From: Rhizobium sp. CB3090
GTDB taxonomy: Bacteria; Pseudomonadota; Alphaproteobacteria; Rhizobiales; Rhizobiaceae
Length of the DNA: 64,000 bases
Direction of reading: 5' to 3'
Assembly: GCF_029714285.1 (NCBI RefSeq)
Contig: NZ_CP121662.1
Coordinates: forward strand, 124,001 to 188,000
The notes beneath the pieces are model-generated. The model saw only the letters and a program-made list of their open reading frames with translations, made no database searches and had not been told where the DNA came from. Positions 1-64,000 of this stretch are shown here, piece after piece (positions within the stretch are counted from its first letter, which is position 1; each line of letters opens with the position of its first letter). A program made the position numbers and the translations under genes.

Positions 1-318
1 GCGCCGGGAGGGGAAGATGGGGGAGGAAGGCAGTGGGCAATAGGCAATAGGCAATAGGCAATAGTGATTGACGACGTCCGCGACCGGCGCTTTGTCTCCT
101 CCTGCCTCGCCTCCTGCCTCCTGCCTCCTGCCTCAACCGCCACCCCATTTGTGTCGTCTTTGCCATTTATCCCCGCCGGAGTGTTCGCGGGTCATTTGGA
201 GAGACTTGCACATTGCCGGTCAGGGCGTTACCGAGTTTGGTTAGCGAATGGTAAAGAAAATGGTCGTCTTGCCGGTAGAGTATGCGGGCGCATCGCGAGT
301 GAGAGTAAAGGACCTGAT
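1..318. other. Non-coding leader with heptamer repeats
   Basis: No convincing gene is seen here. Four perfect tandem copies of GGCAATA occupy 36-63, and about five imperfect copies of a CCTCCTG/CTCCTGC heptamer lie at 98-134. An open frame does run through from 64, but its translation over the repeats is low-complexity and does not look like protein. I therefore place the start of the downstream gene at 319. Confidence 0.6.
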
Positions 319-1554
319 GTGAGCGGATTAGAAACGGCTATCAGAAGCGCGTTGGAGCGATCCGAACGCGCCAATCCGGAAATCCGGGCTCGTATCTATC
401 AATCGGCGCGACAGGCGCTCGAAGCCGGGCTTCGCAAGCAGGACATTACCGATATCGGCATTATTTCGGCTCAGCGCCAACGCCTTGAAGCGACCATCCG
501 GGCGATCGAGGGCGAAGAGCGCGCTCGCCCGCCGGAGGTGTCAGTGACCCCCGAGGTGGAAGCGCCTCATGTGCCTTCCGTGGAGTCGCAACAGCAGGCC
601 CCGCAACCGATGCAGCAGCGTCAGGAGCCTGTCATGAGCGTTCGCGGCGAGACGCGCGACCGTCCCGTTGCCGCTCAAGCCTCCGCTCCCGTCGAACCCG
701 CCGCACCGGAAAGCGATTTTGGCGACATGCGCGCCGGCCCGGCAGATCATCTCGGCGCCGATAGCGATGAACGTCAGGCTGTCGCCGCGCCGACCGCAAC
801 CCGGTCGATGAATTTCAAGCCCGAGCGCGCCGCCGTTCGCCGCAAGCCGCGCAAGTTCTTCTCGCGCCTGCTGGTCTTCTGCATCCTGCTCGCCTTCCTC
901 GGTGTCGGTGCCTGGTGGATCAAGACCTCGGGCGTGTTCATGACAGCGGCGCAGCGCGACACCAGCGTTCCCAATCCGCCGGCGCATGTCGATTCCCAGG
1001 ATTTCAACGGTAACAATACTGCTGACGATACATCTGATGACGAGGACAACAGCGGGCCGCCCGCCAATCCGGGACTGGCGACGATCGACCCGCAGAATAA
1101 CTTCTCGGCGGAGTGGATCGAGATTTTCAAACCAACCGACTTGGCCAAGGTCGTAAGTGGCTCGCAGGCCAAGACCGAGAGCGTCTCGGAAAACGAAGGT
1201 CCGGCGGTGCGCCTGACCTCTCAGGCCAGCGGTCCCGACGGCAACGCGGCGGTCGAAGTGCCGGCAAACGTGCTGCAGCAATTGGCCGGCAAATCGTCGA
1301 CCATCGCGCTGACACTGCAGTCCACCTCCGATGCACCGACGCAGATCACCGTGGAATGCGATTTCGGCTCGCTCGGCAGTTGCGGACGTCATCGCTTCAA
1401 CGTCACCCGCCAGAAGACGGATGCGCTGTTCCAGGTTCGTTATGATCGTTCCTTGGCGCCGAACGGGCCCGGCCATCTGATCATCAACAGTGATGTCGAT
1501 GGCAAGGCGCGCGGCATCAATATCTACGCAATTCGCGTCCTGCCGGGACAATAA
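319..1554 (+). CDS. Membrane-anchored protein of unknown function
   Basis: 411 residues if translation starts at the GTG at 319, which has an AAAGGA ribosome-binding site at 308-313; the frame is open further upstream but that part is repeat-rich. The N-terminal ~70 residues look helical (VSGLETAIRSALERSER). Residues ~75-175 are Pro/Glu/Ala-rich and probably disordered. One membrane helix lies at ~181-201 (LLVFCILLAFLGVGAWWI), followed by an Asp/Asn-rich linker and a C-terminal domain of ~150 residues, presumably periplasmic, with two cysteines (CDFGSLGSC, ~345-355) that could form a disulfide. This gives a single-pass type II topology. I do not recognise a family with known function. It converges on ppk2 with only 19 bp between them. 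Confidence 0.75.
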   Translation: MSGLETAIRSALERSERANPEIRARIYQSARQALEAGLRKQDITDIGIISAQRQRLEATIRAIEGEERARPPEVSVTPEVEAPHVPSVESQQQAPQPMQQRQEPVMSVRGETRDRPVAAQASAPVEPAAPESDFGDMRAGPADHLGADSDERQAVAAPTATRSMNFKPERAAVRRKPRKFFSRLLVFCILLAFLGVGAWWIKTSGVFMTAAQRDTSVPNPPAHVDSQDFNGNNTADDTSDDEDNSGPPANPGLATIDPQNNFSAEWIEIFKPTDLAKVVSGSQAKTESVSENEGPAVRLTSQASGPDGNAAVEVPANVLQQLAGKSSTIALTLQSTSDAPTQITVECDFGSLGSCGRHRFNVTRQKTDALFQVRYDRSLAPNGPGHLIINSDVDGKARGINIYAIRVLPGQ

Positions 1555-1573
1555 AGGTACGGTTGCATCCTGC

Positions 1574-2455
1574 CTATTTGAGGACGTGCAACCCCGTGCC
1601 GAGGATCTTGTCGTCGATCTCGCCGATCGCCTTCTCGTCCTTGCCGTCATAGTCGAGCGTCAGCAGAATGTGACGGATGAGGTTGAGGCGGGCGCGGCGC
1701 TTGTCGTTGGCGTGGATCACCGTCCATGGCGCGTAGTCCATATGCGTCTCCTTCAGCATACGGTCGCGCTTTTCGCTGTAGTCCGTCCATTTGCTCAGTG
1801 CCGCGATGTCCATGGAGGAAAGTTTCCACACGGCGCGCGGATCGTGGCGGCGATCGTGGAAGCGTTTGAGTTGCATTTCGCGGCCAATATCGAGATAGAA
1901 TTTGAAGAAGAAAATGCCGTCCTGGACGATAAGCTTTTCCATGTGCGGGGTCTGCTTCAGGAATAGCTCGTATTGCTCCTGCGTGCAGAAGCCCATGACC
2001 GGCTCGACGCCGGCGCGGTTATACCAGGAACGGTCGAACAGCACGAATTCGCCCGCTGTCGGGAATTGGGCGACATAACGCTGGAAATACCATTGCCCGG
2101 CTTCGCGATCGGTCGGCTTTGTCAGCGCCACAGCACGCGCTAGGCGGGGGTTCATGTGGGCCGACGTTGCGGCGATCGAACCACCCTTGCCGGCGGCGTC
2201 GCGCCCTTCGAAGAGCGCCATGACCCGCTTGCCGGTCGCCTGCAGCCAGAACTGTACCTTGATGAGTTCGATCTGCAGCTTTTCCAGCTCTTCCAGATAT
2301 TCCTCTTCCTTCAGCTTCTTCTTGTAAGGATAGCCTGCGGAAGCAAGCGCCTCGTCTTCGATCCAGTCCGGCAGCACAGGGTCATCGACATCGAAAATAC
2401 GCGTCTTGCCATGGATATCCAATTCCACCGCCCGGCTTTTCACGTCCTCTGCCAT
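1574..2455 (-). CDS. ppk2: Polyphosphate kinase 2 (PPK2 family)
   Basis: Transfers phosphate between inorganic polyphosphate and nucleotides; PPK2 enzymes mainly use polyphosphate to make GTP or ATP from the diphosphate. The 293 residues match the size of single-domain PPK2. A Walker A-like loop [12 protein letters not shown] is at 82-93, and the second family signature [11 protein letters not shown] at 141-151 carries the Asp and Arg that bind substrate. The charged N-terminus and the [11 protein letters not shown] stretch are also typical. It lies next to the phoR-pst-pho block, which fits a phosphate-storage role, but it is on the opposite strand. I found no complete Pho box ahead of it. 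Confidence 0.93.
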
Positions 2456-2695
2456 GTCCTCCGCTCCTCCGAAATTTACGCCGTCTTAACGATATCTGCC
2501 TGTGCGGCAAAAAAGCCTCACGGGCAAGTTGGGTCATTTACCCTTTATTTTCAAGCCCTTTGCCGGCTCCGTCTTTCGCCGGCTACATTTATTGCTGTAA
2601 GCCGCCGGCTTCTGTGGATAGAGCCGAAAACTTCTGTCATGAATCCCCGCTAAGAGGCGGAGTCTTGGATTCCGCTATGACAAGCGAAGGGACGG

Positions 2696-3958
2696 GTGCA
2701 CTTGGAAGACGAATGGTCATTCCTCAGGAGACTGGCTGCGCGGCTGCGGCAGGAGATCGTCATCCTGATTCTTGCGACGTTGATCGCCATTTTGGCGCTC
2801 GTCGAAGGTATCAATACTGCCATCGTCTTGTGGGTCTCGCTTGTCGTTATGATCGTCGCTCTGATCCGCCGGCCGCTTACCGCGCAGGTCGCACCGCCGC
2901 CGCCCGACGAGCCGGCGCCGGTCGATCCGGAAGCCTTGCTTCGCACGGTATTTTCCGGCCTCGCCGCGCTCGACATGCCGGTGCTGATCATCGACCGCGA
3001 GGCCTCCGTCCTTATGCAGAATGCCGCCGCTGAGAAGGCGTTCGGTGCCTTTCCGCTCAATGCTCATATCTCCGCCAAGCTGCGCTCCCCCGGTGTGCTC
3101 GACATGGTGCGCGAGACGATTACCACCAACACGCCGAACCAGATCGAACATTCCGAGCGTCTGCCGTCAGAGCGCGTCTATATCGTCCGCATCGCGCCGA
3201 TCGAGCTGCCGGAGCCCGACATCGAGCCCGGCACCTTCTTCGTGCTGTCTTTCCGCGATATCTCCGAGCTCCGCCATATCGACCGCATGCGCTCCGATTT
3301 CGTCGCCAATGCCAGCCATGAGCTGCGCACGCCGCTCGCCTCGCTGCGCGGTTTCATTGAAACCATCCAGGGGCCGGCGAAGGCGGATCCGAAGGCGCAG
3401 CAGCGTTTCCTCGGCATCATGTTCGACCAGACGACGCGGATGAGCCGGCTTGTCGACGATCTCCTGTCGCTGTCGCGGCTGGAGCTGAAGTCGCACATCG
3501 CGCCAGATCAGAAGGTCGATCTCGTGCCGTTGCTCGGCCATGTCCGCGATGCGCTGCTGCCGCTTGCCGACGATCTCGACGTCACCATCAATCTGCATTT
3601 GCCTCCTGGCAAGGTGGAGGTGCTGGGCGATCGCGACGAACTGGTGCAGGTCTTCGAAAACCTGATCGAGAATGCCTGCAAATACGGTCAGGAAGGCAAG
3701 GTGGTCGAGGTTTCCCTGTTGAACGACTCGAGCCAGGCCGTCGAGGTCATCATTTCCGATAGGGGCCCGGGCATTCCGGCGGAACATGTGCCGCGCCTGA
3801 CCGAGCGCTTCTATCGCGTCAATGTCGAGGACAGCCGCTCGAAAAAAGGCACCGGCCTCGGGCTTGCCATCGTCAAGCACATTCTCACCCGTCACCGCGC
3901 GCGGCTGATCGTCAAGTCGGAAGTCGGAAAGGGAACGGACTTTACCGTCCGCTTCTGA
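2696..3958 (+). CDS. phoR: Phosphate regulon sensor histidine kinase PhoR
   Basis: 420 residues, GTG start. Two N-terminal hydrophobic helices (~18-55) anchor it in the inner membrane with almost no periplasmic loop, as in other PhoR proteins. A PAS-like segment follows at ~85-190, then the HisKA dimerisation domain with phospho-accepting His208 in NASHELRTPL. The ATP-binding domain has an N box (ENLIENACKYG, ~320-330), G1 (DRGPGIP, ~356) and G2 (GTGLGLA, ~385). It should phosphorylate PhoB, encoded at the far end of the same block, with the Pst transporter and PhoU setting its activity. A single CTGTCAT half-site occurs at 2634-2640, but it is not paired. Confidence 0.95.
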   Translation: MHLEDEWSFLRRLAARLRQEIVILILATLIAILALVEGINTAIVLWVSLVVMIVALIRRPLTAQVAPPPPDEPAPVDPEALLRTVFSGLAALDMPVLIIDREASVLMQNAAAEKAFGAFPLNAHISAKLRSPGVLDMVRETITTNTPNQIEHSERLPSERVYIVRIAPIELPEPDIEPGTFFVLSFRDISELRHIDRMRSDFVANASHELRTPLASLRGFIETIQGPAKADPKAQQRFLGIMFDQTTRMSRLVDDLLSLSRLELKSHIAPDQKVDLVPLLGHVRDALLPLADDLDVTINLHLPPGKVEVLGDRDELVQVFENLIENACKYGQEGKVVEVSLLNDSSQAVEVIISDRGPGIPAEHVPRLTERFYRVNVEDSRSKKGTGLGLAIVKHILTRHRARLIVKSEVGKGTDFTVRF

Positions 3959-4018
3959 ACGCCTCTGTGAATCGCCAGTTTTCGGCGCAACTTAATCCAT
4001 AAATTTCAAGTGGTTGAA

Positions 4019-4047
4019 CTGTCATAATTGTTTCACTCGCCTGACAT
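4019..4047 (+). promoter_or_regulatory. Pho box (three 7-bp repeats) of the pst operon
   Basis: Three heptamers spaced by exactly 4 bp: CTGTCAT (4019-4025), GTTTCAC (4030-4036) and CTGACAT (4041-4047). The first is a perfect match to the PhoB half-site CTGTCAT, the third has one mismatch and the middle one is weaker. It lies ~98 bp before the pstS start codon. PhoB binding here under phosphate limitation is inferred from the family consensus. Confidence 0.85.
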
Positions 4048-4144
4048 AAAAGGGCGGTGCTTTGACCGCTAAAAAAGAGATGCCGAACAGGCGGATGTTC
4101 CGTTCGCCGTCGCGCTCTTCAAAGCCTGTCAGGGAGGGTTCACC

Positions 4145-5179
4145 ATGAACACGTTGAAACTGTCTGTCATTGCGTTGGTCGCATCCGCCGCTCTCACTGG
4201 GGTCGCGACGGCCCGCGATCAAATTCAGATTTCCGGTTCCTCCACCGTGTTCCCTTATGCCAAGATTGTTGCCGAGACGTTCGGAGAAACCTTCACCGGG
4301 TTCAAAACGCCGGTCGTCGAATCCGGCGGCTCCGGTGCCGGTCTGAAGGAATTCTGCAAGGGCGTCGGCACCGATTCCATCGACATCGCCAATTCTTCTC
4401 GCCCCATCAAGGATAGCGAAGTCCAGGCCTGCAAGGCTGCCGGCGTTGCCGATATAGAGCAGATCAAGATCGGTTATGACGGCATCGTCTTCGCTTTCGA
4501 CAAAAGCAATCCCGACATGAAATTCGTGCCCGCCGATCTCTATAAGGCGCTGGCCGCCGAGGTTGTGGTGAACGGCAAGCTGGTCCCCAATCCCTATAAG
4601 AAATGGTCCGAGATCAATCCGTCCCTGCCTGGCTTTGAGATCGCTGCCTATATTCCGGGCGAAAAGCATGGCACGCGCGAGGTCTTCGAAGAGAAGGTGC
4701 TCGCTGCCGGCTGCAAGGAGGCCGGTGCGCTTGATGTCATCAAGGCGACTGTTTCCGATCCCGATCAGCAGACCAAGAAATGCATTGCGGTGCGCAAGGA
4801 CGGCGCGGCGGTTGATATCGACGGCGATTATCCTGAAACGCTGGCCCGCATCGACGCCAACAAGCACGGCGTCGGCGTCTTCGGTCTCTACTTCTATCAG
4901 AACAATGCCGACAAGCTGAAGGTCGCGACCGTGAGCGGCATCGTACCGTCGGGCGAGACCATCGCCAACGGCACCTATCCGGTGTCGCGGCCGCTGTTCT
5001 TCTACGTCAAGAAGGCGCATCTCGGCGTCATTCCCGGCCTGAAGGAATATGTCGATTTCTTCACGAGCGATCAGATGATCGGACCGGATGGCCCCCTGGC
5101 CGAGTACGGCCTGGTGCCGGCGCCCGATGCCGAGCGCGACCAGATCCGCAAGGATATCGCGGACGGCAAGATCATGTGA
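4145..5179 (+). CDS. pstS: Phosphate ABC transporter substrate-binding protein PstS
   Basis: Periplasmic protein that captures inorganic phosphate and delivers it to PstCA. 344 residues with a Sec signal peptide (~1-23, cut near TATA/RDQ). The mature protein opens with the family motif QISGSSTVFPYA. Further phosphate-binding segments are SGGSGAGLKEFC and the SR pair in IANSSRPI. AGGGAGG before the ATG gives a strong ribosome-binding site. It is the first gene after the Pho box and starts the pstSCAB-phoUB transcript. Confidence 0.97.
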   Translation: MNTLKLSVIALVASAALTGVATARDQIQISGSSTVFPYAKIVAETFGETFTGFKTPVVESGGSGAGLKEFCKGVGTDSIDIANSSRPIKDSEVQACKAAGVADIEQIKIGYDGIVFAFDKSNPDMKFVPADLYKALAAEVVVNGKLVPNPYKKWSEINPSLPGFEIAAYIPGEKHGTREVFEEKVLAAGCKEAGALDVIKATVSDPDQQTKKCIAVRKDGAAVDIDGDYPETLARIDANKHGVGVFGLYFYQNNADKLKVATVSGIVPSGETIANGTYPVSRPLFFYVKKAHLGVIPGLKEYVDFFTSDQMIGPDGPLAEYGLVPAPDAERDQIRKDIADGKIM

Positions 5180-5210
5180 TTGCGTAAGGACTGCCCGTCG
5201 GGGAATAGGA

Positions 5211-6692
5211 ATGAGTTTGTCACTGTTGCTGTTGTGCCTGTCGATCATCGGCGCCCTTGCCTTCGTGCTGGGGCGGACGAGAGCGGCTGCGCTGTCGGGC
5301 AACAGGTTCTCGGCCATGCATTCGCGGCTCGGCTATCACGGCGCCTATGCCGCCATCTGGGCCGTGTTGCCGGCATTGGCGCTGATCTGCGCCTGGCTGG
5401 TAATCAGCCCCGAGGTTATCGATCGTTTCGTGGTCGGATCCTTTCCGGAGGAGGTGAAATCCCTCCCGGCGGCGGAACTCAAACTCAGCTACGGCATGGT
5501 GCGCAGCCTAGCCCATGGCATGCGCCAGCTTGACGACCAGGAACTTGCCGCCGTCGCCAACGGCTCCGCCGATCTTCAATTGGCCCTGGCGCAAAAAGGC
5601 ATCCCGCTCGCCGCCCGGCCGACCGGCTACATGATCGACGCCGCCAATCGATATAACGGCATGCGGCATGCGAGCCATGTCGTCATGTCCGTCGTAGCGA
5701 TCATTCTTTCGTTGCTCTGCACTGCCCATGGCCTGCACGCCATCGCTCCCCGCTTTCGCGCCCGCAACCAGGTAGAACAGGTCATCCTCGGCGGTCTGAT
5801 CATTGCCTCCTCCATCGCCGTTCTGACGACGGTCGGCATCGCTGCTTCGATGCTGTCGGAGGCCGCCCGCTTCTTCAACATGGTTCCTGCCGCCGAATTC
5901 TTCTTCGGCACTGTCTGGGATCCACGCTTTGCCGGCGCCGGTGCGCAGACATCGGGTACCTTCGGCCTCATCCCGTTGCTGGCCGGTACGCTCTATATCG
6001 GCTTCGTCGCCATGCTGGTCGCGGTTCCCGTCGGATTGTTTGCCGCGATCTATATGGCCGAATATGCCTCCGCCCGCGTGCGCTCCGTCGCAAAGCCGAT
6101 GCTCGAGGTGCTGGCGGGCATTCCGACCATCGTCTACGGCTTTTTCGCCCTGGTGACCGTCGGGCCGTTCCTGCGCGATATTTCCGCCGACATCAACGGC
6201 TTGCTGACGGGCAGCTACACGAGCTTCATCGAGGCGCAGAGCGTCTTGACCGCCGGCTTCGTCATGGGTGTCATGCTCATCCCTTACGTCTCCTCGCTTT
6301 CCGACGACATCATCATGGCCGTGCCGCGCTCGTTGCGCGACGGTTCGCTCGGCCTCGGCGCCACGCGGTCGGAGACGGTCAAGCGCGTCCTGCTGCCGGC
6401 CGCTTTGCCGGGCATCGTCGGCGCGCTGTTGATGACTGCGTCGCGGGCGGTCGGCGAGACCATGATCGTCGTATTGGCTGCCGGGGTTGCCGCCCGCATG
6501 CAGCTCGACCCCTTCGAGCCGATGACGACGGTCACCGTAAAGATCGTCAATCAGTTGACCGGCGACCTCGAATTCACCTCCCCGCAGACATTGGTCGCTT
6601 TCGCGCTTGGCATCACGCTCTTCGGCCTGACCCTCTGCCTGAACGTCTATGCACTCTACATCGTCCGCCGATTTAGGGAGCAATACGAATGA
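5211..6692 (+). CDS. pstC: Phosphate ABC transporter permease PstC
   Basis: Inner-membrane half of the phosphate channel. The ATG at 5211 is chosen because the protein then opens with a hydrophobic helix (MSLSLLLLCLSIIGA); the frame upstream overlaps pstS. 493 residues, well above the ~320 of E. coli PstC. The extra length is an N-terminal part with three hydrophobic helices and a soluble loop (~60-160), as in rhizobial PstC. The C-terminal BPD_transp_1 permease core carries the EAA coupling loop (RDGSLGLGATRSETVKRVLLPAALPG, split here across ~378-403). Its stop codon overlaps the pstA start by 4 bp (ATGA), indicating translational coupling. Confidence 0.95.
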   Translation: MSLSLLLLCLSIIGALAFVLGRTRAAALSGNRFSAMHSRLGYHGAYAAIWAVLPALALICAWLVISPEVIDRFVVGSFPEEVKSLPAAELKLSYGMVRSLAHGMRQLDDQELAAVANGSADLQLALAQKGIPLAARPTGYMIDAANRYNGMRHASHVVMSVVAIILSLLCTAHGLHAIAPRFRARNQVEQVILGGLIIASSIAVLTTVGIAASMLSEAARFFNMVPAAEFFFGTVWDPRFAGAGAQTSGTFGLIPLLAGTLYIGFVAMLVAVPVGLFAAIYMAEYASARVRSVAKPMLEVLAGIPTIVYGFFALVTVGPFLRDISADINGLLTGSYTSFIEAQSVLTAGFVMGVMLIPYVSSLSDDIIMAVPRSLRDGSLGLGATRSETVKRVLLPAALPGIVGALLMTASRAVGETMIVVLAAGVAARMQLDPFEPMTTVTVKIVNQLTGDLEFTSPQTLVAFALGITLFGLTLCLNVYALYIVRRFREQYE

Positions 6693-8023
6693 GCGAAGTC
6701 GTATCTTCCTCCCCGTCGCCTATTCCGCGCGGGCTCACGCCAGGGGCGCCGCTGCGGCGCGATATTGGCATCAGGCGTCGCTACGCCGCCGAACGCCGGT
6801 TCCGCGCCTATGGGCTTGCCGCCGTCATCTTCGGCCTGGTCTTCCTCATCGTCCTGGTCTCCACTGTTGTGCGCCACGGCTATACCGCCTTCGTGCAGAC
6901 CTCGATCACCCTGCCGATCGAGTTCACCGAGAAGGTCATCGATCCCTCAGGCAAACGCGGAAGCGATCCGAAAGTGCTGATATCAGCCAATTATCCCGTT
7001 CTCATCCGTGACGCTCTGGTGAAGGCGCTGGGCATCGATCCCTCCAATCGGACGCTCATGCGCGAGGCGACGGAAATGGTCTCGGACGGCACGCGGATTG
7101 CGTTGCGCGACAAGGTCCTGGCCGACCCTTCTGTCATCGGGAAGACGGCAAAGGTCACTTTCCTCGCCAGTGCCAATATCGACTCCGCCAATAAGGGTGA
7201 GATCGACCTGACGGCAGACGAAAAGGATCGCAAGGTCTCCGACCGGCAACTTGCCTGGATGAAACAGCTCGCTGCGACCGGCGCCCTGCACGAGGCGTTC
7301 AATACCGGCCTGTTCCTGTCGGGCAATTCCAGCCGTCCGGAGGCCGCGGGTCTCGGCGTCGCACTGATCGGCTCGTTCTATCTCATGCTGACCGTATTGG
7401 TCCTGGCGCTGCCCATCGGCGTTGCCGCCTCGATCTATCTCGAGGAATTCGCGCCGAAGAACCGGCTGACGGATCTGATTGAGGTCAATATCAACAATCT
7501 CGCCGCGGTGCCGTCGATCGTTTACGGCCTGCTCGGCCTCTCGGTCTTCATCAACTTCATGGGCTTGCCGCGTTCCGCCTCGTTGGTTGGCGGACTGGTG
7601 CTGAGCCTGATGACGCTGCCGATGATCATCATCGCCACGCGCTCGGCCTTGCGTGCCGTGCCGCCGTCGATCCGCAGTGCTGCCCTCGGTCTCGGCGCCT
7701 CGCGCATGCAGGTGGTGTTCCATCATGTCCTGCCGCTCGCCATGCCCGGCATCCTGACGGGCACGATCCTCGGTCTGGCGCACGCGCTCGGTGAAACCGC
7801 GCCGCTACTCTTGATCGGCATGGTCGCCTTCGTCGCCAATTATCCGGCGGGACCGCTCGATCCTTCGACGGCCCTGCCGGTGCAAATCTACATGTGGGCG
7901 AGTGAAGCAGAGCGCGCCTTTGTCGAAAGAACCTCCGGAGCCATTATCGTCCTGCTCTTCTTCCTCGTTGCGATGAACATCGGCGCCATCCTGCTGCGCC
8001 GTCGCTTTGAGCGGCGCTGGTGA
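6689..8023 (+). CDS. pstA: Phosphate ABC transporter permease PstA
   Basis: Partner permease of PstC, 444 residues against ~296 in E. coli. After one helix (~45-65) there is a large soluble insert (~70-220) that corresponds to the DUF3333 domain of alphaproteobacterial PstA and is probably periplasmic. The permease core then has about five helices and an EAA loop ([21 protein letters not shown]). The 4-bp overlap with pstC and the close pstB start show that it is co-translated in the operon. Confidence 0.95.
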
Positions 8024-8037
8024 CAGGAGACGATGGA

Positions 8038-8853
8038 ATGAACATGATGACGGAAGTCGCGAGCGAAAAAGCACTGGCCAGGAAGATGACGACGATCCCC
8101 TACAAGATGATCGGTCAGGCCGTCTCGGTCTATTATGGCGACAAGCGCGCGCTGTTCGACGTGGACCTGAACATTCGTGCCAACACGGTCACCGCGCTGA
8201 TCGGTCCTTCCGGCTGCGGCAAGTCCACCTTCCTGCGTTGCCTCAATCGTATGAACGATACGATCGACACCTGCCGCGTCACCGGCAAGATCACGCTCGA
8301 CGATCAGGATGTCTATGATAACGCCATTGACGTCGTTGAGCTGCGCGCTCGCGTCGGCATGGTGTTCCAGAAGCCCAATCCGTTTCCGAAGTCGATATAC
8401 GAGAACGTCGCCTATGGGCCGCGTATCCATGGGCTGCATCGATCCAAGACCGACCTCGACCATATCGTCGAAACCAGCCTGCAGAAGGCCGGGCTGTGGG
8501 GCGAGGTAAAGGACCGGCTCTTCGAGGCAGGCACCAGCCTCTCCGGCGGCCAGCAGCAACGCCTTTGCATCGCGCGCGCCGTCGCCGTCAGTCCGGAGGT
8601 CATTCTCATGGACGAGCCGTGCTCGGCGCTTGATCCGATCGCCACCGCCAAAGTCGAGGAACTCATTCATGAGCTGCGAGAGAACTTCACGATCGTCATC
8701 GTGACGCATTCCATGCAGCAGGCAGCCCGCGTTTCGCAACGTACCGCAATGTTTCATCACGGCCATCTGGTCGAGGAGAACGATACCGATAAGATGTTCA
8801 CCAATCCCGATGATTACCGCACGCAGGATTACATCATGGGCCGTTTTGGCTGA
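8038..8853 (+). CDS. pstB: Phosphate ABC transporter ATPase PstB
   Basis: ATPase that powers PstCA, acting as a dimer on the cytoplasmic side. 271 residues from the ATG at 8038, which has AGGAG at 8025-8029. It has Walker [11 protein letters not shown]-loop [12 protein letters not shown] signature LSGGQQQR, Walker [14 protein letters not shown] and switch His in VTHSM. The LRCLNRMND segment and the [16 protein letters not shown] stretch are specific to PstB. Other in-frame ATGs at 8044 and 8047 are possible starts. Confidence 0.96.
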
Positions 8854-8904
8854 TGATGCTCCCCGCGCGGCTCCCTTCACACCTTTCACCTAGAGGATAG
8901 AAAA

Positions 8905-9618
8905 ATGGTCTCTACACACATTCTCTCTGCTTACGACGAAGACCTGAAGTTCCTGACGCGCCGCATTTCCGAAATGGGCGGCCTGGCGGAGCAGATGGTC
9001 AGCGACAGCGTCCGCGCGCTGGTAAACGGCGATGCTGCCCTGGCGCAGAAGGTCATCTCCGATGACGTCATTCTCGACCACGCCGAGCGCGAAGTCGGCG
9101 ACAAGGCGATCGTCACCATCGCCCGCCGCCAGCCGATGGCTGCCGACCTTCGTGAAATCATGGGCTCCATCCGCATCGCCGCGGATCTGGAGCGCGTCGG
9201 CGATCTCGGGAAGAACACTGCCAAGCGCGTCATCGCCGTGCAGGGCACCGGCGTTCCGCGTCGTCTCGCCCGCGGCATCGAGCATCTCTCCGAACTGGCG
9301 CTCGTCCAGCTCAAGGAAGTGCTCGACGTCTACACGACCCGTTCGCCTGATAAGGCTGTGTCGATCCGCGAGCGCGATGAGGAAATCGACGCCATGTACA
9401 CCTCGCTCTTCCGCGAGATGCTGACTTACATGATGGAAGATCCGCGCAACATCACCACCTGCACGCATCTTCTCTTCTGCGCCAAGAACATCGAGCGTAT
9501 CGGCGACCATGCCACCAACATCGCCGAGACGATCTATTACATGGCAACCGGCGCCCAGCCCGAAGGCGAGCGCCCGAAGGACGATACCGCCAATACCGTC
9601 GGTGCGGTGACGGAATAA
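8905..9618 (+). CDS. phoU: Phosphate signalling protein PhoU
   Basis: 237 residues made of two repeated three-helix bundles, each with the metal-binding signature of the family (REIMGSIRIAADLERVGDL ~ residues 90-108, and FCAKNIERIGDHATNIAE near ~190-207). PhoU links the Pst transporter to PhoR and keeps PhoR in its phosphatase state when phosphate is plentiful. It follows pstB by 51 bp and precedes phoB by 32 bp in the same transcript. Confidence 0.96.
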   Translation: MVSTHILSAYDEDLKFLTRRISEMGGLAEQMVSDSVRALVNGDAALAQKVISDDVILDHAEREVGDKAIVTIARRQPMAADLREIMGSIRIAADLERVGDLGKNTAKRVIAVQGTGVPRRLARGIEHLSELALVQLKEVLDVYTTRSPDKAVSIRERDEEIDAMYTSLFREMLTYMMEDPRNITTCTHLLFCAKNIERIGDHATNIAETIYYMATGAQPEGERPKDDTANTVGAVTE

Positions 9619-9650
9619 AGTAGACGCCAAGAGAAGGAGACCACAGGCGC

Positions 9651-10334
9651 ATGGTTCCGAGAGTAGCTGTTGTAGAAGACGAGGAAGCGCTAAGCGTTTT
9701 GCTGCGCTATAATCTCGAGGCCGAGGGCTTCGAGGTCGACACCATCCTGAGAGGCGACGAAGCCGAGCTGCGCCTCCAGGAGCGCATCCCCGATCTTCTG
9801 ATCCTCGATTGGATGCTCCCTGGCGTGTCCGGCATCGAGCTCTGCCGTCGGCTGCGTATGCGGCCGGAGACAGAGCGCCTGCCGATCATCATGCTCACCG
9901 CTCGCGGCGAGGAAAGCGAGCGCGTACGCGGTCTTTCCACCGGCGCGGACGACTATGTCGTCAAGCCGTTCTCGACGCCGGAGCTGATGGCCCGCGTCAA
10001 GGCGATGCTGCGCCGAGCCCGCCCGGAGGTTCTGTCCACGGTGCTGCGCTGTGGCGATATCGAACTGGACCGCGAAACACATCGCGTCCACCGCAAGAGC
10101 CGTGAAGTGCGCCTGGGGCCGACGGAATTCCGCCTGCTGGAATTCCTGATGTCATCGCCCGGCCGCGTCTTCTCGCGCTCTCAGTTGCTCGACGGCGTAT
10201 GGGGACACGATATCTATGTCGACGAACGCACCGTCGATGTGCATGTCGGCCGCCTGCGCAAAGCGCTGAATTTCTCCAATATGCAAGACGTCATCCGCAC
10301 CGTTCGCGGCGCGGGTTATTCCATGGAGGCCTGA
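9651..10334 (+). CDS. phoB: Phosphate regulon response regulator PhoB
   Basis: OmpR-class transcription factor of 227 residues. The receiver domain has acidic pocket E9-D10-E11, phospho-acceptor Asp53 (LILDWMLPG), Thr83 and Lys105 (VVKPF). The winged-helix domain (~127-227) contains the recognition region (DERTVDVHVGRLRKAL). When phosphorylated by PhoR it should bind the Pho box at 4019-4047. A GAAGGAGA ribosome-binding site precedes the ATG. It ends the operon; its terminator has been split by the IS that follows. Confidence 0.96.
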   Translation: MVPRVAVVEDEEALSVLLRYNLEAEGFEVDTILRGDEAELRLQERIPDLLILDWMLPGVSGIELCRRLRMRPETERLPIIMLTARGEESERVRGLSTGADDYVVKPFSTPELMARVKAMLRRARPEVLSTVLRCGDIELDRETHRVHRKSREVRLGPTEFRLLEFLMSSPGRVFSRSQLLDGVWGHDIYVDERTVDVHVGRLRKALNFSNMQDVIRTVRGAGYSMEA

Positions 10335-10376
10335 TCGGGCAACCGACTGGCCGCCAATATAGCGGCGGAAACAGAA

Positions 10377-10396
10377 AACGGGCCTTTCGGCCCGTT
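10377..10396 (+). terminator. phoB terminator hairpin, left copy (T-tract lost)
   Basis: AACGGGCCTTTCGGCCCGTT forms an 8-bp GC-rich stem. It is followed directly by the IS end (CAGACTG), so it has no T-run of its own. An identical copy with a T-run is at 11927-11946. Termination here is probably weakened. Confidence 0.75.
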
Positions 10397-11926
10397 CAGA
10401 CTGCTGACAAACCCCTGGCGATGCTGGGGATTTTGTGATTCATTGGGATATGTTGAAGAAACCCGCTGCCGAACAGACGGCGATCGAGATGGTGACGCTC
10501 GATAGCCTGGTGCCGAAGGATCACCTGCTTCGCAAGATCGATCAGGTGATCGATTTTTCCTTCATCCATGATCGTGTTGCCGGACTTTACTGCGCCGACA
10601 ACGGCCGGCCGGCGCTCGATCCGACCTTGATGTTCAAGGCGCTGTTTATCGGCTATCTGTTCGGCATCCGCTCGGAGCGTCAGTTGGTGCGCGAGATCGA
10701 GGTCAACGTCGCCTATCGCTGGTTCCTGCGGCTGAGGCTGACGGACGGAGTGTTCGACGCCTCGACCTTGTCGCAGAACCGCCGCCGGCGCTTCAACGAT
10801 CCCTGCGTAGCCCAGGATATCTTCGATCATATCGTCGAACAGGCGATCGCCCACAAGCTGGTCGACGGCACGGTGCTTTATACCGACTCGACGCATCTGA
10901 AGGCCAATGCCAACAAGGGCAAATACGATCTTGCCATGATCGAAAAGTCGCGTGCCGACTATTGGGCCGATCTCGACCGGGCCATTGAGGCCGAGCGTGT
11001 CGTGCACGGCCAGAAGCCGTTGAAGGAGAAGGAGCGCGAGCCGCAGGTCAAGGAGACCAAGGTCAGCCGCACCGATCCGGAGGCGGGCTATATGGTGCGC
11101 GACGGCAAGCCCAAGGGCTTCTTCTATCTCGACCACCGCACGGTGGACGGCAAGCTTGCCATCATCACCGACACCCATGTCACACCGGCCAACGTGCATG
11201 ACTCGATCGTCTATCTCGATCGGCTGGACCGGCAGCGCCGCCGCTTCGGCTTCGACGTCGGTGCCGTCGGACTGGATGCCGGCTATGCCACGGCCGGTAT
11301 CGCCAAGGGGCTGGAAGACCGGCAGATCCTCGGCGTCACCGGCTATCGCAATCCGACGCCGCCCAAGGCCGGCATGATGCGCAAGTCGAAGTTCGTCCAT
11401 GACATGCAAGCCGATGGTTATCGCTGCCCCGAGGGTCAGCTCTTGACCTATGCCACCACCGACCGCAACGGCTACAAGCACTACACATCCGATCCGGCCA
11501 TCTGCCAAACCTGTCCGCTGCTGGCCTCCTGCACATCCAACGCCAAAGCGGTCCGCTCCATCACCCGCCATGTCTGGCAAGATGCTCGTGAACGCACCGA
11601 TGCCCACCGTCTCACCCCCTGGGGAAGGGCTATCTACAAGCGCCGCAAGGAGACGGTCGAACGCTCCTTTGCCGATGCCAAGCAACTGCACGGGCACCGC
11701 TATGCCCGCTTCCGAAGTCTCACCCGCGTCGCCTGCCAGTGCCTGCTGGCGGCAGCAGCGCAGAACATCAAGAAGATCGCCATGGCGCTCACCAAAGCAC
11801 CCAAACCGAGCCTGGCGTGAGGGCCAGAGGCCGCCAACTTCCCCTCGCCGCACAGCCCAACTTAAAACAACCCATGGTCATAAAACAAAACCCGCCGAAA
11901 ATATCGACGGGTTTGTCAGCAGTCTG
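10397..11926 (+). mobile_element. Insertion sequence, IS1182-type, 1530 bp
   Basis: Bounded by perfect 18-bp terminal inverted repeats: CAGACTGCTGACAAACCC at 10397-10414 and its reverse complement at 11909-11926. Immediately outside both ends is the same 20-bp sequence AACGGGCCTTTCGGCCCGTT (10377-10396 and 11927-11946), which I read as the target-site duplication. It carries one intact transposase gene. Perfect repeats and an open transposase frame suggest a recent insertion that may still be active. Family assignment rests on the transposase type. Confidence 0.9.
10435..11820 (+). CDS. IS1182-family transposase (DDE type)
   Basis: 461 residues. The N-terminal DUF772-type region (LDPTLMFKALFIGYLFGIRSE) is typical of IS1182/IS5-group transposases, followed by a DDE nuclease core. 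Probable catalytic residues are D151 (YTDSTHL), D281 (GLDAGYA) and E409 (ETVERSF). A zinc-finger-like cysteine set (ICQTCPLLASC) lies near 360. The GTG start at 10435 is preceded by GGGGAT; an alternative ATG is at 10450. The frame is intact, so the element may be mobile on its own. Confidence 0.92.
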   Translation: MIHWDMLKKPAAEQTAIEMVTLDSLVPKDHLLRKIDQVIDFSFIHDRVAGLYCADNGRPALDPTLMFKALFIGYLFGIRSERQLVREIEVNVAYRWFLRLRLTDGVFDASTLSQNRRRRFNDPCVAQDIFDHIVEQAIAHKLVDGTVLYTDSTHLKANANKGKYDLAMIEKSRADYWADLDRAIEAERVVHGQKPLKEKEREPQVKETKVSRTDPEAGYMVRDGKPKGFFYLDHRTVDGKLAIITDTHVTPANVHDSIVYLDRLDRQRRRFGFDVGAVGLDAGYATAGIAKGLEDRQILGVTGYRNPTPPKAGMMRKSKFVHDMQADGYRCPEGQLLTYATTDRNGYKHYTSDPAICQTCPLLASCTSNAKAVRSITRHVWQDARERTDAHRLTPWGRAIYKRRKETVERSFADAKQLHGHRYARFRSLTRVACQCLLAAAAQNIKKIAMALTKAPKPSLA

Positions 11927-11951
11927 AACGGGCCTTTCGGCCCGTTTTTCA
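11927..11951 (+). terminator. Rho-independent terminator, right copy, with T-tract
   Basis: The stem-loop AACGGGCCTTTCGGCCCGTT is followed by TTTTC. This was presumably the original phoB terminator and now terminates the transposase transcript. Read from the other strand it is the hairpin behind gcrA, but there it runs straight into the IS end without a T-run. Confidence 0.8.
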
Positions 11952-11967
11952 TATGGTTGGCACCGGT

Positions 11968-12492
11968 TCAGTGTGCCGCCCGGCGCCGGTCATGCACCGG
12001 CTGGTAAGCCAGGCGCTGATGATAGGTGCAATAGGGCGAAGAGTCCGGGCTGTCGTTGCCGCAGAAGTGAAAATCATCCTTCAGCGGGTCGCCGACCGGC
12101 CACTTGCAGGTGCGTTCGGTGAGCTCCGTCAGGCCGAGGCGGCGCGAGATCGGAACGACCACATTGGCGGCCGGGCGATATTCGATCTCGTGGACCGTAT
12201 CGATCTCGACCTCTTCCTTGAGCATCGTCGCACCCTGCTGGCGGGTAACCGTGCGGGTTGCAACGCGCGAGGCGTAGTTCGGCGCCCGCGGGGCCGAGGT
12301 ATTGCGTTTCGGGGCTCGAGCTGCAGTTGCCACGCCACCGGCTTTCGCTCGGCCCGGCAGGCTCAAGCGATGCACTTTGCCGATGACGGCATTACGACTG
12401 ACACCACCGAGCTGTGCCGCGATCTGGCTGGCGCTCAAACCTTCGGACCACAGCTTTTTCAGCTTCTCGACGCGTTCGTCTGTCCAATTCAT
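11968..12492 (-). CDS. gcrA: Cell cycle regulator GcrA
   Basis: Master cell-cycle regulator of alphaproteobacteria that binds the housekeeping sigma factor and stimulates promoters bearing methylated GANTC sites. 174 residues. The N-terminal DNA-binding part is diagnostic: MNWTDERVEKLKKLW, followed by GLSASQIAAQLGG and the SRNAVIGKVHRL helix-turn-helix. After a basic, low-complexity linker (~50-105), the C-terminal sigma-interacting domain has the conserved CKWPVGDP and FHFCG segments and a C-terminal CTYH. Its upstream region has a CtrA-type box and a dense GANTC cluster, described separately. Confidence 0.95.
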   Translation of the reverse strand: MNWTDERVEKLKKLWSEGLSASQIAAQLGGVSRNAVIGKVHRLSLPGRAKAGGVATAARAPKRNTSAPRAPNYASRVATRTVTRQQGATMLKEEVEIDTVHEIEYRPAANVVVPISRRLGLTELTERTCKWPVGDPLKDDFHFCGNDSPDSSPYCTYHQRLAYQPVHDRRRAAH

Positions 12493-12607
12493 GCCCTGTC
12501 TCCGCTGTCGCGTTTCCGATGGCAGAATCCCTCACCATTGCCTCGCATTGGATCGAGGCGTGAAACGCTTTAAAATTGTGGTGACTAGTTCCGCCGCATG
12601 CAGTCTA

Positions 12608-12624
12608 GTAATTGGTTTTTAACC
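12608..12624 (+). promoter_or_regulatory. CtrA-type box upstream of gcrA
   Basis: GTAA, seven bases, then TTAACC. It matches the CtrA consensus TTAA-N7-TTAAC with one mismatch in the first half. It lies 116-132 bp upstream of the gcrA start codon. CtrA represses gcrA in Caulobacter; the same here is inferred. Confidence 0.5.
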
Positions 12625-12636
12625 TAGTGTGAGGCT

Positions 12637-12673
12637 GACTCCGTGACAAGAGTCGCGGGAATCTTGAGGAATC
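12637..12673. promoter_or_regulatory. Cluster of four CcrM methylation sites (GANTC)
   Basis: GACTC at 12637, GAGTC at 12650, GAATC at 12659 and GAATC at 12669 fall in 37 bp; a fifth (GAATC) is at 12525. A GANTC site is expected a few hundred bases apart by chance. The cluster is between gcrA and argD, next to the CtrA-type box. Confidence 0.8.
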
Positions 12674-12825
12674 GATTTCGAGGTTTTCCCCAACTTGCTA
12701 TACGTGAGTGGCATTTATGCAATATCAGTTGTGGAAGACATGCCCTCCATCCAGAGGCGCTCTGCCGCACCTGCTAAATCGCCAGTTTTGTTGACATCGC
12801 GGTGCAAAACATCAATAGTGCCCAC

Positions 12826-12853
12826 GCCGCCGCAAGGCGGCATTTTTGATTTT
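12826..12853 (+). terminator. Orphan intrinsic terminator before argD
   Basis: GCCGCC-GCAA-GGCGGC forms a perfect 6-bp GC stem with a tetraloop, followed by ATTTTTGATTTT. It points the same way as argD, 65 bp before its start, yet no + strand gene ends upstream. It may end a short RNA or act as an attenuator in the argD leader. Confidence 0.7.
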
Positions 12854-12917
12854 CCAGGGCCCGTTTCACGTGAAGGGAACGATTGGCCCTAAAGGTTGTG
12901 ATCGAGGAGAATGCGCC

Positions 12918-14117
12918 ATGGCTGAAACCGCGCCGCTTTATGACACCTATATGCGTGCTCCGCTGCGGTTCGAGCGAGGCGAGGGCGTATGGCTGATCAC
13001 CGAGACCGGCGAGCGCTATCTCGATTTCGCCGCGGGTGTCGCGGTGAATTCGCTTGGCCATGCCCATCCCCATCTGGTTGCAGAGCTGAAATCGCAGGCC
13101 GACAAGGTCTGGCACCTGTCCAATCTCTATGAGGTGCCGGGCCAGGAGAAATTGTCGAAGCGCCTGACGGATGCCACTTTCGCCGACAAGGTGTTCTTCA
13201 CAAACTCCGGAGCCGAGGCACTGGAATGCGCCATCAAGACGGCGCGTCGCTACCAGTTCTCCAAGGGGCATCCCGAGAAATATCATATCATCACCTTCGA
13301 AGGCGCCTTCCATGGCCGCACGATCGCGACGATCGCTGCCGGCGGCCAGGATAAATATCTCGAAGGTTTCGGCCCGAAGGCCCCCGGCTTCGACCAAGTG
13401 CCGTTCGGCGATCTCGATGCGGTGCGCGCCGCCATCACCGATGCGACGGCCGCGATCCTGATCGAGCCGGTGCAGGGCGAGGGCGGTATCCGCCCGGCGA
13501 CCAACGAGTTCCTGCGCGGCCTGCGTCAGATCTGTGACGAGCATGGCCTGCTTCTGGTCCTCGACGAGGTTCAGAGCGGCGTCGGCCGCACCGGCAAGCT
13601 CTTCGCCCATGAATGGGCCGGCATTACGCCGGATATCATGGCTGTCGCCAAGGGTATTGGCGGCGGCTTTCCGCTCGGTGCCTGCCTTGCGACCGCGGAT
13701 GCGGCCTCCGGCATGAAGGCGGGCACACATGGCTCGACCTATGGTGGCAATCCGCTCGCCATGGCGGTCGGCAACGCTGTGCTCGATGTCGTGCTGGCAG
13801 ACGGTTTCCTGCAGCATGTGCGCGATGTGGCCTTGGTCTTCCGCCAGGGTCTGGCCTCGCTCAAGGATCGTTTTCCGGATATTATCGAAGACGTCCGCGG
13901 CGAGGGGCTGCTGCTCGGGATGAAGGCCGCCATTCCCCAGGCTGAACTGCTGCAGGCGATCCGCGCCGAGCATCTGCTGGGCGTGCCGGCGGGAGACAAT
14001 GTCATCCGTCTGCTGCCGCCGCTGGTGGTCACGGCCGAAGAGGCGCGCGAAGGCCTTGCCCGTATCGAACGCGCTGCAGAATCTCTGCGCGCCGCCCGCG
14101 TCAAGAAGTCGGCTTGA
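12918..14117 (+). CDS. argD: Acetylornithine aminotransferase ArgD
   Basis: PLP enzyme of arginine synthesis that converts N-acetylglutamate semialdehyde to N-acetylornithine. 399 residues from the ATG at 12918, with GAGGAG ten bases before it; an upstream extension of the frame lacks family sequence. The class III aminotransferase hallmarks are present: [15 protein letters not shown] for cofactor phosphate, [21 protein letters not shown] with the ring-nitrogen Asp, and Schiff-base Lys245 in AVAKGIGGG. It is followed by argF after a long hairpin, suggesting one arginine transcript. Confidence 0.95.
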
Positions 14118-14121
14118 GTTC

Positions 14122-14163
14122 AACGCCTGCTAATCGGGGCGTTTTGCCCCATTAGCGGGCGTT
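14122..14163 (+). terminator. Long hairpin between argD and argF
   Basis: AACGCCTGCTAATCGGGGC pairs with GCCCCATTAGCGGGCGTT around a GTTTT loop, about 17 bp with two imperfections. No T-run follows, only ATCATTTC. It could be a weak terminator or an mRNA-stability element that sets the argD:argF ratio. Confidence 0.6.
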
Positions 14164-14189
14164 ATCATTTCTGGAGTACAGGTAGGAAC

Positions 14190-15107
14190 ATGGCTTCACC
14201 AAAACACTTTCTCGATCTCTCGGCCGTCGCGGGTGCCGATCTGCGCAGCATCATCGACGATGCCATCGTGCGAAAGCAGGCGCTGAAGGCCGGTGCGGCA
14301 GACAAGCCGCTGGCCGGCAAGATGCTGGCGATGATCTTCGAGAAGCCGTCCACCCGCACCCGCGTCTCCTTCGACGTCGGCATGCGCCAGCTCGGCGGTG
14401 AGACGCTGTTCCTGTCGGGTACGGAAATGCAGCTCGGCCGCGCCGAGACGATCGGCGATACGGCCAAGGTGCTGTCGCGCTATGTCGACGCGATCATGAT
14501 CCGCACGACCGATCATTCGCGGCTGCTGGAACTTGCCGAACACGCGACCGTGCCGGTCATCAACGCGCTGACCGACGATACCCATCCCTGCCAGATCATG
14601 GCTGACATCATGACCTTCGAGGAGCATCGCGGGCCGATCAAGGGCAAGACCATCGCCTGGACCGGCGACGGCAACAACGTGCTGCATTCGCTGGTCGAAG
14701 GGGCTGCCCGTTTCGGCTATCGAATGAACATGGCCGTGCCCCTTGGTTCTGAGCCAAAGGATCACTATCTGAACTGGGCCCGCAACGAGGGCGCCGAAAT
14801 CATGCTCTCGCATGATGCCGACCGTGCGGTCGCTGGCGCCGATTGTGTGGTAACCGATACCTGGGTATCCATGAATCAGGAACACCGGGCCCGTGGTCAC
14901 AACGTCTTCCAGCCCTATCAGGTCAACGCGGCTTTGATGGCACAGGCCGGCAAGGATGCGTTGTTCATGCATTGCTTGCCCGCCCATCGCGGGGAGGAAG
15001 TGACGGACGAGGTGATCGACGGTCCGCAATCCGTTGTTTTCGATGAGGCGGAAAACCGCCTTCATGCGCAAAAATCGATTCTTGCTTGGTGCCTGGGCGC
15101 GATCTGA
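14190..15107 (+). CDS. argF: Ornithine carbamoyltransferase ArgF
   Basis: Condenses ornithine with carbamoyl phosphate to citrulline in the cytoplasm. 305 residues, the usual length. It has the carbamoyl-phosphate loop STRT at 54-57 ([12 protein letters not shown]), the ornithine motif with the catalytic cysteine HCLP (~261-264) and the DDTHPCQ segment. It lies 72 bp after argD, separated by the hairpin, and is the anabolic enzyme judging by this context. Confidence 0.96.
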
Positions 15108-15114
15108 AGATATG

Positions 15115-15215
15115 GAGCAATTCCAGGAAAAGTGTGCAGCGGTTTTCCGTCCGGAATTGCGAAAAAACAAAAAGATAGAGCGGTTCTAATATTCCGTGAG
15201 AAGCTGAACCGCTCC
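15115..15215. repeat. Palindromic intergenic repeat, copy 1 (modules A+B)
   Basis: Two hairpin modules. A: GCAATTCC (15117-15124) pairs with GGAATTGC (15153-15160). B: GAGCGGTTC (15178-15186) pairs with GAACCGCTC (15206-15214). A nearly identical inverted copy is at 21153-21252. This resembles the rhizobial intergenic mosaic elements (RIME), but the name is a suggestion only. Confidence 0.85.
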
Positions 15216-15256
15216 CGAACCGCGTTTGATGTCGCGGGCGCAGTAGGAGTAGAGCA

Positions 15257-16246
15257 ATGGCGGAAAGTGCAGCCTCGCTGGGTCAATTCGATTTTGCCGG
15301 CGACGATCATGTCGTTCCCTTCCAGGTAGAGGGTCTTGATGTCCGCGGTCGCGCCGTGCAGCTCGGGCCGCTGTTGGACGCAATTCTCGCCCGGCACAAC
15401 TATCCGGCTCCTGTCGCCCGGCTGCTGGCCGAGGCCGTGGTGCTGACCGTATTGCTCGGCACCTCGCTGAAGTTTGAGGGCAAGTTCACCGTACAGACCA
15501 AGAGCGACGGCCCGGTCGACCTTCTGGTCGCCGATTTCTCGACGCCGGAGAACGTCCGCGCCTATGCTCGCTTCGATGACGAGGCGCTGGCCGATGCCGT
15601 TGCTGCCGGCAAGACCGAACCGGAACAGTTGCTCGGCAAGGGCGTCCTCGCCTTCACCATCGATCAGGGTCGCTTCAGCCAGCCCTATCAGGGGATCGTG
15701 GCGCTCGACGGTGCGTCGCTCGAAGAGATCGCCGGCACCTATTTCCGCCAGTCGGAGCAGATCCCGACGCGTGTCCGCCTCGGCGCTGCCGAATTGTTCG
15801 ACCGCGATGAGGCCGGCAAGCCGCGCCATCGCTGGCGGGCCGGCGGTCTTGTCGCACAGTTCCTGCCGGAAGCGCCGGAACGCATGCGCCAGCCGGACCT
15901 CCATGGCGGCGACGGCGACACTAGCCTGCGCGAACACGTCGAGGACGACGCCTGGGCGGAAGCCCGCACCCTGGTCGAGACCATCGATGCCGACGAGTTG
16001 ACCGATCCGCAGGTCGGAACCGAGCGCCTATTGTATCGCCTCTTTCATGAGCGCGGTGTGCGCGTCTATGAGCCCAAGGCGGTCTTCGACCGCTGCACCT
16101 GTTCGCGCGACAAGCTGAAGGGCGTGTTGCGGGGTTTCTCCGCCGAAGAGATCGAAGCGAGCCAGGACAATGGCGAGATCGCCGTCACCTGCGAATTCTG
16201 TTCGACGACCTATCGCTTCGAGGTGTCCGAGGTGACGGCCGCCTGA
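15257..16246 (+). CDS. hslO: Redox-regulated chaperone Hsp33
   Basis: Cytoplasmic holdase activated by oxidation, protecting proteins during oxidative and heat stress. 329 residues. The C-terminal zinc-binding redox switch has the diagnostic four cysteines, CTC (~280-282) and CEFC (~312-315), in the CXC...CXXC arrangement. The chaperone body has the family segments LLGTSLKFEGKFTVQTKSDGP and GIVALDG. AGGAG stands 8 bases before the ATG. It is separated from argF by the palindromic repeat, so it probably has its own promoter. Confidence 0.95.
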   Translation: MAESAASLGQFDFAGDDHVVPFQVEGLDVRGRAVQLGPLLDAILARHNYPAPVARLLAEAVVLTVLLGTSLKFEGKFTVQTKSDGPVDLLVADFSTPENVRAYARFDDEALADAVAAGKTEPEQLLGKGVLAFTIDQGRFSQPYQGIVALDGASLEEIAGTYFRQSEQIPTRVRLGAAELFDRDEAGKPRHRWRAGGLVAQFLPEAPERMRQPDLHGGDGDTSLREHVEDDAWAEARTLVETIDADELTDPQVGTERLLYRLFHERGVRVYEPKAVFDRCTCSRDKLKGVLRGFSAEEIEASQDNGEIAVTCEFCSTTYRFEVSEVTAA

Positions 16247-16251
16247 GCGAT

Positions 16252-16344
16252 ATCAGGAAAGGGGCTGAATAGTTTTCCGTGCGCAATTGCGAAGAACAAG
16301 AACATGGAGCGGCGTTGCTTTTTCACGAAAAGCTGAACCGCTCC
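16252..16344. repeat. Palindromic intergenic repeat, degenerate copy
   Basis: Shares TTTTCCGT, the GCAATTGCGAA core and the terminal AAGCTGAACCGCTCC with copy 1 at 15115-15215, in the same orientation, but with many substitutions and small deletions. It lies between the hslO stop and the convergent apaG stop. Confidence 0.65.
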
Positions 16345-16352
16345 AACCAGCT

Positions 16353-16745
16353 TCAGTTCAGCGTTCGTAGCAGGTTGGGCGTATCCAGCGAAAAGGCGGG
16401 GATTTTGACGTGAAACAGCTTCCCGTCATCCGTCTCCATCTGGTAGTGGCCGAACATCATGCCCGAGGGTGTGTCGAGCGGACAGCCTGAGGAATATTCA
16501 TAGGTATCGCCGGGCCGCAGCCTCGGCTGCTCGCCCACGACGCCGGGTCCGGTCACCTCGTCCACCATGCCGTTCTGATCGGTGATGTGCCAATAGCGCG
16601 TCACCAGCCGCACGGAGACGGTCGAGTGGTTGGAAATCACGATGCGATAACCCCAGACGTAACGATCGTCATCCGGATCGGATTGCTCCTCCAGATAAAA
16701 GGGTTCGACAACAACTTCGATGTCGTGTGTTAGAGCGCGATACAT
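16353..16745 (-). CDS. apaG: ApaG domain protein
   Basis: 130 residues from the ATG at 16743-16745, with AAGGTG 8 bases upstream; this is the usual ApaG length, whereas the longer frame adds 23 residues with no match. ApaG is an immunoglobulin-like fold domain of uncertain function, linked to Co2+ resistance and diadenosine tetraphosphate in enterobacteria. Recognisable stretches are [37 protein letters not shown] and GMMFGHYQM. In rhizobia it often sits beside metZ, as here. Confidence 0.92.
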
Positions 16746-17029
16746 GCCTGACACCTTGGTCACTACTCCGAAACGTCGCGCGCCCAAACGAACGCACAAA
16801 GGACGCTCCAGCATTTTAAATCTAGGGCACCTTATCCGCTTTCTATGATCCCACGGAAAGCGGGATACTTAGGGGTATCCTATAAAGCGACCTGTTCCGT
16901 CAAGGAATGGATTGGTGGAAACGCCTTTGACGGATTAAACCCTTCGGATTTCCAGATGTTAGGACTAACTCTAAAGGTTAATCGTCCGCGGTCGAAAGTA
17001 TAGCCGCAAAGTCTGTTTTCAAGATGTGT
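16746..17029. other. apaG upstream region
   Basis: About 285 bp between the apaG start and the metZ terminator. It should contain the apaG promoter. No open frame, repeat or palindrome stands out. Confidence 0.5.
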
Positions 17030-17060
17030 AAGCCCGCCCGAACAATATTCGGGCGGGTTT
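17030..17060 (-). terminator. metZ terminator
   Basis: AAGCCCGCCCGAA (17030-17042) pairs with TTCGGGCGGGTTT (17048-17060) around CAATA, a 13-bp stem with one G-T pair. It lies 12 bp beyond the metZ stop. The T-run on the metZ side is short. Confidence 0.75.
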
Positions 17061-17071
17061 GGGTAGAAAAG

Positions 17072-18259
17072 TCAGGCAGAGACCTGCGCCAGTGCGCGGG
17101 CGAAATCCTCGATCAGATCCTCGCCGTCCTCGATCCCCGCGGAAAAGCGCACCGTTCCCGGCGAAATGCCGAGTTCGGCACGGGCTTCGTCGGTGAGGTT
17201 CTTGTGGGTGGTGGTGGCCGGATGGGTGATCAGGCTCTTGGAGTCGCCGAGATTGTTGGAAATCTTGACGATCTCCAGCGCATTCTGCAGCTTGAAAGCC
17301 GCTTCCTTGCCGCCCTTCAGCTCAAATGCCACCAGCGTCGAGCCGCCGGTCATCTGCTTGGCGACGATATCGGCCTGCGGATGGTCCTTCCGGCCGGGAT
17401 AGATCACGCGAGCGACCTTGTTGGTCTGCTCGGCGAGGAAATCGGCAATCTTTGCCGCATTTGCCGTCTGTTGCGTGACGCGCAGCGGCAGCGTCTCGAT
17501 GCCCTTCAGCAGTGTCCAGGCGGTGAACGGCGACATGGCCGGGCCAGTATGGCGGAAATAGTCCTGCAAGTTCTCGTCGATCCACTGCTTGTCGGAGAGG
17601 ATGACGCCGCCGAGCGAACGGCCCTGGCCGTCGATGTGCTTGGTGGCGGAATAGACGACGATGTGTGCGCCGAGTTCCAAAGGCTTCTGGAAGAGCGGCG
17701 TCGCAAAGACGTTGTCGACCACGACCTTGGCGCCGATCTGATTGGCGAGCTTGGCGACGGCAGCGATATCGACCACTTCCAGCGTCGGATTGGTCGGGCT
17801 TTCGAGGAAGAAGACCTTGGTATTCGGCTGGATCGCCTTTTCCCAATTTTCGGTGAAGCGGCCGTCGACCAGGGTGCATTGAATGCCGTATTTCGGCGCC
17901 AGCGTCTCAACGACCCAGCGGCAGGAGCCGAAGAGCGCGCGGGCTGCAACGATATGATCGCCGGCCTTCAACTGGCAGAGGATGGCGGCCGAAACGGCGG
18001 CCATGCCGGAAGCGGTGGCGCGGGCTTCTTCGGCGCCTTCCAGAGCGCACATGCGCTTTTCGAACATGTCGTTGGTGGGGCTGCCGTAGCGGGCGTAGAT
18101 GAAGCCGTCGGTCTCGCCCTTGAAACGGGCTTCCGCGGCTTCCGACGTGTCGTAGACGAAGCCTTGCGTCAGATAGATTGCTTCGGAGGTCTCGCCGAAT
18201 TGCGAACGGAGCGTTCCGCCGTGAACGAGCTGGGTTGCGGGGCGCCAAGTCTTGCTCAT
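17072..18259 (-). CDS. metZ: O-succinylhomoserine sulfhydrylase MetZ
   Basis: PLP enzyme that makes homocysteine directly from O-succinylhomoserine and sulfide, the usual methionine route in rhizobia. 395 residues from the ATG at 18257-18259. Cys/Met-metabolism family signatures: YARYGSPTNDMFEKRM, ATASGMAAV, the cofactor-binding ESPTNPTLEVVD and VDNVFATP, and Schiff-base Lys207 in VVYSATKHIDGQGR. MetZ is assigned over cystathionine gamma-synthase because of this overall pattern and the SAM-II riboswitch upstream. The open frame continues upstream through the riboswitch but that part is not protein. Confidence 0.93.
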   Translation of the reverse strand: MSKTWRPATQLVHGGTLRSQFGETSEAIYLTQGFVYDTSEAAEARFKGETDGFIYARYGSPTNDMFEKRMCALEGAEEARATASGMAAVSAAILCQLKAGDHIVAARALFGSCRWVVETLAPKYGIQCTLVDGRFTENWEKAIQPNTKVFFLESPTNPTLEVVDIAAVAKLANQIGAKVVVDNVFATPLFQKPLELGAHIVVYSATKHIDGQGRSLGGVILSDKQWIDENLQDYFRHTGPAMSPFTAWTLLKGIETLPLRVTQQTANAAKIADFLAEQTNKVARVIYPGRKDHPQADIVAKQMTGGSTLVAFELKGGKEAAFKLQNALEIVKISNNLGDSKSLITHPATTTHKNLTDEARAELGISPGTVRFSAGIEDGEDLIEDFARALAQVSA

Positions 18260-18278
18260 GCCATCACCACTTTCAAAA

Positions 18279-18312
18279 CAAAAAAACCGGCCGCGAAAAG
18301 CAGACCGGTTTA
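18279..18312 (-). terminator. Riboswitch-linked terminator before metZ
   Basis: On the metZ strand, AAACCGGTC and GGCCGGTTT form a stem closed by TGCTTTTCGC, followed by seven T. It lies between the riboswitch and the metZ start. The upstream part GACCGG...CCGGTC offers a competing helix, as expected for transcription attenuation. Confidence 0.75.
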
Positions 18313-18320
18313 ACCCCGGT

Positions 18321-18376
18321 CCTTTTAGCCACTTGTTTAACGTGGCTGCAAGCCGACCGGCCAAATCACCACGGGA
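18321..18376 (-). ncRNA. SAM-II riboswitch (metA RNA motif)
   Basis: On the metZ strand the sequence runs GTGGTGATTTGG, then CTTGCAGCCACGTTAAA and AAGTGGCTAAA. It matches the SAM-II consensus: helix P1 (GTGG with CCAC), the GATTT loop, TTGCAGCCACGTTAAA and the AAGNGCTAAA pseudoknot segment. SAM-II aptamers control metA and metZ in alphaproteobacteria. Binding of S-adenosylmethionine should turn metZ off, here probably through the terminator at 18279-18312. Confidence 0.9.
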
Positions 18377-18555
18377 TAAGTTGCAATACTGCCGTTGACC
18401 GCTTGCGTCAATTCCCCGAGTTTGGTTTTGTCTGCGGCAAATTACTGCCCGCGCCTTCGTCAGGATGCGCAAAGGTCACAGTAACATTTTGAACGGCGCG
18501 TAACCCGGTAAGTCTGTTCTCGACTAGCCGGGTCATGCGCTGGGAAAGAGGCATG

Positions 18556-19647
18556 ATGGCTCGCACTACTGGAATTTTGGCCGATCGCGCCATTGCGGCG
18601 CTCTTCGAAGCGGGAAGGCTGACGAGCGAAAAAGAACTGGATGTCGATCAGATCCAGCCGGCGAGCCTCGACTTGAGGCTCAGTGCGCATGCTTTCCGCG
18701 TCCGCGCCAGCTTCATGCCCGGCCCATCGCATCTCGTCGCCGACAAGCTCGACCGGCTGAAGCTGCATGTCGTCGATCTCTCGGAAGGCGCGGTGCTGGA
18801 AACCGGCTGCGTCTACATCGTGCCGCTGATGGAGCGGCTCGACCTGCCGGCCGATATGTCCGCCTCCGCCAATCCGAAGAGCTCGACCGGCCGTCTGGAT
18901 ATCTTCACCCGCGTCATCACGGACCGGGCGCAGGAATTCGATAAGATCCCGGCCGGCTATTCCGGTCCGCTCTATCTTGAAATCAGCCCGCGCACCTTTC
19001 CGATCGTCGTGCGCCGCGGCTCGCGCCTGTCGCAAATCCGTTTCCGCGTCGGACAGGCCACACTCTCCGAGCCGGAACTGCTGGCGCTGCACGAGAGCGA
19101 GACGCTGGTCGCCAGCAAGAAGCCGAACGTTACCGGCGGCGGCATAGCGCTGTCGATCGATCTCGCCGGCGATAAGGAAGGCCTGATCGGCTATCGCGGT
19201 AAGCACCACACGGCGGTCGTCGACGTCGACAAGAAGGCCCAGCACGATATCTTCGATTTCTGGGAGCCGCTCTACAGCCGCGGCCGCACCGAACTGATCC
19301 TCGATCCGGACGAATTCTACATTCTGGTCTCGCGCGAAGCCGTTCATGTGCCGCCACACTATGCCGCCGAAATGACGCCCTTCGATCCGCTGGTCGGCGA
19401 ATTCCGGGTGCACTACGCCGGCTTTTTCGATCCCGGCTTCGGCCACGCGCCAGCCGGCGGCCGCGGCAGCCGCGCCGTGCTGGAAGTGCGCAGCCACGAA
19501 GTCCCGTTCATCCTCGAAGACGGCCAGATCGTCGGCCGCCTGGTCTACGAGCACATGCTGGAACAGCCCTCAAGCCTCTACGGCTCCGGCCTCGGCTCCA
19601 ACTATCAGGCGCAGGGGCTGAAGCTTTCGAAGCATTTCCGGCTGTGA
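18556..19647 (+). CDS. dcd: 2'-deoxycytidine 5'-triphosphate deaminase (duplicated Dcd type)
   Basis: Deaminates dCTP to dUTP in the dTMP pathway. 363 residues, roughly twice the size of E. coli Dcd, as in the rhizobial form built from two dUTPase-like halves. The N-terminal half has IQPASLDLRL and SANPKSSTGRLD, typical of Dcd/dUTPase. The second half repeats the fold (AEMTPFDPLVGEFRVHYAGFFDPGFG). The ATG at 18556 is chosen (AAAGAGG four bases before); ATGs at 18535 and 18553 are alternatives. Divergent from metZ. Confidence 0.88.
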   Translation: MARTTGILADRAIAALFEAGRLTSEKELDVDQIQPASLDLRLSAHAFRVRASFMPGPSHLVADKLDRLKLHVVDLSEGAVLETGCVYIVPLMERLDLPADMSASANPKSSTGRLDIFTRVITDRAQEFDKIPAGYSGPLYLEISPRTFPIVVRRGSRLSQIRFRVGQATLSEPELLALHESETLVASKKPNVTGGGIALSIDLAGDKEGLIGYRGKHHTAVVDVDKKAQHDIFDFWEPLYSRGRTELILDPDEFYILVSREAVHVPPHYAAEMTPFDPLVGEFRVHYAGFFDPGFGHAPAGGRGSRAVLEVRSHEVPFILEDGQIVGRLVYEHMLEQPSSLYGSGLGSNYQAQGLKLSKHFRL

Positions 19648-19705
19648 TCGTCTATTTGGCGGCCTTGACAGAGACCGCCAACTGTTGGACACCTCTGAAT
19701 GTCAG

Positions 19706-19779
19706 GCGGGTGTAGCTCAATGGTAGAGCAGCAGCTTCCCAAGCTGAATACGAGGGTTCGATTCCCTTCACCCGCTCCA
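19706..19779 (+). tRNA. tRNA-Gly (anticodon CCC)
   Basis: Full cloverleaf: acceptor GCGGGTG/CACCCGC, D arm GCTC-AATGGTA-GAGC, anticodon loop TTCCCAA with CCC at 19738-19740, T arm GAGGG-TTCGATT-CCCTT, and an encoded CCA at 19777-19779. It reads GGG codons. Confidence 0.96.
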
Positions 19780-19820
19780 GGTTTCTTTTCAGCGTTGTAG
19801 ATCTCTAGGATACGCCGAAG

Positions 19821-20198
19821 GTGATTGATCACATAACCATTGAAGTGAGCGATCTACAGAAAAGCAGGTCATTCTACGAGAAAGCCTTCGAACCTCTGGG
19901 ATATCGCCTTTCCTTCGGAAAAGAGGGCGTATTCTGGGCATTCGACGTGGGGGATGGCAGCCTGTTCGAGATCCAGCACACGGGCAGCAAACCGCCTTTG
20001 ACGCATCTGCATGTCGCCTTCCGCGTTCAGAGCAGGGCTGAGGTCGACTCGTTCTATCACGCCGCTCTTCAGGCCGGTGCCAAGGAAAACGGTGTGCCCG
20101 GTCCACGACCGGAATATTCTGCGAACTACTATGCCTGCTTCGTCCTTGATCCCGATGGCTACAACATCGAAGCGATGATCAACAAGCCTGCGACATGA
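19821..20198 (+). CDS. VOC-family (glyoxalase/dioxygenase-fold) protein
   Basis: 125 residues with GTG start. A single vicinal-oxygen-chelate unit: it opens with IDHITIEVSDLQKSRSFYEKAFEPLGY, the standard first beta-alpha-beta with metal-ligand His4, and ends with YYACFVLDPDGYNIEAM, whose Glu (~119) is the other usual ligand. HLHVAFRV holds a further His. Members include glyoxalases and antibiotic-resistance proteins; the substrate cannot be told from sequence. It lies just after the tRNA gene. Confidence 0.85.
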   Translation: MIDHITIEVSDLQKSRSFYEKAFEPLGYRLSFGKEGVFWAFDVGDGSLFEIQHTGSKPPLTHLHVAFRVQSRAEVDSFYHAALQAGAKENGVPGPRPEYSANYYACFVLDPDGYNIEAMINKPAT

Positions 20199-20436
20199 GA
20201 GTAGACAGTCGAGGACGCGCCGGCGTTCTCGCATGTCCTCGTAAGCCTCTTTCAGAGCGTCGCTGAAGGCAGCGATTGGGCGAGCCGGGCGGCGGGCGAT
20301 GCAGGATCGTGGCACGTCTGGCCGGACTTGCGAAGGATCAGACGCGTCCCGTGGTTCGCCGTTATCACCTCTATCCATCCCCATTCAGGTTAATGCCAGA
20401 CATTCGTGGCAGAAGCTCATTCCTTAACCGGAACGG
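20199..20436. other. Intergenic gap before acyltransferase
   Basis: About 240 bp with no gene, repeat or palindrome that I can support. It should contain the promoter of the acyltransferase gene. Confidence 0.4.
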
Positions 20437-21027
20437 ATGCCGATGCTCAATGTTGGGCTGCTTTACAGATTGAGGGCGATCTTCACGCGCGGCGTGTTGA
20501 AGATTTCCCGCCGCACGAAGGTACCGCCCAGCGCGACGATCATCTGGAGGGATGGCAGCGTCCGCATTGGGCCAAAGGCCTTTCTGCGGAAGGGGATCGT
20601 CATCGATGCGCAACGCGGCAGCATCGATATGGGTCGAAGCGTCTCCCTCAACGACTATACCATTCTGCTCGGACGCGGCGGCATCACGATCGGCAATGAT
20701 GTGCGGATCGCCGCCCATGCCATGGTGGTTTCGTTCGACCATAATTTCGATGATCTCACACAGCCCATTCGCATGCAGGGCGTTACCAAGAAGCCGGTTG
20801 TCATCGAAGACGATGTCTGGATCGGCGCCGGGGCGAAAATCTTGGGCGGTTCCCACATATCCAAAGGGTGCGTCATCGGTGCCAATGCCGTCGTCAAGGG
20901 GAAGACCGAACCCTATGGCATCTACGTCGGCGCTCCCGCGCGGCTGGTCAGGCGGCGGGGCGAAACGGTCAGCGTCGGACACGCGAATGTCGAACGGCTT
21001 TCTCTCTCCAAAAGAAAAACGGACTGA
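20437..21027 (+). CDS. Hexapeptide-repeat acyltransferase
   Basis: 196 residues forming a left-handed beta helix. Hexapeptide periodicity is clear (IRIGPKAFLRKGIVI, ISKGCVIGANAVVKG) and the acetyl-CoA-binding end DDVWIGAGAKILGG...GAPARLV is typical of the maltose/xenobiotic acetyltransferase group. The catalytic His is probably in SFDHNFDD (~103-110). Members often acetylate polysaccharide or lipopolysaccharide precursors; the acceptor here is unknown. It could be an isolated surface-polysaccharide modification gene. An ATG at 20443 is an alternative start. Confidence 0.88.
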   Translation: MPMLNVGLLYRLRAIFTRGVLKISRRTKVPPSATIIWRDGSVRIGPKAFLRKGIVIDAQRGSIDMGRSVSLNDYTILLGRGGITIGNDVRIAAHAMVVSFDHNFDDLTQPIRMQGVTKKPVVIEDDVWIGAGAKILGGSHISKGCVIGANAVVKGKTEPYGIYVGAPARLVRRRGETVSVGHANVERLSLSKRKTD

Positions 21028-21037
21028 CGGGCTCGCT

Positions 21038-21152
21038 TAGAGCCGGATGATTTTAGGTCGAAACGACCTAAAATCTGAATCCGCTCTAGAATCAAAGAAG
21101 TAGAGCATGATGTCGTCCGAAAACCGCTCACACTTTTCGGCATCATGCTCTA
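21038..21152. repeat. Palindromic intergenic repeat, modules C and D
   Basis: Two hairpins in a row. GATTTTAGGTCG (21049-21060) and CGACCTAAAATC (21064-21075) form a perfect 12-bp stem with AAA loop, flanked by AGAGCCGGAT/ATCCGCTCT arms. TAGAGCATGATG (21101-21112) pairs with CATCATGCTCTA (21141-21152), also 12 bp perfect. Confidence 0.85.
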
Positions 21153-21252
21153 GAGCGGTTCAGCTTTTCACGGAATCTTAGAACCGCTCTATCTTTTTGT
21201 TTTTTCGCAATTCCGGACGGAAAACCGCTGCACACTTTTCCTGGAATTGCTC
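21153..21252. repeat. Palindromic intergenic repeat, inverted copy of 15115-15215
   Basis: Nearly identical to the reverse complement of 15115-15215, with only a few changes by eye. It contains both module B (GAGCGGTTC/GAACCGCTC) and module A (GCAATTCC/GGAATTGC). Together with 21038-21152 it fills the gap between the convergent acyltransferase and chemoreceptor genes. Confidence 0.88.
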
Positions 21253-21328
21253 TAAACAAACAGGCGGAACGCGATGAAGCGTCCCGCCCTTCCGTGTCGA
21301 ATTATCGCGCCGAGCGGTGCTGGCGGTC

Positions 21329-23338
21329 TCAGAACTCCGTCCAGTCCGCGTCCTTCGCAGGAGTCGCGACGGTCTGGTTGCTGCCGCCGAAGGCGCTCAT
21401 TAGCTTTTGACCGAGCGCGCGGGCGGGCGAGGGAGCCGGGCGTGCCTTCGTCCTTTCGACGGCACGGACCGGAGCAACCGTGGGCCGCGGGGCGGGGCGG
21501 GCGGAGACGCGCGGCGCCTGGCTCGACGGAGCTGCAGAAGCAACGTAACTGCCTTCTGTTCCCGTCAGGCGGAATTGGCTGAGCAGAGCCGTCAGCGCGG
21601 CGGCTTCCGTTGCCAGGTTATAGCTGGCGGCGGTGCTTTCCTCGACCATGGCGGCGTTCTGTTGCGTGCCGTGATCCATGGCGTTGACGGCGGTATTGAT
21701 CTCCTGCAGGCCGGCCGATTGTTCGCGGGACGCTTCGGCGATGGCATGCACATGCCGGTTGATGTCCTGCACTTCCGAGACGATGGCGTCGAGCGCCTTG
21801 CCGGTCTCGTCGACCAAATTGACGCCGGTCTGCACATGCGTGCTGGACGCGGTGATCAGCGATTTGATCTCCTTGGCGGCATTGGCCGAGCGCTGCGCCA
21901 GTTCGCGCACTTCCTGGGCGACGACCGCAAAGCCCTTGCCGGCCTCACCGGCACGAGCGGCTTCGACACCGGCGTTCAAGGCGAGAAGGTTGGTCTGGAA
22001 AGCGATGTCGTCGATCACGCCGATGATGTTGCCGATCTCGGAGGAGGATTTCTCGATCTGCTGCATGGCGCTGACGGCGCTGCGGACGATCTCGCCGGAC
22101 CGTTCGGCGCCGGCGCGGGTGTGGGCAACGAGCTGGCTTGCCTCTTCCGCCCGCTTGGCGGCGTCCTTGACCGTGGTGGTGATCTGCTCCAGGGCCGCGG
22201 CCGTTTCTTCGACGGCGGCCGCCTGTTGTTCGGTGCGCTTGGAAAGCTCGTCGGCTGAGCCGCGGATCTCATTGGCGCCGGCATTGATGGCGCGCGCATT
22301 GGCGCCGACCGCCTGCATTGCCTCGTTCAGTCTGATCAGCGAATTGTTGAAATCCTGCCGTAGCTGGTCGAGATGGGCGACGAACTGCGTGTTGATGTGG
22401 GTGACGAGATCGCCGTCCGCCAGACGCTTGAGGCCGTCGCCGAGCGCCTGGACTGCCTGCTGCAGATGCGCATCTTCCGCCACTCTTTGCGCTTCATGTT
22501 CGGCGCGCTCGCTCTCGCTGAGATTACGGTCGGCCTCGGCTTGCGCCTCCAGTCGGGCCTGTTCGATGGCGTTGTCGCGGAAAACGGAAACTGCCGAAGC
22601 CATTTGGCCGATTTCGTCGCGGCGGTCGAGACCTTCGATGTCGCTTGTGGTGTCGCCGCTGGCAAGCGTCACCATGCGCAGATGCAGGCGCGTCAATGGC
22701 GTCGCAATGCCGGTCTGCGCGACATAGACGCCAAGGGCCATGGCCAGAAGAGTCAGTGTACTGAGAATAACGAGCGTGTAGTCGATCGCTGTGCTGACGT
22801 CGGCGGACAAGGCATCGGCGCCGCCATTCATCCGGTCGGTCAAGGCGTTGTTATTGGCCTGCATTTTGGCGTCGAGCGCGGTCAACTTGCCGACAACCGC
22901 GATCATGCTCGCCGCTGCGCCTTTCGCGTCGCCGTTTTTGCGCTGATCGATCACCTTGTTCGTCAGCGCTTCCAGCTCATCTATGCCCGCGAGGATCTCA
23001 TCCATCTGCGCCTTTTGCGCAGGAACCCGGCTTTCGGCCTGCTTCAACCGATCCTTGGCGTCTGCGAAACGGCTCTTGCCCGCTGCAATCGTCTTGAAGG
23101 CGTCGCTGTCGGGATCGAAATTCAACATTATGCTTGCCTGCAGCACCGAGGTCAGAACAGATGCGCTGGAACGCGTGCCCTGGGTCGCCGCAACGGCCTC
23201 GTTGTCGAGGAAGGCGCTGTAGGCCTGGTCTGCGTTGCGGAATTCGCTCACGATGTAGAGTGTGCCGGCGAAGCAGATGATCCCGAGAAACAGGATCACG
23301 GCGAGCATCTTGGTTTTGATTTTCAGGTTCCTGAACAT
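21329..23338 (-). CDS. Methyl-accepting chemotaxis protein
   Basis: Chemoreceptor of 669 residues from the ATG at 23336-23338, so that the first membrane helix (~10-30) follows the start directly. The periplasmic sensor is ~31-187, a four-helix type (MCP_1/4HB). The second helix is ~188-211, then a HAMP domain and a second HAMP-like unit (LADGDLVTHINTQF). The cytoplasmic hairpin has the conserved tip IIGVIDDIAFQTNLLALNAGVEAARAGE (in two parts around residue ~445). The C-terminus DWTEF fits the xWxxF pentapeptide that tethers CheR/CheB methylation enzymes. Ligand unknown. Confidence 0.93.
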   Translation of the reverse strand: MFRNLKIKTKMLAVILFLGIICFAGTLYIVSEFRNADQAYSAFLDNEAVAATQGTRSSASVLTSVLQASIMLNFDPDSDAFKTIAAGKSRFADAKDRLKQAESRVPAQKAQMDEILAGIDELEALTNKVIDQRKNGDAKGAAASMIAVVGKLTALDAKMQANNNALTDRMNGGADALSADVSTAIDYTLVILSTLTLLAMALGVYVAQTGIATPLTRLHLRMVTLASGDTTSDIEGLDRRDEIGQMASAVSVFRDNAIEQARLEAQAEADRNLSESERAEHEAQRVAEDAHLQQAVQALGDGLKRLADGDLVTHINTQFVAHLDQLRQDFNNSLIRLNEAMQAVGANARAINAGANEIRGSADELSKRTEQQAAAVEETAAALEQITTTVKDAAKRAEEASQLVAHTRAGAERSGEIVRSAVSAMQQIEKSSSEIGNIIGVIDDIAFQTNLLALNAGVEAARAGEAGKGFAVVAQEVRELAQRSANAAKEIKSLITASSTHVQTGVNLVDETGKALDAIVSEVQDINRHVHAIAEASREQSAGLQEINTAVNAMDHGTQQNAAMVEESTAASYNLATEAAALTALLSQFRLTGTEGSYVASAAPSSQAPRVSARPAPRPTVAPVRAVERTKARPAPSPARALGQKLMSAFGGSNQTVATPAKDADWTEF

Positions 23339-23702
23339 GACGATCCGCCCGAAGCATATCGCGCCGCACCTGCGGTAGAGCGCCATGATCCGCTTTCCCT
23401 GGAGAAGTGATGGATGTCGCGCTTGCTGCCTGGTGTACGCAAGTGAAGCCGAATTTTTATGAGATACCTTGGCAGGCAAGGTTTGGACGACCTGCGTCAT
23501 GCGATCAGCTTTCGGGGCCGACGTCGTCTATGCCAAATAGAATCGACAGAGCTTAATCGACCGCTAACGCCGATATGTTTCACACCCGATTCTGCCGGGT
23601 ATCCACGCATTTTCCAGGTATTGCATTCTCCCTCCGGCACGACTCTGTTACACCAGTCTCGAAATCGGAAACCACGAACCGACCGGAGGCTGGATCATCG
23701 TC
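23339..23702. other. Divergent regulatory region, chemoreceptor / solute-binding protein
   Basis: 364 bp without a gene. TTAA-N7-CTAAC at 23553-23567 is one base off a CtrA box, and one GANTC lies nearby (GAATC at ~23540). No strong palindrome or terminator. Confidence 0.45.
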
Positions 23703-24578
23703 ATGCGTGTTTGCCCTTCGTTGTTGGGACACTTGGCAAGGTGTATGGCATGCGCAGCGCTGATCTCTACATCTTGCGCCATGCCTCTGGCTGCCCAGGA
23801 GGCGCCCCCGTCGGGCCTGCCGATCCTGTTCGATTCGCGCGAGCGGCTGCCGAAGCCGGACTTGTCTTCGCTGGTCAGGCTGCGCTTCCTGACATCCGTC
23901 GACTTCCCGCCCTTCAATTTCGCCGATCAGAACGGCAAGCTCGCCGGTTTTCACGTCGATCTTGCCCGCGCGATCTGCGACGAGCTCGGCATAGCGGACA
24001 AATGTCAGATCCAGGCGCTGCCATTCGATGAATTGCAGGGGGCGCTTGCCGCTTCGCAGGGTGATGCGGTGATCGCCGGCGTCGCGGTGACATCCGAGCT
24101 GCGCAAGAGTTTTGCTTTTTCGCGTCCCTTCCTGATGTTGCCCGCCCGCTTCGTCCGCAATCTCAAGGCATCGATCGACGGCACGACGGCCGCTGCGCTT
24201 ACCGGTCATCCGGTGGGTGTGGTCAAGGGCACGGCGCATGAGGCGATGCTGGCCGCCTTTTTCCCCGCCATCAAGCAGGTGCCCTTCGACGACAAGGATG
24301 CGCTGCTGGCGGCGGTGAAAGAGGGAAAGGTCGACGCTGCCTTTGCCGATGGGCTGCAACTGTCCTTCTGGGTATCGTCGTCATCGGCCGAAAAATGCTG
24401 CGCATTGTTCGACGGCCCCTATCTCTCCCAGCAATTCCTTGGCGAGGGCATGACCATCATGCTGCGCCAGCAGGATGCCGATCTGACGGCCGCGATCAAT
24501 CATGCGCTGGCAACGTTGTCACGCGACGGCCGGCTGCAGGAAATCTATCTGCGCTATTTTCCCTACGGACTCTATTGA
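23703..24578 (+). CDS. Periplasmic solute-binding protein, amino-acid type (family 3)
   Basis: 291 residues with a signal peptide (~1-31, ending PLAAQEA). The SBP_bac_3 fold is clear from FLTSVDFPPFNFADQNGKLAGFHVDLARAICDELG, then AVIAGVAVTSELRKSFAFSRPF and the hinge segment VGVVKGTAHEAML. DAAFADG and ALATLSRDGRLQEIYLRYF close the second lobe. Such proteins feed ABC importers for polar amino acids or act as sensors. No permease or ATPase gene adjoins it, so its partner is elsewhere or it works alone. It converges with terB, 9 bp apart. Confidence 0.85.
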   Translation: MRVCPSLLGHLARCMACAALISTSCAMPLAAQEAPPSGLPILFDSRERLPKPDLSSLVRLRFLTSVDFPPFNFADQNGKLAGFHVDLARAICDELGIADKCQIQALPFDELQGALAASQGDAVIAGVAVTSELRKSFAFSRPFLMLPARFVRNLKASIDGTTAAALTGHPVGVVKGTAHEAMLAAFFPAIKQVPFDDKDALLAAVKEGKVDAAFADGLQLSFWVSSSSAEKCCALFDGPYLSQQFLGEGMTIMLRQQDADLTAAINHALATLSRDGRLQEIYLRYFPYGLY

Positions 24579-24587
24579 TGAAACGTC

Positions 24588-25001
24588 TCAGCCCTTGCGA
24601 TAGCGGGCAATAGCGCTGCGCTCGATGGCAGCACAGGTGAGCTTGTCCAGACCGAGACGGTCGCGCAGCAGGCTGAGCAGGCGCAGCTCCTCGGCTTTGA
24701 CTGAGAAGTCGGCGGAAGCGACTTCGACGGCAAGCGCGTAGGCGGTGTCGTAGAGCCGCACCGGCAAGGTGTCGCGCACGGTTTCCAGCACGATATCGAG
24801 CCCTTCGCTGCCGGCGAGAAGCTTGGCGCAATCGCGCGAAACGGAGATCAGCCTCTCGTCGTCGAAACCGTCGAAAACCGGCAGTGCGTGGATCAGCTCG
24901 CCGATCCGTCCCAATTCCTTGTCGTTCATGGTCCGATCGACGGCGGATGCCATCACCATGACGTAGATCAGGGCCTCATGGGCGGAAAGCGGCTTGTTCA
25001 T
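24588..25001 (-). CDS. TerB-like protein
   Basis: 137 residues, all helical, with the TerB/tellurite-resistance fold pattern: EALIYVMVMASAVDRTMNDKELGRIGELI at the start, then AYALAVEVASADFSVKAEELRLL, whose paired acidic residues (D22, E28 and D113-E118 region) suit metal binding. Single TerB-domain proteins are widespread and their role is unsettled. It is the last of three genes on the minus strand after the S24-type regulator and the SNase-like protein. Confidence 0.8.
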   Translation of the reverse strand: MNKPLSAHEALIYVMVMASAVDRTMNDKELGRIGELIHALPVFDGFDDERLISVSRDCAKLLAGSEGLDIVLETVRDTLPVRLYDTAYALAVEVASADFSVKAEELRLLSLLRDRLGLDKLTCAAIERSAIARYRKG

Positions 25002-25082
25002 GACAGTGCAAAATCCTTTAATTTGGCAGCAGACTAGAAAGTCGCGGCTCTCATGACAAGAGCGCTTGTCGCAAGCGTGACG

Positions 25083-26192
25083 TCAGATTGGATTGAGCGG
25101 ATTTTCCTTGGCTGGCGGCGGGCCCAGCGTCGATTTTCCGCGCGCTCGCGGATCGTCGCCGTAGATGCCGCGTTTCTGCTGCTTTGCCTGTTCGGCAAGA
25201 GCAACCAGCGGCGATCCGGGCTCGGGCTCGGCCCAGCCGAAACGCACCAGCCATTCGCTGAGATCGACACGAACATATCGGCAGGCGCCGGTCACCGTAC
25301 CTTGCCAGGTCGGGCTCGGCAGATCGCAGTCGATGGTCCGGCCGCGCAGATACATGCGGAAGGCTGTACGCGCCGCCGCCCCGCAGGGCCAGCTCTTGCC
25401 GTTCGGCCCGGTGCACATCCGGTCGACATCGGTCGGAATGATGCCGGGAAGTTGCACGCTCTTGCCGGCGATGGTCAGTATGCCGGCGCGGTCCGAAAAC
25501 GGTCGCACCAGTTCCACCGGCTTTGTCTGCTCGCTCGGCTTTTGATCGTTGCCAGACGACGCCTGCTGCGATGGCGGTTCGGCAGGTGCTGTCCGGCGCG
25601 CTGCGGCCGCCTGCTCCCTGTCCGCCTCATCGGCCGGCATTTGGTTCGCCGGTGTCTGGGACGCATTGGTTCGGTTTGATGGCGCCGACTCTGTCGGCGT
25701 TGCCTGCGCCACTTGCGTCTCGCCCGGATTTGCCGGTGTCGCCTTCGGCTGTGCCAACTCGGCGGACGTCTTGCTTTCGGGCAATATGGCCCGCTGTACG
25801 GCTGCGGTGGACTGATCTTTATCGATTTGATCTGCCGTGGCGGCGATAGCAGCTTTTGCTGTAACTTCCGGGGTCGACGTCGGCGTTGCGGCCGGGATCG
25901 TGCGCTCGGCAACGGCAACAGGTTTCACCGAGGCCTTGTTCTCGGGCTTCGTCTCGGCCACGGGCGCCGTCTCCTGCTTCGTCTTGGCAGGCTGTTGGAT
26001 CGAACGGGGTGTTGCCGGGACGGCCGCCTTTGCCGTTTCCGTTGATATCGGCGCGCTTCCAGTCGGTTGGCTTTCGGCTGCGGCAGTGTTCGAAACACTG
26101 AAGCCATGCTCTTCGACTTGTACGGCGACCAGCGTCAGCCACGAACCGAGGACTACACCTGCCAAACTTGCCAGCCAGAAATCACGCCGCAT
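25083..26192 (-). CDS. Membrane-anchored SNase-like (thermonuclease-fold) protein
   Basis: 369 residues. One N-terminal membrane helix (~6-24, WLASLAGVVLGSWLTLVAV), then a long low-complexity stretch rich in Ala, Thr, Pro, Glu (~35-240), then a C-terminal SNase-like domain (~245-345) with LPGIIPTDVDRMC, CGAAARTAFRMYL, IDC and LVRFGWAEP. The classic catalytic arginines of staphylococcal nuclease are not obvious, so nuclease activity is uncertain. It probably faces the periplasm. It lies 15 bp after the S24-type regulator gene, suggesting co-transcription. Confidence 0.75.
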   Translation of the reverse strand: MRRDFWLASLAGVVLGSWLTLVAVQVEEHGFSVSNTAAAESQPTGSAPISTETAKAAVPATPRSIQQPAKTKQETAPVAETKPENKASVKPVAVAERTIPAATPTSTPEVTAKAAIAATADQIDKDQSTAAVQRAILPESKTSAELAQPKATPANPGETQVAQATPTESAPSNRTNASQTPANQMPADEADREQAAAARRTAPAEPPSQQASSGNDQKPSEQTKPVELVRPFSDRAGILTIAGKSVQLPGIIPTDVDRMCTGPNGKSWPCGAAARTAFRMYLRGRTIDCDLPSPTWQGTVTGACRYVRVDLSEWLVRFGWAEPEPGSPLVALAEQAKQQKRGIYGDDPRARGKSTLGPPPAKENPLNPI

Positions 26193-26207
26193 AACGAGAA
26201 AACTTTC

Positions 26208-26873
26208 CTATTGGCTGGCCCAAATGATGCGTGCCATCCATTCCACATCCGCAAGATCGAAGCTTCGATTGGGATGTTCTGGGTTGAGCGACAGCAGTTC
26301 GATCGACCGCGCGCTCTGTCGGAGCAACACCTTGGCCATGACTTCACCCTCGCGGGTCTTGACCACTACACGATCATTGCGCCTGATCTGTGCCCCTGGT
26401 TCGACGATCAGCACATCGCCGTCGCGATAGAGCGGCAGCATGCTCTCGCCCTGCACCTCCAGCGCATAGACGCCGCCCTTTTGCCCGGGCGACACGGGAA
26501 ATTCCACCATGTCCCATCCCTGACCAGCGGGAAAGCCGCCGTCATCGAAAAAGCCGCCGGCGCCAGCTTGGGCGAAGCCGAGCAGCGGGATGGAGCTTGC
26601 CGGCAGATGGAAAGTGCGATCGGATATGCTGTTGGCCGCGTCCACCGAGCGCATGAAACCGAGAAATTGCTCCATGCTGGCCCCGGTTGCATCCAGCACC
26701 TTGGCGATCGATTCCGTCGAGGGCCAGCGCAGACGTCCATCCTGGCTCAGCCGTTTCGATTTGTTGAACGATGTAGGATCGAGCCCGGCGCGCCGCGCAA
26801 GACCGGACGCCGTCAGGGCGTGCCGTTCGGCAAGCCTGTCGATCGCGCTCCATATCTGCTCATGTGACAGCAT
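26208..26873 (-). CDS. HTH regulator with S24 (LexA/CI-type) peptidase domain
   Basis: 221 residues. An N-terminal helix-turn-helix (~5-70; TASGLARRAGLDPTSFNKSKR) is joined to an S24 self-cleavage domain. The nucleophile is Ser144 (QGESMLPLY) and the general base Lys181 (VMAKVLL). An Ala-Gly pair at the hinge (FAQAGAGG, ~100-107) is a possible self-cleavage site. This architecture is shared by phage CI repressors and chromosomal stress regulators. No phage genes surround it. It probably controls itself and the SNase-like gene 15 bp downstream; a perfect TTAA-N7-TTAA lies upstream. Confidence 0.85.
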   Translation of the reverse strand: MLSHEQIWSAIDRLAERHALTASGLARRAGLDPTSFNKSKRLSQDGRLRWPSTESIAKVLDATGASMEQFLGFMRSVDAANSISDRTFHLPASSIPLLGFAQAGAGGFFDDGGFPAGQGWDMVEFPVSPGQKGGVYALEVQGESMLPLYRDGDVLIVEPGAQIRRNDRVVVKTREGEVMAKVLLRQSARSIELLSLNPEHPNRSFDLADVEWMARIIWASQ

Positions 26874-26918
26874 TGCGGTTCAGCATACTCGGAAGCCGGA
26901 ATTTTCGGCGTTTAACCC

Positions 26919-26933
26919 TTAAAGAAAGGTTAA
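26919..26933 (-). promoter_or_regulatory. CtrA-type box / inverted repeat before the S24 regulator
   Basis: TTAA, AGAAAGG, TTAA: a perfect match to the CtrA core TTAA-N7-TTAA, 46-60 bp upstream of the regulator's start codon. It overlaps a 6-bp inverted repeat TTAACC (26912-26917)/GGTTAA (26928-26933), which could instead be the regulator's own operator. Confidence 0.5.
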
Positions 26934-27013
26934 TCGAGGCTCTTTTGCGAGTAAAGGGCGACGTAGGAATAAGGTCCTTTGTCCCCTTGCTTTCGCTTTT
27001 GATTCCAGTGGCT

Positions 27014-27442
27014 TCAGGTTTTCTGCGGCTGCGCCTGATTGTCGGGCGATTCCTTCTGGAACTCCTTCGCCATGCCCATGAAGCCGCGCATGAATTTCTC
27101 CATGATACCGAGAGTTCGATCGATGTCGGCGTCGCTCGGCAAGTTCGATCCGCCGTTCGCAGCAACCGTCTTTTCCAGCTTCGAGACACGCTCGGAGAGG
27201 CGGTCAAGCTCGTTTTCATAGGCCGCACGCTCATCGGCGGCCATGCGGCAGACGAGATTGCCGTTCTGATCCTGGCAGATCGACATGGCGCCCGTCTGCT
27301 TGTCCAGACGGACGAAATGATCGCCGCTGCGCTCAAGCTGGAAGCGCGCTGGGTCCGGCTCCGCGGCGCGGCCCGGCGTGGCGAGAAGAAGAGCGGCAGG
27401 CAGGATGAGGGCCGCAAAACCTGATACCATTTCCTTCGTCAT
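27014..27442 (-). CDS. Exported protein of unknown function
   Basis: 142 residues from the ATG at 27440-27442, which has a strong GGAGGATGAC ribosome-binding site. Signal peptide ~1-26 (ends TPGRAAE). The mature part has a beta-like segment (FQLERSGDHFVRLDKQTGAMSICQDQNGNLVCRM) with two cysteines, a coiled-coil (AAYENELDRLSERVSKLEKTV, as two heptad blocks) and a C-terminal helix rich in Met (IMEKFMRGFMGMAKEF). Probably periplasmic and oligomeric. No family function is known to me. Confidence 0.75.
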   Translation of the reverse strand: MTKEMVSGFAALILPAALLLATPGRAAEPDPARFQLERSGDHFVRLDKQTGAMSICQDQNGNLVCRMAADERAAYENELDRLSERVSKLEKTVAANGGSNLPSDADIDRTLGIMEKFMRGFMGMAKEFQKESPDNQAQPQKT

Positions 27443-27572
27443 GTCATCCTCCGGAATTTCTGCTGAATTGTGCATCCATCTGCACTTTTCCCCGTGGTCC
27501 CCGTGGACATCGGCAACGGTTTTCGTGCAAAGCCCTATCAAGGACCTAAGTCATGTAAGGATGATGACTGCG

Positions 27573-27917
27573 ATGCCAGTGGTTTACAAGATCGTGCCGG
27601 ATACGCTCTGGCAGCAAGCCAGACAAACCGGCGTTTTTAATGGCGCGTCGATCGATCTGACCGATAATTTCATCCATCTGTCGACGGCGAAGCAGGCAAA
27701 GGAAACTGCAGCCCGGTATTTTGTCGGCCAGACCGGCCTGCTGCTGGTGGCGATCGACGGCGATGCGCTCGGCGATAAGCTGGTGTTCGAGCCGTCACGC
27801 GGCGGCGACCTTTTCCCGCACCTTTACGCACCGCTGCCGCTTTCGACCGTACTTTGGGAAAAGCCGCTGCCGCTTGGCCCCGATGGCGCGCATATCTTTC
27901 CGGAGATGCCCGAATGA
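27573..27917 (+). CDS. DUF952 family protein
   Basis: 114 residues. It matches the DUF952 pattern: VYKIVPDTLWQQARQTGVF, then DNFIHLSTAKQAKETAARYF and the C-terminal FPHLYAPLPLSTV. The fold is related to ADP-ribosyltransferase-like proteins but no activity is established. ATGs at 27561, 27564 and 27573 are possible starts; the last gives the usual family length. Its stop overlaps the pyrD start (ATGA), so the two are translationally coupled. Confidence 0.85.
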   Translation: MPVVYKIVPDTLWQQARQTGVFNGASIDLTDNFIHLSTAKQAKETAARYFVGQTGLLLVAIDGDALGDKLVFEPSRGGDLFPHLYAPLPLSTVLWEKPLPLGPDGAHIFPEMPE

Positions 27918-29002
27918 TTGGCGCCTTCCGCGATCTCGGCCGGCGTGGTCTGTTCATGTTCGATCCGGAAACGGCGCATGGAATGTCGATCGCCGCCCTG
28001 AGATCCGGCCTTGTTCCTGCCTGCCGGATCACCAACGATCAGCGACTGCGTCAGACCATTGCCGGATTGGATTTTGCCAATCCGCTCGGCATGGCCGCCG
28101 GTTATGACAAGAACGCCGAGGTGCCGGAGGCGCTGTTGAAACTCGGCTTCGGCTTTACCGAAATCGGCACGGTGACGCCGAAGCCGCAATCCGGCAATCC
28201 GCGCCCGCGCATCTTCCGCCTAGTCGAGGACGAGGGCGTCATCAATCGCCTCGGCTTCAATAATGAAGGCCACGACGCGGCCTTCCGGCGTCTGCAGCCG
28301 ATCCGCGGCAACGGCATCATCGGCGTCAACATCGGCGCCAACAAGGATAGTACCGACCGTATCGCCGACTATGTCGCTGGCATCCGCGGTTTCTACTCCG
28401 TGGCGCGCTATTTTACCGCCAACATCTCCTCGCCGAACACGCCGGGTCTGCGCGATCTGCAGGCGCGGGAAAGCCTTTCAGCACTGCTTTCGGCAGTGCT
28501 TGCCGCGCGCGACGAAGAGGCTGCGAAGGCAGGCAAAAAGATCCCGGTCTTCTTGAAGATCGCACCGGATCTGACGGAAGAGGGCATGGACGACATCGCC
28601 GCCGAAGTTTTGTCGCATGCGCTGGATGGATTGATCGTCTCCAACACCACGCTTTCGCGTGATGGCTTAAAGGATCAGGTCCAGGCGAAGGAAGCCGGCG
28701 GCCTCTCCGGCAAGCCGCTCTTCGAAAAGTCCACCGTCGTCCTTGCGAAAATGCGCCGCCGCGTCGGTGCAGCCCTGCCGATCATCGGCGTCGGCGGTGT
28801 CTCATCAGCAGAGACCGCGCTGGAGAAAATCAAGGCCGGTGCCGATCTCGTGCAGCTCTATTCGTGCATGGTTTATGAAGGCCCCGGCCTCCCGGGCCGT
28901 ATCGTGGCGGGCCTGTCGAAGCTGCTCGACCGCGAGCGTGTCGGCTCTATCCGCGAGCTGCGCGACAGCAGGCTCGATCATTGGGCCGGCAGAAACGTCT
29001 GA
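27914..29002 (+). CDS. pyrD: Dihydroorotate dehydrogenase (quinone), PyrD class 2
   Basis: Oxidises dihydroorotate to orotate in pyrimidine synthesis, passing electrons from FMN to membrane quinone. 362 residues from the ATG at 27914. The N-terminal amphipathic helix that docks on the membrane is present (FRDLGRRGLFMFDPETAHGMS). The catalytic region reads NISSPNTPGLRDLQ, with the class 2 catalytic Ser near it, and FLKIAPDL, ISNTT-type (IVSNTTLSR) and IIGVGGVSS bind FMN and product. Its last 25 bp overlap the convergent MATE gene. Confidence 0.95.
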   Translation: MIGAFRDLGRRGLFMFDPETAHGMSIAALRSGLVPACRITNDQRLRQTIAGLDFANPLGMAAGYDKNAEVPEALLKLGFGFTEIGTVTPKPQSGNPRPRIFRLVEDEGVINRLGFNNEGHDAAFRRLQPIRGNGIIGVNIGANKDSTDRIADYVAGIRGFYSVARYFTANISSPNTPGLRDLQARESLSALLSAVLAARDEEAAKAGKKIPVFLKIAPDLTEEGMDDIAAEVLSHALDGLIVSNTTLSRDGLKDQVQAKEAGGLSGKPLFEKSTVVLAKMRRRVGAALPIIGVGGVSSAETALEKIKAGADLVQLYSCMVYEGPGLPGRIVAGLSKLLDRERVGSIRELRDSRLDHWAGRNV

Positions 29003-30333
29003 TCGGCTCGCTTTTTCAATCCCATGACCAGGAAAATGCCGCGGAACAGCAGGAAGGCGTTCATGGCGAGCCAAAGGCCGTGATTGCCGAGGGTCGGCAC
29101 GAAGACTGTAAGTGCCAATAGATAGCCGGCAAACGACATCAGCATGCGGTTGCGCATGTCGCGCGACCATGTGGCGCCGATGAACACGCCATCCATCAGG
29201 AAAGCGAGTGCGCCGGTAAGCCCGGTGACGGCCGCCCAGGGCAGGTAAGTTCCGGCAGCGGCGCGCACTTCCCCCGAGGTCGTCAGCAGGCAGATCAGTG
29301 CCGGGCCGAGGGTGAAGAAGAACACCGCAGCGGCAAGCGCCAGCCCAAAGGACCAAAGTCCGGTCAGCTTCAGCCCGCGCTCGAACGCTGGGCGATAGTT
29401 GGCGCCGATCGACCGGCCGGTGATCTGCTCGGCGGCATTCGCCAGTCCGTCGAGGTAATAGCCGGAAAGCAGAAAGAAGTTCATCAGCACGGCGTTGGCA
29501 GCAAGCGTCACCGCGCCGAACGTATTGCCGATGCGGGTCATCAGCGTGAAAGCGCCGATCAGCACGAAGGTGCGGATGAGAATGTCACGGTTGAGTGCGA
29601 AAAGCTGTGTGAGCTTGGCGCGGGAGAGAAGCTCGGCCCGGACAGGCCGAGGTTCACCGCCAAAGCTGCGTAGCACGATGGCAAGGCCCGTGAGCGCGCC
29701 TGCCGCTTCGCCGATCAACGTGCCCCAGGCGACACCTGCGACGCCCCAGCCCAGCCAAAGGCCGAGCAGGACGGCGAGGATGATGTTGACGCCGTTGATC
29801 AAGCTCTGCAGCAGAAGCCCGATGCGGCCCTGGCCGCGCCCGAGCACGAACCCGAGGGTGGCGTAGTTCGCAAGTGCTGCCGGGCCGGACAACATGCGGA
29901 TCGAAAAATAGGTGCGTGTCGCGTCGGCAATGCCGCCTTGGGGTCCCATCAGCTTGATGCCGAGCCAGAGCAATATGGGCGATAACAGCAAAAGCAGCAG
30001 ACCGCATCCGAGTGCCGATAGCAGCGCCCGCCAAAAGACCGCCTGCTGCTCATGCTTGTCGCGGCGACCAAAGGCTTGCGCTGTCAGGCCGGTCGTCGAC
30101 GCCCGCAGGAAATTGAAGCTTGCGAAGATGAGATCGAAGAGCACCGCACCGATCGCCAGCCCTGCCAGCGCATCCGGCTGGCCGAGATGCCCGACCACGG
30201 CGGTATCCACGAGGCCGAGCAACGGTGTCGTCATGAAGCCGAGCGTCATAGGAACGGCAATGGACAGCACCAGCCGATGCGTCACGTCGAAAGGCAGAAC
30301 CCTTCCGCTATGCTCCCGATGATCCATGTCCAA
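28978..30333 (-). CDS. MATE-family efflux transporter (DinF-like)
   Basis: 451 residues with twelve hydrophobic helices in two halves, typical of multidrug and toxic compound extrusion proteins. The first helix reads LSIAVPMTLGFMTTPLLGLVDTAVVGHLG, the usual MATE opening with its conserved Asp, and NFLRASTTGLTAQAFGRRD closes helix 2. The second half begins near IRTFVLIGAFTLMTRIGNTFG. DinF-type members export organic cations or compounds using H+ or Na+. Substrate unknown. It starts 11 bp after the CAP-domain gene, suggesting an operon. Confidence 0.9.
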   Translation of the reverse strand: MDMDHREHSGRVLPFDVTHRLVLSIAVPMTLGFMTTPLLGLVDTAVVGHLGQPDALAGLAIGAVLFDLIFASFNFLRASTTGLTAQAFGRRDKHEQQAVFWRALLSALGCGLLLLLLSPILLWLGIKLMGPQGGIADATRTYFSIRMLSGPAALANYATLGFVLGRGQGRIGLLLQSLINGVNIILAVLLGLWLGWGVAGVAWGTLIGEAAGALTGLAIVLRSFGGEPRPVRAELLSRAKLTQLFALNRDILIRTFVLIGAFTLMTRIGNTFGAVTLAANAVLMNFFLLSGYYLDGLANAAEQITGRSIGANYRPAFERGLKLTGLWSFGLALAAAVFFFTLGPALICLLTTSGEVRAAAGTYLPWAAVTGLTGALAFLMDGVFIGATWSRDMRNRMLMSFAGYLLALTVFVPTLGNHGLWLAMNAFLLFRGIFLVMGLKKRADQTFLPAQ

Positions 30334-30344
30334 TCAGCCGCTCC

Positions 30345-30848
30345 TCAGTTCGAAGAGAGCACCATGGACCAATAGGGCTTGTCACTGGAAGAGGGAGCAT
30401 AGGCAAGAGCGACACCGAGGCCGTTATATTTGCCGAGCATGTTGTGCAAATGCTTCGGCGAATTGATCCAGGCCGTCACCGCGGCGTTCACGTCGCGCTG
30501 ACCCTCGGCAATGTTTTCGGCCGCCGGCAGCTTGACGCCGCTCGCTTTGACGCGCGTGCCGAAATTGTCGCCGATACCGATCAGATGCTCCATCTTATCG
30601 GCATCGGCCATGCGCTTGGCCTGGTAAATCGCCGCCGTGCTGGCAGCCGGATCGATCTTGAGCGGCGGCAGGCCGTTCTTCGCACGCAAGGAGTTGACGA
30701 GCGGCAGCGCGGAAGCGGTCTCGTCATTGGCCGGCGTGTTGGAAACATGGGTGGGCGGTGTGGCGCAGCTTGCGACGATGGCAGCGAGCGCAAGGCCGGT
30801 GAGACGCAGCGCATGGCGCCGCGTGGAAAGCGGAATGTTTAGGATCAT
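30345..30848 (-). CDS. CAP/SCP-domain lipoprotein
   Basis: 167 residues from the ATG at 30846-30848. A lipoprotein signal is likely, with the lipobox AIVASC giving the lipidated Cys at ~27. The mature protein is a CAP (SCP/PR-1) domain: LVNSLRAKNGLPPLKIDPAASTAAIYQAKRMA, AENIAEGQRDVNAAVTAWINSPKHLHNML and YWSMVL. One of the canonical ligands is preserved in SPKHLHNM. Function of bacterial CAP lipoproteins is mostly unknown. Its ATG is one base after the DUF6460 stop. Confidence 0.87.
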   Translation of the reverse strand: MILNIPLSTRRHALRLTGLALAAIVASCATPPTHVSNTPANDETASALPLVNSLRAKNGLPPLKIDPAASTAAIYQAKRMADADKMEHLIGIGDNFGTRVKASGVKLPAAENIAEGQRDVNAAVTAWINSPKHLHNMLGKYNGLGVALAYAPSSSDKPYWSMVLSSN

Positions 30849-30849
30849 A

Positions 30850-31116
30850 TCAGCGGCGGTAATTGAAAAGACGGAGGATGATAAATAGCGGAATGACAAT
30901 GGTGGCGCCGAGCAGCACATAATCGCCGAACTCGCCGAGCGCGGCAAAGCCGCTGTGCCATAGATCAAGGAGGAAGCGGCGGAAACCGTAGAGGAAGTCG
31001 AGCGGCCGCCAGCCGAAGAATTTCATCACGAAACCGACGATCAGCGACACGATAATAAGCTTCACGAGTGTACGACCGGGCGAGTCGCCGAGGAACCTGT
31101 TCACCTGATCGGACAT
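30850..31116 (-). CDS. DUF6460-type small membrane protein
   Basis: 88 residues from the ATG at 31114-31116. Two hydrophobic helices (LVKLIIVSLIVGFVMKFF and VLLGATIVIPLFIILRLF) flank an amphipathic segment rich in Trp and Phe (WRPLDFLYGFRRFLLDLW). It resembles the small DUF6460 proteins of rhizobia. Function unknown. It is the first of three closely packed minus-strand genes (DUF6460, CAP lipoprotein, MATE). Confidence 0.75.
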   Translation of the reverse strand: MSDQVNRFLGDSPGRTLVKLIIVSLIVGFVMKFFGWRPLDFLYGFRRFLLDLWHSGFAALGEFGDYVLLGATIVIPLFIILRLFNYRR

Positions 31117-31281
31117 GCGGCTGTCTCCATAATGCCTGTCGAGCGGTTTTGAGATAAGGCTGCTGCCCGCGACTCGCAAGCGCTTTTGCCTGATACGTAC
31201 TGAAACAGGTGTTTGCCTGAAATAGGACTTGAGTTTTTTTGTGGCCGCGTCCAAAGGCGGGCACGAAACAGGACCAAGATC

Positions 31282-32229
31282 ATGCTGCCGAGCCAGCTTT
31301 CCTCAGGCGACGTCATCGCCGACCGTCGCGCAGACTATGCGAAGATGCTCGCCGAAAGCGGCGAGCCGGCGAGCGCTGCCGAATTGATGGAGCAGGCGCT
31401 GGAGTTGACGCCGGGCTGGGCCGCCGGTTGGTTCACGCTCGCGACCTATCGTGAAAAAACCGGGAATAGAGAAGGTGCTATCGACGCGCTGAACAAAGTT
31501 CTAGCTCTCGATGCCAGCGACGTCTTCGGCGCCCGGCTGAAGCTTTCGGCTCTGGGAGCGGCCGATCTCCCCGATCAGCCGCCGAGCCGCTATGTCGAGC
31601 GCCTCTTCGACGACTATGCCGACCGCTTCGAGACAGCGCTGGTCGAAAAACTCGGCTATAGCGTGCCGCAGAAGCTCGCGGCGCTGATCGCCGATACGGC
31701 CGGCGTGCCCGGGCATTTCCGTCTTGCCGTCGATCTCGGCTGCGGCACGGGCCTGTTCGGTCCGGAAATCCGCGCACGCGTCGATCGGCTGGAAGGGTTT
31801 GATCTGTCCAAAGGCATGCTCGCCAAGGCAGCGGAGAAGGGTGTCTACGATCACTTGGGACAGGCCGACCTGTCGCTGCGTCCGTCTCAGTCCGGCGTCT
31901 TCGACGATGGGCTCGCGCCGGCACGGGTCGATCTGATCACCGCTGCCGACGTGCTGATGTATCTCGGCAATCTCCAGAGCGTCATGGCGATCGTCGGGGA
32001 ACTGGCCGCCTCCGGGGCTGTGTTTGCCTTTTCCGTCGAGGATGCGGAAGTGGAGGAGGGTTATCTTCTGCGCGACTCCCTGCGTTTCGCCCACTCGGAA
32101 GCCTATGTCAGGACATTATTGGCCGCTCATGGCTTCGCTGTGCTCGGTCTCGCGCGCAGCATCATTCGCATGGATGCCGGAAGACCGGTCCACGGCATTT
32201 TGTTCGTTACACGGAAATCCGCCTGTTGA
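31282..32229 (+). CDS. SAM-dependent methyltransferase with N-terminal TPR
   Basis: 315 residues from the ATG at 31282 (another ORF start at 31213 is possible). Residues ~15-90 form two TPR-like units (ELMEQALELTPGWAAGWFTLATY, AIDALNKVLALDASDVFG). The class I methyltransferase domain (~100-315) has motif I LAVDLGCGTGLFG, an acidic residue after strand 2 (EGFDLSKGML) and the post-I segment DLITAADVLMYLG. It is similar to predicted TPR-containing methyltransferases; the substrate is unknown. Confidence 0.85.
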   Translation: MLPSQLSSGDVIADRRADYAKMLAESGEPASAAELMEQALELTPGWAAGWFTLATYREKTGNREGAIDALNKVLALDASDVFGARLKLSALGAADLPDQPPSRYVERLFDDYADRFETALVEKLGYSVPQKLAALIADTAGVPGHFRLAVDLGCGTGLFGPEIRARVDRLEGFDLSKGMLAKAAEKGVYDHLGQADLSLRPSQSGVFDDGLAPARVDLITAADVLMYLGNLQSVMAIVGELAASGAVFAFSVEDAEVEEGYLLRDSLRFAHSEAYVRTLLAAHGFAVLGLARSIIRMDAGRPVHGILFVTRKSAC

Positions 32230-32381
32230 TTTTCGCGAATTCGCGATAGCTTCGCATCCCTAACAAGCGAAAACATCGTGGGAAGTCGCAGCGCGCTCAG
32301 GGAGTAGTTGCGCTCAATCTCTCCACCGCATCAACCATTTCGGTCGGATCGCCATATCGCGCTGTTGGGGAGCGGCAATCT

Positions 32382-32573
32382 CTATTGTTTGCGGGTCTCG
32401 TCGGACTCGGAGATGGCGGCTTCGTGATACCAGCTATCGAAAGCAGCCGTCGCGATACGTGGACCGATATCGGGATTGAGGTTCACCTGATCGCGTTGGC
32501 CGGCAGGAATGGGCCGGGTCTTGATGGGAAACTTAAAAATCTTTGCCGTTTCGTGTTGAGGGCTGATCGCCAT
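32382..32573 (-). CDS. DUF2735 small protein
   Basis: 63 residues. The N-terminus ETAKIFKFPIKTRP matches the AKIYQFP motif of DUF2735, a family of small soluble proteins often found beside glnII in rhizobia. The rest (IATAAFDSWYHEAAI) is also conserved in type. Function unknown; the linkage suggests a role in nitrogen-responsive control of glutamine synthetase II. It is divergent from glnII across a 443-bp AT-rich gap. Confidence 0.75.
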   Translation of the reverse strand: MAISPQHETAKIFKFPIKTRPIPAGQRDQVNLNPDIGPRIATAAFDSWYHEAAISESDETRKQ

Positions 32574-33016
32574 TGCAATGTCTCTCCCTTTTGGTGCTCA
32601 AGCGGGCGCGCTTCAAGAGACAACTTATATATAGCAGAGTTGGGAACCATTTTTGAGATATTTGCACAAAAAAAATGCAAAAGGTTGAATTTATAGGCAA
32701 TTTCGAGCTTTTGCGCCGCTAGAATTTGGTTTTCGGACGCCTAATTGTTGCGCTGCTTCGAATCTGCCGCACTGCGACAAGTTGGCAGCACCTTTCGGCC
32801 AAGTTGCTCACGATTTTGAGAGAATCGGACGTGGAGCGAGGCAAAATCGGCAAAAATTGACTCCGATTTATGTATTTTTCTTCGAGCGGCAGCGCATCTC
32901 GTTCAATTTGGCATGTCAAATGCATGTCACATGCCGGCCGTTGGTGGCGAAGATTTCCGGGGCGGGCGCCTTCGAATTTTCTCTGCTTCGCGTAGTTAAC
33001 TCTTATGAGGTGCGTA
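32574..33016. other. DUF2735 / glnII divergent regulatory region
   Basis: 443 bp, AT-rich at 32590-32720 compared with the surroundings. It contains the glnII sigma-54 promoter (32909-32924). I did not find a clear NtrC upstream activator pair. No gene is supported. Confidence 0.6.
32909..32924 (+). promoter_or_regulatory. Sigma-54 (-24/-12) promoter of glnII
   Basis: TGGCATGTCAAATGCA has the invariant GG and GC ten bases apart and matches TGGCACG-N4-TTGCW except at two positions. It is ~93 bp before the glnII start. Rhizobial glnII genes are known NtrC/sigma-54 targets. Confidence 0.8.
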
Positions 33017-34057
33017 ATGACGAAATATAAGCTCGAATATATCTGGCTCGACGGGTACACCCCGGTACCGAACCTGCGCGGTAAAACGCAGATCAAGGAA
33101 TTCGCTGATTTTCCGAAGCTTGAAGAGCTTCCGCTTTGGGGCTTCGACGGTTCGTCGACGATGCAGGCCGAAGGCCGCAGCTCCGATTGCGTGCTGAAGC
33201 CCGTAGCGATCTATCCGGATCCGGCCCGCACCAACGGCGCCCTGGTCATGTGCGAAGTCATGATGCCGGACGGCGTAACGCCGCATCCGTCCAACAGCCG
33301 CGCCACCATCCTCGACGACGAAGACGCATGGTTCGGCTTCGAGCAGGAATACTTCTTCTACAAGGACGGCCGCCCGCTCGGCTTCCCGGAATCCGGCTAT
33401 CCGGCTCCGCAGGGCCCGTACTACACCGGCGTCGGCTATAAGAACGTCGGCGATGTGGCTCGCGAAATCGTTGAAGAGCATCTCGACCTTTGCCTCGAAG
33501 CAGGCATCAACCACGAAGGCATCAACGCCGAAGTGGCCAAGGGTCAGTGGGAGTTCCAGATTTTCGGCAAGGGCTCCAAGAAGGCTGCCGACCAGATCTG
33601 GATGGCACGCTACCTGCTGCTGCGTCTTTGCGAAAAATACGGCATCGACATCGAGTTCCATTGCAAGCCGCTCGGTGACACCGATTGGAACGGCTCGGGC
33701 ATGCATTGCAACTTCTCGACCAAGTTCATGCGCGAAGTTGGCGGCAAGGCCTATTTCGAAGCCCTCATGGCTCAGTTCGACAAGAACCTGCACGACCACA
33801 TTGCGGTCTACGGCCCGGACAACCACATGCGCCTGACCGGCAAGCATGAAACGGCTCCGTGGAACAAGTTCAGCTACGGTGTTGCCGACCGCGGTGCTTC
33901 CATCCGCGTTCCGCACTCCTTCATCAAGAACGACTACAAGGGCTACCTCGAAGATCGTCGTCCGAACTCTCAGGGCTGCCCCTACCAGATCGCTTCCCAG
34001 GTTCTGAAGACTATCTCGGAAGTTCCGACGGCTGGCTTCGCTTCCGAAGCTGCTTGA
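33017..34057 (+). CDS. glnII: Glutamine synthetase II (eukaryote type)
   Basis: Makes glutamine from glutamate and ammonia. 346 residues, the length of the GSII octamer/decamer class rather than the ~470 of GSI. Diagnostic motifs: WGFDGSSTMQAEG, the ATP-grasp-like GFEQEYFF with metal-binding Glu, INHEGINAEVAKGQWEFQIF, HCKPLGDTDWNGSGMHCNFST and GVADRGASIRVP with the catalytic Arg. TGAGGTG precedes the ATG at 33017. GSII is not adenylylated, so control is mostly at the sigma-54 promoter. The gene is close to rhizobial homologues and shows lower codon variation, as expected for a highly expressed gene. Confidence 0.96.
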   Translation: MTKYKLEYIWLDGYTPVPNLRGKTQIKEFADFPKLEELPLWGFDGSSTMQAEGRSSDCVLKPVAIYPDPARTNGALVMCEVMMPDGVTPHPSNSRATILDDEDAWFGFEQEYFFYKDGRPLGFPESGYPAPQGPYYTGVGYKNVGDVAREIVEEHLDLCLEAGINHEGINAEVAKGQWEFQIFGKGSKKAADQIWMARYLLLRLCEKYGIDIEFHCKPLGDTDWNGSGMHCNFSTKFMREVGGKAYFEALMAQFDKNLHDHIAVYGPDNHMRLTGKHETAPWNKFSYGVADRGASIRVPHSFIKNDYKGYLEDRRPNSQGCPYQIASQVLKTISEVPTAGFASEAA

Positions 34058-34067
34058 TGAAAAGATT

Positions 34068-34259
34068 ACCTTCTCCCCACGGGGAAGGTGGCCCAACGGG
34101 CCGGTTGAGGGGGCGTTGCAAGCGCACTCGAGACCGGCCCTTTGTTTTTGAGATGAATGGCGGTGCGTGCGAACACCTCAAATGAGAGAGGGGGCATCCC
34201 TTCCCGGTAACGCCCCTTCAACCCGCTTGCGCGACCTTCTCCCCGCTGGGGAGAAGGTG
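34068..34259. repeat. Intergenic palindromic element, CTTCTCCCC family, copy 1
   Basis: A long imperfect inverted repeat. Left arm ACCTTCTCCCC...GGGGAAGGTGG...GTTGAGGGGGCGTT; right arm GTAACGCCCCTTCAA...GACCTTCTCCCCGCTGGGGAGAAGGTG. Each arm has its own small hairpin. It fills the gap between glnII and the convergent CMD gene and may serve as terminator for both. Related copies: 40072-40253, 48422-48574 and 56731-56785. Confidence 0.85.
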
Positions 34260-34264
34260 TTTTC

Positions 34265-34726
34265 TCAGGCCGCCTTCGCGTCCTTATCAATCGGATGCTG
34301 CGAACGGAAACCGACCGCCAGCCGGTTCCAGACATTGATCGCGCCGATTGCCACGGTGATCTTGACGATCTCTTCTTCACTGAAGTGCTGCTTCAGCGGT
34401 TCGAAGTCGGCGTCCGGTATGCCGGTTTGGGCGATCTTGGTGACGGAGTCGACCCAGCGCAGCAGGGCGCGTTCGCGGTCGTCATAAATAGGCGATTCCC
34501 ACCAGACGCACATCAGATTGATCCACTGTTCGCTGAGGCCGTCATGACGGGCTTCCTTGACATGCATGTCGACGCAATAGGCGCAGCCGTTGATCTGGGA
34601 GGCCCTGAGCTTGATCAGGTGAATGAAACGGCGCTCCAGCCCGGAGGTCTGGACGAAATTCTCCAGCGCCATGATGGCCTTATAGGAGTCCGGCGAAGCC
34701 TTGGCGAAGTTGAAACGAGGTTGCAT
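34265..34726 (-). CDS. Carboxymuconolactone decarboxylase (AhpD-like) family protein
   Basis: 153 residues. The AhpD-type redox motif CAYCVDMH has Cys48, Cys51 and His55 (CxxC-x3-H), with the usual preceding LIKLRASQINGC. The family includes alkylhydroperoxidase AhpD and 4-carboxymuconolactone decarboxylase; the CxxC motif points to the peroxidase type. It lies 23 bp after an Rrf2 regulator gene on the same strand, which suggests control by that regulator and a role in oxidative or nitrosative stress. Confidence 0.9.
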   Translation of the reverse strand: MQPRFNFAKASPDSYKAIMALENFVQTSGLERRFIHLIKLRASQINGCAYCVDMHVKEARHDGLSEQWINLMCVWWESPIYDDRERALLRWVDSVTKIAQTGIPDADFEPLKQHFSEEEIVKITVAIGAINVWNRLAVGFRSQHPIDKDAKAA

Positions 34727-34749
34727 AGGTCTCTCCTTTGGTTTCGGAT

Positions 34750-35250
34750 CTATCGGGTGGTTCTGCGTTCATTGAGGGCAAGGAAGGCACAGCCCCTTGC
34801 CGCGATGCTGCCGTCATCGCCCGCCGCAACCTCGGCGAGGATATCGGCAATCGTGGTCTTGGCGAGCTCGGCGCGGTACACCCGCTCTGCCGCCAACATG
34901 GCCGCGCTGATGCCGCACGGCTTTGCGAAATATTTTCCAGGCAGCGGGTTTGGCCCGCGCTGGCGGATTTCGGCGCAGCGAAAGGCAGGCGCCGGCCCTT
35001 CGACAGCAAGCACGATATCGAGAAGGGTGATTTCCGCCGGCAGACGCGCCAGCCGATAGCCACCCTTGGGGCCGGGTACGGTGTCGAGAATGCCGGCGCC
35101 GGAGAGCGCCTGCAGATGCTTCAAGAGATAACTCACCGACACCCCATGAAACTCGGCAATTGCCGCTGCCGAAAGCACGCTGCCCTCGGAAAGCCCAGCC
35201 AGCATCGCGACGCTGTGTATGGCCTGCTCAACGCCTTCGCCGAGTTTCAT
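34750..35250 (-). CDS. Rrf2-family transcriptional regulator
   Basis: 166 residues from the ATG at 35248-35250. Winged helix with the Rrf2 pattern: MKLGEGVEQAIHSVAML, SAAAIAEFHGVSVSYLLKHLQALSGAGIL and PGPKGGYRLAR. Three cysteines (in FRCAEI, KPCGI and RGCAF) lie in the C-terminal half, but their spacing differs from the Fe-S cysteine set of IscR/NsrR, so a cluster is uncertain. The linked CMD gene is the likely target, and an inverted repeat just upstream the likely operator. Confidence 0.88.
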   Translation of the reverse strand: MKLGEGVEQAIHSVAMLAGLSEGSVLSAAAIAEFHGVSVSYLLKHLQALSGAGILDTVPGPKGGYRLARLPAEITLLDIVLAVEGPAPAFRCAEIRQRGPNPLPGKYFAKPCGISAAMLAAERVYRAELAKTTIADILAEVAAGDDGSIAARGCAFLALNERRTTR

Positions 35251-35267
35251 CGGTTCGTCCTTTTCAT

Positions 35268-35292
35268 ATCGTGGATATTTTTTATCCGCGAT
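35268..35292 (-). promoter_or_regulatory. Inverted repeat upstream of the Rrf2 gene (candidate operator)
   Basis: ATCGTGGATA (35268-35277) and TATCCGCGAT (35283-35292) are 10-bp arms with a single mismatch, around five T. It lies 18-42 bp upstream of the start codon, over the probable promoter. Confidence 0.65.
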
Positions 35293-35342
35293 TATGGGCG
35301 GTGTCAAATTCTTTTTTGAGGCCAGAATATGCCGTGCGCCCG

Positions 35343-35530
35343 ATACCCCTCTGTCACTGTCGTGACATCTCCCCCACAAGGGGGGAGATCGTTGGGAGAA
35401 TGCCGCAGCACTTCAATATGCATCACGTTTTGATCTCTGCGGATGCGATGTTTGTCTGAGGCGAGCGGGTGCCGCGGATTACCAATCTCCCCCTTGTGGG
35501 GGATGTCACGGCAGTGACAGAGGGGGGTAT
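35343..35530. repeat. Long intergenic inverted repeat
   Basis: The arm at 35343-35392 (CCCCTCTGTCACTGTCGTGACATC...CCCCCACAAGGGGGG, listed in parts) is repeated inverted at 35483-35530 with a few mismatches, around a ~90-bp centre. Each arm also holds the small palindrome CCCCCACAAGGGGG. It lies between the divergent Rrf2 and Lhr genes. Confidence 0.8.
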
Positions 35531-35613
35531 GCACTCTCCACGAACACTGAAGCCGATGGGAAGTAACCAACCCCACGCTTCCTATCCTCCGCATTTCGAC
35601 TACATTTGCCTCC

Positions 35614-38124
35614 GTGGACCAGATCGATTCCGAGCGCCGCCTTGCCTTGCCTGCCCCTTTCATCCGCTGGTTTGCGGAAAAGGGGTGGCAGCCGCGTGCC
35701 CATCAGCTTGAGTTGTTGGCCCGAGCGGAAGCCGGCGAAAGCACGTTGCTGATCGCGCCGACTGGCGCCGGCAAGACCTTGGCCGGTTTTCTTCCCTCGC
35801 TCACCGATCTGACCCGGCGCGGCAAGATCCCGCCGGGCTCGGCCTTCACCGGCATCCACACGCTCTACATCTCGCCGCTGAAGGCGCTGGCCGTCGATAT
35901 CGAGCGCAATCTGATGAAGCCGGTCACGGAAATGGGCCTGCCGGTCTCCGTCGAAAACCGCACCGGCGATACGCCTGCCGGCAAGCGGCAACGCCAGAAG
36001 CTCAATCCGCCCGACATTTTGCTGACGACGCCGGAGCAAGTGGCGTTGCTGCTCGCCAACCACGAAGCCCAACGCTTCTTCAAGGATTTGAAATACATCG
36101 TCCTCGATGAGTTGCATTCCCTTGTGACGTCGAAGCGCGGTCATATGCTCTCGCTCGGTCTCGCGCGCCTGCGCAGGCTCGCGCCTGATCTGCAAACCAT
36201 CGGCCTGTCGGCGACCATCGCCGAGCCGATGGACCTGCAGAAATGGCTGGTGGCGCAGGAGGAGGGGACGGAGCGGCATGCCGGCCTGGTGATGGTCGAC
36301 GGCGGCGCCAAGCCCGACATTTCGATCTTGAAGACCGACGAACATATCCCCTGGTCCGGCCACTCCGCCAAATACGCCATCCCCGATATCTATCGCGAGC
36401 TGAAAGAGCACCGGACGACGCTGCTCTTCGTCAACACGCGTTCGCAGGCGGAAATGCTGTTTCAGGAGCTGTGGTCGGCAAACGACGACAATCTGCCGAT
36501 CGCGCTGCATCACGGCTCGCTCGATGTCGGACAGCGTCGCAGGGTCGAAGCCGCCATGGCCGCCAATAAGCTGCGCGCCGTCGTCGCCACCTCGACGCTC
36601 GATCTCGGCATAGACTGGGGCGATGTCGATCTCGTCATCCATGTCGGCGCCCCGAAAGGCGCATCGCGCCTTGCCCAACGTATCGGCCGCGCCAATCACC
36701 GCATGGACGAGCCGTCGAAGGCGATCCTCGTGCCGGCAAATCGTTTCGAGGTGATGGAATGCCAGGCGGCGCTCGACGCCAATTATGTCGGCGCACAGGA
36801 TACGCCGCCGGTCGGCGCCGGCGCGCTCGACGTCCTGGCCCAACATATTCTCGGCATGGCCTGCGCCGAACCCTTCGACATGTTGGAGCTTTATGACGAG
36901 GTCCGCAGCGCTTCGCCCTATGCCGACCTGTCCTGGGAGACGTTCGAGCGCATCGTCGATTTCGTGGCTACCGGCGGCTATGCCCTGCGCACCTACGAGC
37001 GTTATGCCCGCATCCGCAAGACACCGGAGGGCCGCTGGCGTGTTTCTAATCCGCAGGTGGCACAGCAATATCGCCTGAACCTCGGCACCATCGTCGAGGA
37101 GGCGATGCTGAACATTCGCCTGGTCAAACGCAATGCGCTGGGCTCGCTTGGTCGCGGCGGAGCTCCCCTCGGCAAGGTCGAAGAATATTTTCTGGAACAG
37201 CTTTCGCCAGGCGACACCTTTCGCTTTTCCGGCAAGGTGCTGCGTTTCGAGGGCATCCGCGAGAATGAATGCCTTGCCTCGCAGACCTTTTCCCTGGATG
37301 CGAAAATCCCCTCCTATGCCGGCGGCAAGTTTCCGCTGTCGACCTATCTTGCCGATCAGGTGCGCATGATGATCGACGATCCCGATCGCCGTCATCGCTT
37401 GCCGGATCAGGTGCGCGACTGGCTCGAGCTGCAGAAGGACAGATCGCTGCTGCCGAAGCGCGATGAGTTTCTGATAGAGACCTTTCCGCGCGGCAGCCGC
37501 GCCTACATGGTCGCCTACCCTTTCGAAGGCCGGCTGGCGCACCAGACGCTCGGCATGCTGTTGACGCGGCGGCTGGAGCGGGCCGGTGCAAAGCCGATGG
37601 GCTTCATCGCCACGGATTATTCGCTCGGTATTTGGGGGCTGGAGGACATGAGCCTGATGATTGCCAATGGCCGTCTCGGCCTTGCCGATCTCTTCGACGA
37701 GGACATGCTCGGCGACGATCTCGAAGCCTGGCTCGATGAATCGTTCTTGCTGAAACGCACCTTCCGCAATTGCGCCATCATTGCCGGTTTGATCGAGCGC
37801 CGCCATCCCGGCAAGGAAAAGACGGGCCGGCAGATGACGGTATCCGCCGATCTGATCTATGACGTGCTGCGCAGCCACGAGCCGGACCATATCCTGCTGC
37901 AGGCGACGCGGCGGGACGCCGCCACCGGCCTTTTGGAGATTGGTCGCCTTGGGGATATGCTGAAGCGAATCAAAGGCCACATCACCCATCGGGCGCTGGA
38001 TCATATCTCGCCGCTTGCCGTGCCGGTGATGCTGGAAATCGGCAAGGTGCCGGTGCCGGGCGAGGCGCATGATGTGGTGCTGGCGGAAGCGGCTGACGAT
38101 CTGATCCGCGAGGCCATGGAATAA
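35614..38124 (+). CDS. Lhr-type DEXH helicase, ligase-associated DNA-damage response
   Basis: 836 residues. Superfamily 2 helicase: Q-like motif near AHQLELL, Walker A APTGAGKT (48-55), DELH box (~165-168), motif III GLSATIAEP, motif V region SRLAQRIGRANHR with the arginine finger, and VATSTLDLGIDWGDVDLVIHVG. After the RecA-like core the DUF4484-like/winged-helix Lhr region continues to the end. Lhr helicases act in DNA repair; the form linked to a metallophosphoesterase belongs to a DNA-ligase-associated repair set. The next gene, 32 bp on, encodes that phosphoesterase (PdeM). The GTG start lacks a clear ribosome-binding site. Confidence 0.92.
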   Translation: MDQIDSERRLALPAPFIRWFAEKGWQPRAHQLELLARAEAGESTLLIAPTGAGKTLAGFLPSLTDLTRRGKIPPGSAFTGIHTLYISPLKALAVDIERNLMKPVTEMGLPVSVENRTGDTPAGKRQRQKLNPPDILLTTPEQVALLLANHEAQRFFKDLKYIVLDELHSLVTSKRGHMLSLGLARLRRLAPDLQTIGLSATIAEPMDLQKWLVAQEEGTERHAGLVMVDGGAKPDISILKTDEHIPWSGHSAKYAIPDIYRELKEHRTTLLFVNTRSQAEMLFQELWSANDDNLPIALHHGSLDVGQRRRVEAAMAANKLRAVVATSTLDLGIDWGDVDLVIHVGAPKGASRLAQRIGRANHRMDEPSKAILVPANRFEVMECQAALDANYVGAQDTPPVGAGALDVLAQHILGMACAEPFDMLELYDEVRSASPYADLSWETFERIVDFVATGGYALRTYERYARIRKTPEGRWRVSNPQVAQQYRLNLGTIVEEAMLNIRLVKRNALGSLGRGGAPLGKVEEYFLEQLSPGDTFRFSGKVLRFEGIRENECLASQTFSLDAKIPSYAGGKFPLSTYLADQVRMMIDDPDRRHRLPDQVRDWLELQKDRSLLPKRDEFLIETFPRGSRAYMVAYPFEGRLAHQTLGMLLTRRLERAGAKPMGFIATDYSLGIWGLEDMSLMIANGRLGLADLFDEDMLGDDLEAWLDESFLLKRTFRNCAIIAGLIERRHPGKEKTGRQMTVSADLIYDVLRSHEPDHILLQATRRDAATGLLEIGRLGDMLKRIKGHITHRALDHISPLAVPVMLEIGKVPVPGEAHDVVLAEAADDLIREAME

Positions 38125-38156
38125 AGCATGCCAAACAATGAAGGCAGACCGAGTTG

Positions 38157-38897
38157 ATGAACCGCCTGGCGCTTGCGCGAGAGATGAACGGCCAAGTGAG
38201 AAACGGATTGACGCCCGCATCGGGTGTCGAGACCGCCGTCCACGGCGTTGCCGCCGTCTGCGATCCACTTGGGGCGCTTTATCTGCCGGATGCCGGCATC
38301 CTCGTCGTGTCCGACCTACATCTGGAAAAGGGAGCGGCCTTCGCCCGGCGCGGCATGCTGCTGCCACCTTACGATACGCTGGCGACGCTCACCGTGCTTG
38401 CCGCGGTCATCTCGCGCTACGATCCGAAGCTCGTCGTCTCGCTCGGCGATAATTTCCATGACCGCGTGGGCTCCGCGCACCTGCCGGAGGAGTTCCGCAG
38501 CCTGATCGTCACCATGGCGCGCGGCCGCGAATGGATCTGGATCAACGGCAATCACGATCCGGATGGCACGGTCGATCTGCCCGGTTGCTCTGTCGATGAG
38601 ATGCATTACGGCGGACTAACCTTCCGTCATGAGCCGAGGGGTGGCCAGCAGGCCGGCGAGATCGCCGGCCATCTGCATCCCTCCGCTACCGTCCGCCGCC
38701 GCGACAAATCCGTCCGCCGCCCGTGCTTCGCCAGCGATGGCGCCCGCCTGCTGATGCCCGCGTTCGGCATCATGACTGGCGGGCTCGACCTGCGCCACAA
38801 GGCCATGGCCGACCTGTTCGACCGGGAAAGCCTCATCGCCCATGTGCTCGGTCGCGACCGCATCTATTCGGTGCGGTTCGGCAATCTCTCGGCTTAA
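38157..38897 (+). CDS. pdeM: Ligase-associated DNA damage response endonuclease PdeM
   Basis: 246 residues from the ATG at 38157. Calcineurin-like metallophosphoesterase with all metal motifs: VVSDLHLEKG (D, H), SLGDNFHD (GDxxHD), INGNHD (GNHD) and GHLHP. PdeM-type proteins partner with Lhr, an exonuclease and a DNA ligase in a predicted repair system; the latter two are not in this window. The tandem position behind the helicase supports joint action. Its stop overlaps the convergent reductase gene by 4 bp. Confidence 0.9.
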   Translation: MNRLALAREMNGQVRNGLTPASGVETAVHGVAAVCDPLGALYLPDAGILVVSDLHLEKGAAFARRGMLLPPYDTLATLTVLAAVISRYDPKLVVSLGDNFHDRVGSAHLPEEFRSLIVTMARGREWIWINGNHDPDGTVDLPGCSVDEMHYGGLTFRHEPRGGQQAGEIAGHLHPSATVRRRDKSVRRPCFASDGARLLMPAFGIMTGGLDLRHKAMADLFDRESLIAHVLGRDRIYSVRFGNLSA

Positions 38898-39454
38898 GCC
38901 GCTTTCGCAGGCTCGTAGCGCAGGATCACTGCGCCCGACTTCAGGGGCGTAGCTTCGAGCAGCTTCATCGGAACCCGATCCGCCGCAGCCTTGAAATGCG
39001 GGTTGCCGCCGCCGAGGACGACAGGAACGAGGCACAGGCGGATTTCGTCCACCAGCCCCGCCTTGAGAAGCGTATCCGTTACTTCGGCGCTGCCGAAGAC
39101 GAACATGGTCTTGCCGGGCTCTTCCTTGAGTTTCTTGACCTCGGCGACGATATCGCGAACGATGCGGGTATTGTTCCACTCGGCCTTCTCCATCGTCCGC
39201 GAGGCGGCGATCTTGGCGATGCCGTTCATATAGGCGGCGATATCGGGTGTCTCCGGCGCGGTCGGCCAGTAGGCAGCCATGCCCTCATAGGTCTTGCGGC
39301 CGAAGATCAAGAGATCGCCCTCCTTGCCGAGCTCGGTCGCGTACTGCTCCAGCTCGTCACCCCAGGCGAGCATATGGAAATCGAGGTCCCAAGGTTTCGT
39401 TCCCTCGAAATAACCGTCAAGCGTCATAAGATTCCACACAACAAGCTTTCTCAT
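38894..39454 (-). CDS. RibD/DHFR-like reductase
   Basis: 186 residues from the ATG at 39452-39454. Dihydrofolate-reductase fold of the RibD C-terminal type: KLVVWNLMTLDGYFEG, LLIFGRKTYEGMAAYWP, FVFGSAEVTDTLLKAGLVDEIRLCLVPVVLGGG. Such stand-alone proteins are NADPH reductases of unknown substrate. The divergent HxlR regulator 111 bp away is probably its controller; HxlR regulators often answer to aldehydes or electrophiles. Confidence 0.9.
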   Translation of the reverse strand: MRKLVVWNLMTLDGYFEGTKPWDLDFHMLAWGDELEQYATELGKEGDLLIFGRKTYEGMAAYWPTAPETPDIAAYMNGIAKIAASRTMEKAEWNNTRIVRDIVAEVKKLKEEPGKTMFVFGSAEVTDTLLKAGLVDEIRLCLVPVVLGGGNPHFKAAADRVPMKLLEATPLKSGAVILRYEPAKAA

Positions 39455-39490
39455 CGGTCTTCTCCTTGGCGATAACCGTATCATAATCAA

Positions 39491-39515
39491 AACTGGTTGC
39501 TATAAGCAAGCGGTT
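39491..39515. promoter_or_regulatory. Candidate HxlR operator
   Basis: AACTGGTTGCT (39491-39501), ATA, AGCAAGCGGTT (39505-39515): an imperfect 11-bp inverted repeat (8 of 11 paired) with a perfect TTGCT/AGCAA core. It sits between the divergent reductase and HxlR genes. Confidence 0.55.
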
Positions 39516-39565
39516 GAAAATTAGCGTGACTGGTGGCAAAGTGCAAGCAGTTTTTGGAGATCCTT

Positions 39566-40069
39566 ATGGACGCGCTCAATCGCTCCGGCTGCCCGATCAA
39601 TCTCACCCTGGAAATCCTGGGTGACCGCTGGAGCCTGATCATCATCAGGGACATCATGTTCGGCAATCGCCGGCATTTTCGCGAGCTTCTGCAGAACTCA
39701 GAGGAGGGGATTGCTTCAAACATCCTCGCCGATCGCTTGAAGCGGCTGGTCGAGCGTGGGCTGTTGACCCGCGACGACGATCCGACCCACAAACAGAAAG
39801 CCGTCTACAGCTTGACCGAAATGGCAATCGACCTCGTGCCGCTCTTTGCCCATATGGGGGCGTGGGGCCGCAAGCATCTGCCGGTCTCGGAGGAGCTGTC
39901 GATCCGGGCGGAGCTGTTGGAAGATGGTGGGCCGAAGCTCTGGGAGGATTTCATGGATGAGCTAAGGGCGAAGCACCTGGGCAAGGTCTTGCCGCCGGGA
40001 ACGCCGTCGGTACTCGGCCGGCTGACGGAAGCCTATCTGGAGGTGGTCGAGCGGAAGAGGAGTGCCTAA
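39566..40069 (+). CDS. HxlR-family transcriptional regulator
   Basis: 167 residues from the ATG at 39566, with GGAG six bases before it; the frame opens upstream at 39533 without a ribosome-binding site. Winged helix of the HxlR type: CPINLTLEILGDRWSLIIIRDIMFGNRRHFRELL, SNILADRLKRLVERGLLTR and the wing KAVYSLTEMA. The single N-terminal Cys (SGCPIN, ~9) is the conserved redox/electrophile-sensing position. Likely regulates the divergent reductase. Confidence 0.9.
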   Translation: MDALNRSGCPINLTLEILGDRWSLIIIRDIMFGNRRHFRELLQNSEEGIASNILADRLKRLVERGLLTRDDDPTHKQKAVYSLTEMAIDLVPLFAHMGAWGRKHLPVSEELSIRAELLEDGGPKLWEDFMDELRAKHLGKVLPPGTPSVLGRLTEAYLEVVERKRSA

Positions 40070-40071
40070 AG

Positions 40072-40253
40072 CCTTCTCTCCGTCGGAGAGAAGGTGGACG
40101 CGAAGCGTTGAACGAAGTGAAATGCAGAGCGGCCGGATGAGAGGGTGAGGAGCGGAGCGACGAACGTCCTGAGCGATAAGCGAAGGCAATTTCCCCGGTA
40201 ACGCCCCTCACCCGCGCGTGCCGCGCGGCCCTCTCCCCGCCGGGGCGAGGGGC
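40072..40253. repeat. Intergenic palindromic element, CTTCTCCCC family, copy 2
   Basis: Left arm CCTTCTCTCCGTCGGAGAG...AAGGTGG, right arm GTAACGCCCCTCACCCG...CCCTCTCCCCGCCGGGG. It is more diverged than copy 1, and the centre contains GGATGAGAGGGTGAGG and GAGCGACGAACG. It lies between convergent HxlR and TIGR02186 genes and can fold as a terminator for both. Confidence 0.8.
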
Positions 40254-40256
40254 ATT

Positions 40257-41066
40257 TCAGCTCTTCCGGAACACGAAGCTCGCCGTCCACCCCGTAATCA
40301 CCGCCAGCAGCACCGAAAACGCACCATAGGCGATGGGGCGTTCATGGGCGGCATCGGTGATCGTTTGCTCGATGCCGGTCTTGATGACGCGCAACGGCAG
40401 GGATTTTTCGGTCAGGAATTTGCCGCTCTTGAAGAGATAGGCGCGCACGGTATGCACGCCGTTCGGCACGTCCGCGGGCAATCGCAGCGTTGCCTTGAAC
40501 AGGCTGGAACTGACGAAGCGCACGCCAGCCGGATCGCTTTCGTAAAGGCCGCCGATCTGCTGCAGCCGCCGGAAAGCCTGTCGGAATTCCGGTACATCCA
40601 CGCCGCTGCCGACGAAGCCGATCGGGGTCAGTTGAATATGGTCCACGCCAATGCCGCGATCGTTCAGCTCGAGCGGCGCGGTGATGTTGTCGACGGGGCG
40701 CGTGCTCGACAGCGAATAGGCCTGCGGCACATGCTCGAAGGTCATCGACCGGGTATTGACCCAGATACCGAAGACACGTTCCTTCTTGCGCACGGTGGCA
40801 TTTTCGCGCGGCCCTTCGAGCACGACGACGATGTCGTACTGGCCGATTGCCAGGAGCAATTGGTCGGTGTTGGAAAGCGCGCCGAAGATCGTGAGATCCG
40901 CGCCGGTGAAATCGGAGGTGATGGCGATTTCGCTGGTCGAGGTGCCGATCTCCATCGTTTCGCGTGCCGTCGTGGAGGTTGTCGGCTGGTCGAGCAGCAC
41001 CTGTGCCTTCGCACTCAATGGCGCAAGCAGGAGAGCGGCTGCGAGGATCGGGCCAAAACGTCTCAT
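40257..41066 (-). CDS. TIGR02186 family periplasmic membrane-anchored protein
   Basis: 269 residues from the ATG at 41064-41066. Signal peptide ~1-22 (ends LSAKAQ) and a C-terminal membrane helix (GAFSVLLAVITGWTASFVF) with the last few residues in the cytoplasm. The large periplasmic part has DFTGADLTIFGAL and the YDIVVVLEGPRENATVRKKERVFGIWVN stretch typical of TIGR02186. It is always near a TauE/SafE exporter in alphaproteobacteria, and here overlaps that gene by 4 bp. Probably a partner subunit; its action is unknown. Confidence 0.85.
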   Translation of the reverse strand: MRRFGPILAAALLLAPLSAKAQVLLDQPTTSTTARETMEIGTSTSEIAITSDFTGADLTIFGALSNTDQLLLAIGQYDIVVVLEGPRENATVRKKERVFGIWVNTRSMTFEHVPQAYSLSSTRPVDNITAPLELNDRGIGVDHIQLTPIGFVGSGVDVPEFRQAFRRLQQIGGLYESDPAGVRFVSSSLFKATLRLPADVPNGVHTVRAYLFKSGKFLTEKSLPLRVIKTGIEQTITDAAHERPIAYGAFSVLLAVITGWTASFVFRKS

Positions 41067-41989
41067 CGGCCCGCTCCTTCGAGAACGACGGAGTAGATAT
41101 CGGCTGGCGTGACCACCAGCGCAATCGCCAGGCGCAGGCCGACGGCAAGGACGAGCAGGCCGAGCAGGGCGCGCAATTGCTCGCCGCGCAGCTTCTGACC
41201 GACGCGCACGCCGTATTGCGCGCCGACGACGCCCGCCACCATCAGCAGGAAGGCCAGCACGATATCGACGGAATAGTTGGTCGCGGCCTGGACGACGGTC
41301 GTATAGGCGGTGACGAAGATGATCTGGAACAGCGAGGTGCCGACCACGACATTGGTCGGGATGCGCAGCAGGTAGATCATCGCCGGCACCATGATGAAAC
41401 CGCCGCCGACGCCCATGACCGACGTCAGAATGCCGATGCCGAAACCAAGGCCGATCACCGGAATGACGCTCAGATAGATCTTCGATTTCTTGAAACGCAT
41501 CTTCAGCGGCAGGCGATGCACCCAACTGTGATGACCGGGTTTGCGCGGCCTGGTCGGCTCGTTGCGGGCAGCGCGGCGCATCGCATTCAGGCTCTCCCAC
41601 AGCATCAACCCGCCGATCGTGCCGAGAAAGACGACGTAGAGCAGCGAGATGAAGAGATCGAGCTGGCCGATGCGTCTCAGCAGCGAGAAGATCCAGATGC
41701 CGACGGTGGCGCCGGTGAGACCGCCGATCAGCAGCACCGTGCCGAGCTTCATGTCCAGCGTTCCGCGGCGGAAATGCGTGATGGCGCCCGAAATCGACGA
41801 GGCGACGACCTGGTTGGCACCGGTGGCGACGGCGACCACGGGCGGGATGTTGTAGAAGATCAGGAGAGGCGTGATCAGAAAGCCGCCGCCGACGCCGAAC
41901 ATGCCGGAGAGAAACCCAACGGCTGCGCCCATGCCGAGAATAATGAAGATATTCACCGACAGTTCTGCGATCGGCAGATAGATCGTCAC
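41063..41989 (-). CDS. TauE/SafE family (sulfite/organic anion) exporter
   Basis: 308 residues if translation starts at the GTG at 41987-41989 (TIYLPIAELSVNIF follows); the frame extends 11 codons further. About eight helices in two repeats, each with the family GVGGGFLITPLL / GVGGGFIMVPAM motif. TauE/SafE members carry sulfite, sulfoacetate or other small anions. Its stop overlaps the TIGR02186 start by 4 bp. Confidence 0.9.
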   Translation of the reverse strand: MTIYLPIAELSVNIFIILGMGAAVGFLSGMFGVGGGFLITPLLIFYNIPPVVAVATGANQVVASSISGAITHFRRGTLDMKLGTVLLIGGLTGATVGIWIFSLLRRIGQLDLFISLLYVVFLGTIGGLMLWESLNAMRRAARNEPTRPRKPGHHSWVHRLPLKMRFKKSKIYLSVIPVIGLGFGIGILTSVMGVGGGFIMVPAMIYLLRIPTNVVVGTSLFQIIFVTAYTTVVQAATNYSVDIVLAFLLMVAGVVGAQYGVRVGQKLRGEQLRALLGLLVLAVGLRLAIALVVTPADIYSVVLEGAGR

Positions 41990-42326
41990 GGTCTGATCCC
42001 AGTTGCAGGTATCCGAACGCAAATGACCGGATGCCTATGAACAATTTCCCCTTTAAACAGACGATTCTAATCTGAAATGATTGCCAGAGCCTTAGGAAAA
42101 ACCATGGCGTCTTCCAGCGATCGAATTCGTCATTCCACTCTAACGTGGCATTTTCCGCGATTGTGTGACGAATTTCGCCGCAAGGCAAAGCCGGCGTGAA
42201 ACCGTGGGTTATCGCCAGCAATATGCTCAAATCCAATGATGGTCTGATCTGGCCGATGGGCGCCCGCAAGAGCAAAACAGGCTTTCACCGCTGCAGCTTG
42301 ATATCGTGCATTGCGGCGGCGCATGC
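41990..42326. other. Intergenic region upstream of the exporter gene
   Basis: About 340 bp between podJ and the TauE/SafE gene. It should carry the promoter of the exporter and TIGR02186 operon. No convincing small gene, repeat or operator is seen. Confidence 0.45.
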
Positions 42327-42327
42327 C

Positions 42328-42360
42328 CGAAGGCTTCATCGATCCGAAATGAAGCCTTCG
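42328..42360 (-). terminator. podJ terminator hairpin
   Basis: CGAAGGCTTCAT (42328-42339) and ATGAAGCCTTCG (42349-42360) form a perfect 12-bp stem around a 9-base loop, two bases after the podJ stop. There is no T-run behind it on the podJ strand. Confidence 0.65.
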
Positions 42361-42362
42361 AT

Positions 42363-45300
42363 CTATTTGTTGCGTGCCAGAAGCTCCTTGACGACCTGAT
42401 CGGTCACCCGGCCGTCCTGCGGCAGGCCGACCGATTTCTGGAAGTTCTTCAGCGCGGCGACGGTCTTTGCGCCCATATTGCCGTCCGGCGGGCCGGCATC
42501 GAAGCCGTTGTTGTTGAGGATCGCCTGGATGTTGCGGATCGCCTTCTTCATGTCGATCGAGGCGGTGTTGACGCCCTTGCCGGTTGTCCATTCCTCAGGA
42601 ATGGTCGTGCCGTTCGCCTTGGCATCGAGCGGCTGCGCTTTCCAAAGGTCGACCTTGGCGCGGGCGCTTTCGAGTTCGTCCTGCTTCATGGCGTTCGCTA
42701 CTTCGTCACGCTTCTGCGAGGCGTCCTTGTCGCCACCCTTGGCGGCGATTGCGAACCATTTGTAGGATTCCTGCAAATCCTGCTTCACGCCATTACCACG
42801 CGCATAGAGGATGGCGAGGTTGAACTGGCTGTCGGACACGCCGAGATTGGCCGCCTTGGTGAACCAGTCCGCCGCGGTCGGATAGTCCTGCGGACCGGCT
42901 GCACCCGAAGCGTAAAGGACGGCAAGGTTGTGCATGGCGCTGGCATTGCCCTGATTGGCGGCCTGCTCGTAATATTGTTTGGCCTTGGCGAGATCGCGCT
43001 CGAGGCCATTGCCCTTCTCGTACATGCTGGCGAGCCGGTACTGCGCCGGTGCGTAACCCTTGTCTGCGGAAAGCTGATACCAGTTTGCCGCCTGCTTGAG
43101 ATCGGCCGCGACACCGCGGCCATCCGTATAGCGCACGCCGATTTCGAACAGAGCGACAGGGTCGCCGGACTTGGCGGCGGCAACGAGCGTCGGCGGCTGG
43201 ATGCCGTCAGGAACGGTGATAGCGGCAGCCGGCGCAGATGCCTGCGCCGCAGCGGGTGCGGGGGCCGTCGTGGCATTGGCGGGCACGAAGGCAGCGGTTT
43301 GCTGAGCGGGCGTGGCGCTGCCGGCCGGCGTCAAGGTTTCGCTGGCCGGGTTGCCGTCGAGGGGGGCAGCGGCCGTCAGGTGATCACTCGTCGGCGCCAT
43401 GGCCGTATTTGCCGGCGCTGCGGAGGGTTGGGCCGCGCCTCCAGCATCGGCGGCCTGGGCCTGTGTCGCTGCCTGCGTGGCAGGCGCATTCGCCGCCGCC
43501 TGAGCTCCCGATGCCGGCATTTGAGCCGCATTGGCGGCGCCGGTCGTCGCGGCACTTTCGGCAGCCGAGGTGAGCACAGAGACTTCAGCCGGCGGCGGCG
43601 CTTTCTGGCCGCGCGTCAGCGTGTTGACCAGCGGGAAGGCCATGATGGCGAGCAGGGCCGCGCCGACGGCGAGTAGGATCGGCCGGCGGAAGCGCGAGAA
43701 TGCGCCGCGCTTCTTGTCGCCGCTCTTAGAAGCAGGAACCGAGCGCTGTGTCTGATCCACTTCCATCGCGGCCGCCTGCGCGGCGCGGCGGGCAGCGGCG
43801 ATATAATCGGCGCGCTCGTTTTCGCTCGGCTGCTTGACAGTGCCGTTGCGCGCGGCATTCTGGCTGGCACGCACGCGTTCCAGGATCTTCTTGATATCGG
43901 GTGCGCCGGAGCCCGGCTCAAGCAGCTCATTCGCTTCCTCGGCTGGCATCATGTCTACCGGATCGATCGACGGCGCCTGCTCGATGACAGGCCGATCGGG
44001 CAGGAAGATGGGCTCGGCCTTCTCAGGCATGAAGAAACGTCTGCCGAGGGTGGCGAGCAGGCTGGATTTCGCCCCTTCCTTCTTCGCTGCGGCCTTGATC
44101 TCCGCCTTGGTAACGGCTTCCACCGCTTGCGCGACGGCGACTTCCGGCGATGCCTCAGATTCGGCAGGGGCAACGGTGCGGATGACCGGTCCGGCCTTGT
44201 GCGGTGCGGCCAAAGGCGGTTTCACCGCCGCCGTGTCGGCCGCGGCGAAAGCGTCGCTCTCGAATTTTGCGGCAGGCATGGCGGGTGCCGGCTGGCGATG
44301 TTCCATGTGGTCCAGCCGATCGGCGATCTGCAGCAATGTGCCGTGCAGTGCCTCGAAAGTGCGGTGCGTGCGCTCATCGCTGCTGCGGCTGAGGTCTTCG
44401 AGGTGGCGAAGGTCTTCCGCAAGCGCGGTCATTGCCGACATGTCGGCGGCGGTCCCGCCATGACCGAGCATGCCTTCGCGGGAATAGGCCTCGACAACCG
44501 CTTCCGCCGCATGGCGGGCAGCCTCGATGATATATTCGTCATTGGTCGCCATATAATCTTCGATCGCACTCATGCGGCGGTCGAGATCGGCAGGAATATG
44601 GTCGGCGACGGCGCGCGGCTCGTTCATCAGCAGCGTCGAGAGATGGGCGATTTGTTCTTCGAGATTGCGCAGCGACTGCGTATCGGTCGGCGGTGCTGCG
44701 GTGCTCGCCTCCAGCCGCATGGCGATATCGGAAAGACGGCCTTCCAGCCGGCGGACGGCGCCGTCGTCGAGGTTTGCGGCCGGATGCGGCGGATGGAAAT
44801 CCATTTCGTCGATGCGCCGCGCCAGATAATCCAGCCGCTCGGCGAGCGCATGGTCGATCGAGCCCTGTTCCAGCGCATCGATCTTGCGGGAGATATCGGC
44901 GAGATGGTTGACGAGTTCCGGCTGCGGAGCCGCTTTTTGTGAGCGCTCCATCAGATAGGAGAGCTGATCCAGGCGTTCTTCCAGCCGCGCGGTCGCCTTG
45001 GCATTGCCGAGTTCGTCGATACGCATCGCCAGCGCTTCGAGACGCCCGGAAAGATCGTCCGCCGGCTGACGCCGCGCCGCATCGCGGCTCATCATGTCGA
45101 TCTGGTCGGCGAGGCCGCTGATGCGGCCTTCGAGCCGCTGCATCGCTTGATCCTGCGGCTGTATCATGCCGCCGAAGCTTTCCACAGCGGTAGCGATCGA
45201 CAGCAGCTTGTTTTCCAGCGCATGCACGGCGGGGCTGTCGCTCATGCCGCCCAGATGCTGCTTGATATCGTCCAGGCGGTAGGCGAGGGACACCAGCTCG

Positions 45301-46100
45301 TCCTGCAGACCGTTCGTATCGATCGCCTGCACCTGGCGTTCGACATGGTGCAGCGAATCCTCGCGCGCGAGCCCGTCCATCAGCGAGCGCAGCTCTTCGA
45401 ACTCCGCCTTCAGGCCGGCAGTCTCTGGTTGGCCGGCAAGCTGACTGATGCTGTCGGCAAGCCGCGCCATGTCCTCGCGTACGTCGGCGGCGAAATGCTT
45501 GTCCTCGGCATTGTCGCGGATGTCGCGGATTTCGGCGCGCAACGCGCTGACTTCGCGGGTGATGCTCTCGGCGATATCGCGTTTCAGGTCTTGCCGCAGG
45601 TTGACCAGCGCCTGGGCGATATCGACCGAGCTTTCCGGAGCGGAGCGCAGCGCCGAAGGCAGAGGCTGCCGCGAAGCCGGATTTTCGCCAAGCCGTCCGC
45701 CAAGCGGCAGCCGCTCGGTAACCGGAGCTTCCTCCCGACGAGCGTGCAGGCGCTCGCGGCTTGCCTCGAGCGCGCGCTGGCGCTGGCGGATTTCGGCAAG
45801 CGGGTCGGGCCGCAAGTCAGTTTCCGCACGTTCGGCGCGGAGGGGACGTTCATAGGGGCGTCCAGCATAGGCATCGCGCTCGGTGCGTGGCGTGCGGTCG
45901 GAAAGAGGAGCGCGCTCCGGCACCGGCGTCCGCTCGGGGGCCGCGGCATAACCGTTTGCCACACGCTGGCGCGTGTCCCGGGCGGCAGCCGTGCCCATCA
46001 GGCCTTCGATGCGCGCTTCCAGCCCCTCGATGGTGCGGCTTAGCGCATCCAGCGACGTCCAGTCGCCCGTGCCGGTAGGATTTGATCGCGATCCGCTCAT
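42363..46100 (-). CDS. podJ: PodJ-type polarity protein (coiled coils, Sel1 repeats, peptidoglycan-binding)
   Basis: 1245 residues from the ATG at 46098-46100 (SGSRSNPTGTGDWTSLD follows). Cytoplasmic ~1-800: long helical, coiled-coil stretches rich in Glu/Arg/Ala, with repeated LEGR/LE-RLD units. One membrane helix at ~803-826 (ILLAVGAALLAIMAFPLV). Periplasmic: Ala/Pro-rich linker, four Sel1-like repeats (~973-1133; AAANWYQLSADKGYAPAQYRLA type) and a C-terminal peptidoglycan-binding domain (~1170-1245; IQAILNNNGFDAGPPDG). The same order is seen in Caulobacter and Agrobacterium PodJ, a polar organiser needed for correct pole maturation and division. Confidence 0.88.
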   Translation of the reverse strand: MSGSRSNPTGTGDWTSLDALSRTIEGLEARIEGLMGTAAARDTRQRVANGYAAAPERTPVPERAPLSDRTPRTERDAYAGRPYERPLRAERAETDLRPDPLAEIRQRQRALEASRERLHARREEAPVTERLPLGGRLGENPASRQPLPSALRSAPESSVDIAQALVNLRQDLKRDIAESITREVSALRAEIRDIRDNAEDKHFAADVREDMARLADSISQLAGQPETAGLKAEFEELRSLMDGLAREDSLHHVERQVQAIDTNGLQDELVSLAYRLDDIKQHLGGMSDSPAVHALENKLLSIATAVESFGGMIQPQDQAMQRLEGRISGLADQIDMMSRDAARRQPADDLSGRLEALAMRIDELGNAKATARLEERLDQLSYLMERSQKAAPQPELVNHLADISRKIDALEQGSIDHALAERLDYLARRIDEMDFHPPHPAANLDDGAVRRLEGRLSDIAMRLEASTAAPPTDTQSLRNLEEQIAHLSTLLMNEPRAVADHIPADLDRRMSAIEDYMATNDEYIIEAARHAAEAVVEAYSREGMLGHGGTAADMSAMTALAEDLRHLEDLSRSSDERTHRTFEALHGTLLQIADRLDHMEHRQPAPAMPAAKFESDAFAAADTAAVKPPLAAPHKAGPVIRTVAPAESEASPEVAVAQAVEAVTKAEIKAAAKKEGAKSSLLATLGRRFFMPEKAEPIFLPDRPVIEQAPSIDPVDMMPAEEANELLEPGSGAPDIKKILERVRASQNAARNGTVKQPSENERADYIAAARRAAQAAAMEVDQTQRSVPASKSGDKKRGAFSRFRRPILLAVGAALLAIMAFPLVNTLTRGQKAPPPAEVSVLTSAAESAATTGAANAAQMPASGAQAAANAPATQAATQAQAADAGGAAQPSAAPANTAMAPTSDHLTAAAPLDGNPASETLTPAGSATPAQQTAAFVPANATTAPAPAAAQASAPAAAITVPDGIQPPTLVAAAKSGDPVALFEIGVRYTDGRGVAADLKQAANWYQLSADKGYAPAQYRLASMYEKGNGLERDLAKAKQYYEQAANQGNASAMHNLAVLYASGAAGPQDYPTAADWFTKAANLGVSDSQFNLAILYARGNGVKQDLQESYKWFAIAAKGGDKDASQKRDEVANAMKQDELESARAKVDLWKAQPLDAKANGTTIPEEWTTGKGVNTASIDMKKAIRNIQAILNNNGFDAGPPDGNMGAKTVAALKNFQKSVGLPQDGRVTDQVVKELLARNK

Positions 46101-46426
46101 CTTCTTGCTCGCTTCGACATATGGACCACTCAAAGGCCATCTTCGCTTGTGGGAAGGCAGCTTCGCGGGTTCGCGCAGACCGCATCCCACCGTTCGGAAA
46201 GAAATAGTTTATTAGGCTTTCCTCAGGCTGAACCGCGAAACAGCGCTCCATCAAGCTAAAGATGAAAGAAACGCGAAGCATCGCTGCTCATCCCGCACAA
46301 TTCACGAAACGTAGTAAACAACCCGTTAAGTTTTGCCGAAATCTTAACCTTTTATTTTGGTCTTGTTGTTGAATATGCTTATGTTCTTATGAATTTGGTG
46401 CGGCTGCCCCTGGTGAGGTCGGTGCT

Positions 46427-46438
46427 ATTGACGTCAAT
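46427..46438. promoter_or_regulatory. 12-bp palindrome upstream of the fad operon
   Basis: ATTGACGTCAAT is a perfect palindrome, 180 bp upstream of the acyl-CoA dehydrogenase start. It shares TTGACGT/ACGTCAA with the inverted repeat at 46532-46553 and may be a second site for the same regulator. Confidence 0.5.
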
Positions 46439-46531
46439 GTTCAGCCGCCAGGCCCCCACGCAAACTTTCGCCTAATCGCTCTCGCCCCTTTGCCCGCTAC
46501 CCTACCTAAAAATTCGCTTCGTCGCGCAAAT

Positions 46532-46553
46532 TTGACGTTTACGCAAACGTCAA
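46532..46553. promoter_or_regulatory. Inverted repeat operator candidate of the fad operon
   Basis: TTGACGTTT and AAACGTCAA are perfect 9-bp arms around ACGC, 65 bp before the start codon. ACGTNNACGNNNACGT-type palindromes are known for regulators of acyl-CoA breakdown (TetR or MerR families); which one acts here cannot be told. Confidence 0.7.
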
Positions 46554-46617
46554 TATTTTGTAAGGCTAGTGAAAGGCCGGAATGCGAGTCCGGTGGCGAA
46601 TTGGAGGAATTCGAAAG

Positions 46618-48414
46618 ATGCCAGTCTACAAGGCCCCGGTGAACGATACGCTTTTCGTCCTGAACGATGTGCTCGGACTGGAACGCTACAACTATCTGCC
46701 GGGTTTTGCCGAGGCCAGTCCCGACATGATCGAGGCGATCGTCGGCGAGGCGGCCAAGCTGTCGGAAGAAGTGCTTTTTCCGCTGAATTATTCCGGCGAT
46801 CAAGAAGGCTGCGTGCGCCACGATGACGGCACGGTCTCGACGCCGAAGGGCTTCAAGGAGGCTTACCGTGCCTATTACGAGGGCAGTTGGCTGGGACTGG
46901 CGGTGCCGGAAGAATTCGGAGGGCAGGGGCTGCCCTACACGCTGCATTGCGCTGTCGGCGAATATACTTCCGCCGCCAATATGTCGCTGATGATGTATCC
47001 GGGCCTGACGCAGGGCGCGATCGCTGCCATTGTCGTGCATGGTTCCGAGGAGCAGAAGCGGACCTATCTGCCGAAAATGGTCGAAGGCACCTGGTCGGGC
47101 ACCATGAACCTCACCGAGCCGCATTGCGGCACCGATCTCGGTCTGCTGCGCACCAAGGCGGTTCCGCAGGCCGATGGCAGCTACAAAATCTCCGGTCAGA
47201 AGATCTTCATCTCCGCCGGCGAACACGACATGACGGACAATATCGTGCATCTGGTGCTCGCCCGTATCGAGGGCGCGCCTGAGGGTACCAAGGGTATTTC
47301 GCTGTTCATCGTGCCGAAATTTATGGTTGGGCCGGATGGTTCGCCAGGTTCGCGCAACGCGGTCTCCTGCGGCGCGATCGAGCGCAAGATGGGCATTCAC
47401 GGCAACGCCACCTGCGTCATGAACTACGACGAGGCGACCGGCTTCCTGATCGGCGCCGAGAACAAGGGCCTCAACGCCATGTTCGTGATGATGAACGAGG
47501 CGCGCCTCGGTGTCGGCCTGCAGGGTCTGTCGGTTGCCGAAATCGCCTATCAAAATGCCGTCGCCTATGCCCGCGAACGCATTCAGGGCCGCTCGCTTTC
47601 CGGCCCGAAGGCGCCGGACAAGAGGGCGGACCCGATCATCGTTCATCCCGATATCCGCCGCTCGCTGATGACCATCCGTGCCTTTAACGAGGCCGGCCGC
47701 GCCTTCCTGCTGTGGACGGCGCTGAAGTCCGATATTGCCCATCGCTCGCCGGACGAGAAGGAGCGTCAGGCGGCCGATGATATCCTTGGCCTGGCAACGC
47801 CGATCCTGAAGGGCGTCATGACCGACAAGGGCTTCGAGCATGCCGTCATGGCGCAGCAGGTTTTCGGCGGCCACGGCTATATCGAAGAGCATGGCATGAG
47901 CCAGTATGTTCGCGATGCCCGCATCACCATGATCTACGAAGGCGCCAACGGTATTCAGGCACTCGATCTGGTCGGGCGTAAATTGGCGCTGAACGGCGGC
48001 CGTGCTGTCATGGCGTTGTTCAAGGAGATCGGTGATTTCTGCGAAGAACATCGCAACGACGATGAGATGGCCTTCTTCACCAAGCATCTGAAGAAGGGCT
48101 TGAACGACGTGCAGGCCGCGACCATGTGGTTCATGCAGAACGCCATGGCGAAGCCCGACAATGCCGGCGCCGGCTCCACGGATTACATGCATCTCTTCGG
48201 CCTCGTCGTCCTCGGCTACATGTGGACGAAGATGGCGAAGGCCGCGCAAGCCGGTCTCGCCGGCGGCGACAGCGCCCGCGCGGATTATCTGAAGAGCAAG
48301 CTTGTCACGGCGCGGTTCTACATGGAGCGCATCATGCCGGAAACGGCACTGCGCAAGGCCCGCATCGAAACCGGCGCGGATACGATGATGGAACTGGCGG
48401 CGGAAGCGTTTTGA
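46618..48414 (+). CDS. Acyl-CoA dehydrogenase
   Basis: 598 residues from the ATG at 46618, with GGAGGAATTC upstream. FAD enzyme that introduces the first double bond of beta-oxidation. Features: N-terminal helical domain, FAD/substrate segment [35 protein letters not shown], and the C-terminal FAD pocket [14 protein letters not shown]. The likely catalytic base is Glu441 ([10 protein letters not shown]). An extra C-terminal helical domain places it in the long-form class seen in proteobacterial fad operons. It is followed by thiolase and the multifunctional beta-oxidation protein, making a complete cycle. Confidence 0.93.
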
Positions 48415-48421
48415 CGAAAAT

Positions 48422-48574
48422 CCCCTTCTCCCTAGCGGGGAGAAGGTGCCCGCCCTTCGATCAACTCAGGGGGCGGATGAGGGGGGCTTGAGCGACGAGC
48501 GAAAGGCAGCCTTACGGTGCAACGCCCCTCAACCTGCGCTAACGCGCATCCTTCTCCCCGCCGGGGAGAAGGTG
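48422..48574. repeat. Intergenic palindromic element, CTTCTCCCC family, copy 3
   Basis: Left arm CTTCTCCCTAGCGGGGAGAAGG, in parts, right arm CAACGCCCCTCAACC...ATCCTTCTCCCCGCCGGGGAGAAGGTG. The outer arms pair around GGGGGCGGATGAGGG and GAGCGACGAGCG. It lies inside the fad operon, between the dehydrogenase and thiolase genes. Confidence 0.85.
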
Positions 48575-48617
48575 GGTATGAATACAACGGCGGCTTGCCG
48601 CCGCAGGGAGATGAGAC

Positions 48618-49826
48618 ATGACCAAGGTTTTCATTTACGACCATGTGCGCACGCCGCGCGGGCGTGGCAAGAAGGACGGGGCGCTGCATGAAGTGCCCTC
48701 CGTCCGCCTTGCCGCCAAGACGCTGGAGGCGATCCGCGATCGCAACGGGCTCGATACGAAGACGGTCGACGACATCATCATGGGCTGCGTCGATCCGGTG
48801 ATGGATGCCGGCGCAGTCATTCCGAAGGCTGCCGCCTTCGAAGCGGGTTATTCGACCACGGCACCCGGCATGCAGATCTCGCGCTTCTGCGCCTCGGGTC
48901 TCGATGCCGTGAATTTCGGCGCGGCCAAGATCGCGCAGGGAGCCGATGACATCGTCATCGCCGGTGGCGTCGAGAGCATGTCGCGCGTCGGGCTTGGCAT
49001 GTCCGGCGGTGCCTGGTTCATGGATCCCTCGGTGAACTTTCCGGCCTATTTTATGCCGCAGGGGGTGTCGGCCGATCTGATCGCCACCAAATACGGCTTC
49101 TCCCGCGATGATGTAGATGCCTATGCCGTGGAGAGCCAGAAGCGGGCGGCCAACGCCTGGGAAAAGGGCTATTTCAAGAATTCCGTCGTGCCGGTGAAGG
49201 ATATCAACGGCCTGACCATCCTCGACAGGGATGAGCATATGCGTCCCGGCACTGACATGCAGGCGCTGGCTTCGCTCAATCCATCCTTCCAGATGCCTGG
49301 CGAAATGGGCGGCTTCGAAGCCGTCGCCATTCAGGCCCATCCCGAAATCGAACGCATCAACTATGTGCATCACGCCGGCAATTCCTCCGGCATCGTCGAT
49401 GGCGCCGCCGCCGTTCTGCTCGGCTCCAAGGCTGGCGGCGAGAGCATGGGGCTGAAGCCGCGTGGCCGTATCAAGGCTTTTGCCAATATCGGCTCCGACC
49501 CGGCGCTGATGCTGACCGGTCCGGTCGACGTGACCGAAAAGCTCCTGAAGCGCACCGGCATGAAGCTCGCCGACATCGATCTTTTCGAGCTCAACGAAGC
49601 CTTCGCCGCCGTTGTGCTGCGCTACATGCAGGCTTTCGATATCGGCCACGACAAGATCAACGTCAACGGCGGCGCGATCGCCATGGGCCATCCGCTTGGC
49701 GCCACCGGCGCGATGATCCTCGGCACGGTGCTGGACGAGCTGGAGCGGCGCGATCTCAGTACGGCACTGGTGACACTCTGCATCGGCGCCGGCATGGGTA
49801 CGGCCACGATCGTCGAACGCGTCTGA
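48618..49826 (+). CDS. Acetyl-CoA C-acyltransferase (thiolase, FadA type)
   Basis: 402 residues. Cleaves 3-ketoacyl-CoA with CoA to acetyl-CoA and a shortened acyl-CoA. Catalytic Cys91 (RFCASGL), His358 (GHPLGATGA) and Cys388 (CIGAGMG) are all present, and the NEAFA motif (NEAFAAVVL) is intact. AGGGAG precedes the ATG. It lies between the acyl-CoA dehydrogenase and the FadB-type gene. Confidence 0.94.
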
Positions 49827-49840
49827 GGGGAGCGGAAACA

Positions 49841-52051
49841 ATGACTTATACGAATTTCACCGTCGAAACCGACGCGGACGGCATCGCACTTGTCACCTGG
49901 GACATGCCCGGAAAATCGATGAACGTGTTTACTGCCGAGGTGTTGGAGGAACTGAACGCCATCATCGATGCCACCGTTGCCGACAAGGCAGTCAAGGGCG
50001 TGGTCATTACCTCGGGAAAATTCTCGTTTTCTGGTGGGGCCGATCTGTCGATGATCAAATCGCTCTTCTCCGTCTATCAGGACGAGAAGGCGAGGGATCC
50101 GGCGACGGCTGTGCAAAAGCTTTTCGATCTCGTCGGCCGCATGACCGGCCTGTTCCGTAAGCTCGAGACCTGCGGCAAGCCCTGGGTTTCCGCCATCAAC
50201 GGCACCTGCATGGGCGGTGCATTGGAGATGTCGCTCGCCTGTCATGGCCGCGTCGCATCCAATGCCAAGGGCGTCAAGATGGCGCTGCCCGAGGTCAAGG
50301 TCGGCATCTTCCCCGGCGCCGGCGGCACCCAGCGCGTGGCGCGGCTGACCGATGCGCAATCGGCGCTGCAGATGATGACGACGGGTCAATCGCTGACGGC
50401 GGCGCGCGCCAAGGCGATGAACCTCGTGCATCAGGTGGTCGAACCGGATCAGCTTATTCCGGCCGCCAAGCAGATGATCAAGGATGGGCTGAAGCCCGTC
50501 GCTCCCTGGGATGAAAAGGGTTTCAAAGCGCCCGGCGGCGGTATCTGGACGCCGGCTGCCGCGCAGCTTTGGCCGGCCGCGCCGGCTATCCTTCGTCGCG
50601 AGACATCGGGTAACTATCCGGCCGCGCTCGCCATCCTCAAATGCGTCTATGAAGGCCTGCAGGTTCCTTTCGATACCGGGCTCAAGATCGAGCAGCGCTA
50701 TTTCACGCAGGTGTTGCAGACGACCGAAGCCTATTCGATGATCCGCTCGCTGTTCATCTCCATGCAGGAGCTCGGCAAGGGCGCTCGCCGCCCCGAGGGG
50801 CAGCCGAAGACGGAGCTCAAGAAGGTAGGCGTCGTCGGCGCCGGCTTCATGGGCGCCTCGATCGCCTATGTCACTGCAGCAGCGGGCATCGCCGTCACCC
50901 TCATCGACCGTGACATGGAAGCGGCCGGCAAGGGCAAAGCGGTTGCGGAAGGTCTGGTCAAGGAATCAGTCGGTAAGGGACGAGTTACGCAGGATGAAGG
51001 CATGGCACTGCTTGCCCGCATCACGCCTTCGGCCGACTATGCTGATCTCAGCGATGCCGATCTCGTGATCGAGGCGGTGTTCGAGGATCGTGATGTGAAA
51101 AAGGCGGTCATCGGGGCCGTTGAAGCCGTGCTGCCCGAGGGCGCCGTCTTTGCCACCAATACCTCGACCCTGCCGATCACCGGTCTTGCGAAGAGTTCCA
51201 AGCGCCCGGCTGATTTCATCGGCATCCATTTCTTCTCGCCGGTCGAGAAGATGCTGCTGACGGAGGTCATTCGCGGCAAGGAGACCGGCGACCGTGCTGT
51301 AGCCGTCGCGCTTGATTATGTCGCCGCCATCAAGAAGACGCCGATCGTCGTCAACGACACCCGCGGCTTCTTCGTCAATCGTTGTGTACTGCGCTACATG
51401 TCGGAAGCCTATGACATGCTGATCGAAGGCGTGCCGCCGGCAATGATCGAAAATGCCGCCAAGATGGCGGGCATGCCGGTCGGGCCATTGGCACTCAACG
51501 ACGAAGTCGCCATCGACCTGTCGCTGAAGATCCTCAAGGCTGCCGTCGCCGATCTCGGCGACAAGGCTGTCGATATCAGGCACATGCAATTGGTCACGCG
51601 CCTGGTGGAAGGCGAAGGCCGCTTCGGCCGCAAGAATTCGAAGGGCTTTTACGATTATCCGCCGAAGCCGGGCAAGAAGTCGCTCTGGCCGGGCCTGAAG
51701 GACCTCTACCCGCAGAAGAAGGCCGAGGAGATCGATGTCAACGTCCTGAAGCAGCGCTTCCTCGCCACCATCGCGCTGGAGGCCGCGCGGACCATGGAAG
51801 AGGGCATCGTCACCGATCCGCGCGAGGCCGATGTCGGCTCCATCCTCGGCTTCGGTTTCGCCCCCTATACCGGCGGTGCGCTCTCCTACATCGATGGCAT
51901 GGGCGTCAAAGCCTTCGTGGACCTCTGCGAAACGTTGGCAAAAACTTACGGAAGACAGTTCAAGCCCACGGCGCTGCTCAAGGATATGGCGGCGAAGGGC
52001 GAGACGTTTTACGGACGGTTTGACCCGTATGGCGTGAAAACGGCGGCGTAA
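49841..52051 (+). CDS. Multifunctional beta-oxidation protein (FadB/FadJ type)
   Basis: 736 residues. N-terminal enoyl-CoA hydratase/isomerase (~1-190; oxyanion stretches [12 protein letters not shown] and [16 protein letters not shown], and [15 protein letters not shown] with the second catalytic Glu region). Then the NAD-binding 3-hydroxyacyl-CoA dehydrogenase (~330-515; [19 protein letters not shown] and the catalytic His/Glu in [11 protein letters not shown]) and C-terminal helical domain with NRC and [12 protein letters not shown]. Fourteen bases separate it from the thiolase. It ends the operon at a strong hairpin. Confidence 0.95.
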
Positions 52052-52065
52052 AACCTGCGGAAAAT

Positions 52066-52096
52066 AATGGGCCGCTCCTGTCGGGAGCGGCCCATT
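52066..52096 (+). terminator. fad operon terminator
   Basis: AATGGGCCGCTCC (52066-52078) and GGAGCGGCCCATT (52084-52096) form a perfect 13-bp stem with the loop TGTCG, 15 bp after the FadB-type stop. Only a short T-run follows. Confidence 0.75.
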
Positions 52097-52139
52097 CCAT
52101 CCGTCCTCTGTTCAGTTCCACAATACAGAGGAGACAAAA

Positions 52140-52583
52140 ATGGCCGAAATTATCGGAAACCGAGAAGAGGCCGACGTCATCTTTGCCATGCTTGTCGCCT
52201 GGGCGACGGCGATCGGAGAAAAGAACACTGCTGGCGTCCTGTCCCATGTGACCGACGACATCGTGGAATTCACCCTGGCGCCGCCGCTGCAATATAAGGG
52301 CAAGGATCAGCCTGGCCTGCAAGGCTGGTTCGATACCTGGCAGGGACCGATCGAAGGCGATGTCGAAGATCAGAAGCTGACGGTCGGCGGCGATATCGCT
52401 TTCTGGAGCGGCCTGACGCACATGCTGGGGACCAAGACTGACGGCACCAAGGTCGACCTCTGGTTCCGCCAGACACTTGGCCTCAGAAAGGAAGCCGGTG
52501 TCTGGAAGATCGCGCACGATCACACATCGGTCCCCTTCGCCATGGACGGCAGCGGGTTGGCGGAGCTTGGGCTGAAGCCGTAA
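52140..52583 (+). CDS. NTF2-like (SnoaL/DUF4440) family protein
   Basis: 147 residues. Alpha+beta cone fold: ADVIFAMLVAWATAIGEKNTAGVLSHVTDDIVEFTL, then DVEDQKLTVGGDIAFWSGLTHMLGTK and the final WKIAHDHTSVPF strand. The family includes polyketide cyclases, epimerases and binding proteins; no catalytic set marks a definite activity. AGGAGA precedes the ATG by eight bases. The MFS gene converges on it 9 bp beyond its stop. Confidence 0.82.
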   Translation: MAEIIGNREEADVIFAMLVAWATAIGEKNTAGVLSHVTDDIVEFTLAPPLQYKGKDQPGLQGWFDTWQGPIEGDVEDQKLTVGGDIAFWSGLTHMLGTKTDGTKVDLWFRQTLGLRKEAGVWKIAHDHTSVPFAMDGSGLAELGLKP

Positions 52584-52592
52584 CCGCAGATC

Positions 52593-53804
52593 TCAGGCTG
52601 ACGCCGCAATCTTCTCCCGTCCTGCTTTCAACGCCACCACGCCGCTGACGATCAGGGCCAGAATGGCGGCCGCATAGATATCCGTCGTCGCCGTAAACCC
52701 GACCGCCTTCGACAGGAATCCGGCTAAAATGGCAGGGAGGCTGAAGGCGAGATAGCTTTGGATGTAGAAGGCGGAAAGCAGTCCGGCGCGTTCGTCGGAC
52801 TTGGCCAATGGCATGATGTTTCTAACTGTGCCGAGGAAGGTCGCCCCGAAGCCGGCGCCGGCAATCAGCGTTCCCAGGGCAAGGATCGACACCTGCGCCG
52901 CATGCACGCCGGCGATGACGGTCAATATGCCGAGCGTCATGCTGGATATGCCGAACGTCATTGCCGTGGCGGCGGATCTCTTGCGCAGCAGGAACACGGC
53001 CGCCGCGCCGCTGATCGTCAAGGCTGCGACCACGGAGCCCCCGACTAGCGGCGCCTTGCTGCCAGTCGTCGCGCTGACCAGCGAGGGTACCAGCGACAGA
53101 TAGAAGCCGCCCAGCGCCCAGACAGCGACGTTGATCGGTGTCAGCGCCAGCAGCGTCCGGCGCGCCTGTTGGGGAACGGCGACTTCCGGTTTCAGCGATG
53201 CGAGCAGCCCGCTCCGCCGGCGTGCCGTCTCCGGCACCCGCCATAGCAGCACCGCCTGCAGGGCCAGCAGGGCGAGCATAACGATATAGACGAGCAGGGT
53301 CGGCGCCGGGGCGAATTGGACCAGCAGGCTCGTCCCGAGGGCGCCGATCGCCATGCCGGTAAGCGGCGCAAGACTGTTGGTGATCGATCCCTTGATCGGA
53401 TCGAGATCGACGAGCGCGGCGCCGATCGAGCTTGCTGCCGCACCCGTGGCAAAGCCTTGCACGGTGCGCGCGGCGATCAGCCAATTCGGGCCGTCGGCCA
53501 TTAAAAACAGCGCCATCGCTACCATATTGAGGATAAGCGAGGCGAAGATCACCGGCCGCCGTCCGAGATGATCGGAAATCGAGCCGACGATCAGAAGCGA
53601 GATGAGGAGCGCGAAGGCATAGACGGCGAAGATCACCGTGATCAACACCGGCGAGAAGGCGAAAACCTGCTGATAAATTCGATAAAGTGGTGTCGGCGCA
53701 GAGGACGCGGCAAAGAAGGTGGCGCTGGTGGCGGCATGAAAGAGCGGTGCTAGTCGCCGGCCAGCCGCACGTGGCGAATTGGCGGTGGAATCCATCGTGG
53801 TCAT
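52593..53804 (-). CDS. MFS transporter (drug efflux type)
   Basis: 403 residues, about twelve hydrophobic helices. Motif A is GSISDHLGRRPVIF between helices 2 and 3, and LYRIYQQVFAFSPVLITVIFAVYAFALL forms helix 1-2. The pattern is that of H+-driven drug exporters. Transcribed away from a TetR regulator gene with two tandem operators between them, a layout typical of inducible efflux pumps. The second half has the expected central loop (RRSGLLASLKPEVAV). Confidence 0.88.
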   Translation of the reverse strand: MTTMDSTANSPRAAGRRLAPLFHAATSATFFAASSAPTPLYRIYQQVFAFSPVLITVIFAVYAFALLISLLIVGSISDHLGRRPVIFASLILNMVAMALFLMADGPNWLIAARTVQGFATGAAASSIGAALVDLDPIKGSITNSLAPLTGMAIGALGTSLLVQFAPAPTLLVYIVMLALLALQAVLLWRVPETARRRSGLLASLKPEVAVPQQARRTLLALTPINVAVWALGGFYLSLVPSLVSATTGSKAPLVGGSVVAALTISGAAAVFLLRKRSAATAMTFGISSMTLGILTVIAGVHAAQVSILALGTLIAGAGFGATFLGTVRNIMPLAKSDERAGLLSAFYIQSYLAFSLPAILAGFLSKAVGFTATTDIYAAAILALIVSGVVALKAGREKIAASA

Positions 53805-53817
53805 CGACTATATCCTG

Positions 53818-53844
53818 GCTTAAAGCAAAAATGTTGCGTTAAGC
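53818..53844. promoter_or_regulatory. TetR-type operator 1 (MFS side)
   Basis: GCTTAAAGCA...TTGCGTTAAGC is a 27-bp imperfect palindrome with arms GCTTAA-GCAA and TTGC-TTAAGC, starting 14 bp upstream of the MFS start. It shares the layout of operator 2. Confidence 0.72.
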
Positions 53845-53863
53845 ATATGTAGTGTGCCGCGGA

Positions 53864-53889
53864 GCTAAAAGCAAATAATTTGCGTTAGC
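53864..53889. promoter_or_regulatory. TetR-type operator 2 (regulator side)
   Basis: GCTAAAAGCAAAT and ATTTGCGTTAGC form a 26-bp near-perfect palindrome. It is about 46 bp from operator 1, center to center, and 58 bp upstream of the TetR gene start. Confidence 0.75.
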
Positions 53890-53946
53890 AAAGCGCCGTC
53901 GCTTCTTATGCGATATCAGCAACAAAGGGAAAGATTGGCATAATCA

Positions 53947-54534
53947 ATGGTTCCAAAAGAAAATCCGCGTCCCGGCGGGCGCAGTGCTCGGGTGCAGGCC
54001 GCGGTGCATCATGCGGTGCGTGAGATGTTGGCCGGAATGGAGCGCGCCGATGTGACGATCCCGCTCATTGCGCAGCGCGCCAACGTGACGCCATCGACGA
54101 TCTATCGCCGCTGGGGCGATTTGCAGGAGCTTTTGGCAGATGTCGCAGCTTCCCGCCTGCAGCCGGAAACGGAGCCGCTCAAAACCGGCAGCGCCAGAGC
54201 GGACCTGCAGGCCTGGGCCGAGCAATATGCCGACGAAATGTCCTCGGGCGCCGGCCGGCAGATGATCCGCGATATCCTGGCAGTATCCGACACGACGAAT
54301 GCGGAGAAGTGCTCAGGTTACACGCAGCAGCAATTGCGCGTGATCGTCGCCCGGGCAGAAGAGCAGGGCGAGGTGTTCCCGACCCTCACCGAACTGATGG
54401 ACTTCGTTATATCTCCGATCATGTACCGCATTCTCTTCGATCAGGTGCCGAGCAGCGATTATATTCATGGCCTGATCTCTCGGATCATGCCGAAAGCTGC
54501 GGCAAGTCCTGAAACCTGCGGAAACAACCACTGA
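53947..54534 (+). CDS. TetR/AcrR-family transcriptional regulator
   Basis: 195 residues. N-terminal TetR helix-turn-helix (~20-60; IPLIAQRANVTPSTIYRRWGDLQELLADV) with a variable C-terminal ligand domain (TetR_C_16-type, DLQAWAEQYADEM). Divergent from the MFS pump, which it probably represses through the two palindromes between the genes, with release on ligand binding. Confidence 0.9.
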   Translation: MVPKENPRPGGRSARVQAAVHHAVREMLAGMERADVTIPLIAQRANVTPSTIYRRWGDLQELLADVAASRLQPETEPLKTGSARADLQAWAEQYADEMSSGAGRQMIRDILAVSDTTNAEKCSGYTQQQLRVIVARAEEQGEVFPTLTELMDFVISPIMYRILFDQVPSSDYIHGLISRIMPKAAASPETCGNNH

Positions 54535-54774
54535 CGTGTCCGGCGGTTGAGGCTTCCTTGAAGGGGTTCGTTTCTTCCGCCGGTTTAGGATGCGTTGTTC
54601 GCAACCAGCCAACAAGTAAACGAGTATCACTCGCGAAAAATGCTGTGGTTAGTGATTCCCGTGGGATATGCAGCATCGATGTGTCTACGCGCTATTTCGC
54701 TATTGAAGAACAGAGATAAAGATGATGCTAATGGTTGCTGAACAGATTCAACGGCAACGCAAAGGGGACCTTCG
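54535..54774. other. Intergenic gap before mscL
   Basis: 240 bp. No gene, palindrome or repeat that I can support. It should hold the mscL promoter; AAAGGGGA precedes the mscL ATG as ribosome-binding site. Confidence 0.4.
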
Positions 54775-55209
54775 ATGCTCAATGAATTCAAAGCATTCAT
54801 CGCCCGTGGCAACGTCATGGATCTCGCTGTCGGCGTGATCATTGGTGGCGCCTTTGGTGGTATCGTCAAGTCGCTGGTGGACGATATCATCATGCCGATC
54901 GTCGGTGCCATTTTTGGCGGCTTCGACTTTTCGAATTATTTCCTCCCGCTCTCAGCCAACGTCAATGCGCCGACGCTGGCTGCGGCGCGTGCGCAGGGCG
55001 CGGTTTTCGCCTACGGCAATTTCATCACCGTCCTCATCAATTTCCTCATTCTCGCCTGGATCATCTTCCTGATGGTGAAAGGCGTGAACACGCTGCGCAA
55101 GCAGGTCGAGCGCAAGCAAGCGAGGGGCGAGGAAACAGCGCCGCCGCCGGCCGATGTGCAGTTGCTCACCGAAATCCGTGATCTCTTGGCCAAGCGTCCC
55201 GCCGTCTGA
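54775..55209 (+). CDS. mscL: Large-conductance mechanosensitive channel MscL
   Basis: Opens under membrane tension to release solutes on osmotic downshock; works as a homopentamer. 144 residues. N-terminal signature [40 protein letters not shown] in part (gate helix TM1), then the periplasmic loop and TM2 ([15 protein letters not shown]), and the C-terminal bundle [12 protein letters not shown]. Confidence 0.97.
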
Positions 55210-55317
55210 GGCGCGTTTTCCGTCCTTGCCTTCAGCCCCGGCCCATCAAAGGCCGAGGCCAATTCATCACGAAAATCGATTGGTTGCTCAGTCAAAGTCA
55301 TGGGATTTGCCCGCCGA

Positions 55318-55389
55318 ATTGCTCTATCTCTTTGTTTTCCCGCATTCCGGACGGAAAACCGCTACGCACTTTTCCTGGAATTGCTCTAA
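55318..55389. repeat. Palindromic intergenic repeat, module A copy
   Basis: AATTGCTCTATCT, then GCATTCCGGACGGAAAACCG and ACTTTTCCTGGAATTGCTC. It matches the module A half of 21153-21252 in the same orientation (a few changes); module B is missing here. It lies just ahead of the aminotransferase gene. Confidence 0.85.
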
Positions 55390-55413
55390 GAAGGCGGAAA
55401 CCGGAGACTTTGC

Positions 55414-56580
55414 ATGTCGATATTGGATAGCCTCAGCCCGCGTGCTTTGACCGCGCCCGAAAGCGGGATCGTGGAAGTCGTGAACTATGCCCGTGGGCGC
55501 GATGGCCTGTTGCCGCTCTGGGTCGGCGAGGGCGATCTGCCGACGCCGGATTTCATCAACCGCGCTACCATGGCCTCGCTCAACGCCGGCGAAACCTTCT
55601 ACACCTGGCAGCGCGGCATTCCGGAGCTGCGCCAAGCGCTCTCCGACTACTATACGCGGCATTTCGGCGTGTCCCTGCCGATGGAGCATTTTTACGTCAC
55701 CGGTTCGGGCATGCAGGCGATCCAGCTCTCGGTGCAGGCGATCACCTCGCCCGGCGATGAGATGGTCTATCTGTCGCCGGCCTGGCCGAACATTGCGGCT
55801 GCGCTTGAGATCGCCGGCGCCCGCTCGGTCGCCGTGCCGCTGCAGTTCGAAAACGGCAAGTGGACGCTTGATCTTGAGCGTCTGAAAGCGGCGATTACGC
55901 CGAAGACCAAGGGTCTCTTCATCAATACGCCGTCGAACCCGACTGGCTGGACAGCGACGCATCAGGACCTGAGGAATATTCTGGCGCTCGCTCGGGAGCA
56001 CGGCCTCTGGATCATGGCCGACGAGATCTACGCGCTCTATTATTATGCCGGCGGCCGGGCGCCCTCCTTCCTCGACATCAAGGAGGCGGATGACAAGATC
56101 CTGTTCGTCAATTCCTTCTCCAAGAACTGGTCGATGACCGGCTGGCGCGTCGGCTGGATCGTGGCGCCCCCCGAGCTGGGTCAGGTGATCGAAAACCTCG
56201 TGCAATACTCGACGTCGGGCGTCGCGCAGTTCATGCAGAAGGGCGCAGTCGCCGCGTTGAATGAAGGTGACGATTTCGTCCGCTCCAACATCGCCAAGGC
56301 CACCCGTTCGCGCGATATCCTCTGTGACGCGCTAATCGCCACCAATCGCGTCCACACGCTGAAGCCGGATGGCGCGCTTTATTCCTTCCTGAAGATCGAC
56401 GGCGTCACCGACAGCCGCAAGGCCGCCCTCGATATCGTCGACAAGACCGGCGTCGGCCTGGCTCCCGGAACAGCCTTCGGCAAGGGCGGCGAACTTTTCA
56501 TGCGCGCCTGTTTCCTGCGTGATCCCGCGCAAGTGGCGGATGCTGCGGAGCGCCTGAGCCGGTATATCCTGAGTTTGTGA
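55414..56580 (+). CDS. Class I/II pyridoxal-phosphate aminotransferase
   Basis: 388 residues, fold type I. Features: VVNYARGRDGLLPLWVGEGDLPTP near the start, SGMQAIQLSVQ (~104), INTPSNPTGW for substrate and cofactor, DEIYALYYY with the ring-stacking Tyr, Schiff-base Lys237 (NSFSKNWSMTGWRVGW) and a C-terminal Arg in FMRACF that binds the carboxylate. Most like aspartate/aromatic aminotransferases of subgroup I-gamma; substrate cannot be told by sequence alone. Confidence 0.9.
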   Translation: MSILDSLSPRALTAPESGIVEVVNYARGRDGLLPLWVGEGDLPTPDFINRATMASLNAGETFYTWQRGIPELRQALSDYYTRHFGVSLPMEHFYVTGSGMQAIQLSVQAITSPGDEMVYLSPAWPNIAAALEIAGARSVAVPLQFENGKWTLDLERLKAAITPKTKGLFINTPSNPTGWTATHQDLRNILALAREHGLWIMADEIYALYYYAGGRAPSFLDIKEADDKILFVNSFSKNWSMTGWRVGWIVAPPELGQVIENLVQYSTSGVAQFMQKGAVAALNEGDDFVRSNIAKATRSRDILCDALIATNRVHTLKPDGALYSFLKIDGVTDSRKAALDIVDKTGVGLAPGTAFGKGGELFMRACFLRDPAQVADAAERLSRYILSL

Positions 56581-56946
56581 GCTCTTATCTTCGCCCGAAC
56601 GGGGGTCCGAAGGACGAGTTGAGACCTGTGGCTCAACCGCGGTACAGGCCGCGCTCTACCTACGCGCGGGCTTAGGGGGCATTGCACCGTGAGGCGGCGG
56701 CGAACAGTCCCTGAAACACTGAAATCTCTCGGTAACGCCCCCTCAACCGCCTGTGGCGCACCTTCTCCCCGTTGGGGCGAAGGTGTTGTCCGCCATTCGA
56801 TAAAATTCGACCGATCCCCGAAAATCCTGCCTAACCATAGGAACAATCTTTCCTTGGCGGCAGCCTGTTCAACCCCTGCTTTTAATCAAATCCGTAAGAA
56901 ACCCGGCCTCATATGGGGCCTCTACGACTTTGCAGGGGTGCGAAGA
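56581..56946. other. Intergenic region before galE
   Basis: 366 bp. The right half of a CTTCTCCCC-family element (56731-56785) is present and its left half is weak and diverged. The frame of galE extends into it, but that sequence is a translated repeat. No other gene is seen. Confidence 0.6.
56731..56785. repeat. Intergenic palindromic element, CTTCTCCCC family, copy 4 (partial)
   Basis: GGTAACGCCCCCTCAACCG followed by CGCACCTTCTCCCC and GTTGGGGCGAAGGTG. It is the right arm of the element at 34068-34259; the left arm (near 56590-56690) is degenerate. Confidence 0.75.
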
Positions 56947-57981
56947 ATGACGGTGTTGGTGACAGGCGGTGCCGGGTATATCGGCAGCCATATGGTCTGG
57001 AAATTGCTGGACGCCGGCGAGGATGTGGTCGTCATCGACCGTCTTTCCACCGGCTTTCGTTGGGCGGTTGCGCCGGCGGCACGCTTCTATCTCGGCGATG
57101 TCGCCGATGAAGTGTTGCTGCAGAAGATCTTTGCGGAAAACCATATCGACGCCATCATTCATTTCGCCGGCTCCGCGGTCGTGCCGGTGTCGATCGAAGA
57201 TCCGCTGGCCTGTTATGACAACAACACCGGCAAAACCCGCGTCCTGATGAGTGCGGCGATCAAAGCCGGTATTCGCCACTTCGTCTTCTCCTCCACGGCC
57301 GCCGTCTATGGTCCGCAACCCTCCAACGAACCGGTGCGGGAAAACGCGCCGCTCAGGCCGGAAACACCCTATGGGCAATCCAAGCTGATGTCGGAATTGA
57401 TGTTGCGCGATGCCGCCGCCGCTTACGATTTCAGCTACGTGGCCCTACGCTATTTCAACGTCGCCGGCGCCGATCCAAAGGGCCGGGCCGGCCAATCGAC
57501 TGACGGCGCCACCCATCTTGTCAAGGTTGCCTGCGAAGCGGCCCTCGGCCGCCGCCGCCAGGTGGATATCTACGGCACCGATTATCCGACGCATGACGGA
57601 ACGGGCGTGCGCGATTACATCCACGTCTCCGATCTCGTCGAGGCGCATATGATGGCGCTGCAGCATCTGAGAAACGGCGGCCGGCCGCTGGTCGCCAATT
57701 GCGGTTATGGCATGGGCTATTCGGTGCTCGATGTTCTGAACATGGTCGTGCGGGTCTATGGCCGCTCGTTCCGGATACATATGGCGCCGCGCCGGCCGGG
57801 CGATGCTGCCAGCGTCATCGCCGACGCCACGCTTGCCCATCGTGAACTCGGCTGGGCGCCGAAATACAATTGCATGGAGACGATCGTGCGCTCGTCGTTG
57901 GAATGGGAAATCTATCTTGCGCACAGATCCGGTTTCGATGTCAGCGGCTTGCGCAAGGTGTTCGCGGCGCCAAGCATCTAA
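56947..57981 (+). CDS. galE: UDP-glucose 4-epimerase
   Basis: Interconverts UDP-glucose and UDP-galactose for exopolysaccharide and lipopolysaccharide. 344 residues from the ATG at 56947; the open frame upstream is repeat sequence. Short-chain dehydrogenase fold with NAD motif GGAGYIGSH, FSSTAAVYG, catalytic Tyr142 and Lys146 (PYGQSK), RYFNVAGADP and GTGVRDYIHVSDL. Rhizobial homologues include exoB, but this copy stands alone, so galE is the safer name. Confidence 0.9.
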   Translation: MTVLVTGGAGYIGSHMVWKLLDAGEDVVVIDRLSTGFRWAVAPAARFYLGDVADEVLLQKIFAENHIDAIIHFAGSAVVPVSIEDPLACYDNNTGKTRVLMSAAIKAGIRHFVFSSTAAVYGPQPSNEPVRENAPLRPETPYGQSKLMSELMLRDAAAAYDFSYVALRYFNVAGADPKGRAGQSTDGATHLVKVACEAALGRRRQVDIYGTDYPTHDGTGVRDYIHVSDLVEAHMMALQHLRNGGRPLVANCGYGMGYSVLDVLNMVVRVYGRSFRIHMAPRRPGDAASVIADATLAHRELGWAPKYNCMETIVRSSLEWEIYLAHRSGFDVSGLRKVFAAPSI

Positions 57982-58123
57982 GGCCTCTGACATGGAGACG
58001 CATACTATATTTCGATGCTTGGGTGGAAATGCAAAATATTAAGCAATCACTGGTAATATTTCCCAATAAAAATAACCGAAAATCAAGTTTTTTGTGGCTT
58101 TCTATGCGTGGGGGAATGAAGCC

Positions 58124-60085
58124 ATGAGGAACTTGCTTTCAGGCCTGGGCCTGCAGAAAGAGCACCCGACGTTTATGGTGGCGCAATATAAGGCGCTGTC
58201 GTCGCAGATACCGGTCCTTTATATTCTTTTGATCATCAATGCGCTAGCCGTGGCGATCACCCATATTCACACTGCGCCGATGTGGCTGGCGCTTTATGTG
58301 CCGGTCGGCCTGAGCGTCCTCTGTGTTTTCCGTATCATTTGGTGGCATATGCATGGTCAGGATCCCGTCAGTGCGGATCGGGCTTACAGCGTGATGCGCC
58401 GAACGGTCGTGCTCGCCGGGGTGCTGACCCTCGCTTTCGGCACCTGGGCCGTCGCGCTCTATCAATATGGCAATGCCTATCAGCAGGGGCAAATCTCCTA
58501 TTTCCTTGTCGTGACGGGCATCTCCTGCGTCTTCTGTCTGATGCATCTGCCGGCCGCCGCCCTGCTGACGACGGCGATCACCTTTTCCTTCATGGTGGTC
58601 ACCTTCATGTTCTCCGGCAATTCCGTGTTCGTGGCGACGGCGACCAGCGTCATCTTCCTCTCGTTTCCCTTCGTTCGCGTCATCAATAGCTATTTTCGGA
58701 ATTTCGCCGGTCTGGTGCAGCTCACGGAGGAACTTGGTGAGAAGCAGGCGGAAGCCGAGCGGCTGAATCTCATCAACAGCCGCAACGCGCTGCAGGATCA
58801 ACTGACCGGTCTTGCCAATCGCCGCAGCTTCTTTCGCGAATTGCAGGATCTGCTGCAGCAACGGCCCGAGGAGCCGCCCATCGTCGGTCTTGTCGATCTT
58901 GACGGCTTCAAGCCGGTCAACGACGTCTTCGGCCATGCCGCCGGCGATCTCGTGTTGAAGGAGACGGCTGAACGTTTCGTCGCCTTGATGGGCGGCAGGG
59001 GCACCATTGCGCGTCTCGGCGGCGATGAATTCGGCGTGATTTTTCCAAGCGACCTCAACCGCAATTGTGTCTCCAAGATGGGGCAGGCTTTCTGTGCGGC
59101 ACTGCGCGAGCCCTACGACGTGCCCGGTGGCTCCATCCGCATCTCCGGTTCCTGCGGCATCGTCGTTCCGGAAGGGAGCGGCCACACGGCGGAGCAACTG
59201 TATGAAAAGGCGGACTTTGCCCTCTATCAGGTCAAGAACCGCCGCAGCGGCAGTGTCGAGTTCTTCTCCCATGATCTCGAAGAAATCCTTCAGCAACGAC
59301 ATCTGATCGAGCTCGAATTGCAGGGCGACAATTTCGGCAAGGAATTGTCGCTGGAATACCAGCCGATCATCGATCTCGAGGACGGCCATGTCGTCGGCTT
59401 CGAGGCCTTAGCGCGCTGGAACAGCGCCCGCCTCGGACGTATCAGCCCCAGTGCTTTCATCCCTGCTGCCGAACGCACCGCGATGATCGGCAAGATGACC
59501 CGCATCCTTTTTGCCGAGGCGCTGCAGGCCCTGTCGATCATGCCGCCGCCGCTGCGAATGTCTTTCAACCTCTCGGCCCGCGATATCTGCGACCATGAGA
59601 CTTCAATGGCTTTGCTCGGCATGATCCATGCCGCCAAGATTGATCCGCGCCGTATCGAATTCGAGATCACCGAGACGGCGTTGTTGTCGGATTTCGACAC
59701 GGCCTACGAGGTCATAAGCCTCCTGCGTACCGCCGGCATTACCATCGCGCTCGATGATTTCGGCACCGGTTTTTCCAGCCTCAGCCATGTCCACCGGCTG
59801 GAATTCGACAAGATCAAGATCGACAAGAGCTTCGTCATGCAGTTCGAACGTGACGTCCGCTGCATGAATATCACCCGCTCGGTTGCCAATCTCTGTCGCA
59901 ATCTCGGCATCGTCTCGGTCGCCGAAGGCGTCGAGAGCGCCGCGACCGCCGAGGCGCTGCATGCTTTCGGGGTGCGGCTGGCGCAGGGCTATCATTTTTC
60001 CAGACCGCTGCGCCTACACGACGCGATCGCCTTTGCCGAAGCGAGCGAGACCGGAATTGCGGCGCGACACGTGGCAAACGCCTAG
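58124..60085 (+). CDS. Membrane-bound GGDEF-EAL cyclic-di-GMP protein
   Basis: 653 residues from the ATG at 58124. About six N-terminal hydrophobic helices (~20-195), a short coiled-coil (TEELGEKQAEAERLNLI), a GGDEF domain with intact GGDEF motif at 299-303, and an EAL domain with EAL at 427-429 plus NLSARD, EITETALL, DDFGTGFSSLSHVHRLEFDKIKIDKSFV and VAEGVES. All key metal and substrate residues of both halves appear present, so either diguanylate cyclase or phosphodiesterase activity is possible. Likely controls motility or attachment; the gene stands alone. Confidence 0.93.
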   Translation: MRNLLSGLGLQKEHPTFMVAQYKALSSQIPVLYILLIINALAVAITHIHTAPMWLALYVPVGLSVLCVFRIIWWHMHGQDPVSADRAYSVMRRTVVLAGVLTLAFGTWAVALYQYGNAYQQGQISYFLVVTGISCVFCLMHLPAAALLTTAITFSFMVVTFMFSGNSVFVATATSVIFLSFPFVRVINSYFRNFAGLVQLTEELGEKQAEAERLNLINSRNALQDQLTGLANRRSFFRELQDLLQQRPEEPPIVGLVDLDGFKPVNDVFGHAAGDLVLKETAERFVALMGGRGTIARLGGDEFGVIFPSDLNRNCVSKMGQAFCAALREPYDVPGGSIRISGSCGIVVPEGSGHTAEQLYEKADFALYQVKNRRSGSVEFFSHDLEEILQQRHLIELELQGDNFGKELSLEYQPIIDLEDGHVVGFEALARWNSARLGRISPSAFIPAAERTAMIGKMTRILFAEALQALSIMPPPLRMSFNLSARDICDHETSMALLGMIHAAKIDPRRIEFEITETALLSDFDTAYEVISLLRTAGITIALDDFGTGFSSLSHVHRLEFDKIKIDKSFVMQFERDVRCMNITRSVANLCRNLGIVSVAEGVESAATAEALHAFGVRLAQGYHFSRPLRLHDAIAFAEASETGIAARHVANA

Positions 60086-60122
60086 CAATTCCAAGGAAGG
60101 TGCGCGGCGGTTCCGAACAACT

Positions 60123-61040
60123 CTAAGTCGGCGCGTGCCCAAGAAAGGCCGGCGCGTTGCGATGCACAGCGTTCACCAGGAAATCGATGACGGTGCGCAC
60201 GCGCGGCGATTGCCTGAGGTCGCGGTGGCAGGTGATCCAATAATGGCGTTTCAGATCGACTTCATCGGGGAGCACCATCTGCAGGTCCTGGTGCCGGCTC
60301 GCGATGAAGAAAGGCAGGACACAGAGCCCGAGCCCGTTCTTTGTCGCCGTCAATTGCGCAAAGATGCTGGAGCTCTGGAATTGCGGTTTTATACGCGGAT
60401 GGATGTCGCCGAGATAGTCGAGGCCGGGCGCAAAGATCATGTCTTCGATGTAGCCAATGAACGCATGCTCCGGCAGATCATCGCGGCTCTCCACCGGCGG
60501 GTGCCTGGCGAGGTAATCCCGTGATCCATAGACCTGCAGATGGTAGTCGGTCAGTTTCTCAGTGAAATAAGGGCCGGCCTTCGGCGGGTCGAGCACGATG
60601 ACGATATCGGCCTCCTTGCGGGATAGCGACATGATCTGCTGGATCGTCACCAATTCCAGCGAGATGTTCGGATACCGCGCGGTGAACTCCGAAAGCATGG
60701 TGGTGAAGAAGAAATTGGAAAAACCCTCCGGTGCGCTGATGCGCACCACACCGCGCTGGGCGGCCGAGCCGGCCGTCAGGTCCGACCGCAGCCGCTCGGT
60801 TTCCTGCTCCATCCGCTCGGCCGTATCCACGAAGCGCTGGCCCATGCCCGTCAGCATGTAGCCGCGCGGATTGCGCTCGAAGAGCTTGACCTGCAGCGCA
60901 AATTCCAGCCGGTCGATGCGACGCGAGACGGTGGCGTGGCTGGTGCGCAATTGCCGGGCGGCGGTCGAAAGCTGACCGGTCCGGGCCACCGCCAGGAAAA
61001 ACTGCAGATCATCCCAAGTGAAATGCGGCGCGGTCTTCAT
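60123..61040 (-). CDS. LysR-family transcriptional regulator
   Basis: 305 residues from the ATG at 61038-61040, with GGGAGG six bases upstream. N-terminal winged helix (~8-65; WDDLQFFLAVARTGQLSTAARQLRTSHATVSRRIDRLE), then a LysR substrate-binding domain with the sensor loop EADIVIVLDPPKAGP. Divergent from the branched-chain-amino-acid-type transporter, its likely target. A clear palindrome just upstream may be its operator. Confidence 0.9.
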   Translation of the reverse strand: MKTAPHFTWDDLQFFLAVARTGQLSTAARQLRTSHATVSRRIDRLEFALQVKLFERNPRGYMLTGMGQRFVDTAERMEQETERLRSDLTAGSAAQRGVVRISAPEGFSNFFFTTMLSEFTARYPNISLELVTIQQIMSLSRKEADIVIVLDPPKAGPYFTEKLTDYHLQVYGSRDYLARHPPVESRDDLPEHAFIGYIEDMIFAPGLDYLGDIHPRIKPQFQSSSIFAQLTATKNGLGLCVLPFFIASRHQDLQMVLPDEVDLKRHYWITCHRDLRQSPRVRTVIDFLVNAVHRNAPAFLGHAPT

Positions 61041-61049
61041 GCCTCCCTC

Positions 61050-61069
61050 TCTGTTCAAAAATGAACAGA
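61050..61069. promoter_or_regulatory. LysR operator candidate
   Basis: TCTGTTCA-AAAA-TGAACAGA: perfect 8-bp arms around four A, just upstream of the LysR start. A further half-site TGAACAGA is at 61171-61178, close to the transporter gene. Confidence 0.7.
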
Positions 61070-61211
61070 CGCTGTTTGGAATTAATTGTAAACTTCACTT
61101 GCGTCAACGCACGATTTCAATGATCTTGAGGAATGGGAAAGTCGTTTTGAGGAGAACGGCTGGCCAATTTTGAACAGATTCATTTTTGCCAAATCTCTGG
61201 GAGGAGAGGAT

Positions 61212-62420
61212 ATGCGAAAGAGTCTCATTGCATCCCTGGCACTTCTGCTTGCAACCGGCACCTCGGCGTTCGCCGCTGGCGCGTCCGACGGTGTTGTGAA
61301 GATCGGTATCCTGAATGACCAGTCGGGCGTCTATGCCGACTTCGGCGGCAAGTCCTCGGTGGAGGCGGCGAAGATGGCCGTCGAGGATTTCGGCGGCAAG
61401 GTGCTGGGCGTGCCGATCGAGATCGTCGATGCCGACCATCAGAACAAGCCCGATATCGCCTCCAACATCGCTCGCCAATGGTATGACACCGATAAGGTCG
61501 ACGCCATCATGGAGCTGACGACCTCATCGGTGGCGCTGGCTGTGCAGGCGATCGCCAAGGAAAAGAAGAAGATCGATATCGTTACCGGCGCAGCGACGAC
61601 CGATCTCACCGGCAAGCAATGCTCTCCCTATGGTTTCCATTGGGCCTATGACACGCATGCCTTGGCCGTCGGTACCGGCGGCGCGCTCGTCAAGCAGGGC
61701 GGCGATACTTGGTTCTTCCTGACGGCCGATTACGCCTTCGGCTATTCGCTGGAGCAGCAGACCAGTGACTTCGTCAAGGCAAACGGCGGCAAGGTTTTAG
61801 GCTCCGTGCGCCATCCGCTGTCGACCAACGACTTCTCGTCCTTCCTGCTTCAGGCGCAATCGTCCGGCGCCAAGGTCATCGGCCTTGCCAATGCCGGTCT
61901 CGATACTTCGAACGCCATCAAGCAGGCGTCGGAATTCGGCATCACCCAGGGCGGCCAACATCTGGCGGCGCTGCTCTTCACGCTCGCCGAGGTTCATGGC
62001 CTCGGCCTGCAGGCCGCCCAAGGTCTGACATTGACCGAAGGCTATTATTGGAACCGCGACGACGAAAGCCGCAAGTTCGGCAAACGCTTCTTCGATCGCA
62101 CCGGCAAGATGCCGAACATGATCCACGCCGGTACCTATTCCGCCGTGCTGCAATATCTGAAGGCCGTGCAGAAGGCCGGCACCGACGATACCGAAGCGGT
62201 CGCCAAGGAACTGCACGAAATGCCGGTCGACGACGTCTTCGGCCGCGGTGGCACGGTCGGCCCCAACGGCCGCATGATCCACGACATGTACCTGCTCCAG
62301 GTCAAGAAGCCGGAGGAGAGCAAACAGCCATGGGACTACTATAACGTGCTGGCGACGATCCCCGGCAAGGAAGCCTATATCGATCCGGCCAAGAGCGGCT
62401 GCGATCTCGTCAAGCAGTAA
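61212..62420 (+). CDS. ABC transporter substrate-binding protein, branched-chain amino acid type
   Basis: 402 residues from the ATG at 61212, with GGAGGAGAGG upstream. Signal peptide ~1-21 (ends TSAFAAG). Peri_BP_6/Leu-Ile-Val-binding fold: VVKIGILNDQSGVYADFGGKSSVEAAKMAVEDFGGKV, VEIVDADHQNKPDIASNIARQW, and the ligand-site AATTDLTGKQC region. Members bind branched-chain amino acids but also urea, amides and aromatic compounds, so the ligand is open. It leads an operon with two ATPase genes and permeases. Confidence 0.9.
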   Translation: MRKSLIASLALLLATGTSAFAAGASDGVVKIGILNDQSGVYADFGGKSSVEAAKMAVEDFGGKVLGVPIEIVDADHQNKPDIASNIARQWYDTDKVDAIMELTTSSVALAVQAIAKEKKKIDIVTGAATTDLTGKQCSPYGFHWAYDTHALAVGTGGALVKQGGDTWFFLTADYAFGYSLEQQTSDFVKANGGKVLGSVRHPLSTNDFSSFLLQAQSSGAKVIGLANAGLDTSNAIKQASEFGITQGGQHLAALLFTLAEVHGLGLQAAQGLTLTEGYYWNRDDESRKFGKRFFDRTGKMPNMIHAGTYSAVLQYLKAVQKAGTDDTEAVAKELHEMPVDDVFGRGGTVGPNGRMIHDMYLLQVKKPEESKQPWDYYNVLATIPGKEAYIDPAKSGCDLVKQ

Positions 62421-62435
62421 ATTTGCGATCAGCCG

Positions 62436-63218
62436 ATGGCGATCTCTGCGACAGAGAAACAGGAAGAGCCACGGGTGGTTTTATCCGCCCGCGGCCTTAG
62501 GCGTGATTTCGGCGGCTTCACGGCCGTCAAGAATGTCGATCTCGATGTGCATCACGCCCGCGTGCACGCGCTGATCGGCCCGAACGGCGCCGGCAAGACG
62601 ACCGTGTTCAATCTCTTGACCAAGTTCCTGCAGCCGACGCATGGCACGATCACGCTGCTCGGCACCGATATTACTAGAACGAAGCCGGATAAGGTCGCGC
62701 GTATGGGGCTGGTGCGCTCGTTCCAGATTTCGGCCGTCTTTCCGCATCTCTCCGTGCTCGACAATGTCCGTGTCGCCCTGCAGCGGCCGAACAATCTGGC
62801 GCATCAGTTCTGGCGGCCGATCTCGGCGCTGGATGGCCTTAACGATCGCGCCGAGCAATTGCTGGCAGCGGTCGGCCTGACGAAGGAGCGCAATGCCATC
62901 GCCGCGGATCTTTCCTACGGCCGCAAGCGGGTGCTGGAGATCGCGACGACCTTGGCGCTCGATCCCAAGGTGCTGCTGCTCGACGAGCCGATGGCCGGCA
63001 TGGGGCTGGAGGATGTCAACACCGTCTCCGCCATAATTCGCGACGTGGCTCGCGACCGGGCGGTGCTGATGGTGGAGCACAATCTCTCCGTCGTCGCAGA
63101 TATCTGCCATCACGTCACCGTGCTCCAGCGCGGCGAAATCCTCGCCGAAGGCGACTATGCCACGGTCAGCCAGGACCCGCGCGTCCGCGAGGCCTATATG
63201 GGCACGGAGGAGGCTTGA
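62436..63218 (+). CDS. ABC transporter ATPase, LivG type
   Basis: 260 residues. Walker A GPNGAGKTTVF, Q-loop VRSFQISAVFPHLSV, signature LSYGRKRVLE (a LivG-type variant of LSGGQ), Walker B VLLLDEPMAGMG and switch His in VEHNLSVV. The family-specific C-terminal RVREAYMGT ending is present. Pairs with the following LivF-type ATPase to drive the importer. Confidence 0.93.
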   Translation: MAISATEKQEEPRVVLSARGLRRDFGGFTAVKNVDLDVHHARVHALIGPNGAGKTTVFNLLTKFLQPTHGTITLLGTDITRTKPDKVARMGLVRSFQISAVFPHLSVLDNVRVALQRPNNLAHQFWRPISALDGLNDRAEQLLAAVGLTKERNAIAADLSYGRKRVLEIATTLALDPKVLLLDEPMAGMGLEDVNTVSAIIRDVARDRAVLMVEHNLSVVADICHHVTVLQRGEILAEGDYATVSQDPRVREAYMGTEEA

Positions 63219-63220
63219 GC

Positions 63221-63922
63221 ATGGCTGCGCTGCTCGAAGTCCAGGGTCTCAATGCCTGGTATGGCGAAAGCCACATATTGCATGGCGTCGACATGACCGT
63301 CGGCGACGGCGAAACCATCACCATTCTCGGCCGCAACGGCGTCGGCAAGACGACGACGCTGCGCACCATCGTCGGCATCGTCCGGGCGCGCAAGGGCAAG
63401 ATCGCCTTTGCCGGTGCCGACATGATGCAGGTGCCGCTGCACAAGACGGCGCACAGAGGCATCGGTTTCGTGCCGGAAGAGCGTGGGATATTCTCGACGC
63501 TCAACGTTCATGAAAACCTGATGCTGCCGCCCGTGGTTGCGCCGGGTGGGATGACGGTCGACGAGATTTTCGAGCTGTTTCCCAATCTGTATGAGCGTCG
63601 CAACAGCCCCGGCACGAAACTCTCCGGCGGCGAACAGCAGATGCTCGCCATGGCCCGCATTCTGCGCACCGGCGTACGCATGCTGCTGCTGGACGAGCCG
63701 ACCGAGGGACTGGCACCCGTCATCGTCCAGCGCATCGGCGAGGTGCTGAAGAAGCTGAAGGAGCGCGGCATGACCATTCTGCTGGTCGAGCAGAATTTCC
63801 GCTTTGCCAGCCGCATTGCCGATCGCTTCTATCTGATGGATCATGGCCAGATGGTCGCGGAATTTCCGGTCGGCGAATTGCCGGAGCGTATGGGCATGCT
63901 GCACAAGGTTCTGGGAGTCTGA
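63221..63922 (+). CDS. ABC transporter ATPase, LivF type
   Basis: 233 residues from the ATG at 63221, two bases after the LivG stop, with GAGGAGG upstream. Walker A GRNGVGKTTTLR, GIGFVPEERGIFSTLNVHENL typical of LivF, signature LSGGEQQM, Walker B MLLLDEPTEGLAP and VEQNFRFA as switch. Forms a heterodimer with the LivG-type protein. Confidence 0.94.
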   Translation: MAALLEVQGLNAWYGESHILHGVDMTVGDGETITILGRNGVGKTTTLRTIVGIVRARKGKIAFAGADMMQVPLHKTAHRGIGFVPEERGIFSTLNVHENLMLPPVVAPGGMTVDEIFELFPNLYERRNSPGTKLSGGEQQMLAMARILRTGVRMLLLDEPTEGLAPVIVQRIGEVLKKLKERGMTILLVEQNFRFASRIADRFYLMDHGQMVAEFPVGELPERMGMLHKVLGV

Positions 63923-63926
63923 CGCC

Positions 63927-64000
63927 ATGACCATGATATTCGGCATCCCGTTGCAGGCGCTTCTCGGACAATTGCTGATCGGGCTGATCAACGGCTCCTT
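63927..64000 (+). CDS. Branched-chain amino acid-type ABC permease, LivH type (partial)
   Basis: Only the first 24 codons lie in the window (MTMIFGIPLQALLGQLLIGLIN, in part). They open the first hydrophobic helix of a LivH-type permease (LLIGLINGS). It starts 5 bp after the LivF stop, so it belongs to the same operon. Confidence 0.78.
   Translation, partial: MTMIFGIPLQALLGQLLIGLINGS

Follow-up and report, generated by a model that had tools for sequence, protein, structure and literature searches.

A methylation switch on the gcrA promoter is already published for A. tumefaciens, a close relative of the strain analyzed here, and is thus known in kind. In A. tumefaciens, CcrM represses gcrA, and depletion of CcrM raises gcrA (PMC11514494, 2024). 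Active CcrM lowers the activity of a lacZ fusion to the gcrA promoter, in A. tumefaciens as well as in E. coli, and the 250-bp gcrA promoter region contains six GANTC sites (PMC11514494). The same report proposes that hemimethylation after fork passage activates the gcrA promoter and suggests that methylation may limit the recruitment of a sigma factor or of an activator; the gcrA start could not be predicted there (PMC11514494). In Caulobacter, ctrA P1 and other promoters have a GANTC site between the -35 and the -10 (PMC4287350, PMC8116508).

The gcrA gene of S. meliloti is described from a different angle. Its start has been placed at -122 from the ATG (PMC4414408), and a strong CtrA motif lies over this start on the opposite strand, with a weaker TAA-N7-TTACT on the gcrA strand (PMC3616915, 2013). 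Moreover, S. meliloti gcrA is repressed by EcpR1 (PMC4414408, 2015) and by NtrX (PMC9223101).

The gcrA locus and its CcrM sites

The window, a stretch of 64,000 nucleotides from Rhizobium sp. CB3090, occupies positions 124001-188000 of a contig of 3,911,316 bases, one of the four that make up the 6.49 Mb genome. The GcrA it encodes shares 98% identity with GcrA of R. leucaenae USDA 9039 and R. mayense CCGE526. It scores 156 bits against the NCBIfam GcrA model, under the cut-off of 280, and a CcrM-like protein (N6_N4_Mtase + RAMA) encoded near 0.52 Mb of the same contig has CcrM as its best NCBIfam model at 627 bits, under the cut-off of 830; both cut-offs were set for Caulobacter-type equivalogs, and both proteins score lower. 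DnaA boxes adjoin a hemE-type gene near 3.467 Mb of the contig, which suggests a replication origin there. Provided that the contig is circular, this origin would lie ~0.58 Mb from gcrA; the A. tumefaciens gene is 0.43 Mb from its origin (PMC11514494). A transposase gene (DDE_Tnp_1_6, DUF772) is found at 10435-11820, between phoB and the 3' end of gcrA.

The minus-strand gcrA starts at 12492 and the ATG of the divergent argD is at 12918-12920, leaving a gap of 425 bp (12493-12917). This arrangement is constant, with argD divergent and upstream of gcrA in 80/80 named loci. The features of the locus are as follows.

11971..12492, minus strand: gcrA coding region, 174 aa without the stop (Pfam PF07750, 209 bits, cut-off 26.9)
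12525..12529, minus strand: fifth GANTC site, GATTC on the gcrA strand, in the gcrA leader at about +86 to +90
12590..12599, minus strand: ATGCGGCGGA, candidate EcpR1 target, able to pair with 10 bases of the EcpR1 loop as published, UCCGCCGCAUCU
12608..12624, plus strand: CtrA-type box GTAA-N7-TTAACC, overlapping the predicted -10 and start
12614, minus strand: predicted gcrA start, -122 from the ATG, set 7 bases past the -10, plus or minus a few bases
12621..12626, minus strand: predicted -10, TAGGTT
12637..12641, minus strand: GANTC site 4, GAGTC on the gcrA strand, in the spacer at about -27 to -23
12644..12649, minus strand: predicted -35, TTGTCA, 17 bp from the -10
12650..12654, minus strand: GANTC site 3, GACTC on the gcrA strand, abutting the -35 at about -40 to -36
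12659..12663, minus strand: GANTC site 2, GATTC on the gcrA strand, at about -49 to -45; in the four-site array, 52/81 named sequences
12669..12673, minus strand: GANTC site 1, GATTC on the gcrA strand, at about -59 to -55; also in three-site arrays, 15/81 named sequences
12684..12696, minus strand: block AAGTTGGGGAAAA, invariant in 52 aligned Rhizobiaceae-type sequences
12918..14117, plus strand: argD, divergent neighbour, NCBIfam argD family (NF002325, 672 bits)

The five GANTC sites and the CtrA-type box that the first-pass annotation had reported in this gap are all present where it placed them. On the plus strand, the sites read GAATC at 12525, GACTC at 12637, GAGTC at 12650, GAATC at 12659 and GAATC at 12669, and they are the only GANTC of the gap. 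Read on the gcrA strand, the upstream region is GATTC-N5-GATTC-N4-GACTC-TTGTCA-CG-GAGTC-N10-TAGGTT, and the GANTC cluster is, as predicted from sequence, the gcrA core promoter. Two sites fall within 40 bp of the predicted start (about -40 to -36 and -27 to -23), and sites 2 and 1 follow farther upstream, spaced by 9 and then 10 bp, each step close to one turn of the helix. The predicted start equals the published S. meliloti start of -122, a match that hinges on setting the start 7 bases past the -10; four Ensifer loci give -123 to -125, and S. meliloti itself is absent from the loci compared.

The window holds 69 GANTC sites versus ~349 expected from a first-order Markov model or ~136 from a third-order model. 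In first-order simulations of the gap, which was taken one base too long, four sites within 37 bp arise in 2 of 20,000 runs, and five or more anywhere in the gap in 3.3%. The genome sample consists of the window and 55 other stretches (1,159,000 bases, 17.9% of the genome) and has a GANTC density of 1.57/kb, set beside five sites in the 250 bp upstream of gcrA. Ranked within these 1.159 Mb, the four sites in 37 bp upstream of gcrA form the densest cluster, in keeping with the dense group singled out at first pass, and the sample contains no second stretch with four in 37 bp. Nine other sampled site positions have three in 37 bp (one of them inside the gcrA cluster) or five per 150 bp. The same concentration is found in the 80 named relatives, where the 300 bp upstream of gcrA have 398 GANTC in 24 kb (16.6/kb) and the remainder of the loci 656 in 650 kb (1.0/kb). 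Every place with four GANTC in 40 bp in these 80 loci is upstream of gcrA (51/51).

A second cluster in the window has three GANTC in 32 bp at 2641-2672, just upstream of phoR. It was considered as a similar switch and rejected, as all three sites are kept in only 4/20 loci, its own included. Its conserved core holds CTGTCAT, which we take to resemble a Pho box. The core of the gcrA promoter recurs elsewhere in the genome as one exact 18-mer and three copies at 3 mismatches, none of which has both CcrM sites.

Conservation of the promoter geometry

The named set is composed of 81 sequences, the window and the best 80 of 586 loci. Aligned within the Rhizobiales, the cluster is conserved, as a regulatory role of the kind proposed by the first-pass annotation would predict. 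The spacing of 10/9/13 bp is found in 46/81 sequences, window included; near variants of the four-site array account for 6/81, three sites (18 or 19, then 13) for 15/81 and the 13-bp pair alone for 9/81. The remaining 5/81 lack the 13-bp pair (Martelella L044, Falsochrobactrum L054, Pseudochrobactrum L063, Bartonella L074 and L080), and the spacer GAGTC is still present in L054, L074 and L080. A. larrymoorei (L042) has six GANTC in 250 bp, with the array as in the window. GACTC directly precedes the -35 in 76/81 and the spacer GAGTC is in register in 78/81, around a -35 that reads TTGTCA in 71/81, TTGCCA in 9/81 and TTGACC in 1/81.

The letters between the sites are less constant. Among the 46 arrays, the mean share of the commonest base is 0.45 between sites 1 and 2, 0.57 between sites 2 and 3, and reaches 0.97 in the -35 and -10. 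These arrays were chosen by GANTC, which fixes the GA and TC letters and leaves the middle base free; that base is T in 44 and A in 2 at sites 1 and 2, and C/G in 46/46 at sites 3/4.

A wider set covers the order. A GcrA match was found in 118/121 genomes, and the analysis covers the upstream regions of all 118; the three without a match were left out. Two of the genomes kept are of lower quality for this purpose, L295 being short and G273 matching weakly. Promoters were located with TTG-N20-GTAG alone, to avoid choosing them by GANTC. This pattern is found in 65/118 genomes from 35 families, with 2.9 expected from shuffles. GANTC stands at the spacer offset in 46/65 of these promoters (26 families) and abuts the -35 in 29/65 (15 families), and all 29 have both sites; any other offset has GANTC in at most 6 of 65, and 19/65 have neither flanking site. 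A relaxed promoter pattern, matched in 50 genomes, leaves the picture unchanged (spacer GANTC in 33, abutting GANTC in 19).

Counts that do not depend on the -10 point the same way. GANTC sites exactly 13 bp apart occur in 44/118 genomes and 20/52 families; other distances from 7 to 80 bp occur in a mean of 3.4 genomes and a maximum of 10, and a distance of 6 in 13 genomes, owing to a site near the start codon. TTG-N5-GANTC is present in 61/118 genomes (30 families), the next offset in 17, and it is missing in 57/118. The middle base of the spacer site varies across the order (GAGTC, GATTC, GACTC, GAATC), and therefore the CcrM site is what is kept. In three genomes of one family that read GACTC-N8-GACTC, the symmetry of the pair is lost and both CcrM sites are kept. 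We take this to mean that selection acts on the methylation site at the gcrA promoter. The -35-flanking geometry and its conservation across the order are undescribed in the literature searched.

Two further regularities of the order genomes lie outside the -35 region. The gcrA -10 region (L164-L192, L228-L314) has an unusual common ATATTGTAGYTT at 18-bp spacing, and the GTAG columns are 82-95% conserved in 61 order promoters. GANTC is also concentrated at a second place, 31-50 bases ahead of the gcrA start codon, where the gcrA strand mostly reads GGAKTC. In this leader region, GANTC is found in 36/118 genomes at -40 to -31 and in 26/118 at -50 to -41, and in 1-14 of 118 in other bins between -140 and -1. 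Among the named sequences, 71/81 carry GANTC between -28 and -45 relative to the ATG.

Conservation across the whole class was rejected. Outside the order, TTG-N5-GANTC is found in only 2/28 loci examined, which were drawn from the 30 best of 83 matching genomes and include some uncertain starts and one locus with only 48 bp upstream (L115). One of these two, L113, has a gcrA promoter with TTG-N5-GAGTC and GTAG at 18-bp spacing. This promoter is of like kind, and the element may therefore predate the order.

Other regulators and competing readings

The CtrA-type box is one mismatch from TTAA-N7-TTAA. It keeps its register in 38/81 named sequences if 1 mismatch is allowed and in 49/81 if 2 are allowed; 32/81 have more than 2. 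Across the order, it is in register in 10/61 promoters from 6 families, with the next offset at 3. This distribution suggests a real but often lost element, and CtrA control of gcrA is possible. Both CtrA motifs of the S. meliloti gcrA start also stand in the window, and no report of CtrA binding at that start was found in the literature searched.

EcpR1 is a candidate for the leader. By itself, the EcpR1-complementary 10-mer is no rarity (the window has 3 copies versus 0.75 expected), and GCGGCGG is found in the leader of 68/81 named sequences. The genome has its own ecpR1 (Rfam RF02500 at L085:1482-1591, 106.6 bits, cut-off 60), which maps near 991.5 kb of contig 1 and is flanked by a GGEEF gene and a gene for an L33-like ribosomal protein. 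Further upstream, the block AAGTTGGGGAAAA lies 70-80 bases before the predicted gcrA start. On the plus strand it holds TCCCCA at 12687, which is the W-box consensus of Caulobacter DnaA. The gap has only two sites within 2 mismatches of TTATCCACA, one of which is the W-box-like TTTTCCCCA in this conserved block; the block is possibly a DnaA site or part of the argD promoter. The NtrX motif CAAN2-5TTG is not found in the gcrA-argD gap.

Several readings compete with a methylation-sensitive gcrA promoter. That chance or intergenic composition makes the cluster has practically no probability left: GANTC is in general more frequent in intergenic DNA (PMC8116508, citing others), but the cluster is unique in the 1.159 Mb sample, its spacing is fixed in 46/81 named sequences, and 13-bp pairs occur in 44/118 order genomes versus 0.54 in block shuffles. 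Conservation, simulations, genome sample and shuffles together rule it out. CtrA could instead be the main regulator, acting through the box over the -10 and start, with the GANTC sites mattering little. The box is one mismatch from the consensus, a strong motif is known at this position in S. meliloti (PMC3616915), and the element recurs in register in 38/81 named sequences (at most 1 mismatch) and 10/61 order promoters. However, the box has more than 2 mismatches in 32/81 sequences, where the GANTC pair mostly remains. Moreover, no CtrA control of gcrA was predicted in Rhizobiales by PMC2877005, and the main text of the S. meliloti CtrA ChIP-seq study (PMC4433202) does not name gcrA as a CtrA target, mentioning it only in a Caulobacter legend and a reference; a leading role for CtrA is unlikely. 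It is very unlikely that the inverted repeat GACTC-N8-GAGTC is the operator of a dimeric regulator and its GANTC form incidental. The two sites are reverse complements and invariant in the 46 arrays (chosen by GANTC, middle base free), but other families lose the symmetry and keep both CcrM sites, as GACTC-N8-GACTC (3 genomes, f178) or GACTC-N8-GATTC (many).

The remaining readings concern the gene served and the protein that reads the sites. The first-pass annotation had suggested that argD might be switched by methylation as well, and argD is indeed the divergent neighbour in 80/80 named loci. This suggestion finds no support: the GANTC sites stay in register with the -35 of gcrA, more than 240 bp away from the ATG of argD, and argD has 0 occurrences in the main text of the A. 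tumefaciens report (PMC11514494). That the cluster serves argD, or both genes, is highly improbable. A doubtful reading, with a real chance of being right, is that GcrA, a sigma-70 cofactor preferring methylated GANTC, autoregulates its gene via the spacer site, the direct effect on polymerase being minor. The spacer site is where the Caulobacter promoters that peak in S phase have GANTC, between the -35 and the -10 (PMC4287350). On the gcrA strand, 55/61 order promoters have G or T in the middle of this site, as in the extended motif YGAKTCK, and S. meliloti GcrA binds methylated DNA better (PMC3667746). Against this, YGAKTCK, the GcrA motif quoted in PMC8725594 and PMC7987155, has no match on either strand of the 425-bp gap, and the base after the spacer site is A in 37/61 order promoters, not G or T. 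Work on Brevundimonas did not find the extended motif to be important (PMC7987155), and its absence from the gap therefore weighs little. The effect in A. tumefaciens is repression, and occurs in E. coli also (PMC11514494). GcrA autoregulation and a methylation-sensitive promoter switch can coexist.

A probable methylation switch and its known relatives

The gcrA core promoter on the minus strand probably works as a methylation-sensitive switch. This is likely because the orthologous A. tumefaciens promoter is less active when methylated by CcrM, and by analogy we infer that the A. tumefaciens switch would hold in the species of the window. To our knowledge, E. coli has no GcrA. Repression by methylation is seen there also, and GcrA is therefore not needed for it. 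The first-pass annotation had proposed a replication-linked methylation switch on gcrA, with GcrA itself cited as working at methylated GANTC promoters. The switch stands as likely, with repression as its published direction and with an action that works without GcrA.

In the proposed sequence of events, CcrM would methylate adenines on both sides of the -35, at one GANTC that abuts it and one in the spacer. In Rhizobium and its near kin, two more methylated sites would stand about one and two helical turns upstream, at positions that the RNA polymerase alpha subunit would contact. Full methylation would lower promoter activity, most likely by hindering the docking of sigma-70 polymerase. Passage of the fork would then leave the sites hemimethylated, and gcrA transcription would rise until, late in the cycle, CcrM acts. 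CtrA may contribute further repression through the CtrA-type box that covers the -10 and start, and EcpR1 would act post-transcriptionally on the gcrA leader. Which of the sites matter, the docking step, the timing by hemimethylation and the CtrA step are the parts that we infer.

A broader reading is put forward tentatively. The gcrA promoter could be an old, order-wide fork sensor, in which the CcrM sites flanking the -35 gate sigma docking without a methyl-reading protein. If this is true, fork passage itself would trigger a burst of GcrA, which then reads methylation elsewhere, and a reader of the methylome would be made from a promoter that reads methylation by itself. The anatomy names two -35-flanking sites, common to many families, that could hinder sigma recruitment, and in Rhizobium and near kin the two upstream sites are further candidates. 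The conservation points to a coupling of fork and GcrA that arose early in this order.

Among the described systems, the S. meliloti gcrA promoter shares with the window the start at -122, predicted in the window, the CtrA motifs on both strands and the EcpR1 target about 13-15 nt after the start; the available text of the S. meliloti reports (PMC3616915, PMC4414408) does not discuss GANTC sites. Caulobacter ctrA P1 is similar in being a cell-cycle promoter with a CcrM site in its core that is tied to hemimethylation after the fork. However, ctrA P1 is activated through GcrA, whereas the A. tumefaciens gcrA promoter is repressed by full methylation and does not need GcrA. Unlike ctrA P1, the gcrA promoter has several sites that bracket the -35. 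A. tumefaciens PG is an orthologous promoter from the same order and has a GANTC cluster, with six sites in 250 bp there and five here. It differs in that the available text of PMC11514494 does not place the sites on promoter elements, whereas the predicted anatomy and its conservation are given here. The window promoter is very probably the A. tumefaciens PG switch in kind.
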